From contig JACRBI010000024.1 of assembly GCA_016234495.1 (NCBI GenBank), positions 181,283 to 245,282 of the forward strand: DNA of 64,000 nucleotides, in the 5' to 3' direction. Under the pieces are notes generated by a model. It ran no database searches. It saw only the letters and a program-made list of their open reading frames with translations, and was not told where the DNA came from. Positions 1 through 64,000 of this stretch are shown here, one piece after another. Position 1 is the stretch's first letter; each line of letters begins with the position of its first letter. The stretch comes from Chloroflexota bacterium. Its GTDB lineage: Bacteria; Chloroflexota; Anaerolineae; Anaerolineales; Villigracilaceae. Both the position numbers and the translations under genes were made by a program.

Positions 1-286
1 CATCATCAAGGTAATCAAGTTTGTGCGCGAGAGTCAAATGGCTAAAAGTTTCTTCCAGAGAACCTCGTGCGATATAACAAAAACGGACACTCTCTTGAAA
101 ATAAAATCTTCCATAGCCTTCTGCAATATTTGCAGGGATGCTTTGCACTGAACGCCGTAATTGATCACTCAGCGACCATTTCTCCTGAACAGGCAATTTA
201 GGCAGGATGGTTTTGCAAACTTCAACAGCAAACGCCAACGACTTTTGCCAAACCAACAAAGTTTCTAAACCTTTATCACCCGTCAT
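1..286 (-). CDS. four-helix bundle (S23-like) protein, 3' end outside window
   Basis: Not in the ORF track because it runs off the window edge. Reading the minus strand from ATG at 286 gives MTGDKGLETLLVWQKSLAF..., with the 'L.VWQKS..FAV' opening, 'RRSVQSIPANIAEGYGR' core and 'ARGSLEET' segment typical of the S23/four-helix bundle family (TIGR02436 type). Members are about 115-130 residues; about 95 are visible here. A TAGGAGA ribosome binding site lies 6 nt upstream of the ATG. It sits just downstream of pheS on the same strand, so it may be cotranscribed. The molecular role of the family is not established. The family call is confident; the function is unknown. Confidence 0.85.
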   Translation of the reverse strand, partial: MTGDKGLETLLVWQKSLAFAVEVCKTILPKLPVQEKWSLSDQLRRSVQSIPANIAEGYGRFYFQESVRFCYIARGSLEETFSHLTLAHKLDYLDD

Positions 287-318
287 AACGAATCTCCTAA
301 TTCCTAATCACCTAATTC

Positions 319-1377
319 CTAAAATTGCTCCAAAAACCTCACGTCATTTCCCCAGAAATACCGGATGTCATTGATCTTGTTCCGCAGCATCAACTGACGC
401 TCCGGCCCCATGCCGAAGGCGAAGCCGGTGTAACGCTTCGGGTCATATCCGCCATTCTGCAAAACATTTGGATGCACCATGCCGCAGCCGAGAATCTCCA
501 GCCAGCCTGAATTCTTGCAGACCTGGCATCCTTTGCCGCCACACACAAAACATTCCACATCCACTTCGGCGGAAGGCTCGGTGAATGGGAAGTACGAAGC
601 GCGGAATCTGACTCGCGCGTCCTGCCCGAACATACGCCGCGCAAAATCGGTCAGTGTGCCTTTCAAGTCGGCGAACGTGATTCCTTCACCGACCGCGAGT
701 CCTTCCACTTGATTGAATTGAATCTCCGAGCGTGCCGTGATCTGCTCGTAGCGATAACACATGCCCGGCAGAGCGATTCGAATTGGCGGCGGATTCTGCG
801 GGTTGGTCGCGGCAGCTTCGCGCATCGCGCGAATCTGCCCCGGCGAGGTATGCGTGCGCATCAAAATGGGGTTATCCTCACGCCCCTCCGCTTCGACATA
901 AAAAGAATCCTGCATCTCTCGCGCAGGATGATGCGGCGCAAAGTTGAGCATCTGGAAATTCATCTCGTCAGTCTCCACCTCACGCGAGGTATAAACCTGA
1001 AAACCCATCTCAGCCAAAATTGCCAGCACGCGCCGCAACTGCTGATTGGACGGATGCAGCCGCCCGACATGCACTTCACGCCCGGGCAGGGTCACATCCA
1101 ACTTTTCTTCTTCGAGCGATTTCGCCAGCGCGGCATTCTTCACCGCCTGAGACTTCTCCTCCAAAGCAGATTCCAACGCCGCCTTGACACGGTTCGCCTC
1201 CGCGCCGACAACTGGCCGCTCCTCCTTTGAGAGTTTCCCAAACCCGGCAAAGACCTGCATCAGCGGCGAACTGCGCCCAACGTTTGCCACGCGCCAGGCG
1301 TCCAGCGCAGATTGATCCGCAATAGCTGACAGACTCTCCAGTGCGGCTTTCTCGATCTCGTTCAATTTATCCAACAT
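319..1377 (-). CDS. pheS: phenylalanyl-tRNA synthetase alpha subunit
   Basis: Catalytic alpha chain of the (alpha-beta)2 class II synthetase that charges tRNA-Phe in the cytoplasm. The 352 residues have the usual coiled-coil N-terminus (about 1-90), then class II motifs: motif 2 around 'MCYRYEQITARSEIQFNQVEG', the Cys-rich 'CFVCGGKGCQVC' insertion seen in many PheS, and motif 3 'GFAFGMGPERQLML' before the terminal 'NDIRYFWGNDVRFL'. The track ORF begins at 1551, but its first 58 codons are T-box leader and terminator RNA read as protein. The ATG at 1377 is preceded by a full GGAGGT and starts the normal MLDKLNEIEKAAL. pheT is not in the window; downstream comes the S23-like gene. Expression is predicted to be controlled by the T-box upstream. 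Confidence 0.97.
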   Translation of the reverse strand: MLDKLNEIEKAALESLSAIADQSALDAWRVANVGRSSPLMQVFAGFGKLSKEERPVVGAEANRVKAALESALEEKSQAVKNAALAKSLEEEKLDVTLPGREVHVGRLHPSNQQLRRVLAILAEMGFQVYTSREVETDEMNFQMLNFAPHHPAREMQDSFYVEAEGREDNPILMRTHTSPGQIRAMREAAATNPQNPPPIRIALPGMCYRYEQITARSEIQFNQVEGLAVGEGITFADLKGTLTDFARRMFGQDARVRFRASYFPFTEPSAEVDVECFVCGGKGCQVCKNSGWLEILGCGMVHPNVLQNGGYDPKRYTGFAFGMGPERQLMLRNKINDIRYFWGNDVRFLEQF

Positions 1378-1447
1378 ATAACCTCCGAATTCTTGACCAT
1401 TGACGATGGACGATTGACCGTGGTCTACCGTCTGCGGTCTATTGTCT

Positions 1448-1738
1448 AAAAACAAAAACCTCCCGTCCACAATCATGGGACGAGAGGGGAAGTTCTCGCG
1501 GTACCACCCAAATTCATCACACAAGGCGATGCACTTTGCGCCGACAAACATCGGCTTCCCGGATAACGTTGAGAAAACGGCTCAGACTACAAAACGTGGC
1601 ACTTGACACGCTCTTCACCTTCACGGCTCAAGAGGGAACTTCAACTGATTTCGGTCGAGTGCAATTTCAACAAATACCTTGCACATCTCTGGCGGCTTCT
1701 GCCAGTTTACTTTCCTCTGTCACAGCCTTTAAATTTGA
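1448..1738 (-). promoter_or_regulatory. T-box riboswitch (phenylalanine) with intrinsic terminator, leader of pheS
   Basis: On the minus strand the conserved T-box AATTTGGGTGGTACCGCGAG (1495-1514) supplies the UGGU bulge that pairs with an uncharged tRNA NCCA end. It is followed by a 10-bp terminator hairpin (CCTCTCGTCC / GGACGGGAGG) and a U-tract at about 1448-1488. Upstream, 'GACAGAGGAAAGTAAA' resembles the stem I GA/K-turn region, and 'GAAGTTCCC' at about 1634-1642 would put a UUC (Phe) specifier at 1636-1638. The T-box and terminator are seen directly; the specifier assignment is inference. Low charged tRNA-Phe would allow readthrough into pheS. The spacer from 1378 to 1447 holds short direct repeats of the tgac/ggtc type common between genes here. 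Confidence 0.9.
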
Positions 1739-1781
1739 TTGTCGTAATTATCTGCGGAATCGGAGGGCTGTCAAGGCTTGC

Positions 1782-2282
1782 TCACGAAATCAGTACGAAT
1801 TTATCAGCCTTCGTTTTGCAGACCGGGCAATCGTCTGTCGGTTTGCCGAACTCGATGTAGCCGCAGATGGGGCAGAGGTAAAAATCAACCCCGGTCAGGT
1901 CTTTGCCCTGCTCAACAGCATCCAAAGCCAGTTGATACAACCGCGCGTGAACAGCCTCAGCTTCGAGTGCGTAGCCAAACATGCGCCTGGCTTTATGACC
2001 TTCAGTCTCTGCCTGGCTGAACATGGGCGGATACATTACTTCTGCCTCATAGGTCTCACCGGCGATGGCTGCCTTTAAGTTTTCAGCCGTGGAGCCGATG
2101 CCTTCCATTGACTTGAGATGCCCTTCGGCATGAATGCGTTCCGCCTCGGCAGCGGTGCGGAACAGCCGCGCAACATTGGCAAAGCCATCCTGCTCCGCTT
2201 TTTTGGCAAAGGCGCGGTATTTTTGGTTGGCTTGGCTTTCCCCTGCAAAAGCCTCTTTGAGATTGTCCTGTGTGCTGGTCAT
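1782..2282 (-). CDS. rubrerythrin
   Basis: Non-haem di-iron peroxidase of anaerobes that reduces hydrogen peroxide in the cytoplasm. The 166 residues have the two-part rubrerythrin plan: an N-terminal four-helix domain (about 1-130) with metal-ligand motifs 'AGESQANQKYR', 'AEAERIHAEGH', 'AGETYEAEVMYPPM' and 'EAEAVHARLY', then a short rubredoxin-like C-terminus with two CPxC knuckles (CPICGY...CPVCK). The start ATG at 2282 is preceded by GGGAGGTTTTTC. It lies directly upstream of the pheS T-box but should be a separate unit. It fits an oxygen-sensitive host that must handle transient peroxide. Confidence 0.95.
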   Translation of the reverse strand: MTSTQDNLKEAFAGESQANQKYRAFAKKAEQDGFANVARLFRTAAEAERIHAEGHLKSMEGIGSTAENLKAAIAGETYEAEVMYPPMFSQAETEGHKARRMFGYALEAEAVHARLYQLALDAVEQGKDLTGVDFYLCPICGYIEFGKPTDDCPVCKTKADKFVLIS

Positions 2283-2360
2283 GAAAAACCTCCCGGGTTC
2301 TAATTGTGGAATTTATCACATTCATTGTAAATTAAAACCCTCTTTTTTGCACGAGGTTGA

Positions 2361-2391
2361 AAATAAAAATAGACTGGCAAAATAACCAGTC
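2361..2391 (-). terminator. intrinsic terminator of the MFS gene
   Basis: Read on the minus strand, GACTGG-TTATTTTG-CCAGTC is followed by TATTTTTATTTT, ten bases beyond the MFS stop codon. Confidence 0.8.
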
Positions 2392-2400
2392 CATTACTGC

Positions 2401-3900
2401 TTATTCAATGACCAATCCGTCATCAGTTGGCTTTTCCCTCAACTCCTGATGCGGAATGAAGAAGACTGCCGCCAGCCCCAGCATGGCCGATATGAACGCG
2501 ATCACAAACACGAGGTGGATCGCATCCGCCATTGCAAGGCGCGCGCCGGCATCGACAACAAGCTCAACGCCGGGCAAAGGCTCCAGTAATTGAGTCACCA
2601 GCTGCGGGTCCAGGCCGGATGCGCTCAAGTTCGATGCGAGTCGAATGCTCAACGCCGCGCCCATCACACTCACGCCGAGAGTCCCGCCAATCGAACGGCT
2701 GAATTGAAGCGTCGAAGTGGCCGTGCCGAGATCGCGCCGCTCCACGTTTGTCTGCACCGCTACCAGGAACGACGGGATGGAAAGCCCCATGCCCGCGCCC
2801 ATCATGGTGACGAAAACCATCATGGTGATCTGGCTTGACCCCGCGCTGACCAGCGTCATTAAGAATGCGCCCGTTACGAAAACAGATGTGCCGATAAGCC
2901 CAAGCCTGCGGTGCCCGACGGTCATGATCAGCCTCATGCCAACGACGCTTGCGGTCACCCAGCCCAGCAGCATCGGTGTGATCGTGATGCCGGCCTGAGT
3001 GGCGCTGGTACCCAATACCGATTGGACAAATAACGGAATAAACGAAACGCTCCCGAACAACGCCCAACCCGTGAAGATGCCGTGGGTAACCGCCGTGGCA
3101 AATAATCGGTCACGGAAAAGTTGAATTGGCAGGATCGGGTCAGCGGCGCGGCTCTCGACCCAGATCAACGCGCTGAACAAAACGATGGCGGCCGCGATCA
3201 GCGACCAGCTATTGACGGAACCGAATTCCATAAGACCGAGCAATAACAAAACGATACTGGATGTGAGCAGGGCTGCGCCGAGATAATCCACCTTCGGTCT
3301 TTCGTGACTTCGAGCCTGCTCCTGCCATGCGAAAGCGACCAGCGCCGCTGAAAGCAGCCCCGGCAAAAGGTTGATGTAAAAGACCCAGTGCCACGAAAAT
3401 TTATCCACGATGAAGCCGCCGAGCAGCGGCCCGACGATGGACGAGAAGCCCCACACACCGGAAAAGAATCCCTGCATTTTGGCGCGCTCCTGCAAGCTGA
3501 ACATCTCGCCGATCAGGATGAATGCCAGCGGCTGGATTCCGCCCGCGCCGAGTCCCTGCAATGCGCGCGCGAAGATGAGCTGTGTCATGCTGGTGGACAA
3601 TCCGCTCATTACCGAGCCGGTCAAAAAAACCGCCATTGCGATCACATAGATTCGGCGGCGGCCATACATGTCGGAGAGTTTTCCGTAAAGCGGGACGGCG
3701 GTTGTGGAAGTCAGCATGTACGCCGAAAAGACCCACGAGTAATGTTCCAGCCCGCCCAATTGACCGACGATGGTTGGCATGGCGGTGGCAACGACAGTGG
3801 ATTCCATCGAAGCGAGGAACAGGCTGAGCATGATTCCAATTGTGACGAGAATGATTCGATTTCGCGGCATGGCTTCCTTTGAGGCGGGGCGTTCGGGCAA
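2401..3900 (-). CDS. MFS multidrug efflux transporter, DHA2 (EmrB/QacA) type
   Basis: Proton-coupled drug efflux pump of the 14-helix DHA2 family in the inner membrane. The 499 residues open with 'LSLFLASMESTVVATAMPTIV', the family's helix 1 with the motif D1 region, then 'YGKLSDMYGRRRIYV' (motif A, loop 2-3), 'RALQGLGAGGIQPLAF' (motif B) and 'GFSSIVGPLLGGFI' (motif C). Start choice is uncertain. The track start is a TTG at 3900 with GGAG five bases before it; an ATG at 3870 gives MPRNRIILVT but has its purine stretch too close. The gene is monocistronic, with a terminator on its 3' side. Substrate cannot be read from the sequence. Confidence 0.92.
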   Translation of the reverse strand: MPERPASKEAMPRNRIILVTIGIMLSLFLASMESTVVATAMPTIVGQLGGLEHYSWVFSAYMLTSTTAVPLYGKLSDMYGRRRIYVIAMAVFLTGSVMSGLSTSMTQLIFARALQGLGAGGIQPLAFILIGEMFSLQERAKMQGFFSGVWGFSSIVGPLLGGFIVDKFSWHWVFYINLLPGLLSAALVAFAWQEQARSHERPKVDYLGAALLTSSIVLLLLGLMEFGSVNSWSLIAAAIVLFSALIWVESRAADPILPIQLFRDRLFATAVTHGIFTGWALFGSVSFIPLFVQSVLGTSATQAGITITPMLLGWVTASVVGMRLIMTVGHRRLGLIGTSVFVTGAFLMTLVSAGSSQITMMVFVTMMGAGMGLSIPSFLVAVQTNVERRDLGTATSTLQFSRSIGGTLGVSVMGAALSIRLASNLSASGLDPQLVTQLLEPLPGVELVVDAGARLAMADAIHLVFVIAFISAMLGLAAVFFIPHQELREKPTDDGLVIE

Positions 3901-3935
3901 TCATACTCCAAAAAAAATAGAGGCTGCTGCTTGAC

Positions 3936-3970
3936 AACAAAAACCCTTCCGCCAAATAACGGAAGGGTTT
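3936..3970 (-). terminator. intrinsic terminator after the hydrolase lipoprotein gene
   Basis: An 11-bp perfect stem AAACCCTTCCG / CGGAAGGGTTT with loop TTATTTGG, followed on the minus strand by TTTTTGTTG. Confidence 0.85.
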
Positions 3971-4002
3971 GGCTGACCTTCAGATACTAACCCCTTTGAT
4001 TT

Positions 4003-5157
4003 TTATTCGCCTTTATACACACCCCAGGCCAATTCACTGTGCTGTGAGACAAAATCCTCCGAGAAATATTCGGCATAATCTGCCTGCCTCTGGAGGTAAT
4101 AACCAAAGAACGCTGCTGCGAAATGCTTCATGCGCGCAACTGGTTCGTCGCTTCCCACCATCATATGATCCTCGCCGATAAAGGAGATCATGATTTTATC
4201 GGGCGTGCCGATATGCTCGAAAATATACGAGGCTTCGCGGTCATAAAGGTTGATGTCATCTTTTGTTGCGCCGATGATCAGGGTCGGACGGTCCACGGCC
4301 GCAAGTCCGCGCTCGCCAAATAACCATGCGCCTTCCGGCGCCATCGGCATGACTGCCAGAATGCGCTCATCCGTCATTGGCTGCCATAATCCATCCTCGC
4401 TTGCAGTAATGGAAGCGCCTGCCAGTGCGGCAAATTCATCCCAGCCTGCACTCATGTCGCAGTTGTATTTAATCCACCATTCAGGCGGAGCGGGATTCAT
4501 CGCGGCGGCGTTGGCGCATTGTGCCAGGTAAAACTCCGGGTCAACGCGAGCGCCGCTCAGGGCAAGCGCATTGTAGCCATCGAATGAATATCCCATCGCG
4601 CCGGCATGGCTGGGGTCGACCATCCCTTCCAGTCCGCTCAACGGGCTGGCCGCCACTTGATCTAATGCAAATAGAATATTCAGGGGATGATTGATCAGCC
4701 ATTTTCCCCAACTGGGCGAAGAGTCCATTGCGTTGACGCCCACCACAACAAATCCGTACGAGGCAAGGTGCGGGCCAAAGATGCTGCCCACCTTTGACGA
4801 TGACAAGACCAGCGGATAAGGAGCGCCGCTCGTGTCTGGCAGGGCGTCAAAATTATAGTCGCTGGGTGGTGCGTCATCTGGCAGGATCGCCGGGTACCAC
4901 ACCGTAAGGCTTATCCCAAGGTCGCCGCGACTTGAATCCACGAACTCGTAATTTTGACGTGTGCCAAAATCATAAGGTCCTTTTTCTGAAAATGGAAATG
5001 AAACCGGCTCCTCAGTCATTGTGGGTTCCGCCGTTGGGTTCGGTATCGTTGGCAGGAGAGTTACCGGCGGCACGGGGGTCGGTCTTTCAGTTGGGGAACT
5101 GCATCCGAATGCCAGAATCAGGCAAAAGGCAAAAGTGACCGGGATCTTTATCTTCAT
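4003..5157 (-). CDS. secreted alpha/beta-hydrolase lipoprotein (PAF-acetylhydrolase/dienelactone-hydrolase-like)
   Basis: A lipid-anchored extracytoplasmic hydrolase of 384 residues. MKIKIPVTFAFCLILAFGC is a clear lipoprotein signal with lipobox LAFGC, followed by a Pro/Thr-rich linker. The alpha/beta-hydrolase core has the nucleophile elbow 'GYSFDGYN' (GxSxG) near residue 200, 'PTLIIGATKDD' carrying a probable acid and 'IGEDHMMVG' carrying the His. The layout resembles platelet-activating-factor acetylhydrolase and dienelactone-hydrolase relatives; the substrate is unknown. The track start (TTG, 5169) overlaps the Shine-Dalgarno: TTGGAGGTCAAAATG makes the ATG at 5157 the better start. It is monocistronic. 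Confidence 0.85.
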   Translation of the reverse strand: MKIKIPVTFAFCLILAFGCSSPTERPTPVPPVTLLPTIPNPTAEPTMTEEPVSFPFSEKGPYDFGTRQNYEFVDSSRGDLGISLTVWYPAILPDDAPPSDYNFDALPDTSGAPYPLVLSSSKVGSIFGPHLASYGFVVVGVNAMDSSPSWGKWLINHPLNILFALDQVAASPLSGLEGMVDPSHAGAMGYSFDGYNALALSGARVDPEFYLAQCANAAAMNPAPPEWWIKYNCDMSAGWDEFAALAGASITASEDGLWQPMTDERILAVMPMAPEGAWLFGERGLAAVDRPTLIIGATKDDINLYDREASYIFEHIGTPDKIMISFIGEDHMMVGSDEPVARMKHFAAAFFGYYLQRQADYAEYFSEDFVSQHSELAWGVYKGE

Positions 5158-5247
5158 TTTGACCTCCAAAATGGGAACAGTGGCAGCAGAAGTTTGTGAA
5201 TGTATTCACTAAAACCATAGTAGCACTTCCCCCTTGATTATTCAACA

Positions 5248-5281
5248 GCAAAACCTCCCGTCAATTCATGGCGGGAGGTTG
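5248..5281 (-). terminator. intrinsic terminator of lipA
   Basis: AACCTCCCGCC...GACGGGAGGTTTT on the minus strand, 27 bases past the lipA stop. Confidence 0.75.
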
Positions 5282-5307
5282 TACGATCACTGTTCACTGA
5301 CTGCTGT

Positions 5308-6246
5308 TTACTGCCCTTCCCCGTACAACTTGCGATGCACCACGCTCAACGCGCGCACCTGCTCTGCCGCATGATACGACGACCTCACCAGCGGATTCGA
5401 CTCAACCCACTGGAAGCCGATCTCCATGCCGAAGGCTTTAAGTTCGGCAAATTCTTCCATGGTGTAATAACGTTCCATTGCCAGATGCTTCTTGCTCGGC
5501 TGAAGATACTGCCCGATGGTCAGAATATCCACGCCCCAACTGCGCTGGTCGCGCATCACCTGCTTGACCTCGTCCATGGATTCGCCCAAGCCGAGCATGA
5601 TGCCAGATTTGGTCAGCACATCCGGGTCGAGTTTTTTCGCGTTCGATAATGTCGCCGCGGCCCAATCATAATTATCCTGCGGCTGGACGGTTTTGAACAA
5701 ACGCGGCACGGTCTCGACATTGTGATTCAAAATTTCGGGCCGCGCATCCATCACAATTTTCAACGCTTCCACCGAACCCTTGAAATCGGGGATCAATACT
5801 TCGATCGAACAGCCCGGCAATACTTCGCGGATTCGTCGAATGACCATCGCAAAGATCGGCGCGCCGCCGTCGCGGCGTTCGTCGCGGTTCACAGATGTGA
5901 TGACCGCGTGTTTCAATTCCATCGACTTCACAGCCTGCGCCACGCGCTCGGCTTCGCCCCAATCCATCAGCGCGGGCTTGCCGTGTTTAATATCGCAAAA
6001 GGCGCAGGTGCGCGTGCAAACGTCACCGAGCATTAAGAATGTGGCGGTTCCGCTGCCCCAGCATTCGCCGAGATTCGGGCACATGGCTTCTTCGCACACG
6101 GTATGCAATTCCTTCGAGCGCATCAACACTTGCAGGCGTTCGAAAGTTTCGCCCGACGGTGCGCGCACCTTGATCCATTCCGGGCGGCGCAGTGGGCGTG
6201 ACTCTGTTTGGGCGGAGACTCTGTCTCTGGTGGGGGTAACTGCCAT
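5308..6246 (-). CDS. lipA: lipoyl synthase (radical SAM)
   Basis: Inserts two sulfurs into octanoyl-carrier protein to make lipoyl cofactor for 2-oxoacid dehydrogenases and the glycine cleavage system. It shows the auxiliary cluster cysteines '[12 protein letters not shown]', the radical-SAM triad '[13 protein letters not shown]' and the terminal '[11 protein letters not shown]' with the serine that ligands the auxiliary cluster. At 312 residues it is of usual length. The track start (TTG, 6273) lies inside a perfect inverted repeat. The ATG at 6246 has AAGGA 8 nt upstream and is preferred. No lipB is adjacent. A terminator follows. Confidence 0.96.
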
Positions 6247-6267
6247 TTGTAAGTCCTTGCTCAATTG

Positions 6268-6306
6268 TGTCAAAAGTGTCGAGGTGTCTCTACGACACTT
6301 TTGACA
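6268..6306. repeat. 14-bp perfect inverted repeat between nfeD-like gene and lipA
   Basis: TGTCAAAAGTGTCG and CGACACTTTTGACA are separated by 11 bases. It lacks a good U-tract in either direction, overlaps the rejected TTG start of lipA, and lies in the 5' region of lipA, so it could be an operator, a weak terminator, or a dispersed repeat. Confidence 0.7.
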
Positions 6307-6324
6307 CCTGAAACTTTCGACACA

Positions 6325-7629
6325 TTATTTTTTCTTCACGATCAATCTCAATCCGCGTACTTCGACAACTTCGACAAGGTCGCCCTTACGGATCGATTCA
6401 GACCCGTCGGATTTTTCCGCGCTCCATAATTCGCTTCCCAATTGGACTTGTCCCGCATCGCCTACCGACGTTTTAGCTGTTCCTGTTTTCCCAAGCAGTG
6501 CCTCACTTCCGGTCTGAACCGGGCTATGCTGCGCGCGCAGCGCGATCAACAGAATCCCAAAGAACAGCAAGCCGAGGAAGATGCCCATGCCAATCACAAG
6601 CGGCACGGATACCTGCTGGAATTGCGGCGTGCCCGGCGAGTTGAACAATACCAGCGCGCCCACGATAAATGAAGCAACGCCCGCCGTGGTCAGCGCGCCG
6701 TGCGTGGGCGCTTTGATGTCGAGAATGAATAGCACGAAGGCGATGATCAGGAAGATGCCGCCGAACCAGTTGACGGTCAGCACGCCCATGCCGTAAACCG
6801 CCAGCGTCAGGCAGACCGCACCAATGAATCCTGCAAACCATCCGCCGGGGCTGGAGATTTCGATCAACACGCCCTGCACGCCGATGGCAAGCAAAAGGAA
6901 TGCGATGTTCGGGTCGGTCAGCATCAACAGAAGCCCCTCGATAAAACTGATGCCCAAATCTTCGGTGCGGACATCGGTTGTGTTGAGGGTGCGGCTGCCG
7001 CTGTCCATTTGAACAGTGAAACCATTCAGCGATTGAAGCAGGTCTTCGGTGTCATCGGAAATGAAGTCAATGAGTTTTGCTTCAAGCGCTTCCCTGGCAG
7101 TGACCGCTTTCGCGTCTTCGATCATGGCTTCGGCCAGTTCCACCGCTTGTGTGCCGCGTGTTTCTGTCAACGTGCGGACGCGGGCTTTCATGATCTCTTT
7201 AATTTTTGTTTCCAACGTGGGTTGAATATCCGAACCGGAGCTGTCAATTGGGCTAGCTGCTCCGATGGCGGTTTTGGGCGCCATTGCAGAAGCGTGCCCC
7301 GCCATCGTGATCAACGCGCCGGCGCTGCCGGCAATCGCATCGTTGGGCGCAACATAAACCACCACGGGCACGCTGCTCGCGCGAATTACAGTAATGATTT
7401 CCAGCATGGTTTCCACACTTCCGCCGGGTGTGTTCAACTGAATGACGAGCACTTCTGCGCCGCGCTGTTCGGCGGTCTTGATTCCGCGTTTGAAATATTC
7501 CAGCATCGGCGGCATGATCGGCCCCTCGGCGGTCATGATAACCGCCAGAGGTTCATTGCTCTGCGCGTGTACCGACGAAAAAAAAGCCAGCACGGTTAAG
7601 ACAAGCAGGAATATGCGGGTTTGTTTCAT
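6325..7629 (-). CDS. NfeD-family membrane serine protease (ClpP-like domain plus NfeD)
   Basis: A long NfeD protein of 434 residues. It has an N-terminal signal, a ClpP-like protease domain (about 25-220) with 'GGSVETMLEI', Ser in 'AIAGSAGALI' and Lys in 'AVTAREALEAKLID' (the Ser-Lys dyad region of 1510-N/PH1510 homologues), about four or five transmembrane helices (about 240-370), and an OB-fold NfeD domain at the end ('GKTGTAKTSVGDAGQVQL'). These proteases cleave stomatin-type proteins; no stomatin gene is adjacent, unlike the usual pairing. On the minus strand TATAAT sits 8 nt before the ATG, so the mRNA is probably leaderless or nearly so. Confidence 0.9.
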   Translation of the reverse strand: MKQTRIFLLVLTVLAFFSSVHAQSNEPLAVIMTAEGPIMPPMLEYFKRGIKTAEQRGAEVLVIQLNTPGGSVETMLEIITVIRASSVPVVVYVAPNDAIAGSAGALITMAGHASAMAPKTAIGAASPIDSSGSDIQPTLETKIKEIMKARVRTLTETRGTQAVELAEAMIEDAKAVTAREALEAKLIDFISDDTEDLLQSLNGFTVQMDSGSRTLNTTDVRTEDLGISFIEGLLLMLTDPNIAFLLLAIGVQGVLIEISSPGGWFAGFIGAVCLTLAVYGMGVLTVNWFGGIFLIIAFVLFILDIKAPTHGALTTAGVASFIVGALVLFNSPGTPQFQQVSVPLVIGMGIFLGLLFFGILLIALRAQHSPVQTGSEALLGKTGTAKTSVGDAGQVQLGSELWSAEKSDGSESIRKGDLVEVVEVRGLRLIVKKK

Positions 7630-7718
7630 AATGAAAGATTATACCCTTCACGGGCACTTTGTAACCCCAAAGCAAAAGTGTCCTTTTGGCGTCTCTTTAC
7701 ATTTTGTTGGCTCGTTGT

Positions 7719-7743
7719 GACAGTCACTTCCGAAGAGACTGTC
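7719..7743. repeat. small hairpin repeat, CAGTCTCTT...TGACTG family
   Basis: GACAGTC...GACTGTC with 11-base loop. A close relative with core CAGTCTCTT and TGACTG is at 58678-58702, and a more degenerate one at about 19714-19738. It lies between the TSUP gene stop and the nfeD-like promoter. Confidence 0.6.
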
Positions 7744-7767
7744 AAATGAATGCCTTTTTCAGAAGAA

Positions 7768-8523
7768 CTATTTTATTGCCAGCACAATGGTGCGGACGCT
7801 TAATATGATGATGAGTGTGCCCACGAAGATCATTAATGATTTCATGGGCAGCTTTTGCGCAAGTTTGGCAGCCATGGGCGCGGCTATGGCTCCACCGATG
7901 AGCAATCCTAAAATCACCTGCCAGTATTGGGTAAAACTTAGTGCGATCACAAATGTGATCGACTCTGCCAGCGTGACAAAAAACTCCGAAAAATTGACAG
8001 AGCCGATCGTCATGCGCGGATTCTTGCCGCGCGCCACCAAAGTGGATGTGACCACCGGCCCCCAGCCTCCGCCGCCGATCGCATCGCAGAATCCGCCAGC
8101 CAACCCCAGCCAACTGACGCGCGGACCGTGATATTCATCCATTTTCTTTTTCGGTTTTAATGTGAACGCCTTGTAGATGATCACCCCGCCCATCAGGAGG
8201 AGATAGGCCGAGATATACGGCTTGATGAAATTGCCGTCAATGGACGTCAGCAGGTACGCGCCGGTCACGCCTCCGATCACGCCGGGGATAAGCAGGCGGC
8301 GGACAAGTTTCCAATCCACGTTGCCGAGCTTCCAATGCGAGAAGCCTGATATGCCTGTGGTCGCCACTTCAGCCATGTGTACGCTGGCAGATGCCGCGGC
8401 AGGGGGGATGCCCAAACTAAGCAGAAAAGTATTTGAGCTTACACCATAGGCCATACCAAGCGCGCCATCGATCATTTGCGCCGCGAACCCCACCAACACA
8501 TACAAAAGAAAAGTCAGTTCCAT
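7768..8523 (-). CDS. TSUP-family (TauE/SafE) sulfite/organosulfonate-type permease
   Basis: Integral membrane protein of 251 residues with about eight transmembrane helices in two repeats. The repeats are marked by the TauE/SafE signature 'VGFAAQMIDGALGMAYGV' near the start and 'LAGGFCDAIGGGGWGPVVTS' in the second half. The family exports or imports sulfite, sulfonates, sulfoacetate and related anions; the substrate here is unknown. The ATG at 8523 has GGAG 6 nt upstream, while the track ATG at 8535 overlaps that site, so 8523 is preferred. It is followed upstream by an Rrf2-type Fe-S regulator on the same strand, which would fit sulfur or cysteine control (inference). Confidence 0.92.
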   Translation of the reverse strand: MELTFLLYVLVGFAAQMIDGALGMAYGVSSNTFLLSLGIPPAAASASVHMAEVATTGISGFSHWKLGNVDWKLVRRLLIPGVIGGVTGAYLLTSIDGNFIKPYISAYLLLMGGVIIYKAFTLKPKKKMDEYHGPRVSWLGLAGGFCDAIGGGGWGPVVTSTLVARGKNPRMTIGSVNFSEFFVTLAESITFVIALSFTQYWQVILGLLIGGAIAAPMAAKLAQKLPMKSLMIFVGTLIIILSVRTIVLAIK

Positions 8524-8640
8524 TTTTATCTCCATGATTGTGCAGTATGTATATCTGAATAATCAATATTCTATAAAACCTATTGTTTTAGTAGTCTTTT
8601 CAGGTACATAAAAATGCGTTCCCCCCGCACGCAGTTTGCC

Positions 8641-9096
8641 TTATTTGATGCCCAGCTTCTTGCGGACAGAAACCTGCCGCTTGGTTACATCGGCGAGGCT
8701 GGTGTTATCGAGGATGTCGGCGATGGCATTGCGCACATCGCCCATCACCAGCCGCAGGCCGCAGGTTTGCTCGTCGGGGCAGCCGCATGGCTCGTACGCC
8801 ATCTGGCTGACACATTTGATCGGAGCAACCGGGCCATCCAACACGCGGAAGATTTGTCCGAGGGTGATCTCACTGGAAGACCTAGCGAGGTAATATCCGC
8901 CGCCGACGCCCATCTTGCTGTGGAGCAGGCCGGCATTCTTGAGCGCAAGAAGAATCTGCTCAAGGAACTTGGGGGAGATCTGCTCACGCAGAGCAATCTC
9001 CTTGATTTGCACCACAGGCATAGCGTTCTTTTCGACGGGTTCCGCCAGAACGATCATTGCCCTCAAGCCATATTCACCGCGTTTGGAAAGTCTCAT
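8641..9096 (-). CDS. Rrf2-family transcriptional regulator with Fe-S type cysteines
   Basis: A 151-residue Rrf2 regulator. The winged-helix starts at MRLSKRGEYGLRAM, with recognition region 'ISPKFLEQILLALKNAG' and wing 'SKMGVGGGYYLARS'. A Cys cluster follows (C...CGCPDEQTC), matching the place where IscR/NsrR-type members bind an Fe-S cluster. This suggests sensing of Fe-S status, redox or NO. The track start (9216) adds 40 residues of non-homologous sequence; ATG 9096 with AGGA upstream fits the family. Its own sigma-70 promoter is visible at 9145-9173. The adjacent TSUP gene on the same strand is a plausible target. Confidence 0.92.
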   Translation of the reverse strand: MRLSKRGEYGLRAMIVLAEPVEKNAMPVVQIKEIALREQISPKFLEQILLALKNAGLLHSKMGVGGGYYLARSSSEITLGQIFRVLDGPVAPIKCVSQMAYEPCGCPDEQTCGLRLVMGDVRNAIADILDNTSLADVTKRQVSVRKKLGIK

Positions 9097-9144
9097 CTGT
9101 ATCCTGTTGAAAACACTATAAAACCAATAGACTTTATGGGGAAA

Positions 9145-9173
9145 ATAATAATTCTGAGGTTGAATTATGTCAA
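9145..9173 (-). promoter_or_regulatory. sigma-70 promoter of the Rrf2 regulator
   Basis: On the minus strand TTGACA, 17-bp spacer, TATTAT; about 50 bases upstream of the ATG at 9096. Confidence 0.8.
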
Positions 9174-9209
9174 GCGCTTGCTGGTCATGATTTTGTAATA
9201 AACTCATGC

Positions 9210-9238
9210 TTGACAAATTAGAACATGTGTTCTATATT
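9210..9238 (+). promoter_or_regulatory. sigma-70 promoter with an embedded LexA-like operator
   Basis: TTGACA (9210-9215), 17-bp spacer, TATATT (9233-9238). The palindrome TAGAACATGTGTTCTA (9219-9234) fills most of the spacer and the first -10 bases. It has the GAAC-N4-GTTC form of Gram-positive-type LexA boxes, with arms extended to 6 bp. A repressor bound here would exclude RNA polymerase. It drives the membrane protein at 9284. The promoter is seen directly; LexA binding is inferred. Confidence 0.75.
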
Positions 9239-9283
9239 AAGCACAGAAGAATACCACGTATGGTTTCAAAAAGGAGAACTTCC

Positions 9284-10015
9284 ATGAACCGTTCCCTCAA
9301 CATTCAAATACTTCCATTCCTGAAAAGCACCGCCCTGAAGCGCGGCGCGATCTTTGGAAGTATTCTCATTACTGCCCTGCTGGCCTTCGAGTTGTTCAAT
9401 TTTGGCACAACCTCATTCGCGCTGCAGGATGTCCTCGGTGACTTGAAATTTGCAGGGATACGCTGGTCGGCGATCCTTGCCTTTGCCTTTTGCGGAATTG
9501 ACTTTGCCGGTATTGCGCGCATCTTCACCCCGGAACAGGGACGCGACGAACCCGCCGAGGTCTGGTACCTCTTTGGAGCATGGCTGCTCGCTGCGGCATT
9601 CAACGCTATGTTGACCTGGTGGGGTGTTTCGGTGGCGATCCTCAATCATAGTGTTGAGGGAGGCTCGCTGGTTGGGCAGACAGCCATGATTAAGATTGTG
9701 CCGATCTTTGTGGCGGCAATGGTCTGGCTGATCCGTGTTCTTATTATCGGCACGTTCTCGGTGGCTGGCGAGCGTCTCTTCACACTCGCAGATGCAGGAC
9801 AGCGGCCAGCTTCGTATCAAAATAATTCGCCACGTCCTGCCGCTGTCAATCAACCGCGGAACACTAACCTGCCAGCCGCGAACTATCCGCGCCCGGCGCC
9901 CAAGCCCGTGCCGAACTTTAACGTCAATCGCCCGAGCGCCGAACCGACATATCACCCGATCGGCATGACAGCCATGGGACGCAGTGAACAGAATCCTTCA
10001 TCTGTACGAAGGTAA
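9284..10015 (+). CDS. integral membrane protein of unknown function, possibly SOS-regulated
   Basis: A 243-residue protein I do not recognise. The N-terminal two thirds have about four hydrophobic segments ('GAIFGSILITALLAFELF', 'WSAILAFAFCGIDFAGIA', 'YLFGAWLLAAAFNAMLTWWG', 'KIVPIFVAAMVWLIRVLII'). The last about 75 residues are a Pro/Asn/Arg-rich, probably disordered cytoplasmic tail. The track start at 9206 lies in the promoter; ATG 9284 has AAAAGGAG 7 nt upstream. It is monocistronic, with a strong terminator after it. The LexA-like box in its promoter suggests induction by DNA damage. Confidence 0.85.
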   Translation: MNRSLNIQILPFLKSTALKRGAIFGSILITALLAFELFNFGTTSFALQDVLGDLKFAGIRWSAILAFAFCGIDFAGIARIFTPEQGRDEPAEVWYLFGAWLLAAAFNAMLTWWGVSVAILNHSVEGGSLVGQTAMIKIVPIFVAAMVWLIRVLIIGTFSVAGERLFTLADAGQRPASYQNNSPRPAAVNQPRNTNLPAANYPRPAPKPVPNFNVNRPSAEPTYHPIGMTAMGRSEQNPSSVRR

Positions 10016-10016
10016 C

Positions 10017-10048
10017 AAAAAAGACGCCCGCACGGGCGTCTTTTTTGT
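10017..10048. terminator. bidirectional intrinsic terminator
   Basis: AAAAAAGACGCCCG-CA-CGGGCGTCTTTTTTG has both A- and T-runs, between two convergent genes. Confidence 0.92.
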
Positions 10049-10927
10049 TTATTCAAATTCGTCCAGCGTGCTTTCGCCGTGAGTTAAAACATACAGCCCA
10101 CGCGGATCGCCTTCGCTGTTGTCAAAGATGAAATCGGTGATGATGTAATTTTTTTCAAATGCAGTTTCAAATAATTCGCGGGTGAAGAACTTCCAGTCGC
10201 GGGCGAGGGCAAAATCTTTTAATTTGAGATCAAGAAAGTCGCCGGGAATCTCGGCAAGCAGCAGGCGCTCCTCAAAGGGTGGGACATGTTCGGGTGGATG
10301 AAGCAGGCCTTCGGTCGAAGCGTGAAGCGGATAAAAAGGACGGAGGCCAGAGCGCGTTACGTGAGTCAGCTTGAGGGTGGGACGTGATCGTTTGCCCAGT
10401 CTGCTTTCGACACGCCGCGTATTAATCCACCAATCCACCTGGAAGCGGTCGGATGGCAGGCCGGCATTCAGACCGTCGCGCATTTCGCCGTATTCGGAGC
10501 GGCGATACGTGCTGCAAACCGCGCCAAGTTTTGCGATGTTGAGATAGGCGTTGCGGCTGAGCAGAGGGTCGTATGTCCAGGTGACATGGTCAAGCCCCTG
10601 ATGTCGCACCATTTGCCATTGCGCGCGTTTGAGCGCAAAGCCGGCGCCGCCGTCGCGGTAATCGGGGTGAATGCCCATCATGTGCGAACAATGCTTGGGG
10701 CGCGGACCATCCGGCGTGGTTTCAATTCCGGGAATTCCAAAAACAAAGCCGACAAGTTTTTCATCTGTAAATGCGCCAAGCACAAGACCGCCGTTATGCA
10801 CGGCGGTGATGAGCATATGCAAGGGCACAACGTCTGTTTCGGAGCCGGGCCAGACATCGCGTTGAAGCTGCTCGACGAGTCGCATTTCTTCAGGTGTTTC
10901 GATCAGGCGGATTTGAAAATGGGACAT
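10049..10927 (-). CDS. GNAT-superfamily acetyltransferase (COG3375-like)
   Basis: A 292-residue protein. The first half is a GNAT fold: 'EQLQRDVWPGSE', 'GGLVLGAFTDEKLVGFVFGIPG', then 'SHMMGIHPDYRDGGAGFALKRAQWQ' as the acetyl-CoA pyrophosphate-loop region, although the classic RxxGxG/A reads RDGGAG. 'TYDPLLSRNAYLNIAKLGAV' is characteristic of the predicted acetyltransferase group COG3375. The C-terminal part is less conserved. Acceptor substrate is unknown. It starts 2 nt after the stop of the SDR gene and is in an operon with it. Confidence 0.8.
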   Translation of the reverse strand: MSHFQIRLIETPEEMRLVEQLQRDVWPGSETDVVPLHMLITAVHNGGLVLGAFTDEKLVGFVFGIPGIETTPDGPRPKHCSHMMGIHPDYRDGGAGFALKRAQWQMVRHQGLDHVTWTYDPLLSRNAYLNIAKLGAVCSTYRRSEYGEMRDGLNAGLPSDRFQVDWWINTRRVESRLGKRSRPTLKLTHVTRSGLRPFYPLHASTEGLLHPPEHVPPFEERLLLAEIPGDFLDLKLKDFALARDWKFFTRELFETAFEKNYIITDFIFDNSEGDPRGLYVLTHGESTLDEFE

Positions 10928-10929
10928 GT

Positions 10930-11883
10930 TTATCTTGGGCGCAGTGACGCAATTCTATCAGTGACTGCGCTCCATGCGCGCTGATACCACGGCTTGCGGA
11001 TCAGGTAATCGAGGCGGTAGGAAAACCGGGCGGGCATCAACCCGAAAATGCGCGGGAGGGAATCAATGGCGCAGGTGCGATTGACTGCAAAATAGTCGAG
11101 CCAGAATGAGGAGATCGGGAAATTGGGAATCACGCTTTCGAAAAACACGGTCAACGCGCGCAAGGTAACCGGCGACAACGGCATCAGAAAACGCTGTCTG
11201 TGAGTAACTTCCATGATGGCTTCGACGATCTGCTGCAGGGTGAAAAATTCTGTCCCGCCGAGTTCATAAACTTTATTGAGCGCATCATCGTTTTGAAGCG
11301 ACCACAACATACACGTCACCAGATCTTCCACCCAGACAGGCTGCACCACGCTCCGTCCGCCGGCTGCGATGGGAAACACACCAACTGAAGAACGGATGAG
11401 CCGCGCAAGGTTATTCGTAAAATGGTCTTCCGCGCCATACACCAGCGAACTGCGCAGGATCGTATAAGGCACAGTCCCATTGCGGATGTATTCCTCGGCG
11501 ATTCCCTTTGCTTTGAATGCGGGATATCCCGAAGCGCGCGCCGCGCCAATGTGACTGAGGTACACGATTCTTTCCACGCCTGCATCTGATGCTGCTTCGA
11601 CGAGATTTTTCGTGCCTTGAATGTCTGCCGTCAAGAGGTCGCCGCGGCTGCCTTGATTCTCTGCGCTGGCAAGATGGATGATGACATCCACATCACGCAA
11701 CGCCGCTCGCAATCCGCGCACATCTGCCAGCGACACCACCGCCACCTCCACAGGGACTCCCTTGGGCAGGCGCGGCGTGCGCGGCGAAGGGCGGATCAAC
11801 GTCCGCAGCGGGTATCCAATGGATGAAAGCTGGCGCACAACCGCCCGCCCGATAAAACCGGTCGCGCCCGTAATGAGAATCAT
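10930..11883 (-). CDS. NAD(P)-binding SDR protein, NDUFA9/NmrA-like atypical epimerase family
   Basis: A 317-residue extended/atypical SDR. The Rossmann motif 'TGATGFIGRAVVRQL' is at the N-terminus, 'HLASAEN' follows strand 4, and 'YTILRSSLVYGAEDHFTNN' resembles the complex I NDUFA9-like and YwnB-type nucleotide-sugar-epimerase relatives, where the YxxxK pair is often lost. The C-terminus has a hydrophobic patch. Substrate is unknown. On the minus strand TGCTATAAT (extended -10) ends 7 nt before the ATG, with no Shine-Dalgarno, so translation is probably leaderless. The gene is cotranscribed with the downstream GNAT. Confidence 0.85.
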   Translation of the reverse strand: MILITGATGFIGRAVVRQLSSIGYPLRTLIRPSPRTPRLPKGVPVEVAVVSLADVRGLRAALRDVDVIIHLASAENQGSRGDLLTADIQGTKNLVEAASDAGVERIVYLSHIGAARASGYPAFKAKGIAEEYIRNGTVPYTILRSSLVYGAEDHFTNNLARLIRSSVGVFPIAAGGRSVVQPVWVEDLVTCMLWSLQNDDALNKVYELGGTEFFTLQQIVEAIMEVTHRQRFLMPLSPVTLRALTVFFESVIPNFPISSFWLDYFAVNRTCAIDSLPRIFGLMPARFSYRLDYLIRKPWYQRAWSAVTDRIASLRPR

Positions 11884-11890
11884 GGATGGG

Positions 11891-11898
11891 ATTATAGC
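11891..11898 (-). promoter_or_regulatory. extended -10 promoter, leaderless SDR mRNA
   Basis: TGCTATAAT on the minus strand, then 7 bases to ATG. Seen directly; the start site is inferred. Confidence 0.7.
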
Positions 11899-12047
11899 AG
11901 AGGGGGTACAGTAAGCAGTGGGCAGAATACAGCAGGCGCTGCAGGCCAGGGCGCCTGGCGCAAATTTTTATTGAGTTTCGCGAAAATTCGCTCAATTCGC
12001 ACCATTCGCGTTAATCCTTGCTAAAAATTTGAAAACGTGCCCCCTTG

Positions 12048-12077
12048 AAAACAAAAATCCCGCATTCACAGGATTTT
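12048..12077 (-). terminator. probable terminator downstream of tRNA-Val
   Basis: On the minus strand AAAATCC-(10-base loop)-GGGATTTTTGTTTT. It lies beyond the two degenerate tRNA-end copies. Confidence 0.6.
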
Positions 12078-12154
12078 GTCGGCGCTGACGCAACGCGCTC
12101 GAACCCCCCTTGCATAAGATAAGGTGTGGGCGCTGACGCAGAGCGCTCGAACCC
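12078..12154 (-). repeat. two degenerate copies of the tRNA-Val 3' end
   Basis: Downstream of the intact tRNA, on the same strand, segments 12126-12154 and 12078-12109 repeat its acceptor/T-arm end (GTGGGCGCTGA...CTCGAACCC on the plus strand). Both share an altered T-loop side (GACGCA(G)A(A)CGCGCTCGAAC). They read as tandem remnants of tRNA-end duplication. No integrase is nearby. Confidence 0.65.
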
Positions 12155-12166
12155 TGGTTTATTTTG

Positions 12167-12240
12167 TGGGCGCTGAGGGACTCGAACCCCCGACCCCCTC
12201 GGTGTAAACGAGGTGCTCTAACCAACTGAGCTAAGCGCCC
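12167..12240 (-). tRNA. tRNA-Val (anticodon TAC)
   Basis: Minus-strand GGGCGCTTAGCTCAGTTGG...: a 7-bp acceptor stem GGGCGCT/AGCGCCC, a D-arm with AGCTCAGTTGGTTAGAGC, an anticodon arm CCTCG-TTTACAC-CGAGG giving UAC, and a T-arm GGGGGTTCGAGTCCCTC (TTCGAGTC). The discriminator is A; CCA is not encoded. An upstream promoter is visible on the minus strand (TATAAT at 12252-12257 in a TGC-extended context, with TTTCAA 17 bases further). The track ORF 11992-12225 across it is spurious. Confidence 0.97.
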
Positions 12241-12287
12241 GGGTGACGAGCATTATAGCATGTGATTCTAAAAATTGAAAAATTATT

Positions 12288-12308
12288 TTGTGACCGTGGG
12301 TATTTTAT
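12288..12308 (+). repeat. half-copy of the GACCGTGGGTAT repeat upstream of 12349
   Basis: TTGTGACCGTGGGTATTTTAT matches one arm and end of the repeats at 43274-43352 and 61784-61858. It has the same orientation towards the following start codon. Confidence 0.6.
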
Positions 12309-12348
12309 GCCTGAGTTATAATCGCATTCATTAGACAGGAGAGAACCC

Positions 12349-12771
12349 ATGACTGAATCAAAACCACTAAACTGGACCCCCGCATCGGATGTCGGCTATT
12401 CCGTGATCCGCCGTGGCGATGGCGGCATGACCTTAACTTTCACCGATCTGTCAGATGCCACACTTGCGCATTGGCATGAGTTTGCATTGGCGCACTTGCT
12501 GGAAGCAGACCGCCGCACGCGCAACCTGTACGACCTACGCGCCGTGAAGCAGATTCCCGATAAAGCCGTCCGCATGGCTGTGGATGCGAACAGCGACCCG
12601 TCTGCGCGCAATATCCGCGTGGCGGTAGTGGTAGCGGATCAATCTGTTGCGGATGCGGTTCGAAATGTGGCGGCAGGCTCTTTGCCGGAAACTGCTTCAG
12701 CCATGAAGATCTTTACCGACATCAACGCGGCAGAAGCCTGGCTGGCGCGTCCGCTGGATCAGATACCGTAA
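12349..12771 (+). CDS. small SpoIIAA/STAS-like protein, hypothetical
   Basis: A 140-residue soluble protein. A beta-rich start ('GYSVIRRGDGGMTLTFTDLS') is followed by helix-strand units ending in 'KIFTDINAAEAWLA', which resembles the ending of SpoIIAA-like (STAS-fold) domains where 'F.D...A..WL' recurs. It has no visible catalytic residues, signal or membrane segment. The start is well supported: ATG 12349 with AGGAGAG 5 nt upstream and TATAAT at 12317-12322. It is divergent from tRNA-Val and precedes folP after a palindromic repeat. The fold assignment is tentative. Confidence 0.75.
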   Translation: MTESKPLNWTPASDVGYSVIRRGDGGMTLTFTDLSDATLAHWHEFALAHLLEADRRTRNLYDLRAVKQIPDKAVRMAVDANSDPSARNIRVAVVVADQSVADAVRNVAAGSLPETASAMKIFTDINAAEAWLARPLDQIP

Positions 12772-12777
12772 TTTGAT

Positions 12778-12854
12778 GTCGTTGCGAGGAGAGCAGCGAC
12801 GAAGCAACCTCCTCACAAATTGGAGATTGCTTCGCGAAGGGCGCTCGCAATGAC
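12778..12854. repeat. dispersed palindromic repeat (cgttgcgag / ctcgcaatgac type)
   Basis: Nested inverted repeats: GTCGTTGCGAG pairs with CTCGCAATGAC, and GAAGCAACCTCC with GGAGATTGCTTC. This is a widespread type of intergenic bacterial palindrome. It ends at the base before the first folP ATG. Confidence 0.8.
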
Positions 12855-13775
12855 ATGTTGAACATGAAATCACCTTCCTTGCAGATCGGGAGTTTTACAT
12901 TCAACTGGGGTTCCCGCACCTACGTGATGGGAATCTTGAATGTGACTCCCGATAGTTTTTCCGGTGACGGGATCATCGCAAAAGGGGATGCCGTGGAGGT
13001 GGCTGTCAATCAGGCCAATAACTTCCTCGCATCCGGCGCGGATATTTTGGATGTGGGCGGCGAGTCAACGCGGCCTGGTTCGTCCCCGGTCAACGCGGAT
13101 GAAGAGATGGAGCGCGTGATTCCAATTATTCACGCATTAAATAAAAATTTTCCCGAAGCATTAATTTCAATTGACACATATAAAGCGATGGTTGCCGAAG
13201 AGGCGATCAAAGCCGGCGCGCATATCGTCAACGATGTGTGGGGATTGCGTGCCGATGATGGGCTTGCGTCTGTTGCGGCGAAATATAGAACGCCGGTCAT
13301 TCTCATGCACAACCGCAGCAACCCCGCCAGCGTCGAAGTCCGCGAGAAATTTGGGAATGCCTACATCGGCGCTGAGTATGAAAACTTAATTGAAGATGTA
13401 AAACGCGAATTAATGAACAGCGTGGAACTGGCGCGCAAAGCCGGAATTGCTGAGTCGCACATTGTTCTGGATCCAGGCGTCGGGTTTGGAAAGACGCGCG
13501 AGCATAACCTGGAGCTGGTCAATCGGCTGGATGAAATCCGCAGGCTGGGATATCCCATTTTACTGGGCACATCCCGCAAATCATTTATTGGATTCACTTT
13601 GGACCTGCCGCCTGACCAACGCGTGGAAGGGACTGCGGCAACTGTGGCAGTCGGCATCGCGCGCGGCGCAGACATCATCCGCGTGCATGATGTGAAAGAG
13701 ATGGCGCGTGTGGCGAAGATGACAGATGCGATTGTGAGAAAATCATTCACCACAGATAAAAAGGATAAACACTGA
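12855..13775 (+). CDS. folP: dihydropteroate synthase
   Basis: Condenses dihydropterin pyrophosphate with p-aminobenzoate in folate synthesis; the sulfonamide target. All family motifs are present: 'MGILNVTPDSFSGDG', 'GGESTRPGS', 'ISIDTYKAMVAEEAI', 'NDVWGL', 'ILMHNR', 'LDPGVGFGKTREHNLEL', 'LGTSRKSFIG' and terminal 'RVHDVKEM'. The 306 residues are slightly long. The first ATG (12855) abuts a palindromic repeat and no Shine-Dalgarno is visible; ATG 12864 is an alternative. It is followed 53 nt later by the zinc-ribbon gene. No other folate genes are adjacent. Confidence 0.97.
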   Translation: MLNMKSPSLQIGSFTFNWGSRTYVMGILNVTPDSFSGDGIIAKGDAVEVAVNQANNFLASGADILDVGGESTRPGSSPVNADEEMERVIPIIHALNKNFPEALISIDTYKAMVAEEAIKAGAHIVNDVWGLRADDGLASVAAKYRTPVILMHNRSNPASVEVREKFGNAYIGAEYENLIEDVKRELMNSVELARKAGIAESHIVLDPGVGFGKTREHNLELVNRLDEIRRLGYPILLGTSRKSFIGFTLDLPPDQRVEGTAATVAVGIARGADIIRVHDVKEMARVAKMTDAIVRKSFTTDKKDKH

Positions 13776-13820
13776 TTTTTAGATAAAAAACAAATCCTTT
13801 TCATCTGTGTTCATCTGTGG
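13748..13820. repeat. inverted repeat of the cacagat/atctgtg type
   Basis: ACCACAGATAAAAAGGAT faces ATCCTTTTCATCTGTG across the folP stop; a further ATCTGTGG follows. The composition resembles other dispersed repeats of this window. Confidence 0.6.
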
Positions 13821-13828
13821 ATAAGAAA

Positions 13829-15154
13829 ATGGAAGATTACTCAAAAGAACTTCTCCGCTCTGGAATTATCGAAGCAAAAACGGGCAGTCATGAATCAGCT
13901 CGACGCTATCTTGACCGCGCCATTTACATGACAGGCTCGCATAATGTGCTGGCTGAGGCGTGGTATTGGATGAGCGAGATCACTGCCGATTCTGTTGAAA
14001 AACGCAAGGCGCTTGAAAATTGTCTTTCGCATGATCTGCGTCATGCGCGGGCGCGGCGTTCGCTTGCAATCCTCGACGGAAAACTCAAAGCCGATGAGGT
14101 GATCAACCCCGACGAACTGCCCGCCGCGCCCGAAGGATTGCGACAGGCAAACGCGGATAGATTTATGTGCCCCAAATGCGGCGGACGCATGGCTTTTGCG
14201 CCTGATGGTCAGACACTTGTCTGTGATTATTGTTCACGCGGACAAGCCGTTAATGCCGGTACAAAAGAAGCGAACGAAAAGGATTTCATCGTTGCCATGG
14301 CAACCGCACGCGGACACGGCAAACCCTTGCAGGAGCAGGTTTTTCATTGCAATGGCTGCGGCGCGGAATTTATCTTGCCGCCAAAACAGATTTCGGCTTC
14401 GTGCGTCTATTGCGATTCCCCGCATGTGGTCAGCCTTGAAAAAACAAAAGACCTGCTTGCGCCGAACGGAATCATTCCGCACACATTCAACCAGAAACAG
14501 GCGATAAAATTATTAATTGACTGGGTCGAGAGCAACAACATCAAACCTGAGAAACAGGTGGAACTGCCGCGCGGGCTGTATCTTCCATTATGGACTTTTG
14601 ACATTGGCGGCGTCATTGATTACACCGGCGAAACAATCGAATACGAAGATCAAATGTTTGCAAAGCGCGGACAGAAAAAAGTTGTGCGCGTGACAGACCA
14701 GTATCCGATCATGGTGGATGACCTGCCGCTTCCCGCCTCCCGAAAACTGTCTGCTGTTTTCGTAAAGTTGATCGGCGCCTTTGACATGAAAACCATCAAG
14801 CCGTACGACCCGCGCTTCCTCGCAAACTGGCCCGCGGAAATCTACGACGTGCCCATGGCAGATGCTTCGCTGGATGCGCGCAGTCAGGCGTATGCGCGTT
14901 ACAAGGATAAACTTCCGCACTTGCTGAATGGACTCAACATTGTCCACACCTCGTCGCAAAACCTGGCAGTGGAGTCCTTCAAATTAAATTTGCTCCCCGT
15001 GTGGATGACGGAACTGCCCTTTGACGGTCGCGAACATCTGGTGTTGATCAACGGTCAGAGTGGGGTTGTCGCCAGCGATATTCCAGACAAGGCACAGCAG
15101 GAAGAATCCGAAGGCGGGTTGATGGGTTTTCTGGCGGATTTGATCAATGACTGA
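13829..15154 (+). CDS. double zinc-ribbon protein with TPR-like N-terminus, hypothetical
   Basis: A 441-residue soluble protein I do not recognise by name. Residues about 1-95 form helical TPR-like repeats ('SGIIEAKTGSHESARRYLDRAIY', 'AEAWYWMSEI'). Then come two four-cysteine knuckles: CPKCGG...CDYC (about 115-140) and CNGCG...CVYC (about 175-200). The following domain contains 'LYLPLWTFDIGG' and 'KLNLLPVWMTELPF', which resembles membrane-associated zinc-ribbon proteins that handle 'LPLW'-type segments, but no transmembrane helix is evident. ATG 13829 is chosen; an in-frame GTG at 13817 is the track start. It may be cotranscribed with folP. Confidence 0.75.
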   Translation: MEDYSKELLRSGIIEAKTGSHESARRYLDRAIYMTGSHNVLAEAWYWMSEITADSVEKRKALENCLSHDLRHARARRSLAILDGKLKADEVINPDELPAAPEGLRQANADRFMCPKCGGRMAFAPDGQTLVCDYCSRGQAVNAGTKEANEKDFIVAMATARGHGKPLQEQVFHCNGCGAEFILPPKQISASCVYCDSPHVVSLEKTKDLLAPNGIIPHTFNQKQAIKLLIDWVESNNIKPEKQVELPRGLYLPLWTFDIGGVIDYTGETIEYEDQMFAKRGQKKVVRVTDQYPIMVDDLPLPASRKLSAVFVKLIGAFDMKTIKPYDPRFLANWPAEIYDVPMADASLDARSQAYARYKDKLPHLLNGLNIVHTSSQNLAVESFKLNLLPVWMTELPFDGREHLVLINGQSGVVASDIPDKAQQEESEGGLMGFLADLIND

Positions 15155-15184
15155 CGATGGACGACAGGCCATTGTCCACGGTCT

Positions 15185-15200
15185 TGATACAATAGAGACA
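15185..15200 (+). promoter_or_regulatory. extended -10 promoter, leaderless PBP-like mRNA
   Basis: TGATACAAT (TG-n plus TACAAT at 15188-15193) lies 6 bases before ATG 15200, with no Shine-Dalgarno between. Confidence 0.65.
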
Positions 15201-17707
15201 TGCCTTCCACCCTTTCCACCCTTCGCGCGCGGCGCGAACGCCGACTCGCAAAACAGCGCACAGCATCCAACCGCACACGCGGAGCATTGCTTACAGTGGG
15301 GATGCTTCTTTCGATTCTGCTCGCCGCGCTGATCATCCTCGGCGCATTTGCCTACGCTGACATCACGCGCGATCTTCCTTCGGTTGAAATCCTTCCGCGC
15401 CTGCTCAACCCGCCCGCTGGAATTTTGTCGCAGCCCACACGTATCTTTGACCGCAGCGGACAGCAATTGCTTTTCACCTTCGCGCCGGCAGAAACATCGC
15501 GCCGGTACATTCCCATCAACGAACAAAACCCACAGCACATCCCCGAAAATTTAGTCAATGCCGTGATCGCCGTGACCGACCCGAAATTTTGGTCGCATTC
15601 CGGTTACGCCATTCAGGATTACAACAACCCCGAATCGCATCAGACCATCGCGCAAAAACTGGCCAGCGAGTTGATCACATTCAACGAAGCGCCATCGCTG
15701 CGGCGTTCCATCCGCGAGCGGATTCTTGCTGCGCAGATCACCGCGCAATTTGGGCGCACGCAGGTCATCGAGTGGCATCTCAACAGCGCGCACTTCGGCA
15801 ATTATGCTTTCGGCGTCGAAGCCGCGTCGCAGTTGTATTTCGGAAAAGCCGCCGAACAACTTACACTGGCTGAGTCTGCCATCCTTGCGGCTGCGAGCGA
15901 GACTCCTGCGCTCAATCCGCTGAATGCGCCGCAGCAGGCAATTCAACGCGGCCGCGAAGTGGTGCATATTTTGGACGAACTCGGCATGGTAAATAAAAAG
16001 GATGCGATTGCTGCGCTGGCAGAGACTCCTGAAATTCAAACAGCGGATCCGACTCCGCCCGGGCCCGCTCCTGCTTTCGTCAACATGGTCTTGTCTCAAC
16101 TAGACTCGCAAATCCCGCGTGACCGAATCGAGCGCGGCGGATTGAACATCATTACCACGCTCGATTATGAATTACAAAAACAATCCGCGTGTGTGACGGA
16201 AGCCTACGCCGCGCGCATGGCCGGGTTGACCGAATCGAAAAAAGATTGCGCGTCTGCGGGCTTGCTGCCGTCGCTGCCGCCCGCCGTCACACTCGCTGAC
16301 TCGTCTGCGAGCGCGTTGATCCTCGACCCGAATAATGGGCAGGTGCTGGCGCTGGTCGGCGAGACTGCTCAAGGCGTGGAAACTCCGCTCGTAAGCGCGC
16401 ACCAGCCCGGGTCCAGTTTGGATGCGTTTGTCTATTTAACAGGATTCACCCGCGGGTTGAGTCCAGCCTCGTTGACGTGGGATGTCCCCGATGGGGGAGT
16501 CATCCAAAACTTTGACGGTCTTTATCACGGGCCAATGCGCTTGCGGGTTGCGCTGGCGAATGATTACCAGATTCCAGTTGAGACGTTGAAGGCGCAGATG
16601 GGAATTGAAAATGTGACGAACATTGCTTCGTCGTTTGGGATTGATTTAAACAAAGACGTTTCGATGCTGAAGCTCGCTGGCGCGTACGGCGTGTTCGGAA
16701 AACAGGGAATTTATTTTGGGCAAAATGTGGGCGATGAATTTTTGCCTGTGACTGTTTTGCGCGTGGAAAGTGCCGATCATACCGTGTGGGTGGATTGGAC
16801 ACTTCCGCAAGCCAAGCCCGTGCTGACGCCTGCGCTGGCTTATTTGATGACGCATGTTTTGAGCGATGAAACCGCGCGCGGCGAATCGAATCCGCTGGAA
16901 GTTGGGCGGCCTGCGGGCGTGAAGGTCGGGCAGACTGCTGATGGACTCGATGCGTGGGCGGTTGGGTTTACGCCCGCGCATGTGGTTGTCACATGGACTG
17001 GATTGCATGGCCGCGATGCGAGTGAAATGGTTACTCCGCGATTTCCCTCCGTGTTGTGGAGTGGGCTGATGCAACTGGCTTCGGGCAATTCTCCCGCTGA
17101 CGGTTGGATTGCGCCGCAGGGCGTTTCGACCATTACGGTTTGTGACCCATCGGGGATGCTGCCCACAAGCGAATGTCCAAATTTGGTGAGCGAGATTTTC
17201 ATGAACGGCAGCGAACCCATCCAGGCGGATAATTTATTCCGCGAGTTTGACATCAACCGCGAAACGGGTCTGCTGGCAACCGTGTTCACGCCGCCTGAGT
17301 TGATTGAAACACGCGTGTATATGCTTGTCCCAGAGTCAGCGCGGAGTTGGGCATTGGGCGCAGGCTTGGAGATTCCGCCGGCATCCTATGACGCGATTCA
17401 GGCGCCGCCTGTGAATCCAAATGCAAATATCACTTCGCCTGAATTATTTGCGGATGTGAGCGGCGCTGTGAAAATAATCGGCACTGCTTCCGGCGATGAT
17501 TTTGCCTATTATCGTGTGCAGGTTGGCAAGGGCTTGAATCCGCAGGAATGGATTCAACTGGGAAGTGATGTTCCTTCAATGGTGGAAAATGGAGTCCTCG
17601 CTGAGTGGGGTACAAAAGGTCTGAGAGGACTTTACGCGATTCAACTACAGGTTGTGAGGAAGGATCAAGTGGTGGAAACCGCAGTAATTCAAGTAACCAT
17701 CAAGTAA
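15200..17707 (+). CDS. class A penicillin-binding protein homologue with degenerate GT51 and transpeptidase sites
   Basis: An 835-residue PBP1A-type protein: short cytoplasmic tail, one TM anchor (about 28-52), GT51 glycosyltransferase-like domain (about 75-260), transpeptidase-like domain (about 330-640) and a C-terminal beta domain. The scaffold is recognisable ('LNSAHFGNYAFGVEAASQLYFGK', 'HQPGSSLDAFVYL', 'DAWAVGFTP'). Catalytic motifs are altered: GT51 EDxxFxxHxG reads TDPKFWSHSG, so the general-base Glu is missing; SxxK reads SSLD; SxN reads DYQ; KTGT reads KVGQ. A structural or scaffolding pseudoenzyme is more likely than peptidoglycan synthesis. The reading frame is intact over its full length, so it is not simple decay. 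Leaderless start, see 15185. Confidence 0.9.
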   Translation: MPSTLSTLRARRERRLAKQRTASNRTRGALLTVGMLLSILLAALIILGAFAYADITRDLPSVEILPRLLNPPAGILSQPTRIFDRSGQQLLFTFAPAETSRRYIPINEQNPQHIPENLVNAVIAVTDPKFWSHSGYAIQDYNNPESHQTIAQKLASELITFNEAPSLRRSIRERILAAQITAQFGRTQVIEWHLNSAHFGNYAFGVEAASQLYFGKAAEQLTLAESAILAAASETPALNPLNAPQQAIQRGREVVHILDELGMVNKKDAIAALAETPEIQTADPTPPGPAPAFVNMVLSQLDSQIPRDRIERGGLNIITTLDYELQKQSACVTEAYAARMAGLTESKKDCASAGLLPSLPPAVTLADSSASALILDPNNGQVLALVGETAQGVETPLVSAHQPGSSLDAFVYLTGFTRGLSPASLTWDVPDGGVIQNFDGLYHGPMRLRVALANDYQIPVETLKAQMGIENVTNIASSFGIDLNKDVSMLKLAGAYGVFGKQGIYFGQNVGDEFLPVTVLRVESADHTVWVDWTLPQAKPVLTPALAYLMTHVLSDETARGESNPLEVGRPAGVKVGQTADGLDAWAVGFTPAHVVVTWTGLHGRDASEMVTPRFPSVLWSGLMQLASGNSPADGWIAPQGVSTITVCDPSGMLPTSECPNLVSEIFMNGSEPIQADNLFREFDINRETGLLATVFTPPELIETRVYMLVPESARSWALGAGLEIPPASYDAIQAPPVNPNANITSPELFADVSGAVKIIGTASGDDFAYYRVQVGKGLNPQEWIQLGSDVPSMVENGVLAEWGTKGLRGLYAIQLQVVRKDQVVETAVIQVTIK

Positions 17708-17802
17708 TGCGTAGAATAAAAAAACCACTTATAAAAAAAGCCGCTGAGATTTTCTCAACGACTTCAACTTTCAAACTTTTCAACCTGTAACCTTCAACGG
17801 TC

Positions 17803-18777
17803 TTATCTCGCCAGCACCTTCGCCATGTGATAGTACTCCATGTTCACCTTGCGCTTGTTGCTGATCACATCTGCAAGCGGAATGAAATCCACGCCTTTGC
17901 CTTTGAGCCCGGTCATCACCCCATGTTGACCTTCCACCAATGCTTCGACTGCTTTTACGCCCATGCGCGATGCCAGCAGACGGTCGTACGCTGTCGGTGA
18001 TCCGCCGCGCTGAATATGGCCGAGGATGGTCATGCGTGTTTTGAATCCCACATCCAGATCGTCAATCCTGGTTGCGAGGTCGGTTGTGCGCACGCCGGAA
18101 CCTTCGGCGTTGATGATGATGGCGTGCGTCTTGCCGCGTTTGTAGGCTTCTTCAACTGCCATGGCAACTTCATCGGCGGTGATTGGCACCTCGGGGATGA
18201 GCGCCACTTCCGCGCCGCAGACGATCGCCGCCATCACTGCCAGGTAGCCGCTGTTGCGTCCCATCGTCTCGATCAAAAACGCGCGCTGATGCGATGACGC
18301 CGTATCGCGCAGTTTGTCCACGGCTTCCATGATGGTGTTCATGGCGGTGTCTGTGCCGATGGCGATGTTCGTGCCCCAGATGTCGTTATCGATGCTGCCG
18401 GGAATACCAATGACCTTGATTCCTTTTTGCGAAAGCGCGTGAGCGCCATTCATCGAACCTTCGCCGCCGATGACGATCAACGCATCGATGCCGGCTTCAT
18501 TCATCTTGCGGATCGCGTCGCGCTGGCCGGATGGCTCCATGAATCTTTTGCTGCGGCTGGTGAGCAGGATCGTCCCGCCGCGCTGTAAAATGCCGCCCAC
18601 ATCGCGCGGTCCCATGGACTTGAACTCGCCGTTGATCAGCCCTTCATATCCATGCTGAATGCCGATCACAGCCATGTTGTTTGTTAGCGCGGTGCGAACC
18701 ACGGCGCGTATCGCCGCATTCATACCGGGTGCGTCACCGCCGGAAGTTAATACCCCAACTGTAAATTTATCTGCCAT
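17803..18777 (-). CDS. pfkA: 6-phosphofructokinase
   Basis: Phosphorylates fructose 6-phosphate in glycolysis. At 324 residues it has the length of bacterial ATP-PFK. Motifs: 'TSGGDAPGMNAAIRAVVRT', 'GGTILLTSRS', 'VIGGEGSMNGA' (usually GGDGS), 'PGSIDNDIWGTN' with the catalytic Asp, 'IETMGRNSGYLA' and 'LGHIQRGGSPTAYDR'. Gly in the GGEGS position favours ATP over pyrophosphate, while the Glu replacing Asp is a feature of some group III enzymes; the phosphoryl donor is therefore not certain. The start overlaps the 3' end of rnz by 11 bp, implying translational coupling. Confidence 0.95.
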   Translation of the reverse strand: MADKFTVGVLTSGGDAPGMNAAIRAVVRTALTNNMAVIGIQHGYEGLINGEFKSMGPRDVGGILQRGGTILLTSRSKRFMEPSGQRDAIRKMNEAGIDALIVIGGEGSMNGAHALSQKGIKVIGIPGSIDNDIWGTNIAIGTDTAMNTIMEAVDKLRDTASSHQRAFLIETMGRNSGYLAVMAAIVCGAEVALIPEVPITADEVAMAVEEAYKRGKTHAIIINAEGSGVRTTDLATRIDDLDVGFKTRMTILGHIQRGGSPTAYDRLLASRMGVKAVEALVEGQHGVMTGLKGKGVDFIPLADVISNKRKVNMEYYHMAKVLAR

Positions 18778-19699
18778 CTTCTATTTCTCTCTTGAATTGA
18801 TATGTGTCAAAATCGCGCGCCACCGCCGTGTTCGGGAAAATGGATTGCGCTTCCGCGATCACATCTTTTTCGCGGTAGCGCCGCGAAATATGAGTAAGGA
18901 TCAGCTTCTTAACCCCAGCTTTAGTTGCGAGTTCCGCGCCCATGCGCGCAGTGAGATGCGAGAACTGCTTCGCCATATCTGCCTCTTCATCCAGATATGT
19001 GGATTCGATGACAAGACCGTCCGCATCTTTGCTGACCTCGAGCAGGTTGTCTGTCCGACCGGCATCTCCCACAACGACGAGTTTACTGCCCCGCTCCCAG
19101 TTACCCAGCACATCGTCAGGAGTGATGCGCCTGCCGTCAGCCAGTGTGACCTCTTGGCCGGCGACCAGTTGTCCGCGTTCAGGACCGAACGGCACGCCAA
19201 GTTCATCCGCTTTTTGTGAAAGGAAAGGCCGTCGCGCCTTCTCTTCAAAAACATATCCCAGACAATCCGGCCCGCGGTGCGAAACCGGGAAAGACGTCAC
19301 GCTGAAATCGTCCGCTTCAAAGACCAGGCCGGGTTTTATCTCTTGCAGAATCAGCGGCATGGGGGGCTGGTTGCCGCGCAGGACGACATCGTACAGCAGC
19401 GTACGCGCGCGCTCGAGGGTGCTGCGCCCGCCATAGATGGTCAACTCATCAATCGACTCCCAGCGCAGAAGCGTGGAAAGCAGCCCGCCCAGACCAAGGA
19501 TGTGGTCGAGGTGGCCGTGCGTCAGCAGAATGCGCGTCAGGCGTTTGAAGCCAATGCCCGATTGCAGGATCTGTCTTTGTGTGCCTTCGCCGCAATCAAT
19601 GAGGAAGCGGTATTCGTTGTGTGAAACGATCTGCCCCGAAAGCCCGCGCTTTGCCGAAGGCGCGGAAGCGGATGTGCCAAGAAAAAGTATTTCGAACAA
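18767..19699 (-). CDS. rnz: ribonuclease Z
   Basis: Metallo-beta-lactamase-fold endonuclease that trims tRNA 3' ends. It has 310 residues with 'LFLGTSASAPS' at the start, the zinc motif 'THGHLDHILGL' (HxHxDH), the 'PVSHRGPDCLGY' His/exosite region, 'GDAGRTDN' carrying the bridging Asp, 'ESTYLDEEADMA' and 'LILTHISRRY'. The start is TTG 19699 with AAAGGA 8 nt upstream. It matters here because tRNA-Val lacks an encoded CCA. It overlaps pfkA downstream, an uncommon pairing. Confidence 0.95.
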   Translation of the reverse strand: MFEILFLGTSASAPSAKRGLSGQIVSHNEYRFLIDCGEGTQRQILQSGIGFKRLTRILLTHGHLDHILGLGGLLSTLLRWESIDELTIYGGRSTLERARTLLYDVVLRGNQPPMPLILQEIKPGLVFEADDFSVTSFPVSHRGPDCLGYVFEEKARRPFLSQKADELGVPFGPERGQLVAGQEVTLADGRRITPDDVLGNWERGSKLVVVGDAGRTDNLLEVSKDADGLVIESTYLDEEADMAKQFSHLTARMGAELATKAGVKKLILTHISRRYREKDVIAEAQSIFPNTAVARDFDTYQFKREIEDGR

Positions 19700-19738
19700 G
19701 GGTTGAGTCCTTTGTGAGTCTACTGCAAAAAGACTGTC

Positions 19739-19842
19739 TTACCGCGAAGATACGAAGGTCGCCAAGAAAAAATATAATCGCGAAGATTTTTCTGCTTGAA
19801 TTTATAAAATTCTTAAAAATTTCTTTGCGGGCTTCGCGGTAA
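19739..19842. repeat. dispersed inverted repeat (ttaccgcgaag ... cttcgcggtaa)
   Basis: 11-bp arms TTACCGCGAAG / CTTCGCGGTAA enclose about 80 A/T-rich bases. It belongs with other Cgcgaa-rich palindromes at 11966-12010, 22353-22541, 52683-52757 and 63908-63985. The rest of the 280-base rnz-ftsK spacer holds a TATAAT at about 19895 and short direct repeats of CAACTTGCAAC. Confidence 0.65.
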
Positions 19843-19979
19843 AAGGGTTTACAGTGCGGTCAATTGTACCTTAAAGGAAACAGACCATCAGTGCTATAAT
19901 CTTTTTCAACCTGCAACCTTTCAACTTGCAACTTGTAACCTGCAACTTTTCAACTCTTTTGCCTTCATCCTTTGAAATT

Positions 19980-22280
19980 ATGCCCCTCCTAAAACCCTCC
20001 ACGCCTGCTAAAAAAAACACAGCGCCGGCAGGAAAGACCCTGCCTCCCAAAAAAGGGAAGCCCGCAGCCAAAGGCAAACATTCCGAGCCTCTGCCCCCGC
20101 CGCCCGCCTTTTCATGGTGGAACAGCCTGTCTGCCGAACGAAAACTGGATGTGGTTGGCATTGTCCTCGCGTTCCTCGGCATCATAATTATTCTAGGGCT
20201 TGCCTCCGCCAATCGTTCCGAAATTATCAAGGGAACACTCGGATTCATTTCACAAATCTTTGGCTGGGGATTGTATGTTCTGCCCATCGGATTACTCTTC
20301 TTCGGCCTGTGGCTTGTCTTTCGCAAGATCGAGCGCATCCCGCCGCTTTCGATAGAGCGGGCAGCCGGCAGCGTGATCCTCTTTCTCTGGCTGCTGACAG
20401 TTTTACATTCTCTCGTCGCCACAGCCGATACAGCCGAAGCCGTGGCAATCACAGGAATTGGCGGCGGCGCGCTCGGCGCGCTCTTCCAGCGCATGCTTTG
20501 GAGTTGGCTTGGCACAGGCGGCGCAATCATTGCCCTCGCCGCGTGGTTCATCATCGGTGTGGCAGTATTGCTCGACAAACCGGTGCAGGATTTATTCTTC
20601 TGGCTTGCGCCGATGATGGCCGGGATACGGAAATGGCTGAACAAACCCATCGCATCCACGCCTGCGCTCGAGCCTGCTTCTATTTCTGATGAAGAATTCA
20701 CGCCGATAGATTCCTCCGCCATGCCGGCAGTGACCCCGGCAGCCGAAAGCGCCGTCCACCCAACGCGGATAACTACCGGCGCAAATGTAATCCACTGGAA
20801 GCTGCCAGCCGTCAGCGATATCCTCGATAGCGGCAATGCGCCCGCCATCAACGAAGATTTCATCCAACAGCGCGCGCGATTAATTGAAGAGACGCTTGCG
20901 TCCTTCGGCGCGCCAGCGCAGGTAGTTGCGATCAGCCGCGGGCCGTCGATCACGCAGTTCGGAGTGGAGCCGCTTTTTCTTGAGTCCAGAGGCGGAATCC
21001 GCACAAAAGTCCGCGTCAGCAAGATTGCATCCCTGTCTGACGATCTCGCGCTCGCATTAGCCGCGCCGCGCATCCGCATTCAAGCGCCGGTGCCCGGCCA
21101 TAGTTACGTGGGCATCGAAGTGCCGAACGAAGAAATGGCGATGGTGGCTCTGCGCGATATTTTGGAAAGTGAAATTTACACGCGCAACACCAAGCCCCTG
21201 AATTTTGGATTGGGGCGCGACGTGGCCGGGCTTCCCATCGTTGCCAGCCTTGAAGGGATGCCGCACATGCTGATCGCCGGCACCACAGGTTCCGGCAAAT
21301 CAGTGTGCGTGAATTCCATTTTGACATGTTTCCTGCTGTTCAACACGCCCGATGATTTGCGGATTGTTCTGGTTGACCCCAAGCGTGTGGAATTGACCGG
21401 CTATAACGGCATCCCGCATTTGCTCGGGCCTGTAGTTGTGGAAATGGATCGCGTGATCGGCGCGCTGCAATGGATGACGCGCGAAATGGACAAGCGTTAT
21501 CACATGTTCGCGCAGGTTGGCTCGCGTAACATCACCGATTACAACGCCAAGATGAAGGTGCAGGGGCAGAAGAAACTGCCATACCTTGTCATCATCATTG
21601 ATGAATTGGCTGACCTGATGATGATCGCGCCGGATGAAACTGAAAAGACGATCACGCGCCTCGCGCAACTGGCGCGCGCGACCGGCATTCACATGATTCT
21701 CGCCACGCAGCGCCCATCGGTGGATGTGGTGACGGGTCTGATCAAGGCCAACTTCCCTGCGCGTATTGCGTTTGCAGTTGCATCCAACACCGACAGCCGA
21801 GTCATTCTCGACCAGCCGGGCGCCGAAAGATTGCTTGGCCGCGGTGACATGCTTTATCAGGCGCCGGATGCTCCGTCTGCTGCGCGTTTGCAGGGCGTCT
21901 TCGTTTCAGACCACGAGATTCAAAACCTGGTTGAATATTGGAAGATGCAGGCCGGCGGCGCGAGTCCGTATGCGGTGGCGGGCGCTCCTGCTGATTCTGT
22001 GCCGAGCGGCGTGCCGCTCAAACAGACCCATTTATGGGATGAAGGTGATAAATCAGACGTTGACCCGCTCTTCGATGACGCCGTGGAAATTGTCCGCAAG
22101 GAAGGGCGCGCGTCTGTCTCCATGCTGCAAAGAAGGATGCGCATTGGTTACACGCGCGCCTCGCGCATTGTGGATATGATGGAAGATAAAAAGATCGTCG
22201 GTCCGCCCGAGGGCGGCACGCAGATGCGCGCAGTTCTGGATTACGGTCAGACCGCGCCGCCCAAGGATGATGGGATATAA
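19980..22280 (+). CDS. ftsK: FtsK/SpoIIIE DNA translocase
   Basis: Septal ATP-driven DNA pump for chromosome segregation. It has 766 residues: a basic N-terminus, four predicted transmembrane helices (about 60-220), a short linker, then alpha/beta motor domains with 'GHSYVGIEVPN', Walker A 'AGTTGSGKSVCVNS' and Walker B 'LVIIIDELADLMM', 'LATQRPSVDVVTGLIKANFPARIAF', and a winged-helix gamma domain ('VSMLQRRMRIGYTRASRIVDMME') that reads polar KOPS-like DNA. The linker is short compared with E. coli FtsK and closer to SpoIIIE. The track start (19926) reads repeat sequence; ATG 19980 starts MPLLKPSTPAKK, though no strong Shine-Dalgarno is visible. Confidence 0.96.
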   Translation: MPLLKPSTPAKKNTAPAGKTLPPKKGKPAAKGKHSEPLPPPPAFSWWNSLSAERKLDVVGIVLAFLGIIIILGLASANRSEIIKGTLGFISQIFGWGLYVLPIGLLFFGLWLVFRKIERIPPLSIERAAGSVILFLWLLTVLHSLVATADTAEAVAITGIGGGALGALFQRMLWSWLGTGGAIIALAAWFIIGVAVLLDKPVQDLFFWLAPMMAGIRKWLNKPIASTPALEPASISDEEFTPIDSSAMPAVTPAAESAVHPTRITTGANVIHWKLPAVSDILDSGNAPAINEDFIQQRARLIEETLASFGAPAQVVAISRGPSITQFGVEPLFLESRGGIRTKVRVSKIASLSDDLALALAAPRIRIQAPVPGHSYVGIEVPNEEMAMVALRDILESEIYTRNTKPLNFGLGRDVAGLPIVASLEGMPHMLIAGTTGSGKSVCVNSILTCFLLFNTPDDLRIVLVDPKRVELTGYNGIPHLLGPVVVEMDRVIGALQWMTREMDKRYHMFAQVGSRNITDYNAKMKVQGQKKLPYLVIIIDELADLMMIAPDETEKTITRLAQLARATGIHMILATQRPSVDVVTGLIKANFPARIAFAVASNTDSRVILDQPGAERLLGRGDMLYQAPDAPSAARLQGVFVSDHEIQNLVEYWKMQAGGASPYAVAGAPADSVPSGVPLKQTHLWDEGDKSDVDPLFDDAVEIVRKEGRASVSMLQRRMRIGYTRASRIVDMMEDKKIVGPPEGGTQMRAVLDYGQTAPPKDDGI

Positions 22281-22321
22281 AAGAGAAAGGATTGCCTCAT
22301 TGCAATCCTTTCTCTTTTTAT
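22279..22321 (+). terminator. intrinsic terminator of ftsK
   Basis: AAAGAGAAAGGATTGC / GCAATCCTTTCTCTTT, a 16-bp stem with T-run. Confidence 0.93.
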
Positions 22322-22352
22322 ACTGAGGGCGGGGACAAATTGCGCTTTCGTT

Positions 22353-22541
22353 GAATGAGTTTCTTAACGCAAAGGCGCAGAGGCGCGAGGAAAAAACTTT
22401 GAATCTTTGCGACTTTGCGTTAAATAACCTAAGTTGCTACTTTTTGATTTTAGCGAAAGACCAAAACCCGTTAGCCGCGAATTCCACGAATTTTCGCGAA
22501 TTTACTTAAAAAAATTCGCGTGAATTAGCGAAATTCGCGGC
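22353..22541. repeat. two adjacent palindromic repeats in the ftsK to HD-GYP gap
   Basis: TTAACGCAAAG...CTTTGCGTTAA (about 22353-22427) and GCCGCGAATT...AATTCGCGGC (22474-22541, about 30-bp imperfect arms). The 316-base gap between ftsK and the next gene contains nothing else that I can identify. Confidence 0.75.
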
Positions 22542-22637
22542 AAAGAGCTTGTATCTTCCTTTTGAACCTCAAGGTGGCAACTTGAGTTAAATAGAAAAAC
22601 CGCAATTAATGACCGCCCCGAGTATAGACAAACTTTA

Positions 22638-25600
22638 TTACAAAAGAGACTCTAAAAATACTTTCACAACCTGCGGGTCGAACTGAATCCCGTCCAGGGA
22701 TTTGATGTAATCCAAAGTCTTTTCCCGCGTCCATTTGGCGCGGTAGGGGCGGTCTGACGTAAGCGCGTCGTACACATCCACAATGGAGAATATTCGGGCT
22801 GCGAGCGGAATTTGTTCACCCTTCAACCTGCGCGGGTATCCAGTCCCGTCCCATTTTTCGTGATGGCAGTAGGGGATGTCTATGGCGGCGGACCTCAAAT
22901 AGCGGATGGGGGAAAGCAGTTCAAAAGCGAATACCGGATGCCTGCGCATGATCGTCCACTCAGTCTCAGTCAGGGAGGCGGGTTTGAGCAGGATGTTGTC
23001 TGCGACTCCCATTTTGCCGATGTCGTGCAAAAGTCCGCCGCGGCGCACATGCACCAGTTCCTCATCTGAGAATCCCATCAGGCGCGCAAGTTCAACAGCC
23101 TTTTCAGTCACCCGCAGTGTGTGGCCTTCGGTTTCTTCATCGCGCAGATCAAGCGCGCGCGACCAGCCTTCAATGGTGGCTTCATAGGCATTGATCAATT
23201 CAGTGTTGGTGACTTGCAGGTTCTCAAACAATTTGGCGTTGTCAATGGCGATGGCGGCCTGACCTGCCAGCGTATTGAAAAAATCAAACCATTCTCCGTC
23301 CCGCTCAACAACCGAACGGTGAAAGACCTCCAGCACGCCGATGGCTCTTCCCTTTACGATCAGCGGCGTCCCGTAGTAACTTACAAATTTCTCCCCGCCC
23401 AGCAGCCCGGTGAGCAGCATGTTGCCCGGCTCGTCTGCCAGGTTTGGAATATCCACAATGCGTTGTTCCTTGGCGGCTCTGCCGGCGTAACTTTCGCCCA
23501 ATTTCACCCGCGCAGATTTTGAAGCATCCGTCCAAAAGCCGACTCCTGCCCCGTATTCAAGCATGTTCGTGATGGGGTCAAGCAGCAGAACCGAAACGGC
23601 ATCCACCGAAAGAAGCCTGGCAGTATGCAAGACTAGCGCGTTCAGGCTCAAGTGAATGTCGAAAGTGGAGTTGATGGTTTGATCGATCTCCCGCAGGGCG
23701 GTCAGGCGTTCAAGCTGTATGCGGATTTTTTCCTCCGCCTGATGGCGGTCGGTAACATCCCGCGCCAGAGCGCGCACAATCGGACCGTTGTCAGAATCTG
23801 CGCGAAGGGTGTTGTCGTATTCCCAGATGCGTTTTTCCCCGCTGACGGTCTGCACCAGCATCACCCCGCTGGCCTGCCCATCCCGTTGGATGGAAGCAAG
23901 ATAAGCGTTGAACTGAATGCGCGCTTCTGGCACCAGCAGGTCGCGCAGGTTCATTTTCAAGAGCGTATCCGTATCCATGCCCAGCAATTTCGATGCCGAT
24001 GGATTAATGGAGAGGATGTTACCCTGCAAGTCGTGTGTGCCGATCAGGTCATGGATGTGCTCTACCAGGTCGCGGTAGCGGTCTTCGCTTCGGCGGATCG
24101 ACTCCTCGTCCCGCCTGCGCTCGGTGATGTCGCGCACGATGGCCGTATAGAGTTTTTTGCCGTCAATCTCCGACTGTGAAATGGATACCTCGCTTGGAAA
24201 CGCTTCGCCGTTGGCGCGCAAACAGGTCAATGCCAGCGCTGGAAGTTCCATTGAGCGTTGAGTTGAGTTGGACTGACCGAACGCGCGCACAAAATCCCCG
24301 TGCCGGTGGCGGATATCTTCAGGAATAAAACGGGACAACGACTTCCCGATAGCCTCGACTGCCGCGCATCCATACATTTGCTCGGCGGCAGGGTTGAATA
24401 TAACAATGCGTTGATCCTCGTCAATGGAAACGATGGCGTCCATTGCAGAGTTGAAGATTGCCTGCAACTGCGACTGGCTGTCTTGCAGAGCCTGCTCGGC
24501 TTGTTTGCGTTCGGTGATGTCGCGCACCGCGCTCTGAATGTGCAGGGGATTCCCGCGCGCATCACGCACCAGTTCCGCATTGATCTCGACAGAGACAACC
24601 CCGCCGCTCTTCTTGCGGAAGAGGCGCTCGTACACTGGGAACTGCTCCCCGGCTATCAGCCGCTGAAGCACATCTGAGCTCTTCTCAGGTTCTGCAGAAA
24701 GTTCGCGGACCGAAAGTCCGCGTATTTCATCCAGTGAATATTCCAGCATGTCTGCCGCGCGCTGGTTGACAGCCAGGTGCCGCCCTTCCAAATCCAGGAT
24801 GAATATTGCATCGTGTGTTTGCTCGAACAGGGAGCGGTAGCGCAACTCGGCTTCACGCACAGCATCCTGCGCCTGCCTGCGCTCGGTAACATCCTCCACC
24901 ATCGCCTGAACGGCGGCCCCCCCGTTAAATATTGTGCGGGTTAATGAAAGCACGGCATGATAGGGAGAGCCGTCCTTGCGCCTGAACCGCACTTCAAAGC
25001 CCTTCACGAAACCTTGTTGTTGAAAGAGAGCCAGCGCTTCCGTTCTTTCCTGCGGATCATAATAGAGCGCGGCGACATTTCCCATTTCTTCAATATCTGC
25101 CCGGCTGTATTGGCCGGGGGCGAGCATGGCGTCGTTGAAAGCCAGCAGGTTGCCCTGCAAATCTGCAACGCCAATGCCAATCGGCGCATTCTCGAACAAG
25201 GTCCGGAACTGTCCTCCGCTTTCGAACAGGGCCTTTCGTTCAGGGACATCTGGCGCGGAAACCTCCGCCAGCCCAAAGATGGTGGAGAGCAACGTCCCGC
25301 TCATTTCGGTCTTGTGAACAAATGCGTCAGCGCCGGCCTGCATGGCGGCGGTGCGGTAGGTTTCATCCAGCATGATGGTGAGGATGACGATCTTCGCTTT
25401 GGGTACATGCTGTTTAAACAAGGGAATTAATGCCAGACCCGATTGTTGCCCCAGGTTCAAGTCCAGCAGGATGATATCGGGGTTCAATCGGCGGGCTTGC
25501 GCGAGCGCGTCCTGCCCCTCGGTTGCGGTTCCAGCCACACTGAGCGTCGTCTGCAAATGCAAAAAGTCGCGCACTGCGTCAAGGAAATACGGGCTGTCAT

Positions 25601-25661
25601 CCACGAGCAAAATACGGATGGGATTATTCAAGAGAGACTCTGTGTTCGTAAAAGTTTTCAT
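22638..25661 (-). CDS. REC-PAS-GAF-HD-GYP response regulator (c-di-GMP phosphodiesterase)
   Basis: A 1007-residue signalling protein, cytoplasmic with no TM segment. An N-terminal receiver (about 15-135; 'RILLVDDSPYF', phospho-Asp in 'IILLDLNLG', 'VHKTE' Lys) is followed by four PAS modules, a GAF domain (about 680-830) and a C-terminal HD-GYP domain with 'GLLHDIGKMG' and 'HHEKWDGTGYP' plus 'IVDVYDALTSDRPY'. The HD and GYP residues are intact, so c-di-GMP hydrolysis is expected. ATG 25661 with GGAAG is preferred over the track start 25691. It lies downstream of a kinase/regulator pair on the same strand and is a likely output of that kinase. Confidence 0.95.
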   Translation of the reverse strand: MKTFTNTESLLNNPIRILLVDDSPYFLDAVRDFLHLQTTLSVAGTATEGQDALAQARRLNPDIILLDLNLGQQSGLALIPLFKQHVPKAKIVILTIMLDETYRTAAMQAGADAFVHKTEMSGTLLSTIFGLAEVSAPDVPERKALFESGGQFRTLFENAPIGIGVADLQGNLLAFNDAMLAPGQYSRADIEEMGNVAALYYDPQERTEALALFQQQGFVKGFEVRFRRKDGSPYHAVLSLTRTIFNGGAAVQAMVEDVTERRQAQDAVREAELRYRSLFEQTHDAIFILDLEGRHLAVNQRAADMLEYSLDEIRGLSVRELSAEPEKSSDVLQRLIAGEQFPVYERLFRKKSGGVVSVEINAELVRDARGNPLHIQSAVRDITERKQAEQALQDSQSQLQAIFNSAMDAIVSIDEDQRIVIFNPAAEQMYGCAAVEAIGKSLSRFIPEDIRHRHGDFVRAFGQSNSTQRSMELPALALTCLRANGEAFPSEVSISQSEIDGKKLYTAIVRDITERRRDEESIRRSEDRYRDLVEHIHDLIGTHDLQGNILSINPSASKLLGMDTDTLLKMNLRDLLVPEARIQFNAYLASIQRDGQASGVMLVQTVSGEKRIWEYDNTLRADSDNGPIVRALARDVTDRHQAEEKIRIQLERLTALREIDQTINSTFDIHLSLNALVLHTARLLSVDAVSVLLLDPITNMLEYGAGVGFWTDASKSARVKLGESYAGRAAKEQRIVDIPNLADEPGNMLLTGLLGGEKFVSYYGTPLIVKGRAIGVLEVFHRSVVERDGEWFDFFNTLAGQAAIAIDNAKLFENLQVTNTELINAYEATIEGWSRALDLRDEETEGHTLRVTEKAVELARLMGFSDEELVHVRRGGLLHDIGKMGVADNILLKPASLTETEWTIMRRHPVFAFELLSPIRYLRSAAIDIPYCHHEKWDGTGYPRRLKGEQIPLAARIFSIVDVYDALTSDRPYRAKWTREKTLDYIKSLDGIQFDPQVVKVFLESLL

Positions 25662-25777
25662 TCGCTTCCACGATACCAGAGGGAGAGTCAAGCGGTTATT
25701 CGGGGATGTACGGTAATTTGGATGAATTTGCCCTACATTTTGTTTGCCCCCCGCCCCCTCCGCCGCTGAAGCGGCAC

Positions 25778-25817
25778 CTCCCCCATTTTCCGCGAACTTC
25801 AGCGGATAATGGGGGAG
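25778..25817. repeat. 16-bp inverted repeat in the regulator/HD-GYP gap
   Basis: CTCCCCCATTTTCCGC / GCGGATAATGGGGGAG, 15 of 16 paired. Flanking C-rich and G-rich stretches (25747-25777, 25818-25832) extend the symmetry. Confidence 0.7.
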
Positions 25818-25834
25818 TACGGGTGGGGGTAGAA

Positions 25835-26479
25835 CTATTCCACCAGCCCTTTCTTCACAGCATACTTCACCAACTCGGTTTGTGACTTCAAGCCGAGTTT
25901 CTTCATTAAATTTCCACGGTGCATTTCAACTGTGCGCGCGCTGAGCGAGAGCCGTTCCGCGATCTGCGGATTGTTCAGCCCCTCGGCGGCGAGTTGAAAA
26001 ACTTCGCGCTCGCGGCCGGTCAGTGATTCAAACGGATCGTCGCCGCGCGACTCGTGCGAGCGCTGTTTATAGGCTTCGATGGCGCGTTCGTTGAGGGAGG
26101 GACTGAGGTACACATTCCCTGCCAATGCCTGATGGATGGCAAATACCAATTCCTGCGAGGAACTATTCTTTAGCACGTAACCCGCCGCGCCGGCTTGCAG
26201 CGCCTCCACAACGTAACTCTCGGCGTCGTGCATGGATAGCACGATCACCTTTGTAGCGGGGGAAATGCGCTTCGTCCGCCGCGCAACTTCCAGCCCCGAA
26301 AGACCCGGCATCATCATATCCGCGATCAAAATATCAGGCTTGTATTTTTCCATCAACTGCGCGGCCTCCAACCCGTCGCCTGTCTCGGCGATGACTTTGA
26401 AGTTGGGTTGCGTTTCGAGCAATAGCCGCAGGGCCTCGCGCACGATCTGGTGGTCTTCGGCAAGGATGATGCTGGTTAT
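25835..26479 (-). CDS. NarL/FixJ-type response regulator, apparent AUA start
   Basis: A 214-residue REC-LuxR-HTH regulator. The track start (GTG, 26443) lacks strand 1 of the receiver. Extending in frame gives 'TSIILAEDHQIVREAL', including the essential acidic pair (ED). The extension ends at ATA 26477-26479, four bases after AAGGAGG and overlapping the kinase stop as ATAA. Phospho-Asp is in 'ILIADMMMPG', Thr/Ser in 'VLSMHD', Lys in 'VLKNSS'. The HTH is 'LTGREREVFQLAAEGLNNPQIAERL...VEMHRGNLMKKL'. It is the cognate partner of the overlapping kinase. An assembly error (ATG read as ATA) is the main alternative. Confidence 0.88.
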   Translation of the reverse strand: MTSIILAEDHQIVREALRLLLETQPNFKVIAETGDGLEAAQLMEKYKPDILIADMMMPGLSGLEVARRTKRISPATKVIVLSMHDAESYVVEALQAGAAGYVLKNSSSQELVFAIHQALAGNVYLSPSLNERAIEAYKQRSHESRGDDPFESLTGREREVFQLAAEGLNNPQIAERLSLSARTVEMHRGNLMKKLGLKSQTELVKYAVKKGLVE

Positions 26480-27915
26480 GCGTCCTCCTTTAATGGCAAT
26501 TGGATGAATTTTTTCGTGCCTTTGCCTGGTTGCGATTCGATTCGAAATGACCCGCCTAACAAGTTGATGCGTTCGCGCATTCCGCTCAGACCGCGATGTT
26601 TTTTGAATGCGGCCTGCGGATCGAAGCCCGCGCCGTCATCTTCGATCTGGATTTTCATCTGCCCGCTTCCGGCATGGACCTCGAGGCGGGTGCGGCCGGC
26701 CCGAGCATGACGCGCAATGTTGGTGAATGCCTCCTGAATGACGCGATAGGCGGTGGTTTCAACCTCCGCGCTGAATCGCCTGCCTTCCGCGCCGCTGTGT
26801 TTGAAGCCCACCGCAATGCCGGTTTGTTCTTCGAAGCGACTGATGTGCCACAGCAAGGCGGGGATGAGGCCGAGATCGTCGAGCATGGGCGGGCGCAGTT
26901 CGAGCGAGAGGGCGCTGACGCGCTTCAGGAGGTCGTTCACCAGTTCCTGCGTCTGCTTGTTCTTTTTCTCCCTGAGTTCGGGCGGCTGTTGTGATGCGAT
27001 CTCAAGGGTCAACTTCAAGGCGGTCAGCATCTGCCCGATCTGGTCGTGCAGTTCGCGGCCAATGGCGCGCGATTCTGCTTCGTGAACTTCGACGAGTCGG
27101 CGCGAGAGGTCCGCCAGCCGGTCACGGTGGAGGCGCAATTCTTCCTCCGCCCGTTTGCGTTCGGTGATGACTTCAGAAAACAGGATGATGCCGCCAATCT
27201 CTCCTGTGCGCTCATACCACGGACGGATTTCCCAGCGCACCCAGTCCGTCTTTCCGCTCAGGCGTGGGAAGGGGTCTTCCTCGTTCTTTTCAGTTGCACC
27301 CGCCAGACAGCGCCGGTGGATTTCCTTCCAGCGTTCTGGCATCTCCGGAAAGATTTCGTAATGGGAGCGCCCGACCACATCCTGATCTCCCAGGTCATAG
27401 TCAATCTGATAGCGGCGGCTGGCGACGATGTATTTCATGTCACGGTCGAACATGGCAATGGCAGCCGGGGAGTGCTCTACAAAGAGACGGAATATTTGTT
27501 CATTCCGCCGCATTTCATCCTCCGCCTGCTTGCGCTCGGTGATGTCGTGAAAGAAAATCGAAAGCCCGTCTTTGGATGGGTAGATGCGGTTCTCAAACCA
27601 GCGGTCATAGGGCGGGTAATATTCCTCAAGAAAAATTGGCTGCTGGGTTTCCACTGCTTTGTGATACGCCTTGTAAAAAGGCTGTTCCACCCCCTCGGGA
27701 AATTCAGTCCAGATGTGTTTGCCGATTAATTGCTCGCGAGTCCGCCCGAGGGTCTGCGCGGCTTTCTCGTTGACATAGGTGTAGCGCCATTCATTATCCA
27801 GCGCCACGATGGAATCTGAAACGCTTTCCAATAGTTTCTCGGCTTGAAATTTGGCAGGCTGCGATTTGTTCCCTGCGCCGGGAGGGGGATTTGCGCGTTC
27901 ATCTTTTTTATTCAT
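26476..27915 (-). CDS. PAS-containing sensor histidine kinase, NarX/HisKA_3 type
   Basis: A 479-residue soluble kinase. It has two PAS domains (about 30-150 'SIVALDNEWRYTYVNEKAAQ' and about 165-290 'PAAIAMFDRDMKYIVASRR'), a HisKA_3 dimerisation helix with phospho-His in 'IGRELHDQIGQMLTALKL', and HATPase_c ('VIQEAFTNIARHA', 'IEDDGAGFD', 'GLSGMRERINLLGG'). The track adds 135 upstream residues that are antisense to the neighbour; ATG 27915 has GGAGG 8 nt before it. There is no membrane segment, so the signal is cytoplasmic or diffusible. It overlaps the response regulator gene. Confidence 0.95.
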   Translation of the reverse strand: MNKKDERANPPPGAGNKSQPAKFQAEKLLESVSDSIVALDNEWRYTYVNEKAAQTLGRTREQLIGKHIWTEFPEGVEQPFYKAYHKAVETQQPIFLEEYYPPYDRWFENRIYPSKDGLSIFFHDITERKQAEDEMRRNEQIFRLFVEHSPAAIAMFDRDMKYIVASRRYQIDYDLGDQDVVGRSHYEIFPEMPERWKEIHRRCLAGATEKNEEDPFPRLSGKTDWVRWEIRPWYERTGEIGGIILFSEVITERKRAEEELRLHRDRLADLSRRLVEVHEAESRAIGRELHDQIGQMLTALKLTLEIASQQPPELREKKNKQTQELVNDLLKRVSALSLELRPPMLDDLGLIPALLWHISRFEEQTGIAVGFKHSGAEGRRFSAEVETTAYRVIQEAFTNIARHARAGRTRLEVHAGSGQMKIQIEDDGAGFDPQAAFKKHRGLSGMRERINLLGGSFRIESQPGKGTKKFIQLPLKEDA

Positions 27916-28059
27916 CTTTTGCCTCCGGAAAAAGGGAAAAGGTATTGTTTCATTTTTTATAAAAACAGTATAGAACCGCAAGGATGTTTTTGCAAGAGCA
28001 GCGCGACATAATGCCGTGCTACAGTGTATAATCCCAGCCGTTATTCCCTCGGAGGAAAA

Positions 28060-28458
28060 ATGACCGAAAAGAAAATCCGTGTATTGGTTGCCAAGCCCGG
28101 TTTGGACGGGCATGACCGCGGCGCAAAAGTGGTGGCGCGCGCCTTGCGCGATGCCGGCATGGAAGTGATCTACACCGGCCTGCGCCAGACGCCTGAAATG
28201 ATCGCCGAAGCCGCGCTGCAGGAAGATGTGGACGTGGTTGGGCTTTCGATTCTCTCTGGTGCGCACATGGCATTGACTCCGCGCGTGATGGAATTGTTGA
28301 AAGCGAATGGACAAACACACGTCAGGGTTTTTATCGGAGGTATCATTCCAGATGAAGACCTTGATCGGCTAAAAGAAATGGGAGTAGCCGGCGTCTTCGG
28401 ACCCGGCGCATCCACCGAAGACATCATTCGTGATGTCCGAATGGCAGCAGCAGGGTAA
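28060..28458 (+). CDS. B12-binding subunit, methylmalonyl-CoA-mutase small-chain type
   Basis: A 132-residue stand-alone cobalamin-binding domain. '[18 protein letters not shown]' carries the DxHxxG lower-ligand motif, '[12 protein letters not shown]' is the S-x-L strand and 'VFIGGIIP...[10 protein letters not shown]' the GG motif. In archaea and many bacteria this domain is a separate chain that joins a mutase large subunit (methylmalonyl-, ethylmalonyl- or isobutyryl-CoA mutase). No large subunit is in the window. ATG 28060 has GGAGG; TATAAT lies at about 28027. A terminator follows, then meaB. Confidence 0.94.
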
Positions 28459-28467
28459 AAGACCGGC

Positions 28468-28500
28468 AAACACAGAGTTTTCGTCACTCTGTGTTTTTGT
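28468..28500 (+). terminator. intrinsic terminator after the B12 subunit
   Basis: ACACAGAG-(9)-CTCTGTGTTTTTGTTG. Confidence 0.85.
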
Positions 28501-28538
28501 TGTTTTGCAGCCCGCCACCGCACGTGATGTCACGACAT

Positions 28539-28559
28539 GGTCAGGCTAAAAGCCTGACC
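28539..28559. repeat. GTCAGGCTAAAAGCCTGAC hairpin repeat
   Basis: GGTCAGGCT-AAA-AGCCTGACC followed by TAC. An identical 19-base core is at 46061-46079; 37618-37642 has the same TAGGTCA...TGACCTA frame with another core. Confidence 0.8.
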
Positions 28560-28569
28560 TACAAAAAAT

Positions 28570-29577
28570 ATGACCCACTCCCAATCCGTTCTTGCCGGTG
28601 ACCGCCTCGCTTTGGCGCGCCTGCTCACGCAGGTGGAAAACAACGCGCCCGATGGACGCATTGCGTTAACCGAGTTGTTCCCGCACACAGGCAAAGCCCA
28701 CCTCATCGGCGTGACAGGCGCGCCCGGCACCGGCAAATCCTCGCTGGTGAATCAACTGGCGCTGCATTACCGCAAAACACAAAACAAGCGCGTGGCGATC
28801 ATCGCCGTTGACCCGTCCAGCCCATTCACCGGCGGAGCGGTGCTCGGCGACCGCGTGCGGATGCGCGACCTTGCCGGCGACCCCGCTGTGTTCATCCGTT
28901 CGATGGCGACGCGCGGCTCGCTGGGCGGGCTGGCGCAATCCACCGCCGCCATGTCACAAGTGTTTGACGCCGCGGGCTTCGACCTCGTCATAATTGAAAC
29001 TGTCGGCGCGGGGCAAAGCGAAGTGGACGTGGCGCGGCTCGCGCATACCACTCTTGTCGTCGAAGCGCCCGGGCTGGGCGATGATATTCAAGCCATCAAG
29101 GCCGGTATTTTGGAGATCGCGGATATCCTTGTCATCAACAAAGCCGACCGCCCCGGCGTGGAAAACACCGAGAAGGCCTTGAAGTCAATGCTGGATCTGG
29201 CTCACCCGGCCGCGCGAGTCTTTCAACATCACGGTCAGGCCATGCCGACAATTGCTCCTGTGCAAGATTCATCGTCAGCGCCGATGTGGATTCCACCTAT
29301 TCAGCGGACAGTCGCCACTGAAGGCAGGGGCATCGCTGAACTGGCCGAGTCGATTGCGCGGCACGCGGCGCACTTAACTCACAGCGGAGATTGGGCTCTT
29401 CGTGAGCGTGCCAGGCTCGAGGTCGAGTTGGATGCGCTGATCCGCGAGACGCTGGTCAACCAGTTTATGGAAGATATCTCTCAGAGTCAGTATGATGCCG
29501 CGCTGGAGAAAATCATCCAAAGAAATCTTTCACCGTGGGATGCGGTGAAGCTATTAATGAACGGAAGGTCGAAATGA
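28570..29577 (+). CDS. meaB: MeaB/ArgK-type GTPase chaperone of B12-dependent mutases
   Basis: G3E-family GTPase that protects and gates cobalamin delivery to acyl-CoA mutases. The 335 residues include G1 'GVTGAPGTGKSSLV', the Mg-binding 'VAIIAVDPSSPFTGGAVLGDRVRM', 'IRSMATRGSLGGLA', G3 region 'IIETVGAGQSEVDV' and G4 'VINKADRPG'. The C-terminal dimerisation arm is present. Its position after the B12-binding subunit fits a methylmalonyl-CoA pathway. Its last bases overlap the GNAT start (ATGA). Confidence 0.95.
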   Translation: MTHSQSVLAGDRLALARLLTQVENNAPDGRIALTELFPHTGKAHLIGVTGAPGTGKSSLVNQLALHYRKTQNKRVAIIAVDPSSPFTGGAVLGDRVRMRDLAGDPAVFIRSMATRGSLGGLAQSTAAMSQVFDAAGFDLVIIETVGAGQSEVDVARLAHTTLVVEAPGLGDDIQAIKAGILEIADILVINKADRPGVENTEKALKSMLDLAHPAARVFQHHGQAMPTIAPVQDSSSAPMWIPPIQRTVATEGRGIAELAESIARHAAHLTHSGDWALRERARLEVELDALIRETLVNQFMEDISQSQYDAALEKIIQRNLSPWDAVKLLMNGRSK

Positions 29578-30128
29578 GCGTTATTTTTGGTCAGCATCTG
29601 CGATTGCGCGCAATCGAGCGCGAAGACTTGAAAAAATTTCACGCATGGGTCAACGACCCCGAAGTGACGCGCGGGCTGGCGATGTTCCTGCCCAAGTCGA
29701 TGACGGAGGAAGAGGAATGGTTCAACTCGCTCGCGAAGTACGATGCAAAAGAAAGACCTTTTGCAATGGACGCGCGCAAGGGCAAAGGCTGGAAGTTGAT
29801 CGGCAATTGCGGCGTGTTCAAGGTGGATGCCGTGAACCGCTCCGCCGAACTGGGAATCATGATCGGCGATAAATCGGAATGGGACAAGGGCTACGGCGCT
29901 GAAGCGATGACGTTGCTGCTGCGTCATTGTTTTGAAACGCTGAATTTGAACCGCGCTTTTTTGCGCGTGTATGCCGATAATATTCGGGCGGTGCGTTCAT
30001 ATGAAAAAGACGGCTTTGTGCTGGAGGGACGCTTGCGCGAAGCGGTTTATAAATTTGGAAAATATGAAGATGTCCTGCTCATGAGCGTGCTGCGCTCCGA
30101 GTGGATGTCTCGCAAGAAGGAGAAGTAA
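29574..30128 (+). CDS. GNAT acetyltransferase, RimJ/RimL-like
   Basis: A 184-residue acetyltransferase with 'LRLRAIEREDLKKFHAWVNDPEV', 'LIGNCGVFKVD', 'ELGIMIGDKSEWDKGYGAEAMTLLLRHCFE' containing the acetyl-CoA loop (K-G-Y-G), and 'RVYADNIRAVRSYEKDGFVLEGRLREAVY', as in ribosomal-protein N-acetyltransferase relatives. The start at 29574 forms an ATGA overlap with meaB; the track start at 29535 lies inside meaB. The acceptor is unknown. Confidence 0.9.
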   Translation: MSVIFGQHLRLRAIEREDLKKFHAWVNDPEVTRGLAMFLPKSMTEEEEWFNSLAKYDAKERPFAMDARKGKGWKLIGNCGVFKVDAVNRSAELGIMIGDKSEWDKGYGAEAMTLLLRHCFETLNLNRAFLRVYADNIRAVRSYEKDGFVLEGRLREAVYKFGKYEDVLLMSVLRSEWMSRKKEK

Positions 30129-30132
30129 GTTG

Positions 30133-31122
30133 ATGCGTCATGTCCACCACGATTTGAAAGTGTACGGCGGGATAAAACTTTTTGTTGGCACCGGGTCGCC
30201 TGAGCTGGGAAAGGATGTCGCTGATTATCTCGACCTGCCGGTAAGCGGGCGCGATGTGGTCGAGTTCCCAAACGAAAACCTGTTTGTAAAACTGCACGGC
30301 AGTGTGCGCGGACAGGATGTGTATGTGATTCAAAGCACGGCTTCTCCTGTGCATCGCAACTTGATGGAACTGCTGATCATGATCCAGACCCTGCGGCTGG
30401 ATTCCGCGGCCCGCATCACGGCCGTCGTGCCGTATTTGTGTTATGGCCGCTCAGACAAAAAGGATCAGCCGCGTGTGCCGATCACCGCCCGTTTGGTGGC
30501 GGATATGATCGAGGTTGCCGGCGCTGACCGTTACATGACTCTCGACCCGCACGCCGGGCAGGTGCAGGGATTCTTCTCCATTCCCGGTGATGTGCTGACC
30601 GCATCCCATTTGCTGATCGATCACATCAACAAGAATCTGCGCGGCGAAATGCACGACCCGGTGGTGGTTTCGGTTGATCTGGGCTTTGCCAAAAAGGGAC
30701 GCAACTACGCCGCCGACATGGACATGCCGATCGCATTCATCGAAAAACGCCGGCTGGGAAATGACGCGAAAGCCGAGGCGTTGACCTTGATCGGCGACGT
30801 CAAAGACCGCGATGTGATCATCGTGGATGACGAGGTGGATACCGGCGGTTCCATCGCGCAGGCGGTGAATGTCGTCAAGCAGAACGGCGCGCGCAATGTG
30901 TACCTTGCGTTCGTGCATCCCATTCTCTCGCGCAACGGCGCGGAGCGCCTGGCATCCCTGCCCATCAAGCAGATCATCACCACCGACTCTGTGCCGCTCT
31001 CGCCGGAAAAAATGAACATCCTTGGCGACCGCATAACGGTGCTGTCCATTGCGTCGCTGCTGGGAGAAGTGATCCGCCGCGCCCACGAAGGCCGCTCGGT
31101 GGGTGAGATGTTCAACGAGTAA
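30133..31122 (+). CDS. prs: ribose-phosphate pyrophosphokinase
   Basis: Makes PRPP from ribose 5-phosphate and ATP for nucleotide, His and Trp synthesis. The 329 residues contain 'LFVGTGSPELGKDVADYL', 'QSTASPVHRNLMELLIMI', 'PYLCYGRSDKKDQPR' as the ATP flexible loop region, 'DPHAGQVQGFFS', and the PRPP loop 'VIIVDDEVDTGGSI'. The ATG at 30133 is preceded by AAGGAG at some distance; an in-frame TTG at 30130 is the track start. It follows the GNAT by 4 bases and is cotranscribed with it. Confidence 0.96.
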   Translation: MRHVHHDLKVYGGIKLFVGTGSPELGKDVADYLDLPVSGRDVVEFPNENLFVKLHGSVRGQDVYVIQSTASPVHRNLMELLIMIQTLRLDSAARITAVVPYLCYGRSDKKDQPRVPITARLVADMIEVAGADRYMTLDPHAGQVQGFFSIPGDVLTASHLLIDHINKNLRGEMHDPVVVSVDLGFAKKGRNYAADMDMPIAFIEKRRLGNDAKAEALTLIGDVKDRDVIIVDDEVDTGGSIAQAVNVVKQNGARNVYLAFVHPILSRNGAERLASLPIKQIITTDSVPLSPEKMNILGDRITVLSIASLLGEVIRRAHEGRSVGEMFNE

Positions 31123-31127
31123 AAACC

Positions 31128-31187
31128 AGCGGTTAGCTTTTAGCAGTTGGCAAAACAGTTCTTGCTAAGCGCTAAAAGCTAACCGCT
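31128..31187. repeat. 17-bp inverted repeat between prs and mutM
   Basis: AGCGGTTAGCTTTTAGC / GCTAAAAGCTAACCGCT, perfect arms with a 26-base loop. No U-tract follows; it ends 10 bases before the mutM ATG. Confidence 0.8.
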
Positions 31188-31197
31188 GAAAGCTGCC

Positions 31198-32001
31198 ATG
31201 CCCGAACTCCCCGAAGTTGAAACATTCGCCCGCGCGCTTAAACCGGAGTTGACCGGACTCACCATCCTCTCCGCCGACCTGCGCTGGGCGCGCACGCTTG
31301 CAACACCCTCTCCGGCGCAATTCAAAAAACAAATAGCCGGGCAAAAGATCATGGATGTGTCGCGCCGCGCGAAATACTTAATCCTCAACCTGGAAGCTTA
31401 CAATCTACTGATACATTTGCGCATGAGCGGAGATTTGATCATCCGTCAGGGTAAAATTAAACCAGCAAAACACGACCGCCTCATCCTGCACCTTTCAAAC
31501 GATACATACCTCGCATTCAACGACACGCGCAAGTTTGGGCGCGTATGGCTGACAGACCAGCCCGATAAAATCCTTGGCAGGCTTGGCCCCGAGCCTCTCG
31601 AAAAAAACTTCACCGCGCAACGGCTCTATGAAAATTTGCACGCGCGCAAACGTTCCTTAAAACCTTTACTGCTTGACCAAACCTTCATCGCCGGCCTCGG
31701 AAACATCTACACCGATGAATGCCTGCACATCGCAAAACTGCATCCCCTCGCGTCATCGAACAACGTCACACTCGAACAGGCCGCATCCCTGCACAAGGCA
31801 ATCCGCGCAGTACTAAAGGACGGTATCCGCCGCAACGGCGCCAGCATAGACTGGGTCTATCGCGGCGGCGAGTTTCAAAATTATTTCCGTGTTTATGGCC
31901 GCGAAGGTCAGCCGTGCCCTGCCTGCGCTGCAAAGATACAAAAACTCACAGTCGGTCAGCGAGGCACGCACATTTGTCCAAATTGTCAGCGCTTGAGGTG
32001 A
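31198..32001 (+). CDS. mutM: formamidopyrimidine-DNA glycosylase
   Basis: Bifunctional glycosylase/AP lyase that excises 8-oxoguanine and Fapy lesions. It starts MPELPEVETFARAL, with Pro2 as nucleophile and Glu3. The 267 residues contain 'KYLILNLE', the conserved 'DTRKFGRVW', the H2TH segment 'LLDQTFIAGLGNIYTDECLHIAKLHPL' and the terminal zinc finger 'CPACAAKIQK...HICPNC'. ATG 31198 must be the start because Pro2 is required at the processed N-terminus. Confidence 0.97.
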   Translation: MPELPEVETFARALKPELTGLTILSADLRWARTLATPSPAQFKKQIAGQKIMDVSRRAKYLILNLEAYNLLIHLRMSGDLIIRQGKIKPAKHDRLILHLSNDTYLAFNDTRKFGRVWLTDQPDKILGRLGPEPLEKNFTAQRLYENLHARKRSLKPLLLDQTFIAGLGNIYTDECLHIAKLHPLASSNNVTLEQAASLHKAIRAVLKDGIRRNGASIDWVYRGGEFQNYFRVYGREGQPCPACAAKIQKLTVGQRGTHICPNCQRLR

Positions 32002-32005
32002 CGCC

Positions 32006-32731
32006 ATGCCTGAAATCAGTTTTAATCCCCAACCTGTTTTTTATGTGATCGTCGGCGTGCTGGCCGGCATGATCATCGGCTGGATCATGGGCTTCTTTGA
32101 TTCAAACAACCGCGCGTCAAAGAAAATCCATTCTGCCGAGTTGAAGTCTGAAGCTGCCATAAAACAAGCGCAGGAAAAGACCGCGCTGGCAGAAAAACTA
32201 ATTAACGCATCGGGCGCGCAGGATGACCCCGGACTATTGCGTCTCAAAAAAGAAAATGGGCGCTACAAACTTGAAATTGACGGCGTGCTGGCCGGCGATA
32301 AATTACCCCAGGATAAGAAAAAGCGTTTGATCGAACTGGTCTCAGTCTTTCGTCCCTATCTGGAAGGGGAGCAGACTCCGGGAGTGTTATCCCAGCCTGC
32401 TGCGCCGCTTCAGGCTGCGCCCGCGCCTGCCACTATTCAACAGGCAGGTTTCCAGCCCAATCAGCCTGACACCAAAAAGCCCGAACCCGAAAAGAATTTT
32501 TCAACCCTCAGCATTGTCGGGCAGATTGACACTGTCTTGCAAAAACGTTTGATGACCTCGTCCCTCGCAAAGACTGGAATTCGCCTGCAAGAATCGCCTC
32601 AAGGCGGCGTGGAAGTTTATGTGGGCGTTGAAAAATACCATACCATAGACGATGTCCCCGATGAAGCCATAAAAACCGCGATCCGCGAAGCCATTGCAGA
32701 ATGGGAAGAAAAATTCACGCCCGGAGCATAG
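32006..32731 (+). CDS. membrane-anchored coiled-coil protein, hypothetical
   Basis: A 241-residue protein I do not recognise. An N-terminal transmembrane helix ('VFYVIVGVLAGMIIGWIMGFF', about 12-32) is followed by a charged helical/coiled-coil stretch (about 38-70), a Pro/Ala/Gln linker (about 130-165) and a compact C-terminal domain ('STLSIVGQIDTVLQKRLMTSSLAKTGIRLQE...GVEVYVGVEKYHTIDDVP'). The start lies 4 bases after the mutM stop, and its AGGTG site overlaps the mutM end, so it is translated from the same mRNA. Role unknown. Confidence 0.8.
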   Translation: MPEISFNPQPVFYVIVGVLAGMIIGWIMGFFDSNNRASKKIHSAELKSEAAIKQAQEKTALAEKLINASGAQDDPGLLRLKKENGRYKLEIDGVLAGDKLPQDKKKRLIELVSVFRPYLEGEQTPGVLSQPAAPLQAAPAPATIQQAGFQPNQPDTKKPEPEKNFSTLSIVGQIDTVLQKRLMTSSLAKTGIRLQESPQGGVEVYVGVEKYHTIDDVPDEAIKTAIREAIAEWEEKFTPGA

Positions 32732-32738
32732 GCAGAGA

Positions 32739-33386
32739 TTATCCGCCCTCCCATTCGCGCATGAATTGATCGAGAAATTGCAGCATCACTTCATGCCGTT
32801 TTTCAGCGATGCGTTTTGCTGCATTCGTGTTCATCATGTCCTTCAACAAAAGTAATTTCTCATAAAAGTGATTGATGGTCGCGCTTTTGCTGTTCTTGTA
32901 TTGCTCAAAGGTCGCGTGTAAATTCGGCGGGGAATCAGGGTCATACATCTGACGGTTCTTGAATCCGCCATAAGCAAATGCCCGCCCAATTCCGATCGCG
33001 CCAATCGCATCCAGACGGTCGGCATCCTGCACAATAAACCCCTCCAGCGAATTCATCTTATTTTCCACCTGCGCGCCTTTGTAGGAGATGTGCATGATGA
33101 TCTCACAGACGCGGTCAATGAGCGGGTCTGCAAGTCCGCAGCCCTGCATCCAGGCTTTGGCGCGCTGCGGGGTTTCATCCGCGCTTTCGTTGAACTTCCA
33201 ATCATCGAGGTCGTGCAGCAGGGCGGCAAGTTCCACGATGAATCTATCCGCTTTTTCCTGCTCGCAGATCGCGAGCGCATTTTTCCAGACGCGGCAAATA
33301 TGCCACCAGTCGTGGCCCGAGGAATCGCCGCTGAATTCCTGTTTGATATAGTCCGCAGTTTTTTGGATGATGTCGTTTTGGATCAT
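32739..33386 (-). CDS. HD-domain phosphohydrolase (YedJ-like)
   Basis: A 215-residue HD hydrolase with 'GHDWWHICRVWKNAL' (first His), 'ELAALLHDLDDWKF' (HD), 'IMHISYKG' and 'VQDADRLDAIGAIGIGRAFAYGG', as in the YedJ/COG1418 group of predicted metal-dependent phosphohydrolases. Substrate is unknown. ATG 33386 is chosen over the track start 33425, which would overlap the neighbour. CAAAAT lies 6 nt before this ATG, so a leaderless start is possible. Confidence 0.88.
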   Translation of the reverse strand: MIQNDIIQKTADYIKQEFSGDSSGHDWWHICRVWKNALAICEQEKADRFIVELAALLHDLDDWKFNESADETPQRAKAWMQGCGLADPLIDRVCEIIMHISYKGAQVENKMNSLEGFIVQDADRLDAIGAIGIGRAFAYGGFKNRQMYDPDSPPNLHATFEQYKNSKSATINHFYEKLLLLKDMMNTNAAKRIAEKRHEVMLQFLDQFMREWEGG

Positions 33387-33409
33387 ATCCCTATTTTGCC
33401 ACACAAATA

Positions 33410-33637
33410 TTACTTTCCCTTCCACTTCATCTTCATATAAACTCCGCCGCGCTCCAGTTCATCCAGCATTTGATCGAGCCGCTTCTGCTTCGTGGCTTCC
33501 AGCTTTGCGCGGACAATCCAACCGATGTAATCGTTCTGTTGATAGGGCGGACGGGCAAGGTAGGCGTTCATCAATCCGCGGGCGTTGAGGGCGTCACGAA
33601 AATAATCTGGCATGGGGTGGCGAAGGCGCGGGACCAT
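33410..33637 (-). CDS. YdeI/OmdA-family small protein
   Basis: About 75 residues. 'PYQQNDYIGWIVRAKLEATKQKRLDQMLDEL' matches the C-terminal 'P..y..WI..AK..eTr..Ri' signature of the YdeI/OmpD-associated (OmdA) family. It is shorter than full OmdA proteins, so only that core domain is present. ATG 33637 lies 2 bases after the upstream DinB-like stop; the track ATG at 33658 would overlap it by 19 bases. Function unknown, sometimes linked to envelope stress. Confidence 0.75.
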   Translation of the reverse strand: MVPRLRHPMPDYFRDALNARGLMNAYLARPPYQQNDYIGWIVRAKLEATKQKRLDQMLDELERGGVYMKMKWKGK

Positions 33638-33639
33638 AT

Positions 33640-34098
33640 CTATCTCTTCAACACGCATAACGTCTGACGGATCTCTCCAAGATGATAAGCCGTATGCACC
33701 ACAATGGAGAGCGCTCCGCCAATGGTGTCTTCATTCCATAAGTTGTTTTCATGGAACAGTTTACTTACGCGCTGATAGGTTTGCTTGAGCTTATCTTTGA
33801 GAGAGTCCCATTCTTCGGGCGTGACCTTTTCCACTGTGCGCCAAACCTCGCCCCAATCGACAGGAGAGGAATCCTGATGGATGGCAAAACGTTCAAAGGC
33901 TTCAATAAAGAAGGTCACATGCGCGACCTGGGCGGCGAGTGAGGCACACTTCCCTCCAACGGGGATGGATGCCTCTTGAGCAGAAACAGTTTCCAGCGTC
34001 TGAAAAAGAGCCGTGTTCTTATCCAGATAAATACCTTGCGGCTGCTCGAAAGTCTCCTCCAGCAATTTGAATAAATTGGATGTAAAGTCGCTTGACAT
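33640..34098 (-). CDS. DinB-superfamily protein
   Basis: A 152-residue four-helix bundle of the DinB/YfiT superfamily, usually metal-binding thiol-dependent transferases or stress proteins. Candidate ligands are His in 'AAQVAHVTFF' and the His pair in 'HTAYHLGEIRQTL'. It is in an operon with the YdeI-like gene downstream and the DUF4287/DUF5655 gene upstream (3-base gap). Specific activity unknown. Confidence 0.85.
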   Translation of the reverse strand: MSSDFTSNLFKLLEETFEQPQGIYLDKNTALFQTLETVSAQEASIPVGGKCASLAAQVAHVTFFIEAFERFAIHQDSSPVDWGEVWRTVEKVTPEEWDSLKDKLKQTYQRVSKLFHENNLWNEDTIGGALSIVVHTAYHLGEIRQTLCVLKR

Positions 34099-34101
34099 GA
34101 T

Positions 34102-34671
34102 CTACCCTGCGCCTTCAAATGCGGATTTGATCCACGCAACCAGCTCGGCATCAACATCCTTCGCATCGGTCACGTTGACGATGTAATTGCACATCCCGCC
34201 TTTGGGCTGTTCCAGCAGGCGGGCATTTTTCTTCAAGTCCTTTGCGTTGATGCCAACCTCAAAACGCGTGTTGGTCTTCGGGCCGATCATGGCAAATTGT
34301 TTTTTGCGGCGCAAGCTGACATAGCCTTTTTTGGGCACAATTTCAAACTCGCCAAACTTATTGATTTCCGTCATCAGTTTTTCGTGGATGGGCCGGAAGC
34401 CCGCCTTTGCGCCGGAATAGATTTCGTCCAGAACTGTGCTTTTGCTTTTGCCTTCCGCGGCGCGTGTGCCATCCGAGGCGAGGATCGCATGGACAAGCGA
34501 ATTCGCATCGCCATGTCCGAGACCGTATTTTTCCTTGAACATGTCGCGGAGTTCACCGTGTTTGGTCAGCCCGCTTTTTTGAGCAATGTCCGTCAACTCC
34601 GCGAGCGACTTGCCTGTTTTCTTTTGAATGTTGGTAAGCTGGGTTTGCACTGCCTGATCAAGTGTACTCAT
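34102..34671 (-). CDS. DUF4287 plus DUF5655 protein
   Basis: A 189-residue protein. The N-terminal DUF4287-like part has 'QLTNIQKKTGKSLAEL', 'SGLTKHGELRDMFKEKYGLGHGDANSLVH'. The C-terminal part ('FRPIHEKLMTEINKFGEFEIVPKKGYVSLRRKKQFAMIGP') is of the DUF5655 type, a small domain related to DNA/nucleotide-associated proteins. Biochemical role unknown. ATG 34671 with AAGGAG is preferred over the track start 34698. It heads a three-gene run (this, DinB-like, YdeI-like). Confidence 0.88.
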   Translation of the reverse strand: MSTLDQAVQTQLTNIQKKTGKSLAELTDIAQKSGLTKHGELRDMFKEKYGLGHGDANSLVHAILASDGTRAAEGKSKSTVLDEIYSGAKAGFRPIHEKLMTEINKFGEFEIVPKKGYVSLRRKKQFAMIGPKTNTRFEVGINAKDLKKNARLLEQPKGGMCNYIVNVTDAKDVDAELVAWIKSAFEGAG

Positions 34672-34759
34672 AAGATTGTCTCCTTTTGAATTGGACAAAG
34701 AGCGTCTTGATTATAGAACATAATTTCTGTTTTCGCAACTTCTGGGATTTACAAAATGA

Positions 34760-36523
34760 TCATACTTTTCTTTGCGAGACAGATACGCAATTGCGCCCGG
34801 CGGCTTTTGCCAGATACATTGCGCGGTCTGCGGCGGCGATCAGGTCAGCACCTTTCGTTCCGTTTTGCGGGAAGGCCGCAATGCCGCAGGACAGGGTGGC
34901 TTGAATATCATTATTTTCCAGTACGAGCATGAATTCTTCAAACGCCTTTCTTGACCGCTCTGCGATTTGAAGCGCAATCTCAGCCGAGACATCCGGCAAA
35001 ATCACCAGGAATTCATCGCCGCCATAGCGGCAGATGATATCCCCGACGCGGGCATGGCTGGTTAGTTGGGTTGCCATGTTTTGCAAAACCATATCCCCGG
35101 CCTGATGCCCGTGGGAGTCATTAATCTTTTTGAAATGATCAATGTCGCATACCATGAAACTGACCGGGTAGCCTTCGCGCTCGGCGCGGGCGAGTTCGCG
35201 GTCTAGGGTTTCATCCAGATAGCGGCGGTTGTACAGGCCTGTCAGCGGGTCGCGGATGGCCTGCTCGCGCAGCTCGGTTTGCAGGAGCTGGATCGCCTCA
35301 AGCTGGGATGTGAGCATTTGGTTGGCGCGCTGGATTTCATCCTGTGCCTTCTTGCGCTCGGTGATATCTTCTTTGACCGCCAGATAATGCGTGGTGACTC
35401 CGCGTGCGTCAATGATGGGCGAGATGATGGCGGCCTCATAATATAGTTCGCCGTTCTTCTTGCGGTTGACAAACTCGCCCTGCCATTCCTGCCCGGCGGT
35501 GATGGAACCCCATAATTGTTGATGTGACCCGGCCTTCGTTTTATCTGTGCTCAGGAAGCGCGGATTTTTGCCAATGGCTTCTTCAAAAGAGTAGCCGGTC
35601 ACCTGCGAAAAACGCGGGTTGACATATTCAATGATCCCCGCAGTATTTGTGATCATGATCGAAGCCGGGCTTTGCTCGACGGCGCGCGATAGCTGAAGTA
35701 ATTTTTCTTCGGCTTGTTTGCGCTCTGTGATGTCGCGAAAAACCGCCAGAATTAGCGCAGCCCCATCCACTTCGATCAGTTGGGACGTGGCTTCCATGTC
35801 AATGAATTGCCCGTCGAGGCGGATGATTTTTAAATCTTCCAGGGAAACCCTTTCTTTGGAAGCATCGCTTTTTTGCAGGTGCTCAAGGATCGGTGCCGTT
35901 GAATCAGGGTGGACAAAATCGAAGATATCTCTGCCAATCAGTTCGGCCGGCAAAGCCGCACCGAGGATCCCGGCCCCGGCCGGATTAACAAAAACGATCC
36001 TGCCGTCTTTGTAGGTCGCAACGCCGTCGGGCATCAGGTCAATTAACTGGCGATATTGCTCTTCGCTATGCAACAAGGCGCGTTCGGCACGCTTTCTTTC
36101 TGTGATGTCATAAAACAGGAAGAGGCACCCCAGCGTGTTTTCGTGTTTGTCTAAAATCGGGGAGATGGTTAATTCATAAATGTGCGGTGCGCCGTCAAAA
36201 TCCAGTGTGACTTCGCACTTGCGCTCCTGCGTTTCCGCGAAGCGTTTGAAGAGATCATTCCACGGAGGAGGCAGGCTGATTGGCGCCGCACCAATTGTCG
36301 CCGGAGAAAGACCGAGCGTGGTCTGAGCTTTTCGGTTAAAGTCCATGATGCGGTTTTGCGCGTCCAGAACGATTGCAATGCCAGTCATGTTGTCCATGAT
36401 GGTATTGCGCGCCATGGGCTGCGCGTTGATTGAACGGCGGAGCAGGCGCGCCCAAACAGTAAACCCGCCGAGGATAACGGCGGCAATTAACAAGAATAAC
36501 CAGTAAAGGGTAGATTGACTCAT
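34760..36523 (-). CDS. membrane PAS-GGDEF diguanylate cyclase
   Basis: A 587-residue c-di-GMP synthase. One N-terminal TM helix ('LYWLFLLIAAVILGGFTVWA') is followed by three PAS domains (about 45-165, 175-290, 300-420) and a GGDEF domain with 'DPLTGLYNRRYLDETL', the intact A-site 'RYGGDEF' and an inhibitory I-site RVGD five residues before it. There is no EAL domain. The HD-GYP protein at 22638 could oppose it. ATG 36523 replaces the track TTG at 36544. Confidence 0.95.
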   Translation of the reverse strand: MSQSTLYWLFLLIAAVILGGFTVWARLLRRSINAQPMARNTIMDNMTGIAIVLDAQNRIMDFNRKAQTTLGLSPATIGAAPISLPPPWNDLFKRFAETQERKCEVTLDFDGAPHIYELTISPILDKHENTLGCLFLFYDITERKRAERALLHSEEQYRQLIDLMPDGVATYKDGRIVFVNPAGAGILGAALPAELIGRDIFDFVHPDSTAPILEHLQKSDASKERVSLEDLKIIRLDGQFIDMEATSQLIEVDGAALILAVFRDITERKQAEEKLLQLSRAVEQSPASIMITNTAGIIEYVNPRFSQVTGYSFEEAIGKNPRFLSTDKTKAGSHQQLWGSITAGQEWQGEFVNRKKNGELYYEAAIISPIIDARGVTTHYLAVKEDITERKKAQDEIQRANQMLTSQLEAIQLLQTELREQAIRDPLTGLYNRRYLDETLDRELARAEREGYPVSFMVCDIDHFKKINDSHGHQAGDMVLQNMATQLTSHARVGDIICRYGGDEFLVILPDVSAEIALQIAERSRKAFEEFMLVLENNDIQATLSCGIAAFPQNGTKGADLIAAADRAMYLAKAAGRNCVSVSQRKV

Positions 36524-36843
36524 TTTGTTCGGCTTTTCGCACAAGCCTGCAAATCTTCAGGCGGGAATTATAGCACCCGATTCCATCTTGGCTTTCGGAT
36601 GCTTTACGCCCCGGTTTTATTACTTGCCTTTATTTTCACCAACTCCCCCTTCAGCCGGATGCGGACGAAAATAAAAGGAAAATTGGCGACATCTGCGTTA
36701 AAAAAACCTTATGTTGGATAATGTTATCCCGCCGCGCTTATTGTCACCGGCGTATAATCAGCGGGCTTGCAACCTCGGAGTCTGAAGTCTCTGACTTCAG
36801 TGCAAAGTCGGGAGACTTCGCACTCTACAATCATCTAAAACCC
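36524..36843. other. 320-base intergenic gap with promoter-like site and hairpins
   Basis: No gene seen. TATAAT at about 36753-36758 may serve the gene at 36844. Two hairpins follow: CTGAAGTCTCTGACTTCAG (36782-36800) and GTGCAAAGTC...GACTTCGCAC (36800-36823). Confidence 0.5.
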
Positions 36844-37620
36844 ATGAACATTCTTGTACTGAAATTAATTCTCGCCCCGGTCATCATTGGTTCGGCCAGC
36901 CTTGCCGGGCGAAAGTGGGGACCGGCTGTCAGCGGCTGGATCGTGGGTATGCCGCTCACTTCGGGCCCGGTGATTTTTTTTGTAGCGCTCAGTCACAGCG
37001 CTTCTTTTGCCGCGGACTCCGCCCTCGGTGTGTTGAGCGGCGGACTTTCGCTGGTGGCTTATGCTTTGACGTATTCATGGCTGGCCGTGAAATTTCGCTG
37101 GCAGATCGCCATTGCGGGCAGTCTGCTTGTGTTTGCGACCAGCACCATGATTCTGCAAAACATTACCTTTCCGCTTCTAACGGCCTTTGCGCTGGTGTGC
37201 GCTGCGATTGTTTTTGGTTTATGGCTCATGCCCAATGACACGGTGACAAATCAAAGTGAAGAGAAGCCAGGTAAATGGGATATTCCAATCCGTATTTTAA
37301 TCGGGACGAGTTTTATTCTCTTGCTGACCGGCATTGCCCCGCTGATCGGTTCACGCCTGACGGGACTGCTGACCACCATTCCCTTGTATGTCACCATCCT
37401 GACGATTTTTGCGCACCGGCATCAGGGGCCGGCCGCGGCGGCACACGTCCTGCGCGGACTGCTATACGGCATGTTCGCGTTCACAGGATTTTTCATTGTG
37501 TTGAGTTTGCTCATAGAAACGACAAGCCTTGCAGTTTCATTCGGTGCAGCGGTATTGACCGCGTTGGTCGTGCAAGGCTTGTCGTTGATGATCTTAAATC
37601 TGTTGCATAGAAAACCGTAG
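36844..37620 (+). CDS. integral membrane protein, hypothetical
   Basis: A 258-residue protein with about eight hydrophobic segments and little else. 'SGWIVGMPLTSGPVIFFVAL' near the N-terminus and 'LTTIPLYVTILTIFAHRHQG' in the second half suggest an internal two-fold repeat, each half carrying a T/P-T/G-P motif. I do not recognise the family. The track start (36721) reads through hairpin repeats; ATG 36844 begins MNILVLKLIL. Convergent with the MFS gene; the stop lies in a palindrome (37618-37642). Confidence 0.8.
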   Translation: MNILVLKLILAPVIIGSASLAGRKWGPAVSGWIVGMPLTSGPVIFFVALSHSASFAADSALGVLSGGLSLVAYALTYSWLAVKFRWQIAIAGSLLVFATSTMILQNITFPLLTAFALVCAAIVFGLWLMPNDTVTNQSEEKPGKWDIPIRILIGTSFILLLTGIAPLIGSRLTGLLTTIPLYVTILTIFAHRHQGPAAAAHVLRGLLYGMFAFTGFFIVLSLLIETTSLAVSFGAAVLTALVVQGLSLMILNLLHRKP

Positions 37621-37642
37621 GTCACGTCTGAGACGTGACCTA
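37618..37642. repeat. perfect palindrome TAGGTCACGTCT/AGACGTGACCTA
   Basis: 12-bp arms around a central G, between convergent genes and overlapping both gene ends. It may act as a terminator for both. Confidence 0.75.
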
Positions 37643-38860
37643 CCTGCCGTTTTCCTCCGGCGGTTTGACGGCGCGAAATTCACGGAACAACAAAAGGTCG
37701 TAGATAATTTTCAATCCGCCGGCGAGGAAGAGCGGAGCGTTGAACAAGGCCGGGATGCTGAAGAAGATGCCGGTCAAACTGGGGGAAACAGCCGCGCCGA
37801 CGGAACGCGCAATAGCAGTCACGCCTGAAGCGGCGGATCGTTCGTCGGGGGACACAACAGCCATCGTGTACGATTGACGCGTGGGCACATCCATCTGTGA
37901 GATGCTGAATCGCAGGAGCAAAATTCCGATCGCGAGCGGCAGGTTCGGCATCAACGGCACGAGCATCAACAAAATATTGGATGGGATGTGCGTGAAAACC
38001 ATCGTGTTGATCAAGCCGATTTTTGCCGCGAGCGGCACAGCCAGCAATGCAGAAATCCCCGCCAGCACATTTGCGCCGAAGAAGATGCTGCCCAGCACGC
38101 CCGAGTTCACGCCGAACTTAACATGGAACCAATACGCGATCATACTTTGCACAACCAGCCCGCCGGCGAAGGCGTCCAATGAAAACAACGCGCTTAGTTT
38201 GAAAACGACTTTGCGCGAGCGATGCAGGCCGAGAGTTTTTTTAACTTCAGTTTTTACGTCTGTCACTTCAATGGCGGACGATACTCCCATGAATAAAATC
38301 AAAAGCAAGATTCCGCCGAGGCCATAGCCCATCAACACCATGCGGTAAGACTCCACTTGAGTCCAGCCGCCGCTTTGCAAAATTTTCGCCAGCCATCCGC
38401 CCGCGAGCGCGCCGGTAGCTGTGGCAAACGAACCGACCATGTTGTACCATGCGAAAATTTTTGTGCGCTGTTCATTGGGGATCAATTGCGTCAAACTTGC
38501 CTGCTCCACCGAAAGGAAGGGGCCGATCTCATTTCCGCTGGGGCTGATGACTCCGATGATGGCGGCCGCCATAAGCAAAATAATATTATGCGTGATGACG
38601 AACACGGCTCCCGCTCCGACCATGAGCAGGGCTCCGATTAAAAGAGTCTTTCTCCGCCCGAACTGATCCGCGTGCGTGGTGAGCCATAACGTGATACCGG
38701 CGTCGCCGGCCAGAGTCAGCGTGAAGAGCAGACCAATTAACTTTTCGTCGAATCCTGTTTCGGCGAGATAAAGAGCGAGTACAACGGAGAGGAATCCGTA
38801 GCAGAACAGGCGGATGATGCGCGTGGAAAAAAGCAGGGTGATGTCGCGTTGATGGGTCAT
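37640..38860 (-). CDS. MFS transporter (12 TM)
   Basis: A 406-residue major facilitator. 'LYLAETGFDEKLIGLLFTLTLAGDAGITLWLTTHADQFGRRKTLLIGA' carries motif A, and 'ARSVGAAVSPSLTGIFF' lies in the second half. It resembles the predicted drug or metabolite MFS group of this type; substrate unknown. It is the last gene of an operon (flippase-like, helicase-HNH, lipoprotein, MFS) and starts 6 bases after the lipoprotein stop. Confidence 0.9.
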   Translation of the reverse strand: MTHQRDITLLFSTRIIRLFCYGFLSVVLALYLAETGFDEKLIGLLFTLTLAGDAGITLWLTTHADQFGRRKTLLIGALLMVGAGAVFVITHNIILLMAAAIIGVISPSGNEIGPFLSVEQASLTQLIPNEQRTKIFAWYNMVGSFATATGALAGGWLAKILQSGGWTQVESYRMVLMGYGLGGILLLILFMGVSSAIEVTDVKTEVKKTLGLHRSRKVVFKLSALFSLDAFAGGLVVQSMIAYWFHVKFGVNSGVLGSIFFGANVLAGISALLAVPLAAKIGLINTMVFTHIPSNILLMLVPLMPNLPLAIGILLLRFSISQMDVPTRQSYTMAVVSPDERSAASGVTAIARSVGAAVSPSLTGIFFSIPALFNAPLFLAGGLKIIYDLLLFREFRAVKPPEENGR

Positions 38861-38866
38861 GGCGGG

Positions 38867-39727
38867 TTATGGAATGAACAGCCCGGCCGCGCTTTGCGGA
38901 TTGATGCTGCCCTGCAATTCGGCGAAAGGAATGACCACGATCTGCGGGCCGGCCGCGTACGGCGCAACCTGATATTCGTCAAAGGTGATGGTCAGCCCGG
39001 CGTCTGAAATATTCCAGCGCTGATAATTTTCCGGCAGAGGATCTGCGCCGGCCGAGAACATGTCAAAGCCGATATCGCGCGCGGCAAGCTGTGCCTTGCA
39101 GGTATCAGAAACAACTTGCAGGTAGGGTGAGCCCGGGAAGAAAATCTGGTCGAGGTAAATAATGGTCCCGCTTTGCAGGTTGTAGTTCAAGGTCACGCTG
39201 TAATGAGCGGGATGCGCCGCGCCGTCTACGTAGATCGAGATGTCAAATTTGAGGCTCCACACATCTCCGCGCTGGCCAATGACGGAATATTGCATGTCAA
39301 AACTACTGCCTGCCGCAATCGGAGGGTTGGGGGCAAAAGACAGCGTGTCGTTCCTGAACTGGTTGATCTGATCCTGAACAGTTTGATTCAACAGCGTGTT
39401 GAAAGCCGTTACACGCGCGTCGTTCGAGCCTTGCAGGAATGGAATCTGCGCCGTGATGGTGTACGACGGCGTATTGCCCGTCTCGTTGAACGGGGTTGAC
39501 TGCATGGAAAGTAGCTGACTCAAAATCGGAGTCGGCGGCGGGTTGGTCGGCGCGGATGGTGTCAGCGTGGGAATTGGGGTAAAGGTGAGGCTTATGTCAT
39601 CCGCCGCTGGCACAATTGCAGACGCGGGCAGGTCAACGGGCGGCTGCGGCGACGGAGTGCCTACAAGACTGCACGCAAGTGTGAACATCAAAAGGACGAT
39701 TAACAAAAATAGTTTATTTGTTTTCAT
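38867..39727 (-). CDS. lipoprotein with DUF3298/RsiV-like domain
   Basis: A 286-residue surface lipoprotein. MKTNKLFLLIVLLMFTLAC has a clear lipobox; a Pro/Thr linker runs to about 75. The rest matches the PdaC/RsiV (DUF4163 plus DUF3298) architecture: 'YTITAQIPFLQGSNDARVTAFNTLLNQTV', 'DISIYVDGAAHPAHYSVTLNYNLQSGTIIYLDQIF' and 'DAGLTITFDEYQVAPYAAGP'. In RsiV this module binds lysozyme; binding here is not shown. The ATG overlaps the helicase stop (ATGA). Confidence 0.88.
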   Translation of the reverse strand: MKTNKLFLLIVLLMFTLACSLVGTPSPQPPVDLPASAIVPAADDISLTFTPIPTLTPSAPTNPPPTPILSQLLSMQSTPFNETGNTPSYTITAQIPFLQGSNDARVTAFNTLLNQTVQDQINQFRNDTLSFAPNPPIAAGSSFDMQYSVIGQRGDVWSLKFDISIYVDGAAHPAHYSVTLNYNLQSGTIIYLDQIFFPGSPYLQVVSDTCKAQLAARDIGFDMFSAGADPLPENYQRWNISDAGLTITFDEYQVAPYAAGPQIVVIPFAELQGSINPQSAAGLFIP

Positions 39728-42252
39728 AACAACTCCTTCAGGATTTCCAATGTTTCAACTTTTCCGCCGATGCCGTTCTCGCCGCCGGGACCCACGCAGG
39801 AGGGACAACCGTCTTCGCATTCACATTCGCTGACCAGCTCATAGGCGCGCTGAATCAACTCGTCGTGGATTTCAAATAACTTCTGGCTGAATCCGATTCC
39901 CGCGGGGACATGGTCGTACAAAACGACAGACGGTTGACCATTGACCGCTGACCAGGCCGGGTCGGTGTGAATTCCCAAGTCACGCGGATCGCACATGAGG
40001 AAGAGCGGCGCGAGGTTGCCGAGGACGAATCCCAGCCCGGCCAGTCCGCTGCGAATGCGGACGTTTTGTTCCACTTTTTTGTGGCAGGCCGGGCAAAGGG
40101 TGGTGAGGTTTTCCAAACGATTTGCCTGATCGCGATCCAGTGCGCCGCCACGCACGAAGGCGCGGAATGGAACCTTGTGATGCACGTCATGCTGGCGCCC
40201 GTTCTCGGTCACGCCGCAGACCTGACATTGATATTGGTCACGCGCGCGCACACGCTCGCGGATTCTCGCCCAGTCGGGGCCGTAGTCGTTTGGGCTGTTG
40301 GACCAGACCCCAGCGTCGCGCAGATGCGAGACTGTCGCTTCGGAAAGAGAAAGCCAGTAGCCAGTTGTCTGCAATTCGGACGGGGGCATATCCAGTGTTT
40401 CTTCGCCCAAATTTTCATATGTGAACCAGCGGATCTTTCTAAAGCCAACAACTTGTGTGGTGACTTGAATTTCGCCGTATGCTTTTTCGCCGCCGTTGAT
40501 TGCAGATTGCTCATTAGTGGAAAGCACTTCGATCTCAGATCTTTGTTGCGCTTCGGTGTAGTAATCGAGGCCGACGGGAATCAACTGCGCAAGTTGATGT
40601 TCGAGGTTGAGCTCCTGCACAAAATATTGCTGGCCTTCGTGCATGTAAATCGCGCCGGGATGCACCATCCACGCAGCGCTTTCGCCATCGACTGTTCCCA
40701 CCGCCCACGGTCTGCCGTCTTCGGTCACGGTTTGCAGCACAATGCTTTGCGCGGATGCGGAACGCAGTGAAATGTTCGCGGCGGGGTATGAGTCCTTCAT
40801 CCAAAAATATTTTTCGTTCGAGAAATGCGCGTCTTGATTCGCGACCAGGAATTCGAGATATTCATCGAGCAGTTCATCGGAGATGCTCCCGAAGCCATCG
40901 CCTTTTTTGAACGGCAATTCAAACATGGCACAGCGCAAATGTTCGAGCAAAATCAAAAGGTGATTTGGGTTAAGCAATGCCTGCTCCGGCGAACTACCGA
41001 AGAAATATTCGGGATGATGCGCGAGGAACTGGTCCAGCGGATTCGGCGACGCGACCAGCACCGACACGGCGGGATCATCACCGCGTCCCGCCCGACCCGA
41101 TTGCTGTCTCGCGCTGGCGATGGTGCCCGGATACCCGACGAGAATTGCCGCGCCCAGCCCGCCGATGTCGATTCCCAATTCAAGCGCATTCGTGGCAACG
41201 ACGGTTTTAACCGAGCCGTCGCGCAATCCCTGCTCGATTTCGCGGCGCTGGTGAGGGAGGTAGCCGGAGCGATAGCCTCTGACCCCTCCCCGGCCCTCCC
41301 CAAATCCATTGGATTTGGGGAGGGAGTCTTGCAAGTAGGTCAAAATAATTTCCACACTTCTGCGCGTCCTTGCAAAGACAACTGATTGAATATTGTGAGT
41401 CAGCAGGTCATTTGCAAGTCGCACGCTTTCCAATAAGCTGCTTTTTCTTAATCCCAGCGAATGGTCTGTGACCGGCGGATTGTAAATAATGAAATGACGT
41501 TCGCCGCGCGAGGAACCGTCGTTGTCAATTAATTCAACTTGTTCTTCGATGAGCTTTTCCGCGAGGTCCTTTGGGTTGCCGATGGTCGCAGAAGCCAGAA
41601 TGAATTGCGGATGCGCTCCGTAAAACTCTGCCACGCGCCGGAGCCTGCGGATGACGTTGGCGACATGCGAGCCAAAAACTCCGCGGTAGGTGTGAGCTTC
41701 GTCAATGACGATGAATTTCAGGTTGCTGAAAAAGTCGCTCCAGTTGGAGTGGTGCGGCAGGATTCCCGTGTGAAGCATATCCGGGTTTGAGAGCACGATG
41801 CGCGCGTTCTTGCGGATGGATGGGCGGGAGGATTGAGGGGTGTCACCATCATAGATTGACGATTTCAGATTTGCAATTTTTGATTGAAAAAACTGAAGAT
41901 TGGATTGTTGATCCTGAGCCAATGCCTTTGTCGGAAATAAATACAGAGCGCGCGCTTCGGGGTTGTGAATCATCTCCGCGAGGACGGGCAGGTTGTAGGC
42001 GAGTGTCTTTCCGCTGGCGGTGCCGGTGGCGAGGATGATGTTTTTTCCGGCGCGGGAATTCATCCATGCCGAGAGTTGGTGTGAATAAAGCTGGTGAATG
42101 TTACGGGTAGATAATGTCTCTCGGAGAGGGGCAGGCAGGTCGGTTGGGAAGGGGTGCGTCTGCGCCGCGCGCGGCGGGGTGGTCTTCCACGCGGAAAAAT
42201 TCGGCGCGGTGTTCTCATCCTGTTTCCAAAAAGCGAGCAAAGATTGAAGCAT
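39724..42252 (-). CDS. MrfA/YprA-type DEAD/DEAH helicase with embedded HNH endonuclease domain
   Basis: An 842-residue superfamily 2 helicase. Helicase core about 50-400: 'YSHQLSAW', Walker A 'ATGTASGKT', 'DEAH' in 'FIVIDEAHTYRG', 'SATIGNP', and motifs V/VI 'ATNALELGIDIG' and 'QQSGRAGRG'. The C-terminal DUF1998/MZB zinc domain has 'LAPLFLMCDPRDLG', 'YDHVPAGIGFS' and 'CECEDGCPSC'. Between 'TGYWLSLS' and 'GLAGLGFV', residues about 655-730 form a complete HNH: 'RDQYQCQVCG', 'VHHKVPF', 'ENLTTLCPACHKK'. MrfA homologues repair mitomycin-type DNA damage and act with a separate nuclease; here the nuclease may be built in. A palindrome-derived insertion lies near residue 320. ATG 42252 is chosen. Operon with flippase-like (2-base gap) and lipoprotein genes. 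Confidence 0.94.
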   Translation of the reverse strand: MLQSLLAFWKQDENTAPNFSAWKTTPPRAAQTHPFPTDLPAPLRETLSTRNIHQLYSHQLSAWMNSRAGKNIILATGTASGKTLAYNLPVLAEMIHNPEARALYLFPTKALAQDQQSNLQFFQSKIANLKSSIYDGDTPQSSRPSIRKNARIVLSNPDMLHTGILPHHSNWSDFFSNLKFIVIDEAHTYRGVFGSHVANVIRRLRRVAEFYGAHPQFILASATIGNPKDLAEKLIEEQVELIDNDGSSRGERHFIIYNPPVTDHSLGLRKSSLLESVRLANDLLTHNIQSVVFARTRRSVEIILTYLQDSLPKSNGFGEGRGGVRGYRSGYLPHQRREIEQGLRDGSVKTVVATNALELGIDIGGLGAAILVGYPGTIASARQQSGRAGRGDDPAVSVLVASPNPLDQFLAHHPEYFFGSSPEQALLNPNHLLILLEHLRCAMFELPFKKGDGFGSISDELLDEYLEFLVANQDAHFSNEKYFWMKDSYPAANISLRSASAQSIVLQTVTEDGRPWAVGTVDGESAAWMVHPGAIYMHEGQQYFVQELNLEHQLAQLIPVGLDYYTEAQQRSEIEVLSTNEQSAINGGEKAYGEIQVTTQVVGFRKIRWFTYENLGEETLDMPPSELQTTGYWLSLSEATVSHLRDAGVWSNSPNDYGPDWARIRERVRARDQYQCQVCGVTENGRQHDVHHKVPFRAFVRGGALDRDQANRLENLTTLCPACHKKVEQNVRIRSGLAGLGFVLGNLAPLFLMCDPRDLGIHTDPAWSAVNGQPSVVLYDHVPAGIGFSQKLFEIHDELIQRAYELVSECECEDGCPSCVGPGGENGIGGKVETLEILKELL
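41294..41324. repeat. 14-bp perfect palindrome inside the helicase gene
   Basis: CCCTCCCCAAATCC-ATT-GGATTTGGGGAGGG, read in frame as part of 'LPKSNGFGEGRGGV', between motif IV and V of the helicase. It looks like an intergenic REP-type palindrome inserted without breaking the frame. Confidence 0.85.
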
Positions 42253-42254
42253 GA

Positions 42255-43268
42255 TTAAACTGCGGAAGGTTCTTCCCCGCCTGTGTGCAGCAAGCGGAAC
42301 GCCCATGCGCCGACCCCGAACGGGACCCAGAATGTGACAGTGCGGTATGTGAGCGTGATGACCACCGCCTGACTCCAGTCCACGCGCAGGGAGGTGAGAG
42401 CCAGCGGCATAAGGCCTTCGACAATGCCAATGCCGGAAGGCGTGGGCGAGACGATCAGAAAAAGATATGCAATCGAAAAGCCGGCGATGATGGTGCCGGC
42501 AGAGAAAGGGACTTCAAAGGAAAGGAAGGCGCAGATAAGAACGCACATCAACAAGGCCTTGTCTAAAATTCCCCACAGCACTGGCCGCACCAGGCTGGAC
42601 GGCTGTTCAGTCAGCCCGGCAAAACCCTCCGAAATTTCATGGGCGAATTCATGCGCGCGGGCTTCGCTCAGGTAGTTCTCTTTGCGAAAGAACCTGACAA
42701 CACGGTTGACGCCGCGCGCAATTTTCGCCAGCAGGTTTCCCAATTTTTCCTCAGAACGATATCCAAGGTAGAGGGTGAAGCCATAACCAATTGCAGTACA
42801 CAAAAGAATGAATGACGCGGAAATTTCACCAGCCGTCAGGTTGTTGCGGCGCACAAGCACGATCAAGCCCAGCGCCAGCACACACAGAAAAGCGGCCTGG
42901 TCGAGCAGAAGGAATAACGCGGCGGCGACTGTCACCTTTCCGGCGGGATGACCGCGCCGGCGGGCTTCGGACGCGAAGAGCGCGATCCCGCCTACGCCGG
43001 CAGTTGGCGCCACCACATTGATGAAATTCGCCGCTGTGGCAATTCGGCTCAAGGTCAAGACCGACTCGTCAATGCCAAGCAGATGGTAGATGGACTGGTA
43101 CATCCGCCCGGTGGTGATGAACCAGATCATTTGAATCAGAATCGCGAGGATGAAAAATCCCAGGTGCGCGTGCTGCAGGGTGATGATGATCGTTTCAAGT
43201 TCGCTAAAACTGATCGCGATGACTGCAATCCCCAAAAACAGGATGATGACCACGAAGAGTTTCTTCAT
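42255..43268 (-). CDS. flippase-like/LPG-synthase transmembrane-domain protein (UPF0104)
   Basis: A 337-residue membrane protein with about eight TM helices of the AglD/MprF N-domain family: 'FILAILIQMIWFITTGRMYQSIYHLLG', 'AANFINVVAPTAGVGGIALFASEARRRGHPAGKV', 'SIAYLFLIVSPTPSGIGIVEGLM' and 'LTYRTVTFWVPFGVGAWAFRLL'. Such domains translocate or bind lipids. It is the first gene of the helicase operon. TATAAT ends 8 nt before the ATG within the palindrome GGTATTATATAATACC, so the leader is very short. Confidence 0.9.
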   Translation of the reverse strand: MKKLFVVIILFLGIAVIAISFSELETIIITLQHAHLGFFILAILIQMIWFITTGRMYQSIYHLLGIDESVLTLSRIATAANFINVVAPTAGVGGIALFASEARRRGHPAGKVTVAAALFLLLDQAAFLCVLALGLIVLVRRNNLTAGEISASFILLCTAIGYGFTLYLGYRSEEKLGNLLAKIARGVNRVVRFFRKENYLSEARAHEFAHEISEGFAGLTEQPSSLVRPVLWGILDKALLMCVLICAFLSFEVPFSAGTIIAGFSIAYLFLIVSPTPSGIGIVEGLMPLALTSLRVDWSQAVVITLTYRTVTFWVPFGVGAWAFRLLHTGGEEPSAV

Positions 43269-43273
43269 AGGAA

Positions 43274-43352
43274 GGTATTATATAATACCCACGGTCAAAA
43301 ATCGCGCTTTCCCCTTTTAAAAAAGCGCGGTTATTGACCGAGTACGGTATAC
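43274..43352 (-). repeat. GACCGTGGGTATTATA repeat, copy A (structured)
   Basis: About 75 bases between TATAATACCCACGGTC and GACCGAGTACGGTATA, with an internal stem of about 18 bp. Copy B is at 61784-61858. Paired positions change together between the copies. It sits immediately upstream of the flippase-like ATG and provides its -10 box. Confidence 0.75.
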
Positions 43353-43360
43353 ATAAAAAT

Positions 43361-43388
43361 AAAAAGGCAGGCTTCGCGCCTGCCTTCT
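43361..43388 (-). terminator. intrinsic terminator
   Basis: On the minus strand AAGGCAGGC-GCGAA-GCCTGCCTT followed by TTTATTTTT. It probably ends transcripts of the 43567-44265 gene. Confidence 0.8.
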
Positions 43389-43424
43389 GAGAGAGTATTC
43401 CTTGAACACCTATTTTATGCAAAT

Positions 43425-43560
43425 CAAGAGCATTAACCACTGAGAGCACAGAACCCACAGAGATTTTTAAAGGGCTCTTCTCCGTGATCTTCGTGGTCTC
43501 TGTGGTGAAAAGCCTTTCCCGCAGGGGGCTGTGCCAAGAAACACTTTCTGAGGGTATGTG
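43425..43560. repeat. dispersed A/G-rich repeat with cagggggctgtgccaa block
   Basis: The gap 43389-43566 holds no gene. CACAGA/TCTGTG blocks and CAGGGGGCTGTGCCAA recur at 63739-63800. Confidence 0.6.
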
Positions 43561-43566
43561 GAATTT

Positions 43567-44265
43567 TCAGCCTCGCCGCCGGCCCGTGCCGCCGACAAGT
43601 GTGACGTAATACAGCAATTGCAGAATGGCGGTGATCAACCCGGCCACGTAGGTCAATGCGGCGGCGTTGAGCACGGCATTGACGCCGCGCTGTTCTTCGT
43701 CGGTCTGGATGATGCCGGTTTGCACGAGCAACTGCTTCGCGCGGGCCGATGCGTTAAATTCCACAGGCAGGGTTGCCAGCGCAAAGACCGCTCCGCCGGC
43801 GAAGACCATCACGCCCAGCCAGGCGAGTTCGGTGAAACGCAGGAACAGCCCGATCATGATCAGGAACCAGCCGAGATTCGAGCCAATGTTGACGACCGGC
43901 ACCAGCGCCGAGCGGAAGCGCAGCGGGAAGTAATCTTCCGCATCCTGCATGGCATGGCCGAGTTCGTGGGCGGCGATTGCGACTGACGCAACCGAAGCGA
44001 CATTGGCAACGCCCTGTGAAAGATAGAGCGTTTTGTTGCGCGGGTCGTAATGGTCGGTGAGGTTGCCAGCCGTGCCTTGAAGCTGCACACCGTACAAATT
44101 GCCGGCTGACATTAATCGCTGCGCGGCCTGTGCGCCGGTCAACCGGCTGGAAGCCTGCACGCGGCTCCACTTGTTGTATGCTGATTTCACGTACCATGAT
44201 GTGAGTCCCATGATGATGAAGGCGGGGATCATATACATCAGGTAGGTTGGGCTAAAGTAAAACAT
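43567..44265 (-). CDS. YugP-type membrane zinc metallopeptidase
   Basis: A 232-residue membrane protease with one N-terminal TM helix, 'AAQRLMSAGNLYGVQL', 'DHYDPRNKTLYLSQGV', the zinc motif 'AIAAHELGHAMQDAE' (HExxH), two further TM segments, and the distal 'LPVEFNASARAKQLL' with its Glu as third ligand. This matches the neutral zinc metallopeptidase (YugP, Zn_peptidase_2) family; natural substrates are unknown. The ATG has AAAGGA 9 nt upstream. Confidence 0.93.
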   Translation of the reverse strand: MFYFSPTYLMYMIPAFIIMGLTSWYVKSAYNKWSRVQASSRLTGAQAAQRLMSAGNLYGVQLQGTAGNLTDHYDPRNKTLYLSQGVANVASVASVAIAAHELGHAMQDAEDYFPLRFRSALVPVVNIGSNLGWFLIMIGLFLRFTELAWLGVMVFAGGAVFALATLPVEFNASARAKQLLVQTGIIQTDEEQRGVNAVLNAAALTYVAGLITAILQLLYYVTLVGGTGRRRG

Positions 44266-44340
44266 TTGGTATTGTCCTTTCTAATTTTGATCTGCCATAT
44301 GTACGCATAATATTCTGAAAGCGTTGCCCGTACTCTTAAT

Positions 44341-45660
44341 TTATGGCACAGGAATATGCGTGGGGATTGCAGTGGGTGACGGCATGGAGGTCGGCAGCGG
44401 GGATCCGTTGAGGATGGCCAGCAAGGTCTGCGCGGCTGTATCCAGTTGCGGGTCGCGCTCTGCGGCGAAGTCGGCTTCTGTGAATTCAACGAGAATATCC
44501 GGAGCAAGCCCGAGCTTGTCAATGGAGCGTTCTTTGGGGGTAAGCCACAATGCCACAGTGATGCCGACAGCGCCCTGGTCATTTTGAAGTGTGATAAAAC
44601 TCTGCACCGAGCCTTTGCCGTAGCTTTGTGTGCCGATCAGTTTTGCACGGCCATAATCCTGGAGCGCGCCTGCTACGATCTCGGAAGCGGAAGCCGTCCC
44701 TTCGTTGACAAGCACCACCAATGGGATTTCCACAGCAGAACCGCCGCCAAGCGACTTGTATGTGGTGAGTTTTCCGTCGCCGAATTTTTCGTAGACAACG
44801 ACTTCATCTTTGGGGAGGAATTCAGAGGCGACAGAGATACCCTGCTCAAGATAACCGCCGCCATTGTTGCGCAGGTCGAGAATCAAGCCCTTCGGGTTTT
44901 GAGCCAGCATTTCTTCAATGGCTTTTTTTAATTCCACATCGGCGGTGTCGCCAAAAGTGACCAGGCGGATGTAGGCAATGCCGTCGGAGCGCAGCTCATA
45001 TTCGACGAGCGGAGTGACGATCTTGGCGCGGGTGATCTTTACGTCAAAGGGGATGTTGACGCCCTTGCGCAAAATGGTCAGAGTGACTTCTGTGCCGCCG
45101 GGGCCAAGCACCTTTTGGCGGGCTTCCTCGGGGTCCACGCCGGTCATGTCTGCGCCGTCAATGGCGATGATCTGATCGCCGGAGCGCAGGCCGGCCTTGT
45201 CGGCAGGCGAGCCCTTGATCGGACTGATGACGGTCAGATATTCGGCAGTGGTATCAACATAAGCGCCAATGCCCTCGTAATCCTTGCCGTTCAAGGCGGC
45301 GTTCTGTTCTTCCAACTGCTTTGGATCGTAAAAATAGTTGCGGCCGATTTCAAGCGTGCTCATCATGCCGTTGATCGCACCGCGCATTAAAGTTACATCG
45401 TCAACGGGCTGCTCGACATAATTTTCGTGGACGAGATTCCAAGCCTCCCAAAATGGCGCGAAGGTATTTTGCAAGTCTGAGGGAGTGGCTGACTGCTGCT
45501 CAGGCGCGACGGTGGATGGAGCCTCTCCGCGCGAGGTTTGTAAATTGGGCAGGCCTGTGACCGGCAGGAGGTGCCCGGCTGCAAATCCGCCGGCGAAGGA
45601 GCCGAGCGCGATCACGATCACGACCAGTACAATTAAAATGTTCTTTAAAGTTTTATTCAA
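44341..45660 (-). CDS. S41 C-terminal processing peptidase
   Basis: Extracytoplasmic tail-specific protease of 439 residues. It has an N-terminal signal anchor ('NILIVLVVIVIALGSFAGGFAAG'), a PDZ domain (about 140-215, 'SPADKAGLRSGDQIIAIDG'), and the S41 domain with 'GLILDLRNNGGGYLEQGI', catalytic Ser in 'NEGTASASEIVAGAL' and Lys in 'QSYGKGSVQ'. It ends in a Pro/Thr tail. TTG 45660 with GGAGG 5 nt before is the likely start, because the track TTG at 45672 overlaps that site. Confidence 0.95.
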   Translation of the reverse strand: MNKTLKNILIVLVVIVIALGSFAGGFAAGHLLPVTGLPNLQTSRGEAPSTVAPEQQSATPSDLQNTFAPFWEAWNLVHENYVEQPVDDVTLMRGAINGMMSTLEIGRNYFYDPKQLEEQNAALNGKDYEGIGAYVDTTAEYLTVISPIKGSPADKAGLRSGDQIIAIDGADMTGVDPEEARQKVLGPGGTEVTLTILRKGVNIPFDVKITRAKIVTPLVEYELRSDGIAYIRLVTFGDTADVELKKAIEEMLAQNPKGLILDLRNNGGGYLEQGISVASEFLPKDEVVVYEKFGDGKLTTYKSLGGGSAVEIPLVVLVNEGTASASEIVAGALQDYGRAKLIGTQSYGKGSVQSFITLQNDQGAVGITVALWLTPKERSIDKLGLAPDILVEFTEADFAAERDPQLDTAAQTLLAILNGSPLPTSMPSPTAIPTHIPVP

Positions 45661-45762
45661 AATTGCCTCCAAATATTGGCTTTATCTCGATAGGAAGATA
45701 TCATTCAGGGATTAATGTTTGCTGAATCCATTGTACGATTTTTGTAAGAATAAACCCGGCGC

Positions 45763-45782
45763 AGGGGCGTAGCTACGCCCCT
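45763..45782. repeat. AGGGGCGTAGCTACGCCCCT palindrome
   Basis: A perfect 20-bp palindrome at the stop codon of the small membrane protein, with T8 on the plus-strand side. It would terminate plus-strand transcripts well, although no plus-strand gene leads into it. Confidence 0.65.
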
Positions 45783-46005
45783 ATTTTTTTTCATCCTTTT
45801 TCAGTTCCTCGATCTTTTGGCGCAGCTCATCCATGGAATTATCTTTTTTCTGGTTGGATGCGTTCAGGGATTTGCTGATGGTTTCGAGGAATCCTTTTTG
45901 TTTTGAATTCGCCGCGCCGCGCGCAATGGCATACATGACGAAGTTCGCGCCGATCACAAGCGCAATAAAGAGCAAGGCTCCGATCACTGCGGTGTTTGAT
46001 TCCAT
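45781..46005 (-). CDS. small membrane protein with charged coiled-coil tail, hypothetical
   Basis: 74 residues: one TM helix ('VIGALLFIALVIGANFVMYAIA') and a Lys/Glu-rich helical tail ending 'MDELRQKIEELKKDEKK'. ATG 46005 has TGGAG 6-8 nt upstream; the track start 46032 is unsupported. Not recognised. It lies between the nucleotidase and the S41 protease on the same strand. Confidence 0.75.
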   Translation of the reverse strand: MESNTAVIGALLFIALVIGANFVMYAIARGAANSKQKGFLETISKSLNASNQKKDNSMDELRQKIEELKKDEKK

Positions 46006-46060
46006 TGTTATCTCCAGTAGGGTGGGCTGCAACCTGCCAAAGAGCGTGTTTCGAAATGCT

Positions 46061-46079
46061 GTCAGGCTAAAAGCCTGAC
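46061..46079. repeat. GTCAGGCTAAAAGCCTGAC hairpin repeat, second copy
   Basis: Identical core to 28540-28558. It directly follows the nucleotidase stop codon on the minus strand. Confidence 0.8.
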
Positions 46080-46715
46080 CTACGAACCGCTCTTCAAAAT
46101 ATCAGGCAATTCATTCCAGTCTGTGAAATGCGCATCGGCGTCACCGTTGGCTGACTCGCCATACAAAATGCTGAACATGCCGGCCTCGCGCGCCGCGCGC
46201 GTGGTGCGGCGCAGATCGTCGATCATCACACAGCGCGAGGGGTCGGTCTCGCCGGCCAGTTTCATGGCGATCTCGAATGATTCAGGCATCGGCTTGCAGT
46301 ACGGCGTGACCGCGCTCACGTCCACGATGACGGGAAAGAGATCGCGCAGGTTGAGCGCGGTCAACACTCTTTCAGCGTGGGGCATGTCTGCGTTGGTAAA
46401 GATCAGGTTGCGGGTCGGGAGAGATGCGATGACCGAGCGTTGATTCAAGTCCGGGGTCAGGTAATCTTGCAGGCGCAGGTCATGCACATAAGCCAGGAAT
46501 TCATCCGAATTGATTTCATGATTCGCCTGCAAGCCGCGCATGGTCGTGCCGTATTGCAGATAATATTTTTCGCGCAATGCTGGAATTTCATCGACGGGAA
46601 TATTCATCCGCTCGCGCATAAAATCGTTCATGCGCTGTTTGATGGCAAGCCACAAATTTGTGCTGGGCGGATACAGCGTGTCGTCGAGATCGAAAAAAAC
46701 GGTGGTGAATCGCAT
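46080..46715 (-). CDS. HAD pyrimidine 5'-nucleotidase-like hydrolase
   Basis: A 211-residue HAD phosphatase. 'VFFDLDDTLYPPSTNLW' is motif I with the nucleophile and acid Asp, 'LIFTNAD' is motif II, 'PYCKPMPESFEIA' the Lys, and 'CVMIDDLRRTTRAAREAGM' motif IV. The 'LDDTLYP' start and small cap resemble yeast SDT1/PHM8-type pyrimidine nucleotidases; substrate is not certain. ATG 46715 lies 6 bases from an ATTATAAT palindrome shared with mutL, so the mRNA is probably leaderless. Confidence 0.9.
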   Translation of the reverse strand: MRFTTVFFDLDDTLYPPSTNLWLAIKQRMNDFMRERMNIPVDEIPALREKYYLQYGTTMRGLQANHEINSDEFLAYVHDLRLQDYLTPDLNQRSVIASLPTRNLIFTNADMPHAERVLTALNLRDLFPVIVDVSAVTPYCKPMPESFEIAMKLAGETDPSRCVMIDDLRRTTRAAREAGMFSILYGESANGDADAHFTDWNELPDILKSGS

Positions 46716-46738
46716 TGCGCGATTATAATGCCCCCATG
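46713..46738. promoter_or_regulatory. symmetric divergent leaderless promoter, nucleotidase and mutL
   Basis: CAT-tgcgcg-ATTATAAT-gccccc-ATG. The 8-bp palindrome gives TATAAT on both strands, and each ATG lies exactly 6 bases from it. Neither gene has room for a Shine-Dalgarno. Confidence 0.75.
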
Positions 46739-48532
46739 CCCATTCGTCTTTTATCTTCCGATGTCTCTTCACAGATCGCGGCAGGCGAGGTTGTTGAACG
46801 TCCCGCGTCTGTCATGAAAGAGTTGACCGAGAACGCGTTGGATGCCGGCGCGAAAAATATCTCGATTTCAATTGCGGATGCAGGGCGGACTCTGATCGAA
46901 GTGGCAGATGACGGGCACGGGATTCCAGCCAACGAGTTGGAACTGGCCGCCGCGCGTCATGCGACCTCGAAACTGATTCAGTCCGAAGACCTGTTCCACA
47001 TTTCGACATTGGGCTTCCGAGGCGAAGCTCTCGCTTCGATCGGTTCCGTTTCAAATATGACGATCACTTCGAGAGTCGCTTCTGCAAAAGAAGGCGCGAG
47101 GCTCAAAGTGGACGGCGGTATTTCGGGCAAGGTGGAAAAAGTCGGCGCGCCGGTTGGCACGGTGCTGCGCGTGGAAAATTTGTTTTATAACGTGCCTGCG
47201 CGTTTGAAATTTTTGAAAACGGATGTGACTGAAAGACGCGCGATTGATTCTTTAATCACGCGTTATGCGCTGGCGTATCCGAACGCGCGCTTCAAAGTGA
47301 CAGACGGCAAACAGGTCACATTGCAAACCGCAGGCGACGGTGACAGGCGCGCAATTCTCGCCGCCTTGTATGGCGTGGACGTGGCAAAGCAAATGCTCGA
47401 AGTGATGGATATGGACGAGGGGTTATCGTTGACTGGTTTTATCAGCCCCACATCACTGACTCGTTCCAATCGGAAAGAAATCACGTTCTTCGTGAATGGC
47501 CGCTGGGTGCAGGAATTCTCGTTGACCACGGCCCTGCTTCAAGCCTATCACACCCTGTTGATGGTCGGGCGTTATCCGCTGACGGCTTTGTTTTTGGAGG
47601 TCGCCCCCGAAGATGTGGATGTGAATGTCCATCCGACAAAAGCGGAAGTGCGTTTTAGAAGCCAGGACAGGATTTTTAGCTTCGTCCAACGAGCCGCACG
47701 CAAGGCATTGCTGGCATACACGCCTGTGGCGTCTGTCTCACCACAATTGTGGGGCGGAGCGCGGAGCACGGAACGGCGGGAAGTGGGGATTGATTGGAGT
47801 ATTGGGCACAGTCCTGTTGACAGTGGACAGTTGACGGTGGACGATGAGCAGGTGCAGAATGCAGAAGGCGCGCGAAGCGTGCGGAATGCAGAAGACGGTC
47901 TAATCGTCAATCGTCAATCGTCAGTCGAAAATCCTTCTTTTGCCCCGGTTCCTCTTTTGCGATTGATCGGTCAAATCGGTTCAACCTACATCGTCGCCGA
48001 GGGACCCGATGGTTTGTATTTGATAGATCAACACGCGGCGCATGAGCGGATTTTGTTCGAGAAGTTAATGGCACAACATGATAAGAAGAGCATCCCATCA
48101 CAGGCTTTGCTCGCTCCAGAAGTTGTGACCCTGCCACCGCAGTCGGCAAAAGCGTTGACGTCGCAACTGCCTTTCTTGAATCACTTTGGCTTTGAGGTGG
48201 AGGAGTTCGGCACGAACACGTTCCAGGTGCGTGCCATGCCGGTCTTGTTTTCAGGCGGTGACCCGTCGTCTGCGTTGAGGGCATTGGTGGAGGATTTCGA
48301 GGAGGATGAAACGCCTCTGCAAGCAGAAGTCGAAGCAAAACTGGCGGCGCGGGTCTGCAAGCGGCTGGCTGTCAAAGGCGGGCAGACTCTCACCACGGAG
48401 GAGCAGCGCGCATTGTTGAATGACCTCGAAGCCTGCGCTTCTCCGCGCACCTGTCCGCATGGCAGGCCGACGATGGTTCACCTGTCGGTGGATGCGCTCG
48501 AAAAACAGTTCGGCAGAAAAGGTCCGCGTTAG
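46736..48532 (+). CDS. mutL: DNA mismatch repair protein
   Basis: GHKL ATPase that links mismatch recognition to strand removal. The 598 residues have 'IAAGEVVERPASVMKELTENALDAGA' (N-box), 'IEVADDGHGIP', 'HATSKL', 'LGFRGEALASI', 'NVPARLKFLK' and 'VDVNVHPTKAEVRF', then a linker (about 340-405) and a C-terminal dimerisation domain. 'DQHAAHERILFEK' (DQHA), 'ACHHRAS'-like 'ARVCKRLAVKG' and 'CPHGRP' (CPHGRP motif) are seen, so an endonuclease-type MutL is possible, although a clear DQHA(X)2E(X)4E reads DQHAAHERILFE. The linker contains repeat-derived sequence. Start ATG 46736, leaderless. No mutS nearby. Confidence 0.96.
   Translation: MPIRLLSSDVSSQIAAGEVVERPASVMKELTENALDAGAKNISISIADAGRTLIEVADDGHGIPANELELAAARHATSKLIQSEDLFHISTLGFRGEALASIGSVSNMTITSRVASAKEGARLKVDGGISGKVEKVGAPVGTVLRVENLFYNVPARLKFLKTDVTERRAIDSLITRYALAYPNARFKVTDGKQVTLQTAGDGDRRAILAALYGVDVAKQMLEVMDMDEGLSLTGFISPTSLTRSNRKEITFFVNGRWVQEFSLTTALLQAYHTLLMVGRYPLTALFLEVAPEDVDVNVHPTKAEVRFRSQDRIFSFVQRAARKALLAYTPVASVSPQLWGGARSTERREVGIDWSIGHSPVDSGQLTVDDEQVQNAEGARSVRNAEDGLIVNRQSSVENPSFAPVPLLRLIGQIGSTYIVAEGPDGLYLIDQHAAHERILFEKLMAQHDKKSIPSQALLAPEVVTLPPQSAKALTSQLPFLNHFGFEVEEFGTNTFQVRAMPVLFSGGDPSSALRALVEDFEEDETPLQAEVEAKLAARVCKRLAVKGGQTLTTEEQRALLNDLEACASPRTCPHGRPTMVHLSVDALEKQFGRKGPR
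47811..47935. repeat. intergenic-type repeat words within the mutL linker
   Basis: Short direct repeats such as TTGACAGTGGACAGTTGACGG and TCGTCAATCGTCAATCGTCA, like those in spacers at about 1393-1445 and 15155-15180, are read in frame as part of the disordered linker. Confidence 0.6.
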
Positions 48533-48568
48533 TACGAATGGCGGGGGTTTCTAAATTTGTAAGGTCGG

Positions 48569-48596
48569 TTGAAACAGCAAGTGATTGGGCTAAAAT
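48569..48596 (+). promoter_or_regulatory. promoter of the diguanylate cyclase
   Basis: TTGAAA (48569-48574), 16-bp spacer, TAAAAT (48591-48596), then 7 bases to ATG 48604. A leaderless transcript is expected. Confidence 0.65.
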
Positions 48597-48603
48597 TGAA
48601 GCT

Positions 48604-49572
48604 ATGAAAAAGCTGGCGGACCTGATTTCAACAAACGGAGCGGGGGAAATCATTGAGCATCTTCACGCACTGGTCGCATTGGTCAAAAACGACGGCGAAT
48701 TTATTTCATGGAATCGTTCATTTGGGGCGTATAAAAAATTGTCCCCGGCCGCTGAACGGCTGGAGGATATTTTTTATGAGAAAGACCGCCAGTACGTCCA
48801 GTGGAAACTGTCAGCCGCATCCACTGAACATTGGATGGCGGAACTGTTCCCGGCGGAGGATGATCCGCCGCTGGTCTGCGATTGCGCCCTGCTGCCGGGG
48901 CCTGATGGTCATTTGCTGTTTGTCGCTGAAAAAGTCGATTCAAACGCCGAGCTTCAAAACCTGGTGCGGCGTTTGAACCGCCAGGTGAAAATGTTCCACC
49001 GCGAAAGTGAAGCCGCCAAAAAGATCGCGCGCAATAAACAGATCGAAATGGAATCGGTCATGATCCAGTCGAGGGAGGTGGCGCAAATTGACCCGCTGAC
49101 CTTTCTGCTGAATCGCCGCACGATCGTGCGCGAACTTCAAAATGAAGTACTGCGCGCCGAGAGGTATAAGTCTGCACTTTCGATTTCGGTAATGGATATT
49201 GACCATTTCAAAAATGTGAATGACACCTATGGTCACGTGGCGGGGGATGAGGTGCTGCGGCAGGTGGGTTATATATTGCGCGATCATATCCGCCAGCCGG
49301 ATGTGGCCGGGCGGTACGGCGGTGAGGAATTTCTTCTTTTGCTGCCAAGCTCGGACGCAGGCGCTGCGGCTGAACAGGCTTCCCGTTTGTGCCGGCAGAT
49401 CAGCGAAGCCGCGCCGCTTGTACAAGGACATGTCATCAATGTGACCGTCAGCATGGGCATTGCACAATTCCATCCGGGGGTGGACACATGGGACACGCTG
49501 CTCAACCGCGCAGACAATGCCATGTACGAAGCCAAAAGAGCCGGGCGCAACCGCTGGGTGGTGGCAGATTAG
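48604..49572 (+). CDS. diguanylate cyclase (GGDEF) with PAS-like N-terminus
   Basis: A 322-residue soluble c-di-GMP synthase. Residues about 1-125 form a PAS-like sensor ('LHALVALVKNDGEFISWNRSFGAY'), then a coiled coil (about 125-160) and the GGDEF domain 'DPLTFLLNRRTIVREL', 'DIDHFKNVNDTYGHVAGDEVLRQVG', active site 'RYGGEEF' with I-site RQPD five residues upstream, and 'RADNAMYEAKRAGRN'. ATG 48604 is preferred over the track ATG 48538, because a complete promoter lies between them. Confidence 0.92.
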   Translation: MKKLADLISTNGAGEIIEHLHALVALVKNDGEFISWNRSFGAYKKLSPAAERLEDIFYEKDRQYVQWKLSAASTEHWMAELFPAEDDPPLVCDCALLPGPDGHLLFVAEKVDSNAELQNLVRRLNRQVKMFHRESEAAKKIARNKQIEMESVMIQSREVAQIDPLTFLLNRRTIVRELQNEVLRAERYKSALSISVMDIDHFKNVNDTYGHVAGDEVLRQVGYILRDHIRQPDVAGRYGGEEFLLLLPSSDAGAAAEQASRLCRQISEAAPLVQGHVINVTVSMGIAQFHPGVDTWDTLLNRADNAMYEAKRAGRNRWVVAD

Positions 49573-49576
49573 TTGT

Positions 49577-50803
49577 TTACCGGTAAATACCCAGCGGATT
49601 GTATTTGCCTGAAAAGCCGGGGAAGATGTTTTCGATGTTCGAATTTTCAAGCCGTTTGCTCAACAACTCACTCAAGACCTGACGATAATCGGTCGTGACC
49701 GCGAGGTCGGCATGGTCGTACAACTGATCGTTGTGCAAGCCGGGCCACGCGCCGAAGACCTGTCCGCCGTTGACGCTGCCGCCGAGGGTGAGCATGACCG
49801 AGCCGTGACCGTGATCCGTGCCGTAGGATTCGTTCTGCACGAGGCGGCGGCCAAATTCACTGATGACCACAACCGATAAGCGGTCAGTGTAGCCCGTGTC
49901 GAGGTCAAGATAAAAGTTTGAGAGGCCGTCGGAGAGTTGGCCGAGCAGGTCACCGATGTAACCGCCGTTGCCGTCTGCCTCGTATTCGTGGGTGTCCCAG
50001 CCGCCGAAGTCCACTGCGGCGACGCGCAGGCCCGCGTCAAGTTTTATCATCTGCGCGATGGTCTTTAATTGCCGACCGAGTTCGTCATCGTTATAACTTG
50101 CGCCGTTGGATGGTTGATATTCATTTTCCACCAATGGGCTGACGATGCTCAGCGCATCCAGCGTGCGTGAGCCTGCCTGATGCAGCAGTGTGCCACCTTT
50201 GTACATTTGGCGCAAGGCATTTTGCTGTGACCCAACCAGGTCATTGCCCCATTGGGAGAAATCAGCAGGCGTGTTCAAACTGACGGTTGGGGTGAAATTC
50301 AACAGGGAAGATGGTTGACCTGCTGTGGAAATAACCGGCAGGATAGACGAAACTCCGGTCGCCTGCAAGTGACGGGTGACCCAGCCCGTGGTTGTGTTCT
50401 TCGAGCCGGGCGTGCCAAGCTCGATGAATTCCTGCGCGTCGAAGTGACTGCGGGTGTCGTGGTCCAAACCAACAGCGTGGACAATGCCCATTTTGCCGTC
50501 CCGGTACAGGTCATGTAATGAAGCGAGCGCAGGGTGCAGTCCAAACTGGTCGTTGAGCGGCAGCAGGTCAGTGATACGCAAATCGGGGCGCGATTTTTCG
50601 TAGAAGCCGCGGTCATCGCCTTGCAGCGGAGGGACGACATTCAGCGCATCCCAGCCGCCGCGCAAAAATACGACCACCAGAGTGTCGGATGGATTATCTG
50701 CCTGCGCAAAAGATAAATTGGTCAGGCGCGCGCCAGCCATGGATGCGATGGCATACGAACAGCCTTGTAAAAATTGCCTGCGGGGGTTGTTAAGTTTTGG
50801 CAT
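49577..50803 (-). CDS. DUF1501 secreted protein (Tat signal)
   Basis: A 408-residue DUF1501 (sulfatase-fold-related) protein. 'NPRRQFLQGCSYAIASMAGA' is a Tat-like signal. 'VVVFLRGGWDALNVVPP', 'PALASLHDLYRDGKMGIVHAVG', 'RSHFDAQEFIELG' and 'VISEFGRRLVQNESYGTDHGHG' are the family's conserved metal-site-like blocks. DUF1501 proteins are almost always beside DUF1800 proteins, as here (33-base gap). Exported, probably to the envelope; enzymatic activity is not established. Confidence 0.92.
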   Translation of the reverse strand: MPKLNNPRRQFLQGCSYAIASMAGARLTNLSFAQADNPSDTLVVVFLRGGWDALNVVPPLQGDDRGFYEKSRPDLRITDLLPLNDQFGLHPALASLHDLYRDGKMGIVHAVGLDHDTRSHFDAQEFIELGTPGSKNTTTGWVTRHLQATGVSSILPVISTAGQPSSLLNFTPTVSLNTPADFSQWGNDLVGSQQNALRQMYKGGTLLHQAGSRTLDALSIVSPLVENEYQPSNGASYNDDELGRQLKTIAQMIKLDAGLRVAAVDFGGWDTHEYEADGNGGYIGDLLGQLSDGLSNFYLDLDTGYTDRLSVVVISEFGRRLVQNESYGTDHGHGSVMLTLGGSVNGGQVFGAWPGLHNDQLYDHADLAVTTDYRQVLSELLSKRLENSNIENIFPGFSGKYNPLGIYR

Positions 50804-50836
50804 TTTGTTTCCTGTCTGGGCGGGAGAACTCCACCC

Positions 50837-52567
50837 CTACTTCCATTGAAAATCAGGACTCATGATGATGACTTCCACCATCGCGGGCAAAACATATTGC
50901 ACATGGTCTTCGGGCAGTGAATCTTGTGTGCCGTATTCCTGCGCCATCACAGCGATGACCGCGGCGCGGTCGCTTTCAGACATGGCGCGGCCAAGGATGC
51001 GTTGAATCCAAAAATCGGCGAGGCCTTCGGCGGTGCGCAAGTCTGCGGGAGTTTGTGAAAAAACATCGGTGCGGATCGTGCGTCCCTGATCTTCATCATC
51101 GAGCCAGTTTTCAGCGATGCCCACCGCAAAATTCCAGCGATACAAGATGGACATTGAGTTTGCCCAGGCTTCCTTCACATCGGGGTAGCCATCCGGCGGA
51201 CGCCGCTCAAAGAGCGCCTGCCCCATCATACTGAGCATCCACGGGATGCCGCTGGGAAGTTTTGTGAAATCAGTATCGAGCGCGCGCATGGTGGAGGTGA
51301 CCGCTTCAAGCGGACGTTTGATCTTCGCGCCAAAAGTTTGTCTGAATTCATCTGATAATAAAATCGTTTCGACCACGCGCTTGAGTTGATCTGGCGCGTC
51401 TTTGTGGGCGAGGAATGCGTCGGCGGCGGCCTGCACCACTGCATCAGACGGCGAGTCGCTGATGAAACGCCGGGCAAGTTTCAGGGCGATGTGACGCGCC
51501 GTGCCCGGGTGTGAAGCCAGCAAGTCCAGCACGTCGCGCCCATCTTTTAAATCCTCCTGATCGGCGGGGATGTAAACTCCCAACACCAATTTGTTGAAGC
51601 GGTCATGCCAGGGTTTGTGATAAATAAAATTCCCCGTCTTTTCGATGCCGTCCTCCCAATCACCGAGATCATCATCGACTCGCCAGCCGGTGAGACAGCG
51701 CGCCGCTTCATAGACGTCGTTATCGACATAGCCGATTGCAAGGCCGTTCGCATCTTTCTCGACTGTGACAGGGTCGCGCACACCCAGATAATTTTCTGCG
51801 CCGAGAGTGTGCAGCTCAAACAACTCACGCGCAAAATTTTCATTCGGGCCGGCATCGGAACTGTTATTTTGATTCAGGTAATACAACATGGACGGATGCT
51901 GTGCGACTGCTTCAAGCATCTGCCTGAAATTGCCGAGCATGTGTTTGCGCAGCACATCGCGGTTGTAAGAGACAAGCAGCGGCACACCGTCATCCTGCCA
52001 GAAAAAGATGTTGAAGTGATTGTGCCAAAAATCCGCAAGGACTTCGACCAGTTGTTTGCGGCTGTAGACCGCGCGCAGGATGGTCGCGTCGATCAGTTCG
52101 TAGGCGGGCTTGCTGTACCACTCCCAATAAATGTCATCGTTTGAATCGTAGGGGTTGTTGGCAATGTGGTCGGCGTAAAGTTCCGCGTGTGATTTATGCA
52201 GAGTCTCAAAGCCTGCCGCGTTGTACCGCGTTTCAAAGTCGCTGTCGTCAATCGAATCGGGATTCAACTGCTGGTCAACATAGGCGCGCAGGCGTTCATC
52301 GTCCGTTGCGCCGAGCGCATTGAAGGCATCAATATCCCCGGGACGCGGACCAAACCCCATGCGGTTCAAGGCCGCCGCCGCCAGCGGAACAGACAGGCTG
52401 ATCTCCTGCGGTGGAACAACCTGCGGAATCTGCGGCTCGATCTGCGGCGGCGCGGCTGTCTGAGTCTGCTCTGCGGCGCAGGCTGCGAGCAGTGACGAGG
52501 CTGCCAGCGTGCCCCCAAGTTTCAGAAAATCGCGGCGGGATATTTTCGAATCATTTTGTGAAGTCAT
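50837..52567 (-). CDS. DUF1800 Tat-exported lipoprotein
   Basis: 576 residues. 'SRRDFLKLGGTLAASSLLAAC' combines a twin-arginine motif with a lipobox. 'LNRMGFGPRPGDIDAF' is the DUF1800 opening, followed by 'LVEVLADFWHNHFNIF', 'SYNRDVLRKHMLGNFRQMLEAVAQHPSMLYYLNQ', 'NENFARELFELHTLG' and 'HPGTARHIALKLARRFISD'. The HNH-like cluster is a family trait, not nuclease evidence. ATG 52567 has AGGAG. It forms an operon with the DUF1501 gene. Role unknown. Confidence 0.93.
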   Translation of the reverse strand: MTSQNDSKISRRDFLKLGGTLAASSLLAACAAEQTQTAAPPQIEPQIPQVVPPQEISLSVPLAAAALNRMGFGPRPGDIDAFNALGATDDERLRAYVDQQLNPDSIDDSDFETRYNAAGFETLHKSHAELYADHIANNPYDSNDDIYWEWYSKPAYELIDATILRAVYSRKQLVEVLADFWHNHFNIFFWQDDGVPLLVSYNRDVLRKHMLGNFRQMLEAVAQHPSMLYYLNQNNSSDAGPNENFARELFELHTLGAENYLGVRDPVTVEKDANGLAIGYVDNDVYEAARCLTGWRVDDDLGDWEDGIEKTGNFIYHKPWHDRFNKLVLGVYIPADQEDLKDGRDVLDLLASHPGTARHIALKLARRFISDSPSDAVVQAAADAFLAHKDAPDQLKRVVETILLSDEFRQTFGAKIKRPLEAVTSTMRALDTDFTKLPSGIPWMLSMMGQALFERRPPDGYPDVKEAWANSMSILYRWNFAVGIAENWLDDEDQGRTIRTDVFSQTPADLRTAEGLADFWIQRILGRAMSESDRAAVIAVMAQEYGTQDSLPEDHVQYVLPAMVEVIIMSPDFQWK

Positions 52568-52682
52568 GCCATCTCCTGTCCATTGTTGATGCAATTCTAC
52601 AGGGAAAACTTCCCTGTTCAATCCCCTAAAAGATTGGGAAATACCACACCCGTATGTTAGAACTCTTGCATAAGTAATGTGC

Positions 52683-52757
52683 GTCCGCTAATCTTCGCCA
52701 ATCACCACGAATTTTTTTTATGATTTGCGCAGATTAGTGTAAATTCGCGGATAGGTT
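52683..52757. repeat. Cgcgaa-type imperfect palindrome
   Basis: CTAATCTTCGC...GCGCAGATTAG nested in flanking CCGCTAA/TTCGCGG. It lies in the 270-base gap before marC, which otherwise shows nothing. Confidence 0.55.
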
Positions 52758-52839
52758 TTCCAGCAAGGCTATGTTGCCTGACTTTTGCAAGAGGTATGTT
52801 GTAGAATTGGCGCCATTCAACGAAATCCACAGGAGTCTC

Positions 52840-53484
52840 ATGCCCGTGTCCCCGCTCTTTGAATTTGCATTGCTCAGTTTTATTTCGATGTTTACGATGG
52901 TCAATCCCATCGGAGTCATTCCCGTTTACACCGCGATGACCGCCAAACTCTCACCGCGGGAATCGCACCGCGTTGCGAGGAAGGCCAGCCTGACAGCCTT
53001 GTTCATTCTGCTCGCCTTCGCGCTGACCGGCCAGTGGATATTCCGCTTCTTTTCCATCTCGGTCAACAGTTTGCGGGTTGTCGGCGGTGTGATCTTTTTC
53101 ATGATGGGATATGAAATGCTGCAAGCGCATCTCTCGCGCACGCAGTTCGATGATGAGACCAACCACGAATACATCAACGATATTTCGATCACGCCTTTGG
53201 GAATTCCCATCATCTGCGGGCCGGGCGCGATTACCACTTCCATTCTTTTGATGAACGAGACGAAATCCCCGCTCGAGTCGGGCATTGTGCTGGGAGTTAT
53301 CATTCTGCTGATGGCTGTGACTTATTTTTTACTGCTGGGCGCAAAGCAAGTCACGCATCTGATCGGCGAGAACGGCAACAAGGTCATGCTGAGGTTGATG
53401 GGATTGATCGTGATGGTCATCGCTGTGGAATTTTTCTTCAGCGGGCTGACTCCCATTGTGCGGGAGATTTTGAAAATTCAATAA
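52840..53484 (+). CDS. MarC-family integral membrane protein
   Basis: A 214-residue, six-TM protein of the MarC/SnatA family. 'MFTMVNPIGVIPVYTAMTAKLSPRESHRVARKAS' and 'ISITPLGIPIICGPGAITTSILLM' are the two family signatures with inverted-repeat Asn-Pro and Gly-Pro motifs. Some members transport amino acids; the substrate is unknown. ATG 52840 has AGGAG 5 nt upstream. Confidence 0.93.
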   Translation: MPVSPLFEFALLSFISMFTMVNPIGVIPVYTAMTAKLSPRESHRVARKASLTALFILLAFALTGQWIFRFFSISVNSLRVVGGVIFFMMGYEMLQAHLSRTQFDDETNHEYINDISITPLGIPIICGPGAITTSILLMNETKSPLESGIVLGVIILLMAVTYFLLLGAKQVTHLIGENGNKVMLRLMGLIVMVIAVEFFFSGLTPIVREILKIQ

Positions 53485-53486
53485 AA

Positions 53487-53518
53487 GCAGAAGCCATCGC
53501 AATTGCGATGGCTTCTGC
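53487..53518. repeat. 32-bp perfect palindrome after marC
   Basis: GCAGAAGCCATCGCAA/TTGCGATGGCTTCTGC. It starts two bases after the marC stop and probably serves as a terminator. Confidence 0.8.
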
Positions 53519-53529
53519 CGAATGACAAA

Positions 53530-53562
53530 AGACCTCCGAGGTTTTGAAAACCTCGGAGGTCT
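53530..53562. repeat. 33-base palindrome before the nitroreductase-like gene end
   Basis: AGACCTCCGAGGTTTT-G-AAAACCTCGGAGGTCT between convergent genes, 2 bases from the downstream stop codon. Confidence 0.8.
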
Positions 53563-53564
53563 AA

Positions 53565-53984
53565 TTATTGCGGCTTCAAAAACACCAGCGGAATTTCACG
53601 CGTGGTCGTTTTTTCATATTCGCCGTAGTTGGGGGCAATGGAAACGATCCAGTCATATAACGGCCTGCGCGCTTCGCCTAAAATGATCTCAGGCTTTACT
53701 TTCATTGTTTTATCCTTGACCTGAATTGTCACATCATCAGGGTTGCCTTTGATGTTGTGATACCACGCAGGGTGTTTTGCTCCGCCGGCATTCGATGCAA
53801 CGATGATATATCCGTCATCGCGTTCGAAGTATCCCAAAGGGGTGAAAAATAGTTTGCCGGATTTACGTCCTTTGGTTGTAAGAACAAGGACTTTAAACCC
53901 GCGCATTTCACCGCCGAATTTTCCGCCGGTCAGGCGGTACATCCCTACATGGAAACCAATAAATAATTTGGCAAGGAAGTTCAT
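53565..53984 (-). CDS. deazaflavin (F420)-dependent nitroreductase-family protein
   Basis: A 139-residue split-barrel protein of the DDN family: 'MYRLTGGKFGGEMRGFKVLVLTTKGRKSGKLFFTPLGYFERDDGYIIVASNAGGAKHPAWYHNIKGNPDDVTIQV'. The 'TTKGRKSG...TPL' and 'ASNAGG..HPAWYHN' blocks bind the deazaflavin phosphate in characterised members. It suggests that the host can make F420, although no F420 genes are present here. ATG 53984 with GGAG. Confidence 0.92.
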   Translation of the reverse strand: MNFLAKLFIGFHVGMYRLTGGKFGGEMRGFKVLVLTTKGRKSGKLFFTPLGYFERDDGYIIVASNAGGAKHPAWYHNIKGNPDDVTIQVKDKTMKVKPEIILGEARRPLYDWIVSIAPNYGEYEKTTTREIPLVFLKPQ

Positions 53985-54033
53985 GTTATTTTCTCCAAAT
54001 GCAGGGGCGAGGTGACCTCGCCCCTGCACATCA

Positions 54034-56043
<2,010 letters not shown>

Positions 56044-56061
56044 AGCGCCACCTCTTGTCTC

Positions 56062-56159
56062 CAGACCCTAAAGGTTTTAAATCTTACACAGTCTTGAACG
56101 TTAATCGAAAGTCTAATTTTGTTTTTCATATTCTTATCCTGAAGTAAACCTTTAGGGTC
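56062..56159. repeat. GACCCTAAAGGTTT / AAACCTTTAGGGTC inverted repeat
   Basis: 14-bp perfect arms, 70 bases apart, spanning the gap between the two ABC genes; the far arm overlaps the last codons of the upstream gene. Confidence 0.7.
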
Positions 56160-58092
56160 TATTTCCGTGCGAGAGAATTTGTGAGTTATAAATTTCAGCA
56201 TAGATCGGTTCTTCTTCCATAAGTTGAGCGTGCCTGCCCTGTGCCACAACTTCACCTTTTTCGAGCACAAGAATTTTATCGGCGTTCATCACGGTGCTGA
56301 TACGCTGCGCGATGACGAAGGATGTGCGGCCTTTCATGAGGGTTTCAAGCGCTTCCTGAATATGCGACTCGGTGGCGACGTCCACGCTGGAGGTTGAGTC
56401 GTCGAGGATCAGAATGCGCGGGTCGAGCAGAAGAGCGCGCGCAATTGCCACGCGTTGTTTTTGTCCGCCGCTGAGAGTTGTTCCGCGTTCACCGACGTGT
56501 GTGTTGTAACCATCGGGGAAGGACATGATGAAGTCGTGCGCGGCTGCGGCTTTTGCAGCGGACTCAATTTCTGCGTGTGTGGCTTCGGGTTTGCCGAAGG
56601 CGATATTGTCGCGGATGGTTCCGCTGAACAAGGTTGTCTCTTGCAGCACGATGCCGATCTGCGAGCGCAGCGAGTCGAGCGTGACGTCGCGCAGGTCGTG
56701 ACCGTCAATGGTGATTCCGCCTTCGGTTGGGTCATAGAAGCGCGGCAGTAAATTGATAATGCTGGTCTTGCCTGAACCTGTCGCGCCAAGCAGCGCAACC
56801 GTCTCGCCCGATTTAACTTCAAATGAAACATTCTTAAGCACAGGCTCGCCGCCGCCGACATAACGGAAGGTGACGTTCTCGAATTTCACATCGCCTTTCA
56901 CGGCGGGCAGTTTCGAGGCGTTGGGTTTATCTGCGATGTCACTCTTGGCATCCAGAATTTCAAAGATGCGGTCAGCGGATGCGGCGGCCTGCCCCATTTG
57001 CGTGACGATCATGCCGAACATCATGATGGGGAAGAACAGGTACATCAAGTAAAGTGAGAATTCCTGCCACGCGCCAATGGTCAACGTGCCGACGATGATT
57101 TGCTTGCCGCCGACATAAAGAATTGCGGCTTGTCCGAGATTTGCAATTAAGAAGACCAGCGGAAACAAAAACGTGAACAAACGGTTGACCGCGATGGCTT
57201 GATTCATCGTGTCATCTGCGGCGGCGCGGAACTTCGTCTGCTGTTCCTTCTCGCGCGTGAAAGCCTTGATCACTTTGACGCCCGCGAGATTTTCCTGCAA
57301 GACCGTGTTCAGAGTTGAAAGTTTTATCTGCACTTTTGCGAACAAGGGCTGGCTGAGTCCTGCGAATATGCCGAACAACACGATCGCAATCGGCAAGATC
57401 GGCATGGCCGTCCATGCCAGCGAAACGTTCGACGAGAACAAAATGATGACCGTGCCCGAAAGCAAAATCACCGCGCCGACAAGCTGCAGCAGACCCTGCC
57501 CGATGAACAAGCGCACCTTCTCGACATCGTCCGTGGCGCGGATCATCAACTGGCCTGTTTGATTCTTATCGTGATATGCGAACGACAAATTTTGGATCTT
57601 GGCATACAGGTCGTTGCGCAGATCATACGCGACCGACTGCGAATTCTTCTCCGCCCAATAGGCTTGCAGGAAGGAGAAGATTCCGCGCAAAAGGGCGAAG
57701 ATGACAATCGAGACAAGGGCAACTGTCAGGGCGCGGGGCGCGTTGACCAAATCCGCTTCAAGCGCCGCCCGCAGCTGATCCAGCGACATGGCAGAGTCGT
57801 AGCCGAGGGCTTCGAGAATCTTCGGCAGCGCCGCACTGACAAATGCTGCGGGAATCTGATCCAGCGCCTGCAAGACCTGGTCGGCGAGGAATCCGCTGGT
57901 GACCGCATCGATCACGTTGCGGATCATGCGCGGCACAGCCAGTTGGGAGAGGGTGGCAACAATAAGAAATAGGTACGGCATAACGGCCTGAGCCTTGTAA
58001 CGAGTCAGGTATTTGATGGCGCGGCCAATGCCGCCTTTGGACTTGGCCCGCTCGCGGCGGCGCGATGTGGATTGGGTGAGGGCTGCTTGCAT
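56152..58092 (-). CDS. ABC exporter half-transporter, degenerate Walker B subunit
   Basis: A 646-residue TMD-NBD protein: basic N-terminus, six TM helices (about 35-360), NBD with Walker A 'LLGATGSGKTSI', canonical LSGGQ signature, and Walker B 'RILILDDSTSSVD', where catalytic Glu is Asp. In heterodimeric exporters such as TM287/288 this Glu-to-Asp change plus a weak partner signature marks the degenerate ATP site. Both features are present in this pair. It follows the MarR gene by 32 bases. Confidence 0.94.
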   Translation of the reverse strand: MQAALTQSTSRRRERAKSKGGIGRAIKYLTRYKAQAVMPYLFLIVATLSQLAVPRMIRNVIDAVTSGFLADQVLQALDQIPAAFVSAALPKILEALGYDSAMSLDQLRAALEADLVNAPRALTVALVSIVIFALLRGIFSFLQAYWAEKNSQSVAYDLRNDLYAKIQNLSFAYHDKNQTGQLMIRATDDVEKVRLFIGQGLLQLVGAVILLSGTVIILFSSNVSLAWTAMPILPIAIVLFGIFAGLSQPLFAKVQIKLSTLNTVLQENLAGVKVIKAFTREKEQQTKFRAAADDTMNQAIAVNRLFTFLFPLVFLIANLGQAAILYVGGKQIIVGTLTIGAWQEFSLYLMYLFFPIMMFGMIVTQMGQAAASADRIFEILDAKSDIADKPNASKLPAVKGDVKFENVTFRYVGGGEPVLKNVSFEVKSGETVALLGATGSGKTSIINLLPRFYDPTEGGITIDGHDLRDVTLDSLRSQIGIVLQETTLFSGTIRDNIAFGKPEATHAEIESAAKAAAAHDFIMSFPDGYNTHVGERGTTLSGGQKQRVAIARALLLDPRILILDDSTSSVDVATESHIQEALETLMKGRTSFVIAQRISTVMNADKILVLEKGEVVAQGRHAQLMEEEPIYAEIYNSQILSHGNRP

Positions 58093-58124
58093 GTGATTCC
58101 TTTTTCGATTTGCGATTTTCTGAT

Positions 58125-58577
58125 TTACGATTTGCGGTTTTCGATTTCTTTTGCGGCATTGGTAAGTAAAACCAATGCTTCGCTGATCTTCTTCTGTTCG
58201 TCAGCGCTGAGGGTGGAGGCGAGCTCATCCATCCAGCGATAGCGTTCTTCGATGCCCAGTTGGATGAGTTCCGAGCCTTTGGCGCTGAGGGTCAGCAGTT
58301 TGGCGCGGCGGTCGGACGGGTCTTCGGTGCGTTCGAGGTAGCCGCCTTGCACGAGTTTCTCCACCAGTTGACTGGCGGCTGCGGCAGAGATATCAAACCG
58401 CTCGCTGACCTCAGACATGCCGCAAGGTCCCTTGTGGTGCAGTTGCATCAGAATGCTGAATTGCGGCATGGAAAGCCCTGTGCTCTTGGCAAAGTGACTC
58501 CAGCCGCGCATCGAGCGGTGCATGAAGGTGTCCATCCAGACGCGCAGGGTGGGTGAAAATTGGACTTGGTCGGTCAT
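58125..58577 (-). CDS. MarR-family regulator of the ABC exporter
   Basis: A 150-residue winged-helix repressor: 'LSMPQFSILMQLHHKGPCGMSEVSERFDISAAAASQLVEKLVQGGYLERTEDPSDRRAKLLTLSAKG' is a full MarR HTH and wing. It is the first gene of the marR-ABC-ABC operon. The promoter and a palindromic operator lie directly upstream, so autoregulation with ligand-induced release is expected (inference). Confidence 0.95.
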   Translation of the reverse strand: MTDQVQFSPTLRVWMDTFMHRSMRGWSHFAKSTGLSMPQFSILMQLHHKGPCGMSEVSERFDISAAAASQLVEKLVQGGYLERTEDPSDRRAKLLTLSAKGSELIQLGIEERYRWMDELASTLSADEQKKISEALVLLTNAAKEIENRKS

Positions 58578-58593
58578 AGTTAAGCCTTCTTTT

Positions 58594-58638
58594 TAGTTAA
58601 GTAGACTGAACTATATACGCGAGTTAAGTTTTGGTCAA
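58594..58638 (-). promoter_or_regulatory. marR operon promoter with operator palindrome
   Basis: On the minus strand TTGACC, 17-bp spacer, TATAGT. The imperfect palindrome TAGTTCA-GTCTAC-TTAACTA (58594-58613) overlaps the -10 and start site, and CTTAACT occurs three times across the region. Confidence 0.75.
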
Positions 58639-58677
58639 GTGAAATGGGATAAGAGAAGTGTTAGAAAATTAACAAGA

Positions 58678-58702
58678 GGCAGTCACCTGCAAAGAGACTG
58701 CC
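58678..58702. repeat. small hairpin repeat, CAGTCTCTT...TGACTG family, second copy
   Basis: GGCAGTC...GACTGCC; compare 7719-7743. It may terminate the 58734-59531 gene. Confidence 0.6.
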
Positions 58703-58733
58703 TTGGTTTCAAGCATTCCGAAGTTTGGTTTGC

Positions 58734-59531
58734 CTATCTCACCCGTGTGATATTAATACACTTCGGTACGTGGCTGGGAGGAGTGTAAGCGCAGCCAAAG
58801 AGATAGCCATTTTCAAAATGAAAAAGGATGAGCGACTCGGTCACACCGAATGCAGCTATCGGACGGGTGACGGGCAGGCTGTCCACGTCGCTGCTCCACT
58901 CGAGGGTGTAGGGATCTTTTGCATAGGCGGCGAATCCATCCACAGCAAGAAGCGGCTCGGGCAGGTCTGTCCCGGATTCGACTGCTGATCTCCCCTCCAG
59001 AACCAGCGCGTTCGCATCCTGTAAAGCCTCAATTGCTGCCGGCGCAAGGATGGAAAACCTGCCGCCAAGGACAGCCAACGCCGCAAGCAATATCAGCGCC
59101 AATAACGGGCTGACCGTTCGCCGGGATACCGATAGAGTCTGCTCAAGCCTGCCCAACACCCAGCGAAAAAAGAATGCCAGCGGAAGATAAATGATCAAAC
59201 GCGGAAGGAAGGTGAACAGAAAGAGGAAGAACGAGGTCACGCCTTCCGAGACGCCGGAATTGATATAAGCCTGAATGGAACTTAACACAACAATGAGCAT
59301 GGACCCGCCCAACAGTCCCCAAAAAGATTCTTCGTCCCAGGCAATGACCAATCCCAAAATGACCATAAAGAGGGTTGTCAGAACAACGGTGATGAAGCGC
59401 CCCAGCGGCAGTTCATACAGGGGAATGCCGGGCAGCGACCACACGTTGATATATTCTGAAATTAAAGCATATGGCAGGCCAAAGACCAGGCCGATAATGA
59501 TTCCGTATATTCGACGATTGCGATCGCTCAT
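58734..59531 (-). CDS. membrane protein with extracytoplasmic C-terminal domain, hypothetical
   Basis: A 265-residue protein with about five TM helices in the first 165 residues ('IYGIIIGLVFGLPYALI', 'FITVVLTTLFMVILGLVIA', 'FFLFLFTFLPRLIIYLPLAFFF', 'LLALILLAALAVLGG'), then about 95 soluble residues containing 'EWSSDVDSLPVTRPIAAFGVTESLILFHFENGYLFGCAYTP'. I do not recognise it. A monocistronic gene between the MarR operon and the phosphodiesterase pair. Confidence 0.75.
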   Translation of the reverse strand: MSDRNRRIYGIIIGLVFGLPYALISEYINVWSLPGIPLYELPLGRFITVVLTTLFMVILGLVIAWDEESFWGLLGGSMLIVVLSSIQAYINSGVSEGVTSFFLFLFTFLPRLIIYLPLAFFFRWVLGRLEQTLSVSRRTVSPLLALILLAALAVLGGRFSILAPAAIEALQDANALVLEGRSAVESGTDLPEPLLAVDGFAAYAKDPYTLEWSSDVDSLPVTRPIAAFGVTESLILFHFENGYLFGCAYTPPSHVPKCINITRVR

Positions 59532-59692
59532 TTTCTCTTCTCCCAGATTTATTAATTTACAGCAAAAGTGCGGCGCTCCACGTTGCTGCGCTCTTTAGAA
59601 TGCCACACTTTTTGGATTTTGCAAACACACCCCGGGAGGGGTTTTTGTTTGACGGATTTTCGATTGTTGGGCTGAAAGTTTGCCTGGAGGAA

Positions 59693-60712
59693 TCAGCACG
59701 CAATGACCCTGAACGGCGGGACGGGCAGGCCAAACGCTTCGAACACAGGCACGCCATCCCATTCAGGCGGGAGGGGCAGCCCAAGCACAAAAGCAGTTGT
59801 GGCAGCAGTATCCACGGTGTGGATTTGCGTGGTCAATTGACCGGGATAAACGCGCGGTCCGCTGATGACCCAGGGGATGGTCATGTCTTCGGGGGCGTCT
59901 GTGCCATGCGAAGAGTCGTGCCCACCATGATCGGCGGTGACGATGATGATCGTGTCGTCATACATGCCGCGATCTTTCAACGATTGCAGGATCAAGCCGA
60001 AGGATTTATCGTCTCTGGCGTAAGCCTTGAGCTGCCTGGGCGACATCCAGCCTTCGTCGTGCCCGACGAGATCGCCATTTGGGAAGTGAACCAGCATCAA
60101 ATTGAATCCAATTTTTATCTGACCGATGGCAAGCCTCTCGATGGTGGTGAAATCATCGATCTTGTCTGTTTCATCAATGAAGGCAAAAAAATCAGTGCTG
60201 ACAGGTTCGGTGACATGGCGGAGTTTTTCCTTGCCGACCACCATCGCGGTCTGCAAGCCTGCCCCATGCACGAGATCAAAAATATCGGTGCCGCGCGCGA
60301 ATCCATTTTCGGGGACGTAGTCATTCCAGCGCACGATATGTTTGGCGGGGCACATTCCCGTCAGCATGGATGCGTGCGAGGGCAGGGTGGAACTCGGCAT
60401 GATGGTCTGTGCGTTAAGGGTGTATGCGCCGCTTTGCATCAATGCCAGCACGTTGGTCATCTTTGCCGCGGCGATTGCGTCGGGGCGCAGTCCGTCGAAG
60501 GTGACGATCAACACGCGCGAGATGGGCGGGGCCGGGGTGAATGTGATCGTTGGAGAAACGGTCCCGCTGACGGGTGAGGGGGTACTGCTCGGGGTGAGAG
60601 TCGCTGTGGGTGGCGGAGCAATTGTCGGCGGCGGGGGCGAGGCGAATGATCCGCATGATTGCAGGAAAATCAAGAGGGAAATCAAAAGTCGGTTGTGAAG
60701 AATCGGTTTCAG
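59693..60712 (-). CDS. type I phosphodiesterase/nucleotide-pyrophosphatase lipoprotein, apparent CUG start
   Basis: An alkaline-phosphatase-superfamily enzyme facing outwards. Metal and catalytic blocks: 'VLIVTFDGLRPDAIAAA', nucleophile region 'PSSTLPSHASMLTG', 'LVHFPNGDLVGHDEGW' and 'TADHGGHDSSHG'. The track TTG (60685) truncates the signal peptide. Reading upstream to CTG 60712 gives (M)KPILHNRLLISLLIFLQSC, a normal lipoprotein signal with lipobox LQSC, and GGAG stands 7 nt before it. TTG 60685 remains possible. It is a paralogue of the next gene, 16 bases downstream of it in an operon. Substrate unknown. Confidence 0.88.
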   Translation of the reverse strand: MKPILHNRLLISLLIFLQSCGSFASPPPPTIAPPPTATLTPSSTPSPVSGTVSPTITFTPAPPISRVLIVTFDGLRPDAIAAAKMTNVLALMQSGAYTLNAQTIMPSSTLPSHASMLTGMCPAKHIVRWNDYVPENGFARGTDIFDLVHGAGLQTAMVVGKEKLRHVTEPVSTDFFAFIDETDKIDDFTTIERLAIGQIKIGFNLMLVHFPNGDLVGHDEGWMSPRQLKAYARDDKSFGLILQSLKDRGMYDDTIIIVTADHGGHDSSHGTDAPEDMTIPWVISGPRVYPGQLTTQIHTVDTAATTAFVLGLPLPPEWDGVPVFEAFGLPVPPFRVIAC

Positions 60713-60728
60713 GGTGTTTCTCCAGTTA

Positions 60729-61871
60729 TTATTTGCAAACTTTGCCGGGGTGAGTTTTTATTCGCGGTTCGCCGAAGGCTTCGTAAACGGGGATGCCGTC
60801 CCAATCTGGCTGCTGCGGCAGACCCAAAGCATAGGCGGCTGTGGCGGCTGTGTCCATGATCTGAAGCGCGGCGGTTATTTCAACGGGCTGAATGCCCGGC
60901 CCGGATGCGATCCATGGAATGCGGAAATCTTCGATGATGAGTCCGACGTGACCCTTGTCGTGCCCGCCATGGTCGGCTGTAATGATGATGAGCGTGCTGC
61001 TGCGCAGGTTGTTTTCATCGAGCGCGTTCAATATTTTACCAAGCGCCGCATCGCCCTGCCGCAGAACTGTAAATTGCGGACCGGACATCCAGCCGTATTT
61101 GTGTCCGCGCAAGTCGGCGCCTGCGAAGTGAACGAACATCAGGTCAAAGCCTTGCGCGATCTGCGCGACTGCTTCTCTGGCAACAGCGGGTTCGCCGTAG
61201 CGAATCTCGAAGATGTCTGTGGTTTCTGGCTCGGCCATCTGGCGCAGCTTGTCCTTGCTGACGATCATGACGGTTTTCATGCCTGCGGAATGGGCGAGAT
61301 CGAAAATATCCACGCCGCCGGAATAGCCCATGTACTTGAAATACTTGTTGTAAATTACGCCGTGCTTTTCCATGCACAGGCCCGAAAGCATGGAAGCATG
61401 GCTGGGCGATGTGGCGGGGTAGTCAATCGTCCGCGCATTGGTGAGTGTGTATGCGCTGGTCTTGATCAACTCCAGCAGGTTGTTCATTGGCGCGGCGGCG
61501 ATTGCGTCGGGGCGCATCCCATCGTAGCTGATGATGAGTACCCGTTGGATTGCCTGCGGCGGCGGTGTGTCTGTGGGTTCGGGGACGAAAATTTCCGCGC
61601 TTGCAGCTGCTACCGTCAACGGCGGCAGGAGCGTGGCTGTCGGCGGAGTCAGCGTGGCCGTTTGAGTCGGCGATGCGGTGACTGTTTCAACTGCGGCGGG
61701 TGTTTCGGGAATGATCAGCGCCGGCGCGGCTCCCCAAAGATTGGGGGTGGAAATACAGCCCGTTAAAAGGAAGCATAAAAATATAATACCCACGGTCACA
61801 AATTGCGTTTTCCCCTTCTGAAATAGCGCAATTTGTGGCCGAGTGCGGTATAAAGCCCGAAAAATTTTCAT
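60729..61871 (-). CDS. type I phosphodiesterase/nucleotide-pyrophosphatase lipoprotein, paralogue
   Basis: A 380-residue lipoprotein: signal 'VTVGIIFLCFLLTGC', a Pro/Thr/Ala linker to about 100, then the phosphodiesterase domain: 'VLIISYDGMRPDAIAAA', 'PATSPSHASMLSG', 'FVHFAGADLRGHKYGW' and 'TADHGGHDKGH'. It is a clear tandem duplicate of 59693-60712. Its first about 28 codons are formed by the GACCGTGGGTATTATA repeat (copy B), which supplies the basic n-region of the signal. TACAAT lies 7 nt before the ATG, so the mRNA is probably leaderless. Confidence 0.92.
   Translation of the reverse strand: MKIFRALYRTRPQIALFQKGKTQFVTVGIIFLCFLLTGCISTPNLWGAAPALIIPETPAAVETVTASPTQTATLTPPTATLLPPLTVAAASAEIFVPEPTDTPPPQAIQRVLIISYDGMRPDAIAAAPMNNLLELIKTSAYTLTNARTIDYPATSPSHASMLSGLCMEKHGVIYNKYFKYMGYSGGVDIFDLAHSAGMKTVMIVSKDKLRQMAEPETTDIFEIRYGEPAVAREAVAQIAQGFDLMFVHFAGADLRGHKYGWMSGPQFTVLRQGDAALGKILNALDENNLRSSTLIIITADHGGHDKGHVGLIIEDFRIPWIASGPGIQPVEITAALQIMDTAATAAYALGLPQQPDWDGIPVYEAFGEPRIKTHPGKVCK
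61784..61858 (-). repeat. GACCGTGGGTATTATA repeat, copy B, inside a coding sequence
   Basis: TATAATACCCACGGTC to GACCG(A)GTGCGGTATA-like ends, internal stem CACAAATTGCG / CGCAATTTGTG. See copy A at 43274-43352. Here it is translated as the start of the lipoprotein. Confidence 0.75.
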
Positions 61872-61905
61872 TCGGGGAATTGTACTTTACCTTTTGAACA
61901 GCGAA

Positions 61906-61945
61906 ACGACACTTGGTCTGCCCTCACAGGCAGACCAAGTGTCGT
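61906..61945. repeat. 17-bp perfect inverted repeat beside the transposase remnant
   Basis: ACGACACTTGGTCTGCC-CTCACA-GGCAGACCAAGTGTCGT, between the phosphodiesterase promoter and the truncated transposase. Confidence 0.8.
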
Positions 61946-61992
61946 GGTGTGAATTGCGTTTGGGTGGGAAAATGTGGAAAGAAAAATTATAA

Positions 61993-63123
61993 AGAACAGG
62001 ACTTACTTTCGCAAGCAGCGGCCTAATCATTATGGGGCTCGACGATACGATTGAGCGTCGTCGTGGAGCCAAGATCAAAGCCAAAGGAATCTACCGTGAT
62101 CCCGTTCGTTCCAGTCATAGCCACTTTGTGAAAGCCAGTGGATTGCGGTGGTTGAGCTTGATGTTGCTGACGCCCATTCCGTGGGCAAAGCGAGTTTGGG
62201 CGTTACCCTTTCTGACAGTGCTTGCACCTTCAGAAAGATATTACAAGGACAAGCTTCGTAAACACAAGAAACTCATCGAATGGGCAGACCAAATGGTCTT
62301 ACAAGTTCGTCGCTGGCTTCCCGAGCGTCTCTTGGTTGTGGTCGCAGACAGCAGTTTTGCCGTAATTGACCTGCTCTGGCAACTGCGCCAGCTAAAAAAT
62401 CCGATTTGCATGATTACGCGTTTTCGTCTGGACGCTGCTCTGTATGAACCCAATAAACCGACCCCCGGCAAGATGGGTCGCCCGCGCAAGAAGGGCAACC
62501 GTCTTCCAACCCTGGAGAAAATTGCAGAAGATAAACTTACACGCTGGAAACGTCTCACGGTGCAAGAGTGGTATGGAGAGAAAAAACGAGATATTGAAAT
62601 CACTTCCAAAACCGCTGTCTGGTTTCATAGCGGGAAACCACCACTGCCAATTCGCTGGGTCATTGTGCGTGGCCCAAAGAAGATATTCAAAACGCAGGCG
62701 CTCTTATGCACCGGCACCAAGGTCTCTGCAGAGCAAACCATCGAATGGTTTATTCGTCGTTGGCAAGTCGAGGTTACCTTTCATGAAGTTCGTACCTGGT
62801 TGGGAGTTGAGACACAAAGACACTGGGCAGATCTCTCGATCTTGAGGATTACACCTACCTTGCTCGGTTTGTTTTCCATCGTGACTTTGCTGGCTAACTT
62901 ACATGCCCAGAAACAGAAACTGCCCGTTCAACAAGCGGCATACTACGTCAAGAAATTACCAACCTTTTCGGATGCTCTGAGAATTGTCAAACAAACTTTA
63001 TGCTCTCAGCGCTATTTTCAGATTTCACAGTTTTATAATGAAATCCGAAAAGTACCGCGCCTTTGCTCCAATTATCGCTTTTCTCGCTCTACTCGTACCT
63101 TTCTACAGGTGCCAATTGGATAA
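61993..63123 (+). pseudogene. IS701-like DDE transposase, N-terminally truncated
   Basis: The open frame runs from an in-frame TAA at 61990 to 63123. The recognisable domain begins abruptly ('LTFASSGLIIMGLDDTIERRRG'), followed by 'GIYRDPVRSSHSHFVKASGLRW', 'VVVADSSFAV' (second Asp region), and 'IEWFIRRWQVEVTFHEVRTWLGVETQRHW' with the catalytic Glu. Full IS701-type transposases have roughly 80-100 more residues in front, which are missing here. ATG 62032 could still start a shortened protein. No clear terminal inverted repeat was found at either end. Confidence 0.8.
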
Positions 63124-63126
63124 AGA

Positions 63127-63666
63127 CTAGCTAAGAAAGCGTTTCACCAAATCTGTTTCTGTGCTGATTTCTTTCAATAAGGTTTTTGCTCCATCGCGAT
63201 CCTGAACATTGCCAGCGGTTACAATCACTTTGAAGGCCAGCCCCAAAGTATCCACCACCATATGCCTTTTTCGACCTGTCACCTTCTTGCCAGCGTCAAA
63301 ACCACGCTCAGAGCCACCTTCGGATGTCTTGGCAGACTGGCTATCTATAATTCCTGCGCTGGCTTGACGCTTTTTTCCAAATTTTAGATGCACTTTTTCA
63401 CGCAAGAGACGATTAATACGTTCCCAAGTTCCATCTTTTCGCCATAGACGGAAATACTGGTATACCGTTTTCCAAGGCGGCAGATCATTGGGCAACAGGC
63501 GCCATGCACAGCCGCTTTGCAAAATTTAAAAAATGCTGTCCATGATAATCCGCCAGCCATGTGCTCGCGGACGACCGGTTTGGGCTTCGGCTGGTAGGCA
63601 TGGTCGAATTTTCGACCATTGAGTATCATTCAGGGCGGTTGGGTAATTTTGTTGTGATTTGGTCAT
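63127..63666 (-). pseudogene. IS5-family transposase, nonsense-mutated and 3'-truncated
   Basis: Two track ORFs (63526-63726 and 63127-63522) lie in the same frame and are separated by one TAA: '[35 protein letters not shown]' would read through with Tyr at the stop. First Asp in '[15 protein letters not shown]', second in '[13 protein letters not shown]'. It ends after 'AKTLLKEI', lacking the last third with the catalytic Glu, and abuts the IS701-like gene by 3 bases. ATG 63666 starts MTKSQQNYP. Inactive remnant. Confidence 0.85.
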
Positions 63667-63726
63667 CCAACAATTTTGCCCAACCTCGCCTATTTTTTTC
63701 AAGATTTCAGACGCTCTCTTAATCAA

Positions 63727-64000
63727 GTTGCTGTACTAGATCACAGAGGCCACAGAGAAAAACCTCTTCCCTCAGGGGGCTGTGCCAAAATTCTCCGTGC
63801 TCTTTGTGTGCTCAGTGATAAAAGGTTTTTTAGCCCATTTTTTTAGACACTCTCATCATCCAAGGTTTTTCCAAGGTCGCTTGACATCTTTTTAATTTTA
63901 TAGCAAGGCTTAACGCGAAAAGCGCAAATTGGGCGAATGTTCGCGAAAATCAATCAGAAATTTGCGGAATTCGTCTTTTCGCGTAACACCGCACTGGCGG
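63727..64000. other. terminal gap with dispersed repeats only
   Basis: No gene is seen. 63739-63800 resembles 43425-43560 (CACAGAG and CAGGGGGCTGTGCCAA blocks). 63908-63985 is a Cgcgaa-type palindrome (TTAACGCGAAAAGCG ... TTTTCGCGTAA). Confidence 0.6.

Follow-up and report, generated by a model that had tools for sequence, protein, structure and literature searches.

Both active sites are degenerate in a class A PBP that is conserved in Anaerolineales and probably kept for a non-enzymatic role

The window analysed here (64,000 nucleotides of a Chloroflexota genome) carries an open reading frame with an ATG start at positions 15200-17707, which was identified with Pfam and NCBIfam as a class A PBP pseudoenzyme of 835 residues. 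The earlier note had described a full-length protein of this size without frame damage, and this was confirmed. The frame and the other window features given below lie on the forward (+) strand. A gene for dihydropteroate synthase (folP, 12855-13775; Pfam and NCBIfam) is found upstream, followed by an ORF (13817-15154, 45 bp upstream of the PBP) encoding a zinc-ribbon protein of 445 residues. The N-terminus of the latter is repeat-like, CxxC zinc ribbons occur in it several times, and searches of Pfam and NCBIfam returned no match to it. Against the Sul4 model, which has a cut-off of 600, the folP product scored 395 bits; its score against the general DHPS model was 308 bits. Judging from its sequence, this chromosomal folP is a near relative of sul4, a mobile sulfonamide-resistance gene the origin of which has been assigned to Chloroflexi (PMC5732528).

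The PBP has an N-terminal membrane anchor, a GT51 domain and a transpeptidase domain C-terminal to GT51, as class A PBPs do. The anchor is a hydrophobic stretch at residues about 27-53 (15278-15358), preceded by a basic cytoplasmic tail and contained in a model helix spanning residues 2-56. The GT51 domain (residues 110-260, 15527-15979) scored 93.1 bits against PF00912 (cut-off 27). The transpeptidase domain (residues 365-620, 16292-17059) scored 20.9 bits against PF00905, just below the cut-off of 22.1, and was established by a profile match over the full length of the protein to solved class A PBPs (E of 1e-74 to 7u4h). The nearest NCBIfam model, TIGR02074 (PBP_1a), gave 250.5 bits, about half of its curated cut-off of 508.75. 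The features of class A PBPs that were not found are the Glu of GT motif 1 (E233 in PBP1b) and the SxxK, SxN and KTG motifs. A linker insert between the two domains contains Cys331 (16190-16192) and Cys350 (16247-16249), the partners in a probable disulfide. The C-terminal region (residues 621-835, 17060-17704), recognised by identity comparison and in the model, comprises a CDPSGxLPTxxC element and an Ig/FnIII-like beta domain. The protein remains a type II membrane protein, its GT, transpeptidase and C-terminal modules being extracytoplasmic.

The catalytic motifs were located in a MAFFT L-INS-i alignment of the window PBP with E. coli PBP1a, PBP1b and PBP1c and 19 Chloroflexota paralogues. 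They were placed independently by two comparisons with PDB chains, one by phmmer and one by a HMMER profile built from 40 orthologues and homologues. All three placed the motifs where the earlier note had read them by eye. GT motif 1 reads TDPKFWSHSG for EDxxFxxHxG (15575-15604), with Thr126 in place of the catalytic Glu. In GT motif 2, ESHQTIAQKL stands for GGSTITQQL (15632-15661) and is preceded by a deletion of about 11 residues, and in GT motif 3, RRSIRE for RKxxE (15701-15718), the Lys is lost and the Glu kept. In the transpeptidase domain, SxxK is replaced by SSLD (residues 405-408, 16412-16423), with Lys changed to Asp and the Ser kept, SxN by DYQ (residues 455-457, 16562-16570) and KTGT by KVGQ (residues 575-578, 16922-16933). 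The claim that every catalytic motif was lost thus stands in so far as all are broken, but Asp127 of GT motif 1, Glu173 of GT motif 3, Ser405 of SxxK and Lys575 and Gly577 of KTG survive. The claim of a well-kept scaffold also stands in part: the frame is undamaged, but GT motifs 1 and 2 are separated by 22 residues against 32-33 in active enzymes, 11 short.

A regular-expression search of the whole protein found no ED..F, K[ST]G or GT2 motif, and the sole S..K (488) and S.N (628) fall off the aligned motif positions. Neither this search nor the alignments therefore revealed a catalytic Glu, Ser-Lys or KTG elsewhere in the protein, a finding that would have overturned the earlier reading. On the residues present, catalysis by the known GT and SxxK chemistry is excluded, and we infer a total lack of enzymatic activity.

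The same losses were found throughout a family of 102 sequences. The SxxK Lys was present in none of them and in 47/47 intact PBPs, a difference far beyond chance; its position is taken by Asp, Thr, Ser, Ala, Leu and other residues. The Glu of GT motif 1 was kept in two of the 102 and the Thr of KTG in eight. Other positions were strongly conserved: KTG Lys in 80/102 and Gly in 91/102, Ser or Thr of SxxK in 94/102, Asp in place of the SxN Ser in 83/102, and W192 in every member.

The AlphaFold model of the GT domain had pLDDT values mostly of 80-90 and matched the Aquifex GT51 structure 3d3h with a target-normalised TM-score of 0.86, so the degenerate domain has probably retained its fold. Models of the transpeptidase domain, within the whole protein and alone, had pLDDT of about 30-46. 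A pocket or salt-bridge reading of this domain was dropped because confidence was too low; an Asp455-Lys575 pair may be guessed at.

Anaerolineales members of the degenerate family came from ten families (f1, f2, f5-f9 and f12-f14, with f7 represented by one partial sequence), and further members were found in two class-level families (f20 and f24). Full-length orthologues with the same losses were present in nearly every same-genus genome. Near relatives came from Anaerolineales metagenome genomes, including one of Candidatus Villigracilaceae at 66% identity, so that the genome of the window is probably a member or close neighbour of this family. Across the order identity was mostly 38-62%. 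Every motif was intact in the orthologues of f3, f4, f10, f11 and f15 of the same order, and in those of the class-level families f16, f17, f19 and f21-f23. In trees built from alignments with the motif columns removed, degenerate and intact forms fell into one group, and the two further class A paralogues that these genomes encode fell outside it. The insert with Cys331 and Cys350 was found in 100 of the 102 degenerate sequences, 12 of 18 intact orthologues and none of 29 other PBPs. It thus unites degenerate and intact forms in one family by a shared derived trait that is independent of the active sites.

In the careful tree, 30 degenerate sequences from Anaerolineales formed one clade against the intact homologues (branch support 100/100), which indicates that catalysis was lost early there, in both domains. 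The window PBP belongs to a clade of pseudoenzymes that is specific to this lineage, within a well-known family. In a quick 100-row tree the 66 degenerate sequences had all formed a single clade, but the careful tree moved L193 (f24) beside an active sequence with weak support (60/55). For this reason we make no claim of a single loss outside Anaerolineales; L193 may be an independent loss. The f20 sequence (L194) has a long branch and was excluded from the careful tree. The best-kept f5 member (L169) retains the full spacing between GT motifs 1 and 2 and the Ser and Asn of SxN. By its sequence it looks transitional, as if the GT Glu and SxxK Lys had been lost first and the remaining motifs afterwards. 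At the other extreme, four members of the degenerate clade from f2 and f9 (L056-L059) were extremely divergent, with nearly no motif residue remaining.

A GT51 gene above the Pfam cut-off was detected in 120 of 121 genomes of the order, each at least 95% complete. No homologue of the degenerate PBP was detectable in the genera g38 and g56 of f13, where most genomes had only one GT51 gene. The protein is thus dispensable at least there, and these genomes are probable natural losses. Examples are G061, G082, G098 and G119, each with a single GT51 gene and no close match to the degenerate PBP.

Purifying selection was evident in the orthologues. By the Nei-Gojobori method, whole-gene dN/dS was 0.076-0.164 in 11 close orthologue pairs, so the relaxed selection that would have told against the earlier note was not seen. 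Values for the GT and transpeptidase domains were about 0.04-0.16 in nearly all pairs, with a maximum of 0.36 for any domain in any pair; adjacent housekeeping genes in the same pairs ranged from 0 to 0.25. Frames were intact in the full-length same-genus orthologues examined as loci. Mean identity in the GT domain was 0.405 among degenerate sequences against 0.622 among active orthologues, and in the transpeptidase domain 0.356 against 0.609. The two parts of the C-terminal region gave 0.489 and 0.414 against 0.473 and 0.430. Since identity is reduced in the catalytic domains but level with the active orthologues in residues 621-835, constraint has moved towards the C-terminal region.

A canonical class A PBP was sought in the same genome and found (C23, 1011 residues), with all motifs present (EDKEFYTNPG, GGASTITQQ, SSIK, SFN and KTGT). 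The genome also encodes three SEDS proteins and three class B PBPs (592, 760 and 730 residues), the latter with intact SxxK and KTG. With these synthases, ordinary peptidoglycan is very probably made and the degenerate PBP is an extra component. The genes adjacent to it varied by family, with folP and the zinc-ribbon gene in f1 and nadK- and recN-like genes in f8 and f14. The zinc-ribbon gene was a common upstream neighbour within f1 only. The search for a partner by gene neighbourhood found conservation only within families, and since neighbours differ between families, no operon points to a partner.

A second degenerate transpeptidase domain, of class B type, was observed fused to a SEDS polymerase (FtsW/RodA, PF01098, 245 bits) in the same genome (G000, contig C18, 104425-106620; L211 and L212). 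In this fusion SxxK is lost (GLYPIGTALLPL) and KTG is absent. Its relatives comprised L213-L241 and, at order level, L242 and L245-L253. The SxxK Lys was missing in 29 of the 29 other aligned fusion sequences, and fusions of f1, f2, f5-f9, f11, f13 and f14 also lacked it. SEDS ORFs of f3, f4, f10 and f12 had no fused transpeptidase domain. Strict co-occurrence of the fusion with the degenerate class A PBP was rejected, as in f11 the fusion stood beside a class A PBP with intact motifs, and in f12 the degenerate PBP beside a stand-alone SEDS protein. No description of such a fusion was found in the open-access literature searched.

Since both active sites are lost and yet the gene is tightly conserved, the protein is very likely a non-enzymatic part of the wall-building machinery. 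The selection for a non-enzymatic role proposed in the earlier note is supported by the absence of alternative catalytic residues and by the purifying selection. We consider that the protein most likely serves the active synthases as a scaffold or allosteric partner, at a probability of just under 60%. This fits best because the protein retains its anchor, its C-terminal module and a predicted GT fold, live synthases are present, and non-catalytic roles of PBPs and pairs of dead and live wall enzymes are documented. The ancestor was an active bifunctional peptidoglycan synthase, still motif-intact in other Anaerolineae. The GT Glu and the transpeptidase Lys disappeared in the ancestor of most Anaerolineales families, with further motif erosion and the GT deletion coming later. 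The degenerate protein would now hold or switch on the intact class A PBP, the SEDS-class B PBP pairs or both, binding mainly through its C-terminal region. On a bolder and rather unlikely reading, the ancestral synthase has become an obligate non-catalytic subunit. Together with the SEDS fusion it would form a complex whose transpeptidase folds are purely allosteric parts, polymerisation and crosslinking being carried out by separate enzymes.

The conserved remnants of the transpeptidase motifs (KTG Lys and Gly, SxxK Ser or Thr and SxN Asp, at the frequencies given above) could also mark a pocket preserved in a new form. The protein would then be a substrate or antibiotic sensor whose dead domains, without catalysis, signal the state of the wall through binding of lipid II, stem peptide or glycan. 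Most substrate-contact residues are gone, however (SxN Asn, KTG Thr, the Gln and Ser of GT motif 2 and the Lys of GT motif 3), and the protein has no cytoplasmic signalling domain but just a short basic tail ahead of the anchor, so a sensor seems unlikely. Somewhat less likely again is a negative regulator, a dominant-negative paralogue that would damp synthesis by filling, within complexes, the place of an active class A PBP. Derivation from a real synthase and coexistence with active ones suit this role, but nothing in the sequence tells inhibition from activation, and near-constitutive retention over ten families slightly favours a stable structural part. That the protein is still an enzyme, its active site rewired onto the new conserved set of Ser/Thr405, Asp455, Lys575 and Gly577 at the old transpeptidase motif positions, is very improbable. 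No general base is conserved at the SxxK Lys position, and in the GT domain the catalytic Glu is gone and the segment that joins motifs 1 and 2 is partly missing. Least probable is a relaxed relic heading for pseudogenisation. The catalytic domains do evolve faster than in active orthologues, the f2 and f9 copies are very divergent and the gene is missing from parts of f13. Decay is nevertheless argued against by selection and retention, and largely refuted by a dN/dS of about 0.1 in every close pair; the intact frames and the fixation of W192 and, in 100/102, of both linker cysteines point the same way.

Evidence for non-enzymatic roles of PBPs usually comes from point mutations in active enzymes. 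The degenerate PBP is a natural separation-of-function allele affecting both domains at once and retained across ten families, and the active-looking orthologues of sister families are natural controls. With these, what a class A PBP does besides catalysis becomes directly testable, and the probable losses in f13 could be compared for wall phenotype. There is also a warning for annotation: calling any GT51/transpeptidase gene a beta-lactam target or peptidoglycan synthase can mislead across the greater part of an order. The open-access literature searched gave no account of PBP pseudoenzymes, nor of a class A PBP whose two active sites are naturally dead, subscription papers lying outside this search.

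Like E. coli PBP1a and PBP1b and the TIGR02074 family, the degenerate PBP has a transmembrane anchor followed by the GT51 and then the transpeptidase domain, but in it every catalytic motif is degenerate. Its closest counterparts are the active Anaerolineae orthologues (for example L044-L046, L048-L051, L189-L192 and L123 from Chloroflexi bacterium TC_195), which share its architecture, EWYLN signature, C-terminal region and, in 12 of 18, the linker cysteines. Unlike it, they possess all GT and transpeptidase catalytic residues and normal spacing between GT motifs 1 and 2. Division requires B. subtilis PBP2B and S. aureus PBP1 even with the transpeptidase blocked or mutated, their non-enzymatic role being allosteric support of the SEDS polymerase (PMC8078798). 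Those proteins retain intact active sites, whereas the loss described here is natural, affects both domains and is order-wide. Degenerate LytM factors (EnvC, NlpD, ActS and Csd2) are likewise inactive homologues of wall enzymes that persist as regulators or partners (PMC8416486, PMC8360153, PMC5053510), and Csd2 forms a 1:1 heterodimer with the active Csd1 (PMC5053510). The degenerate PBP resembles them in having lost its catalytic residues while being kept by selection. The likeness is by analogy, as the LytM factors derive from hydrolases (M23) and the degenerate PBP from a bifunctional synthase.
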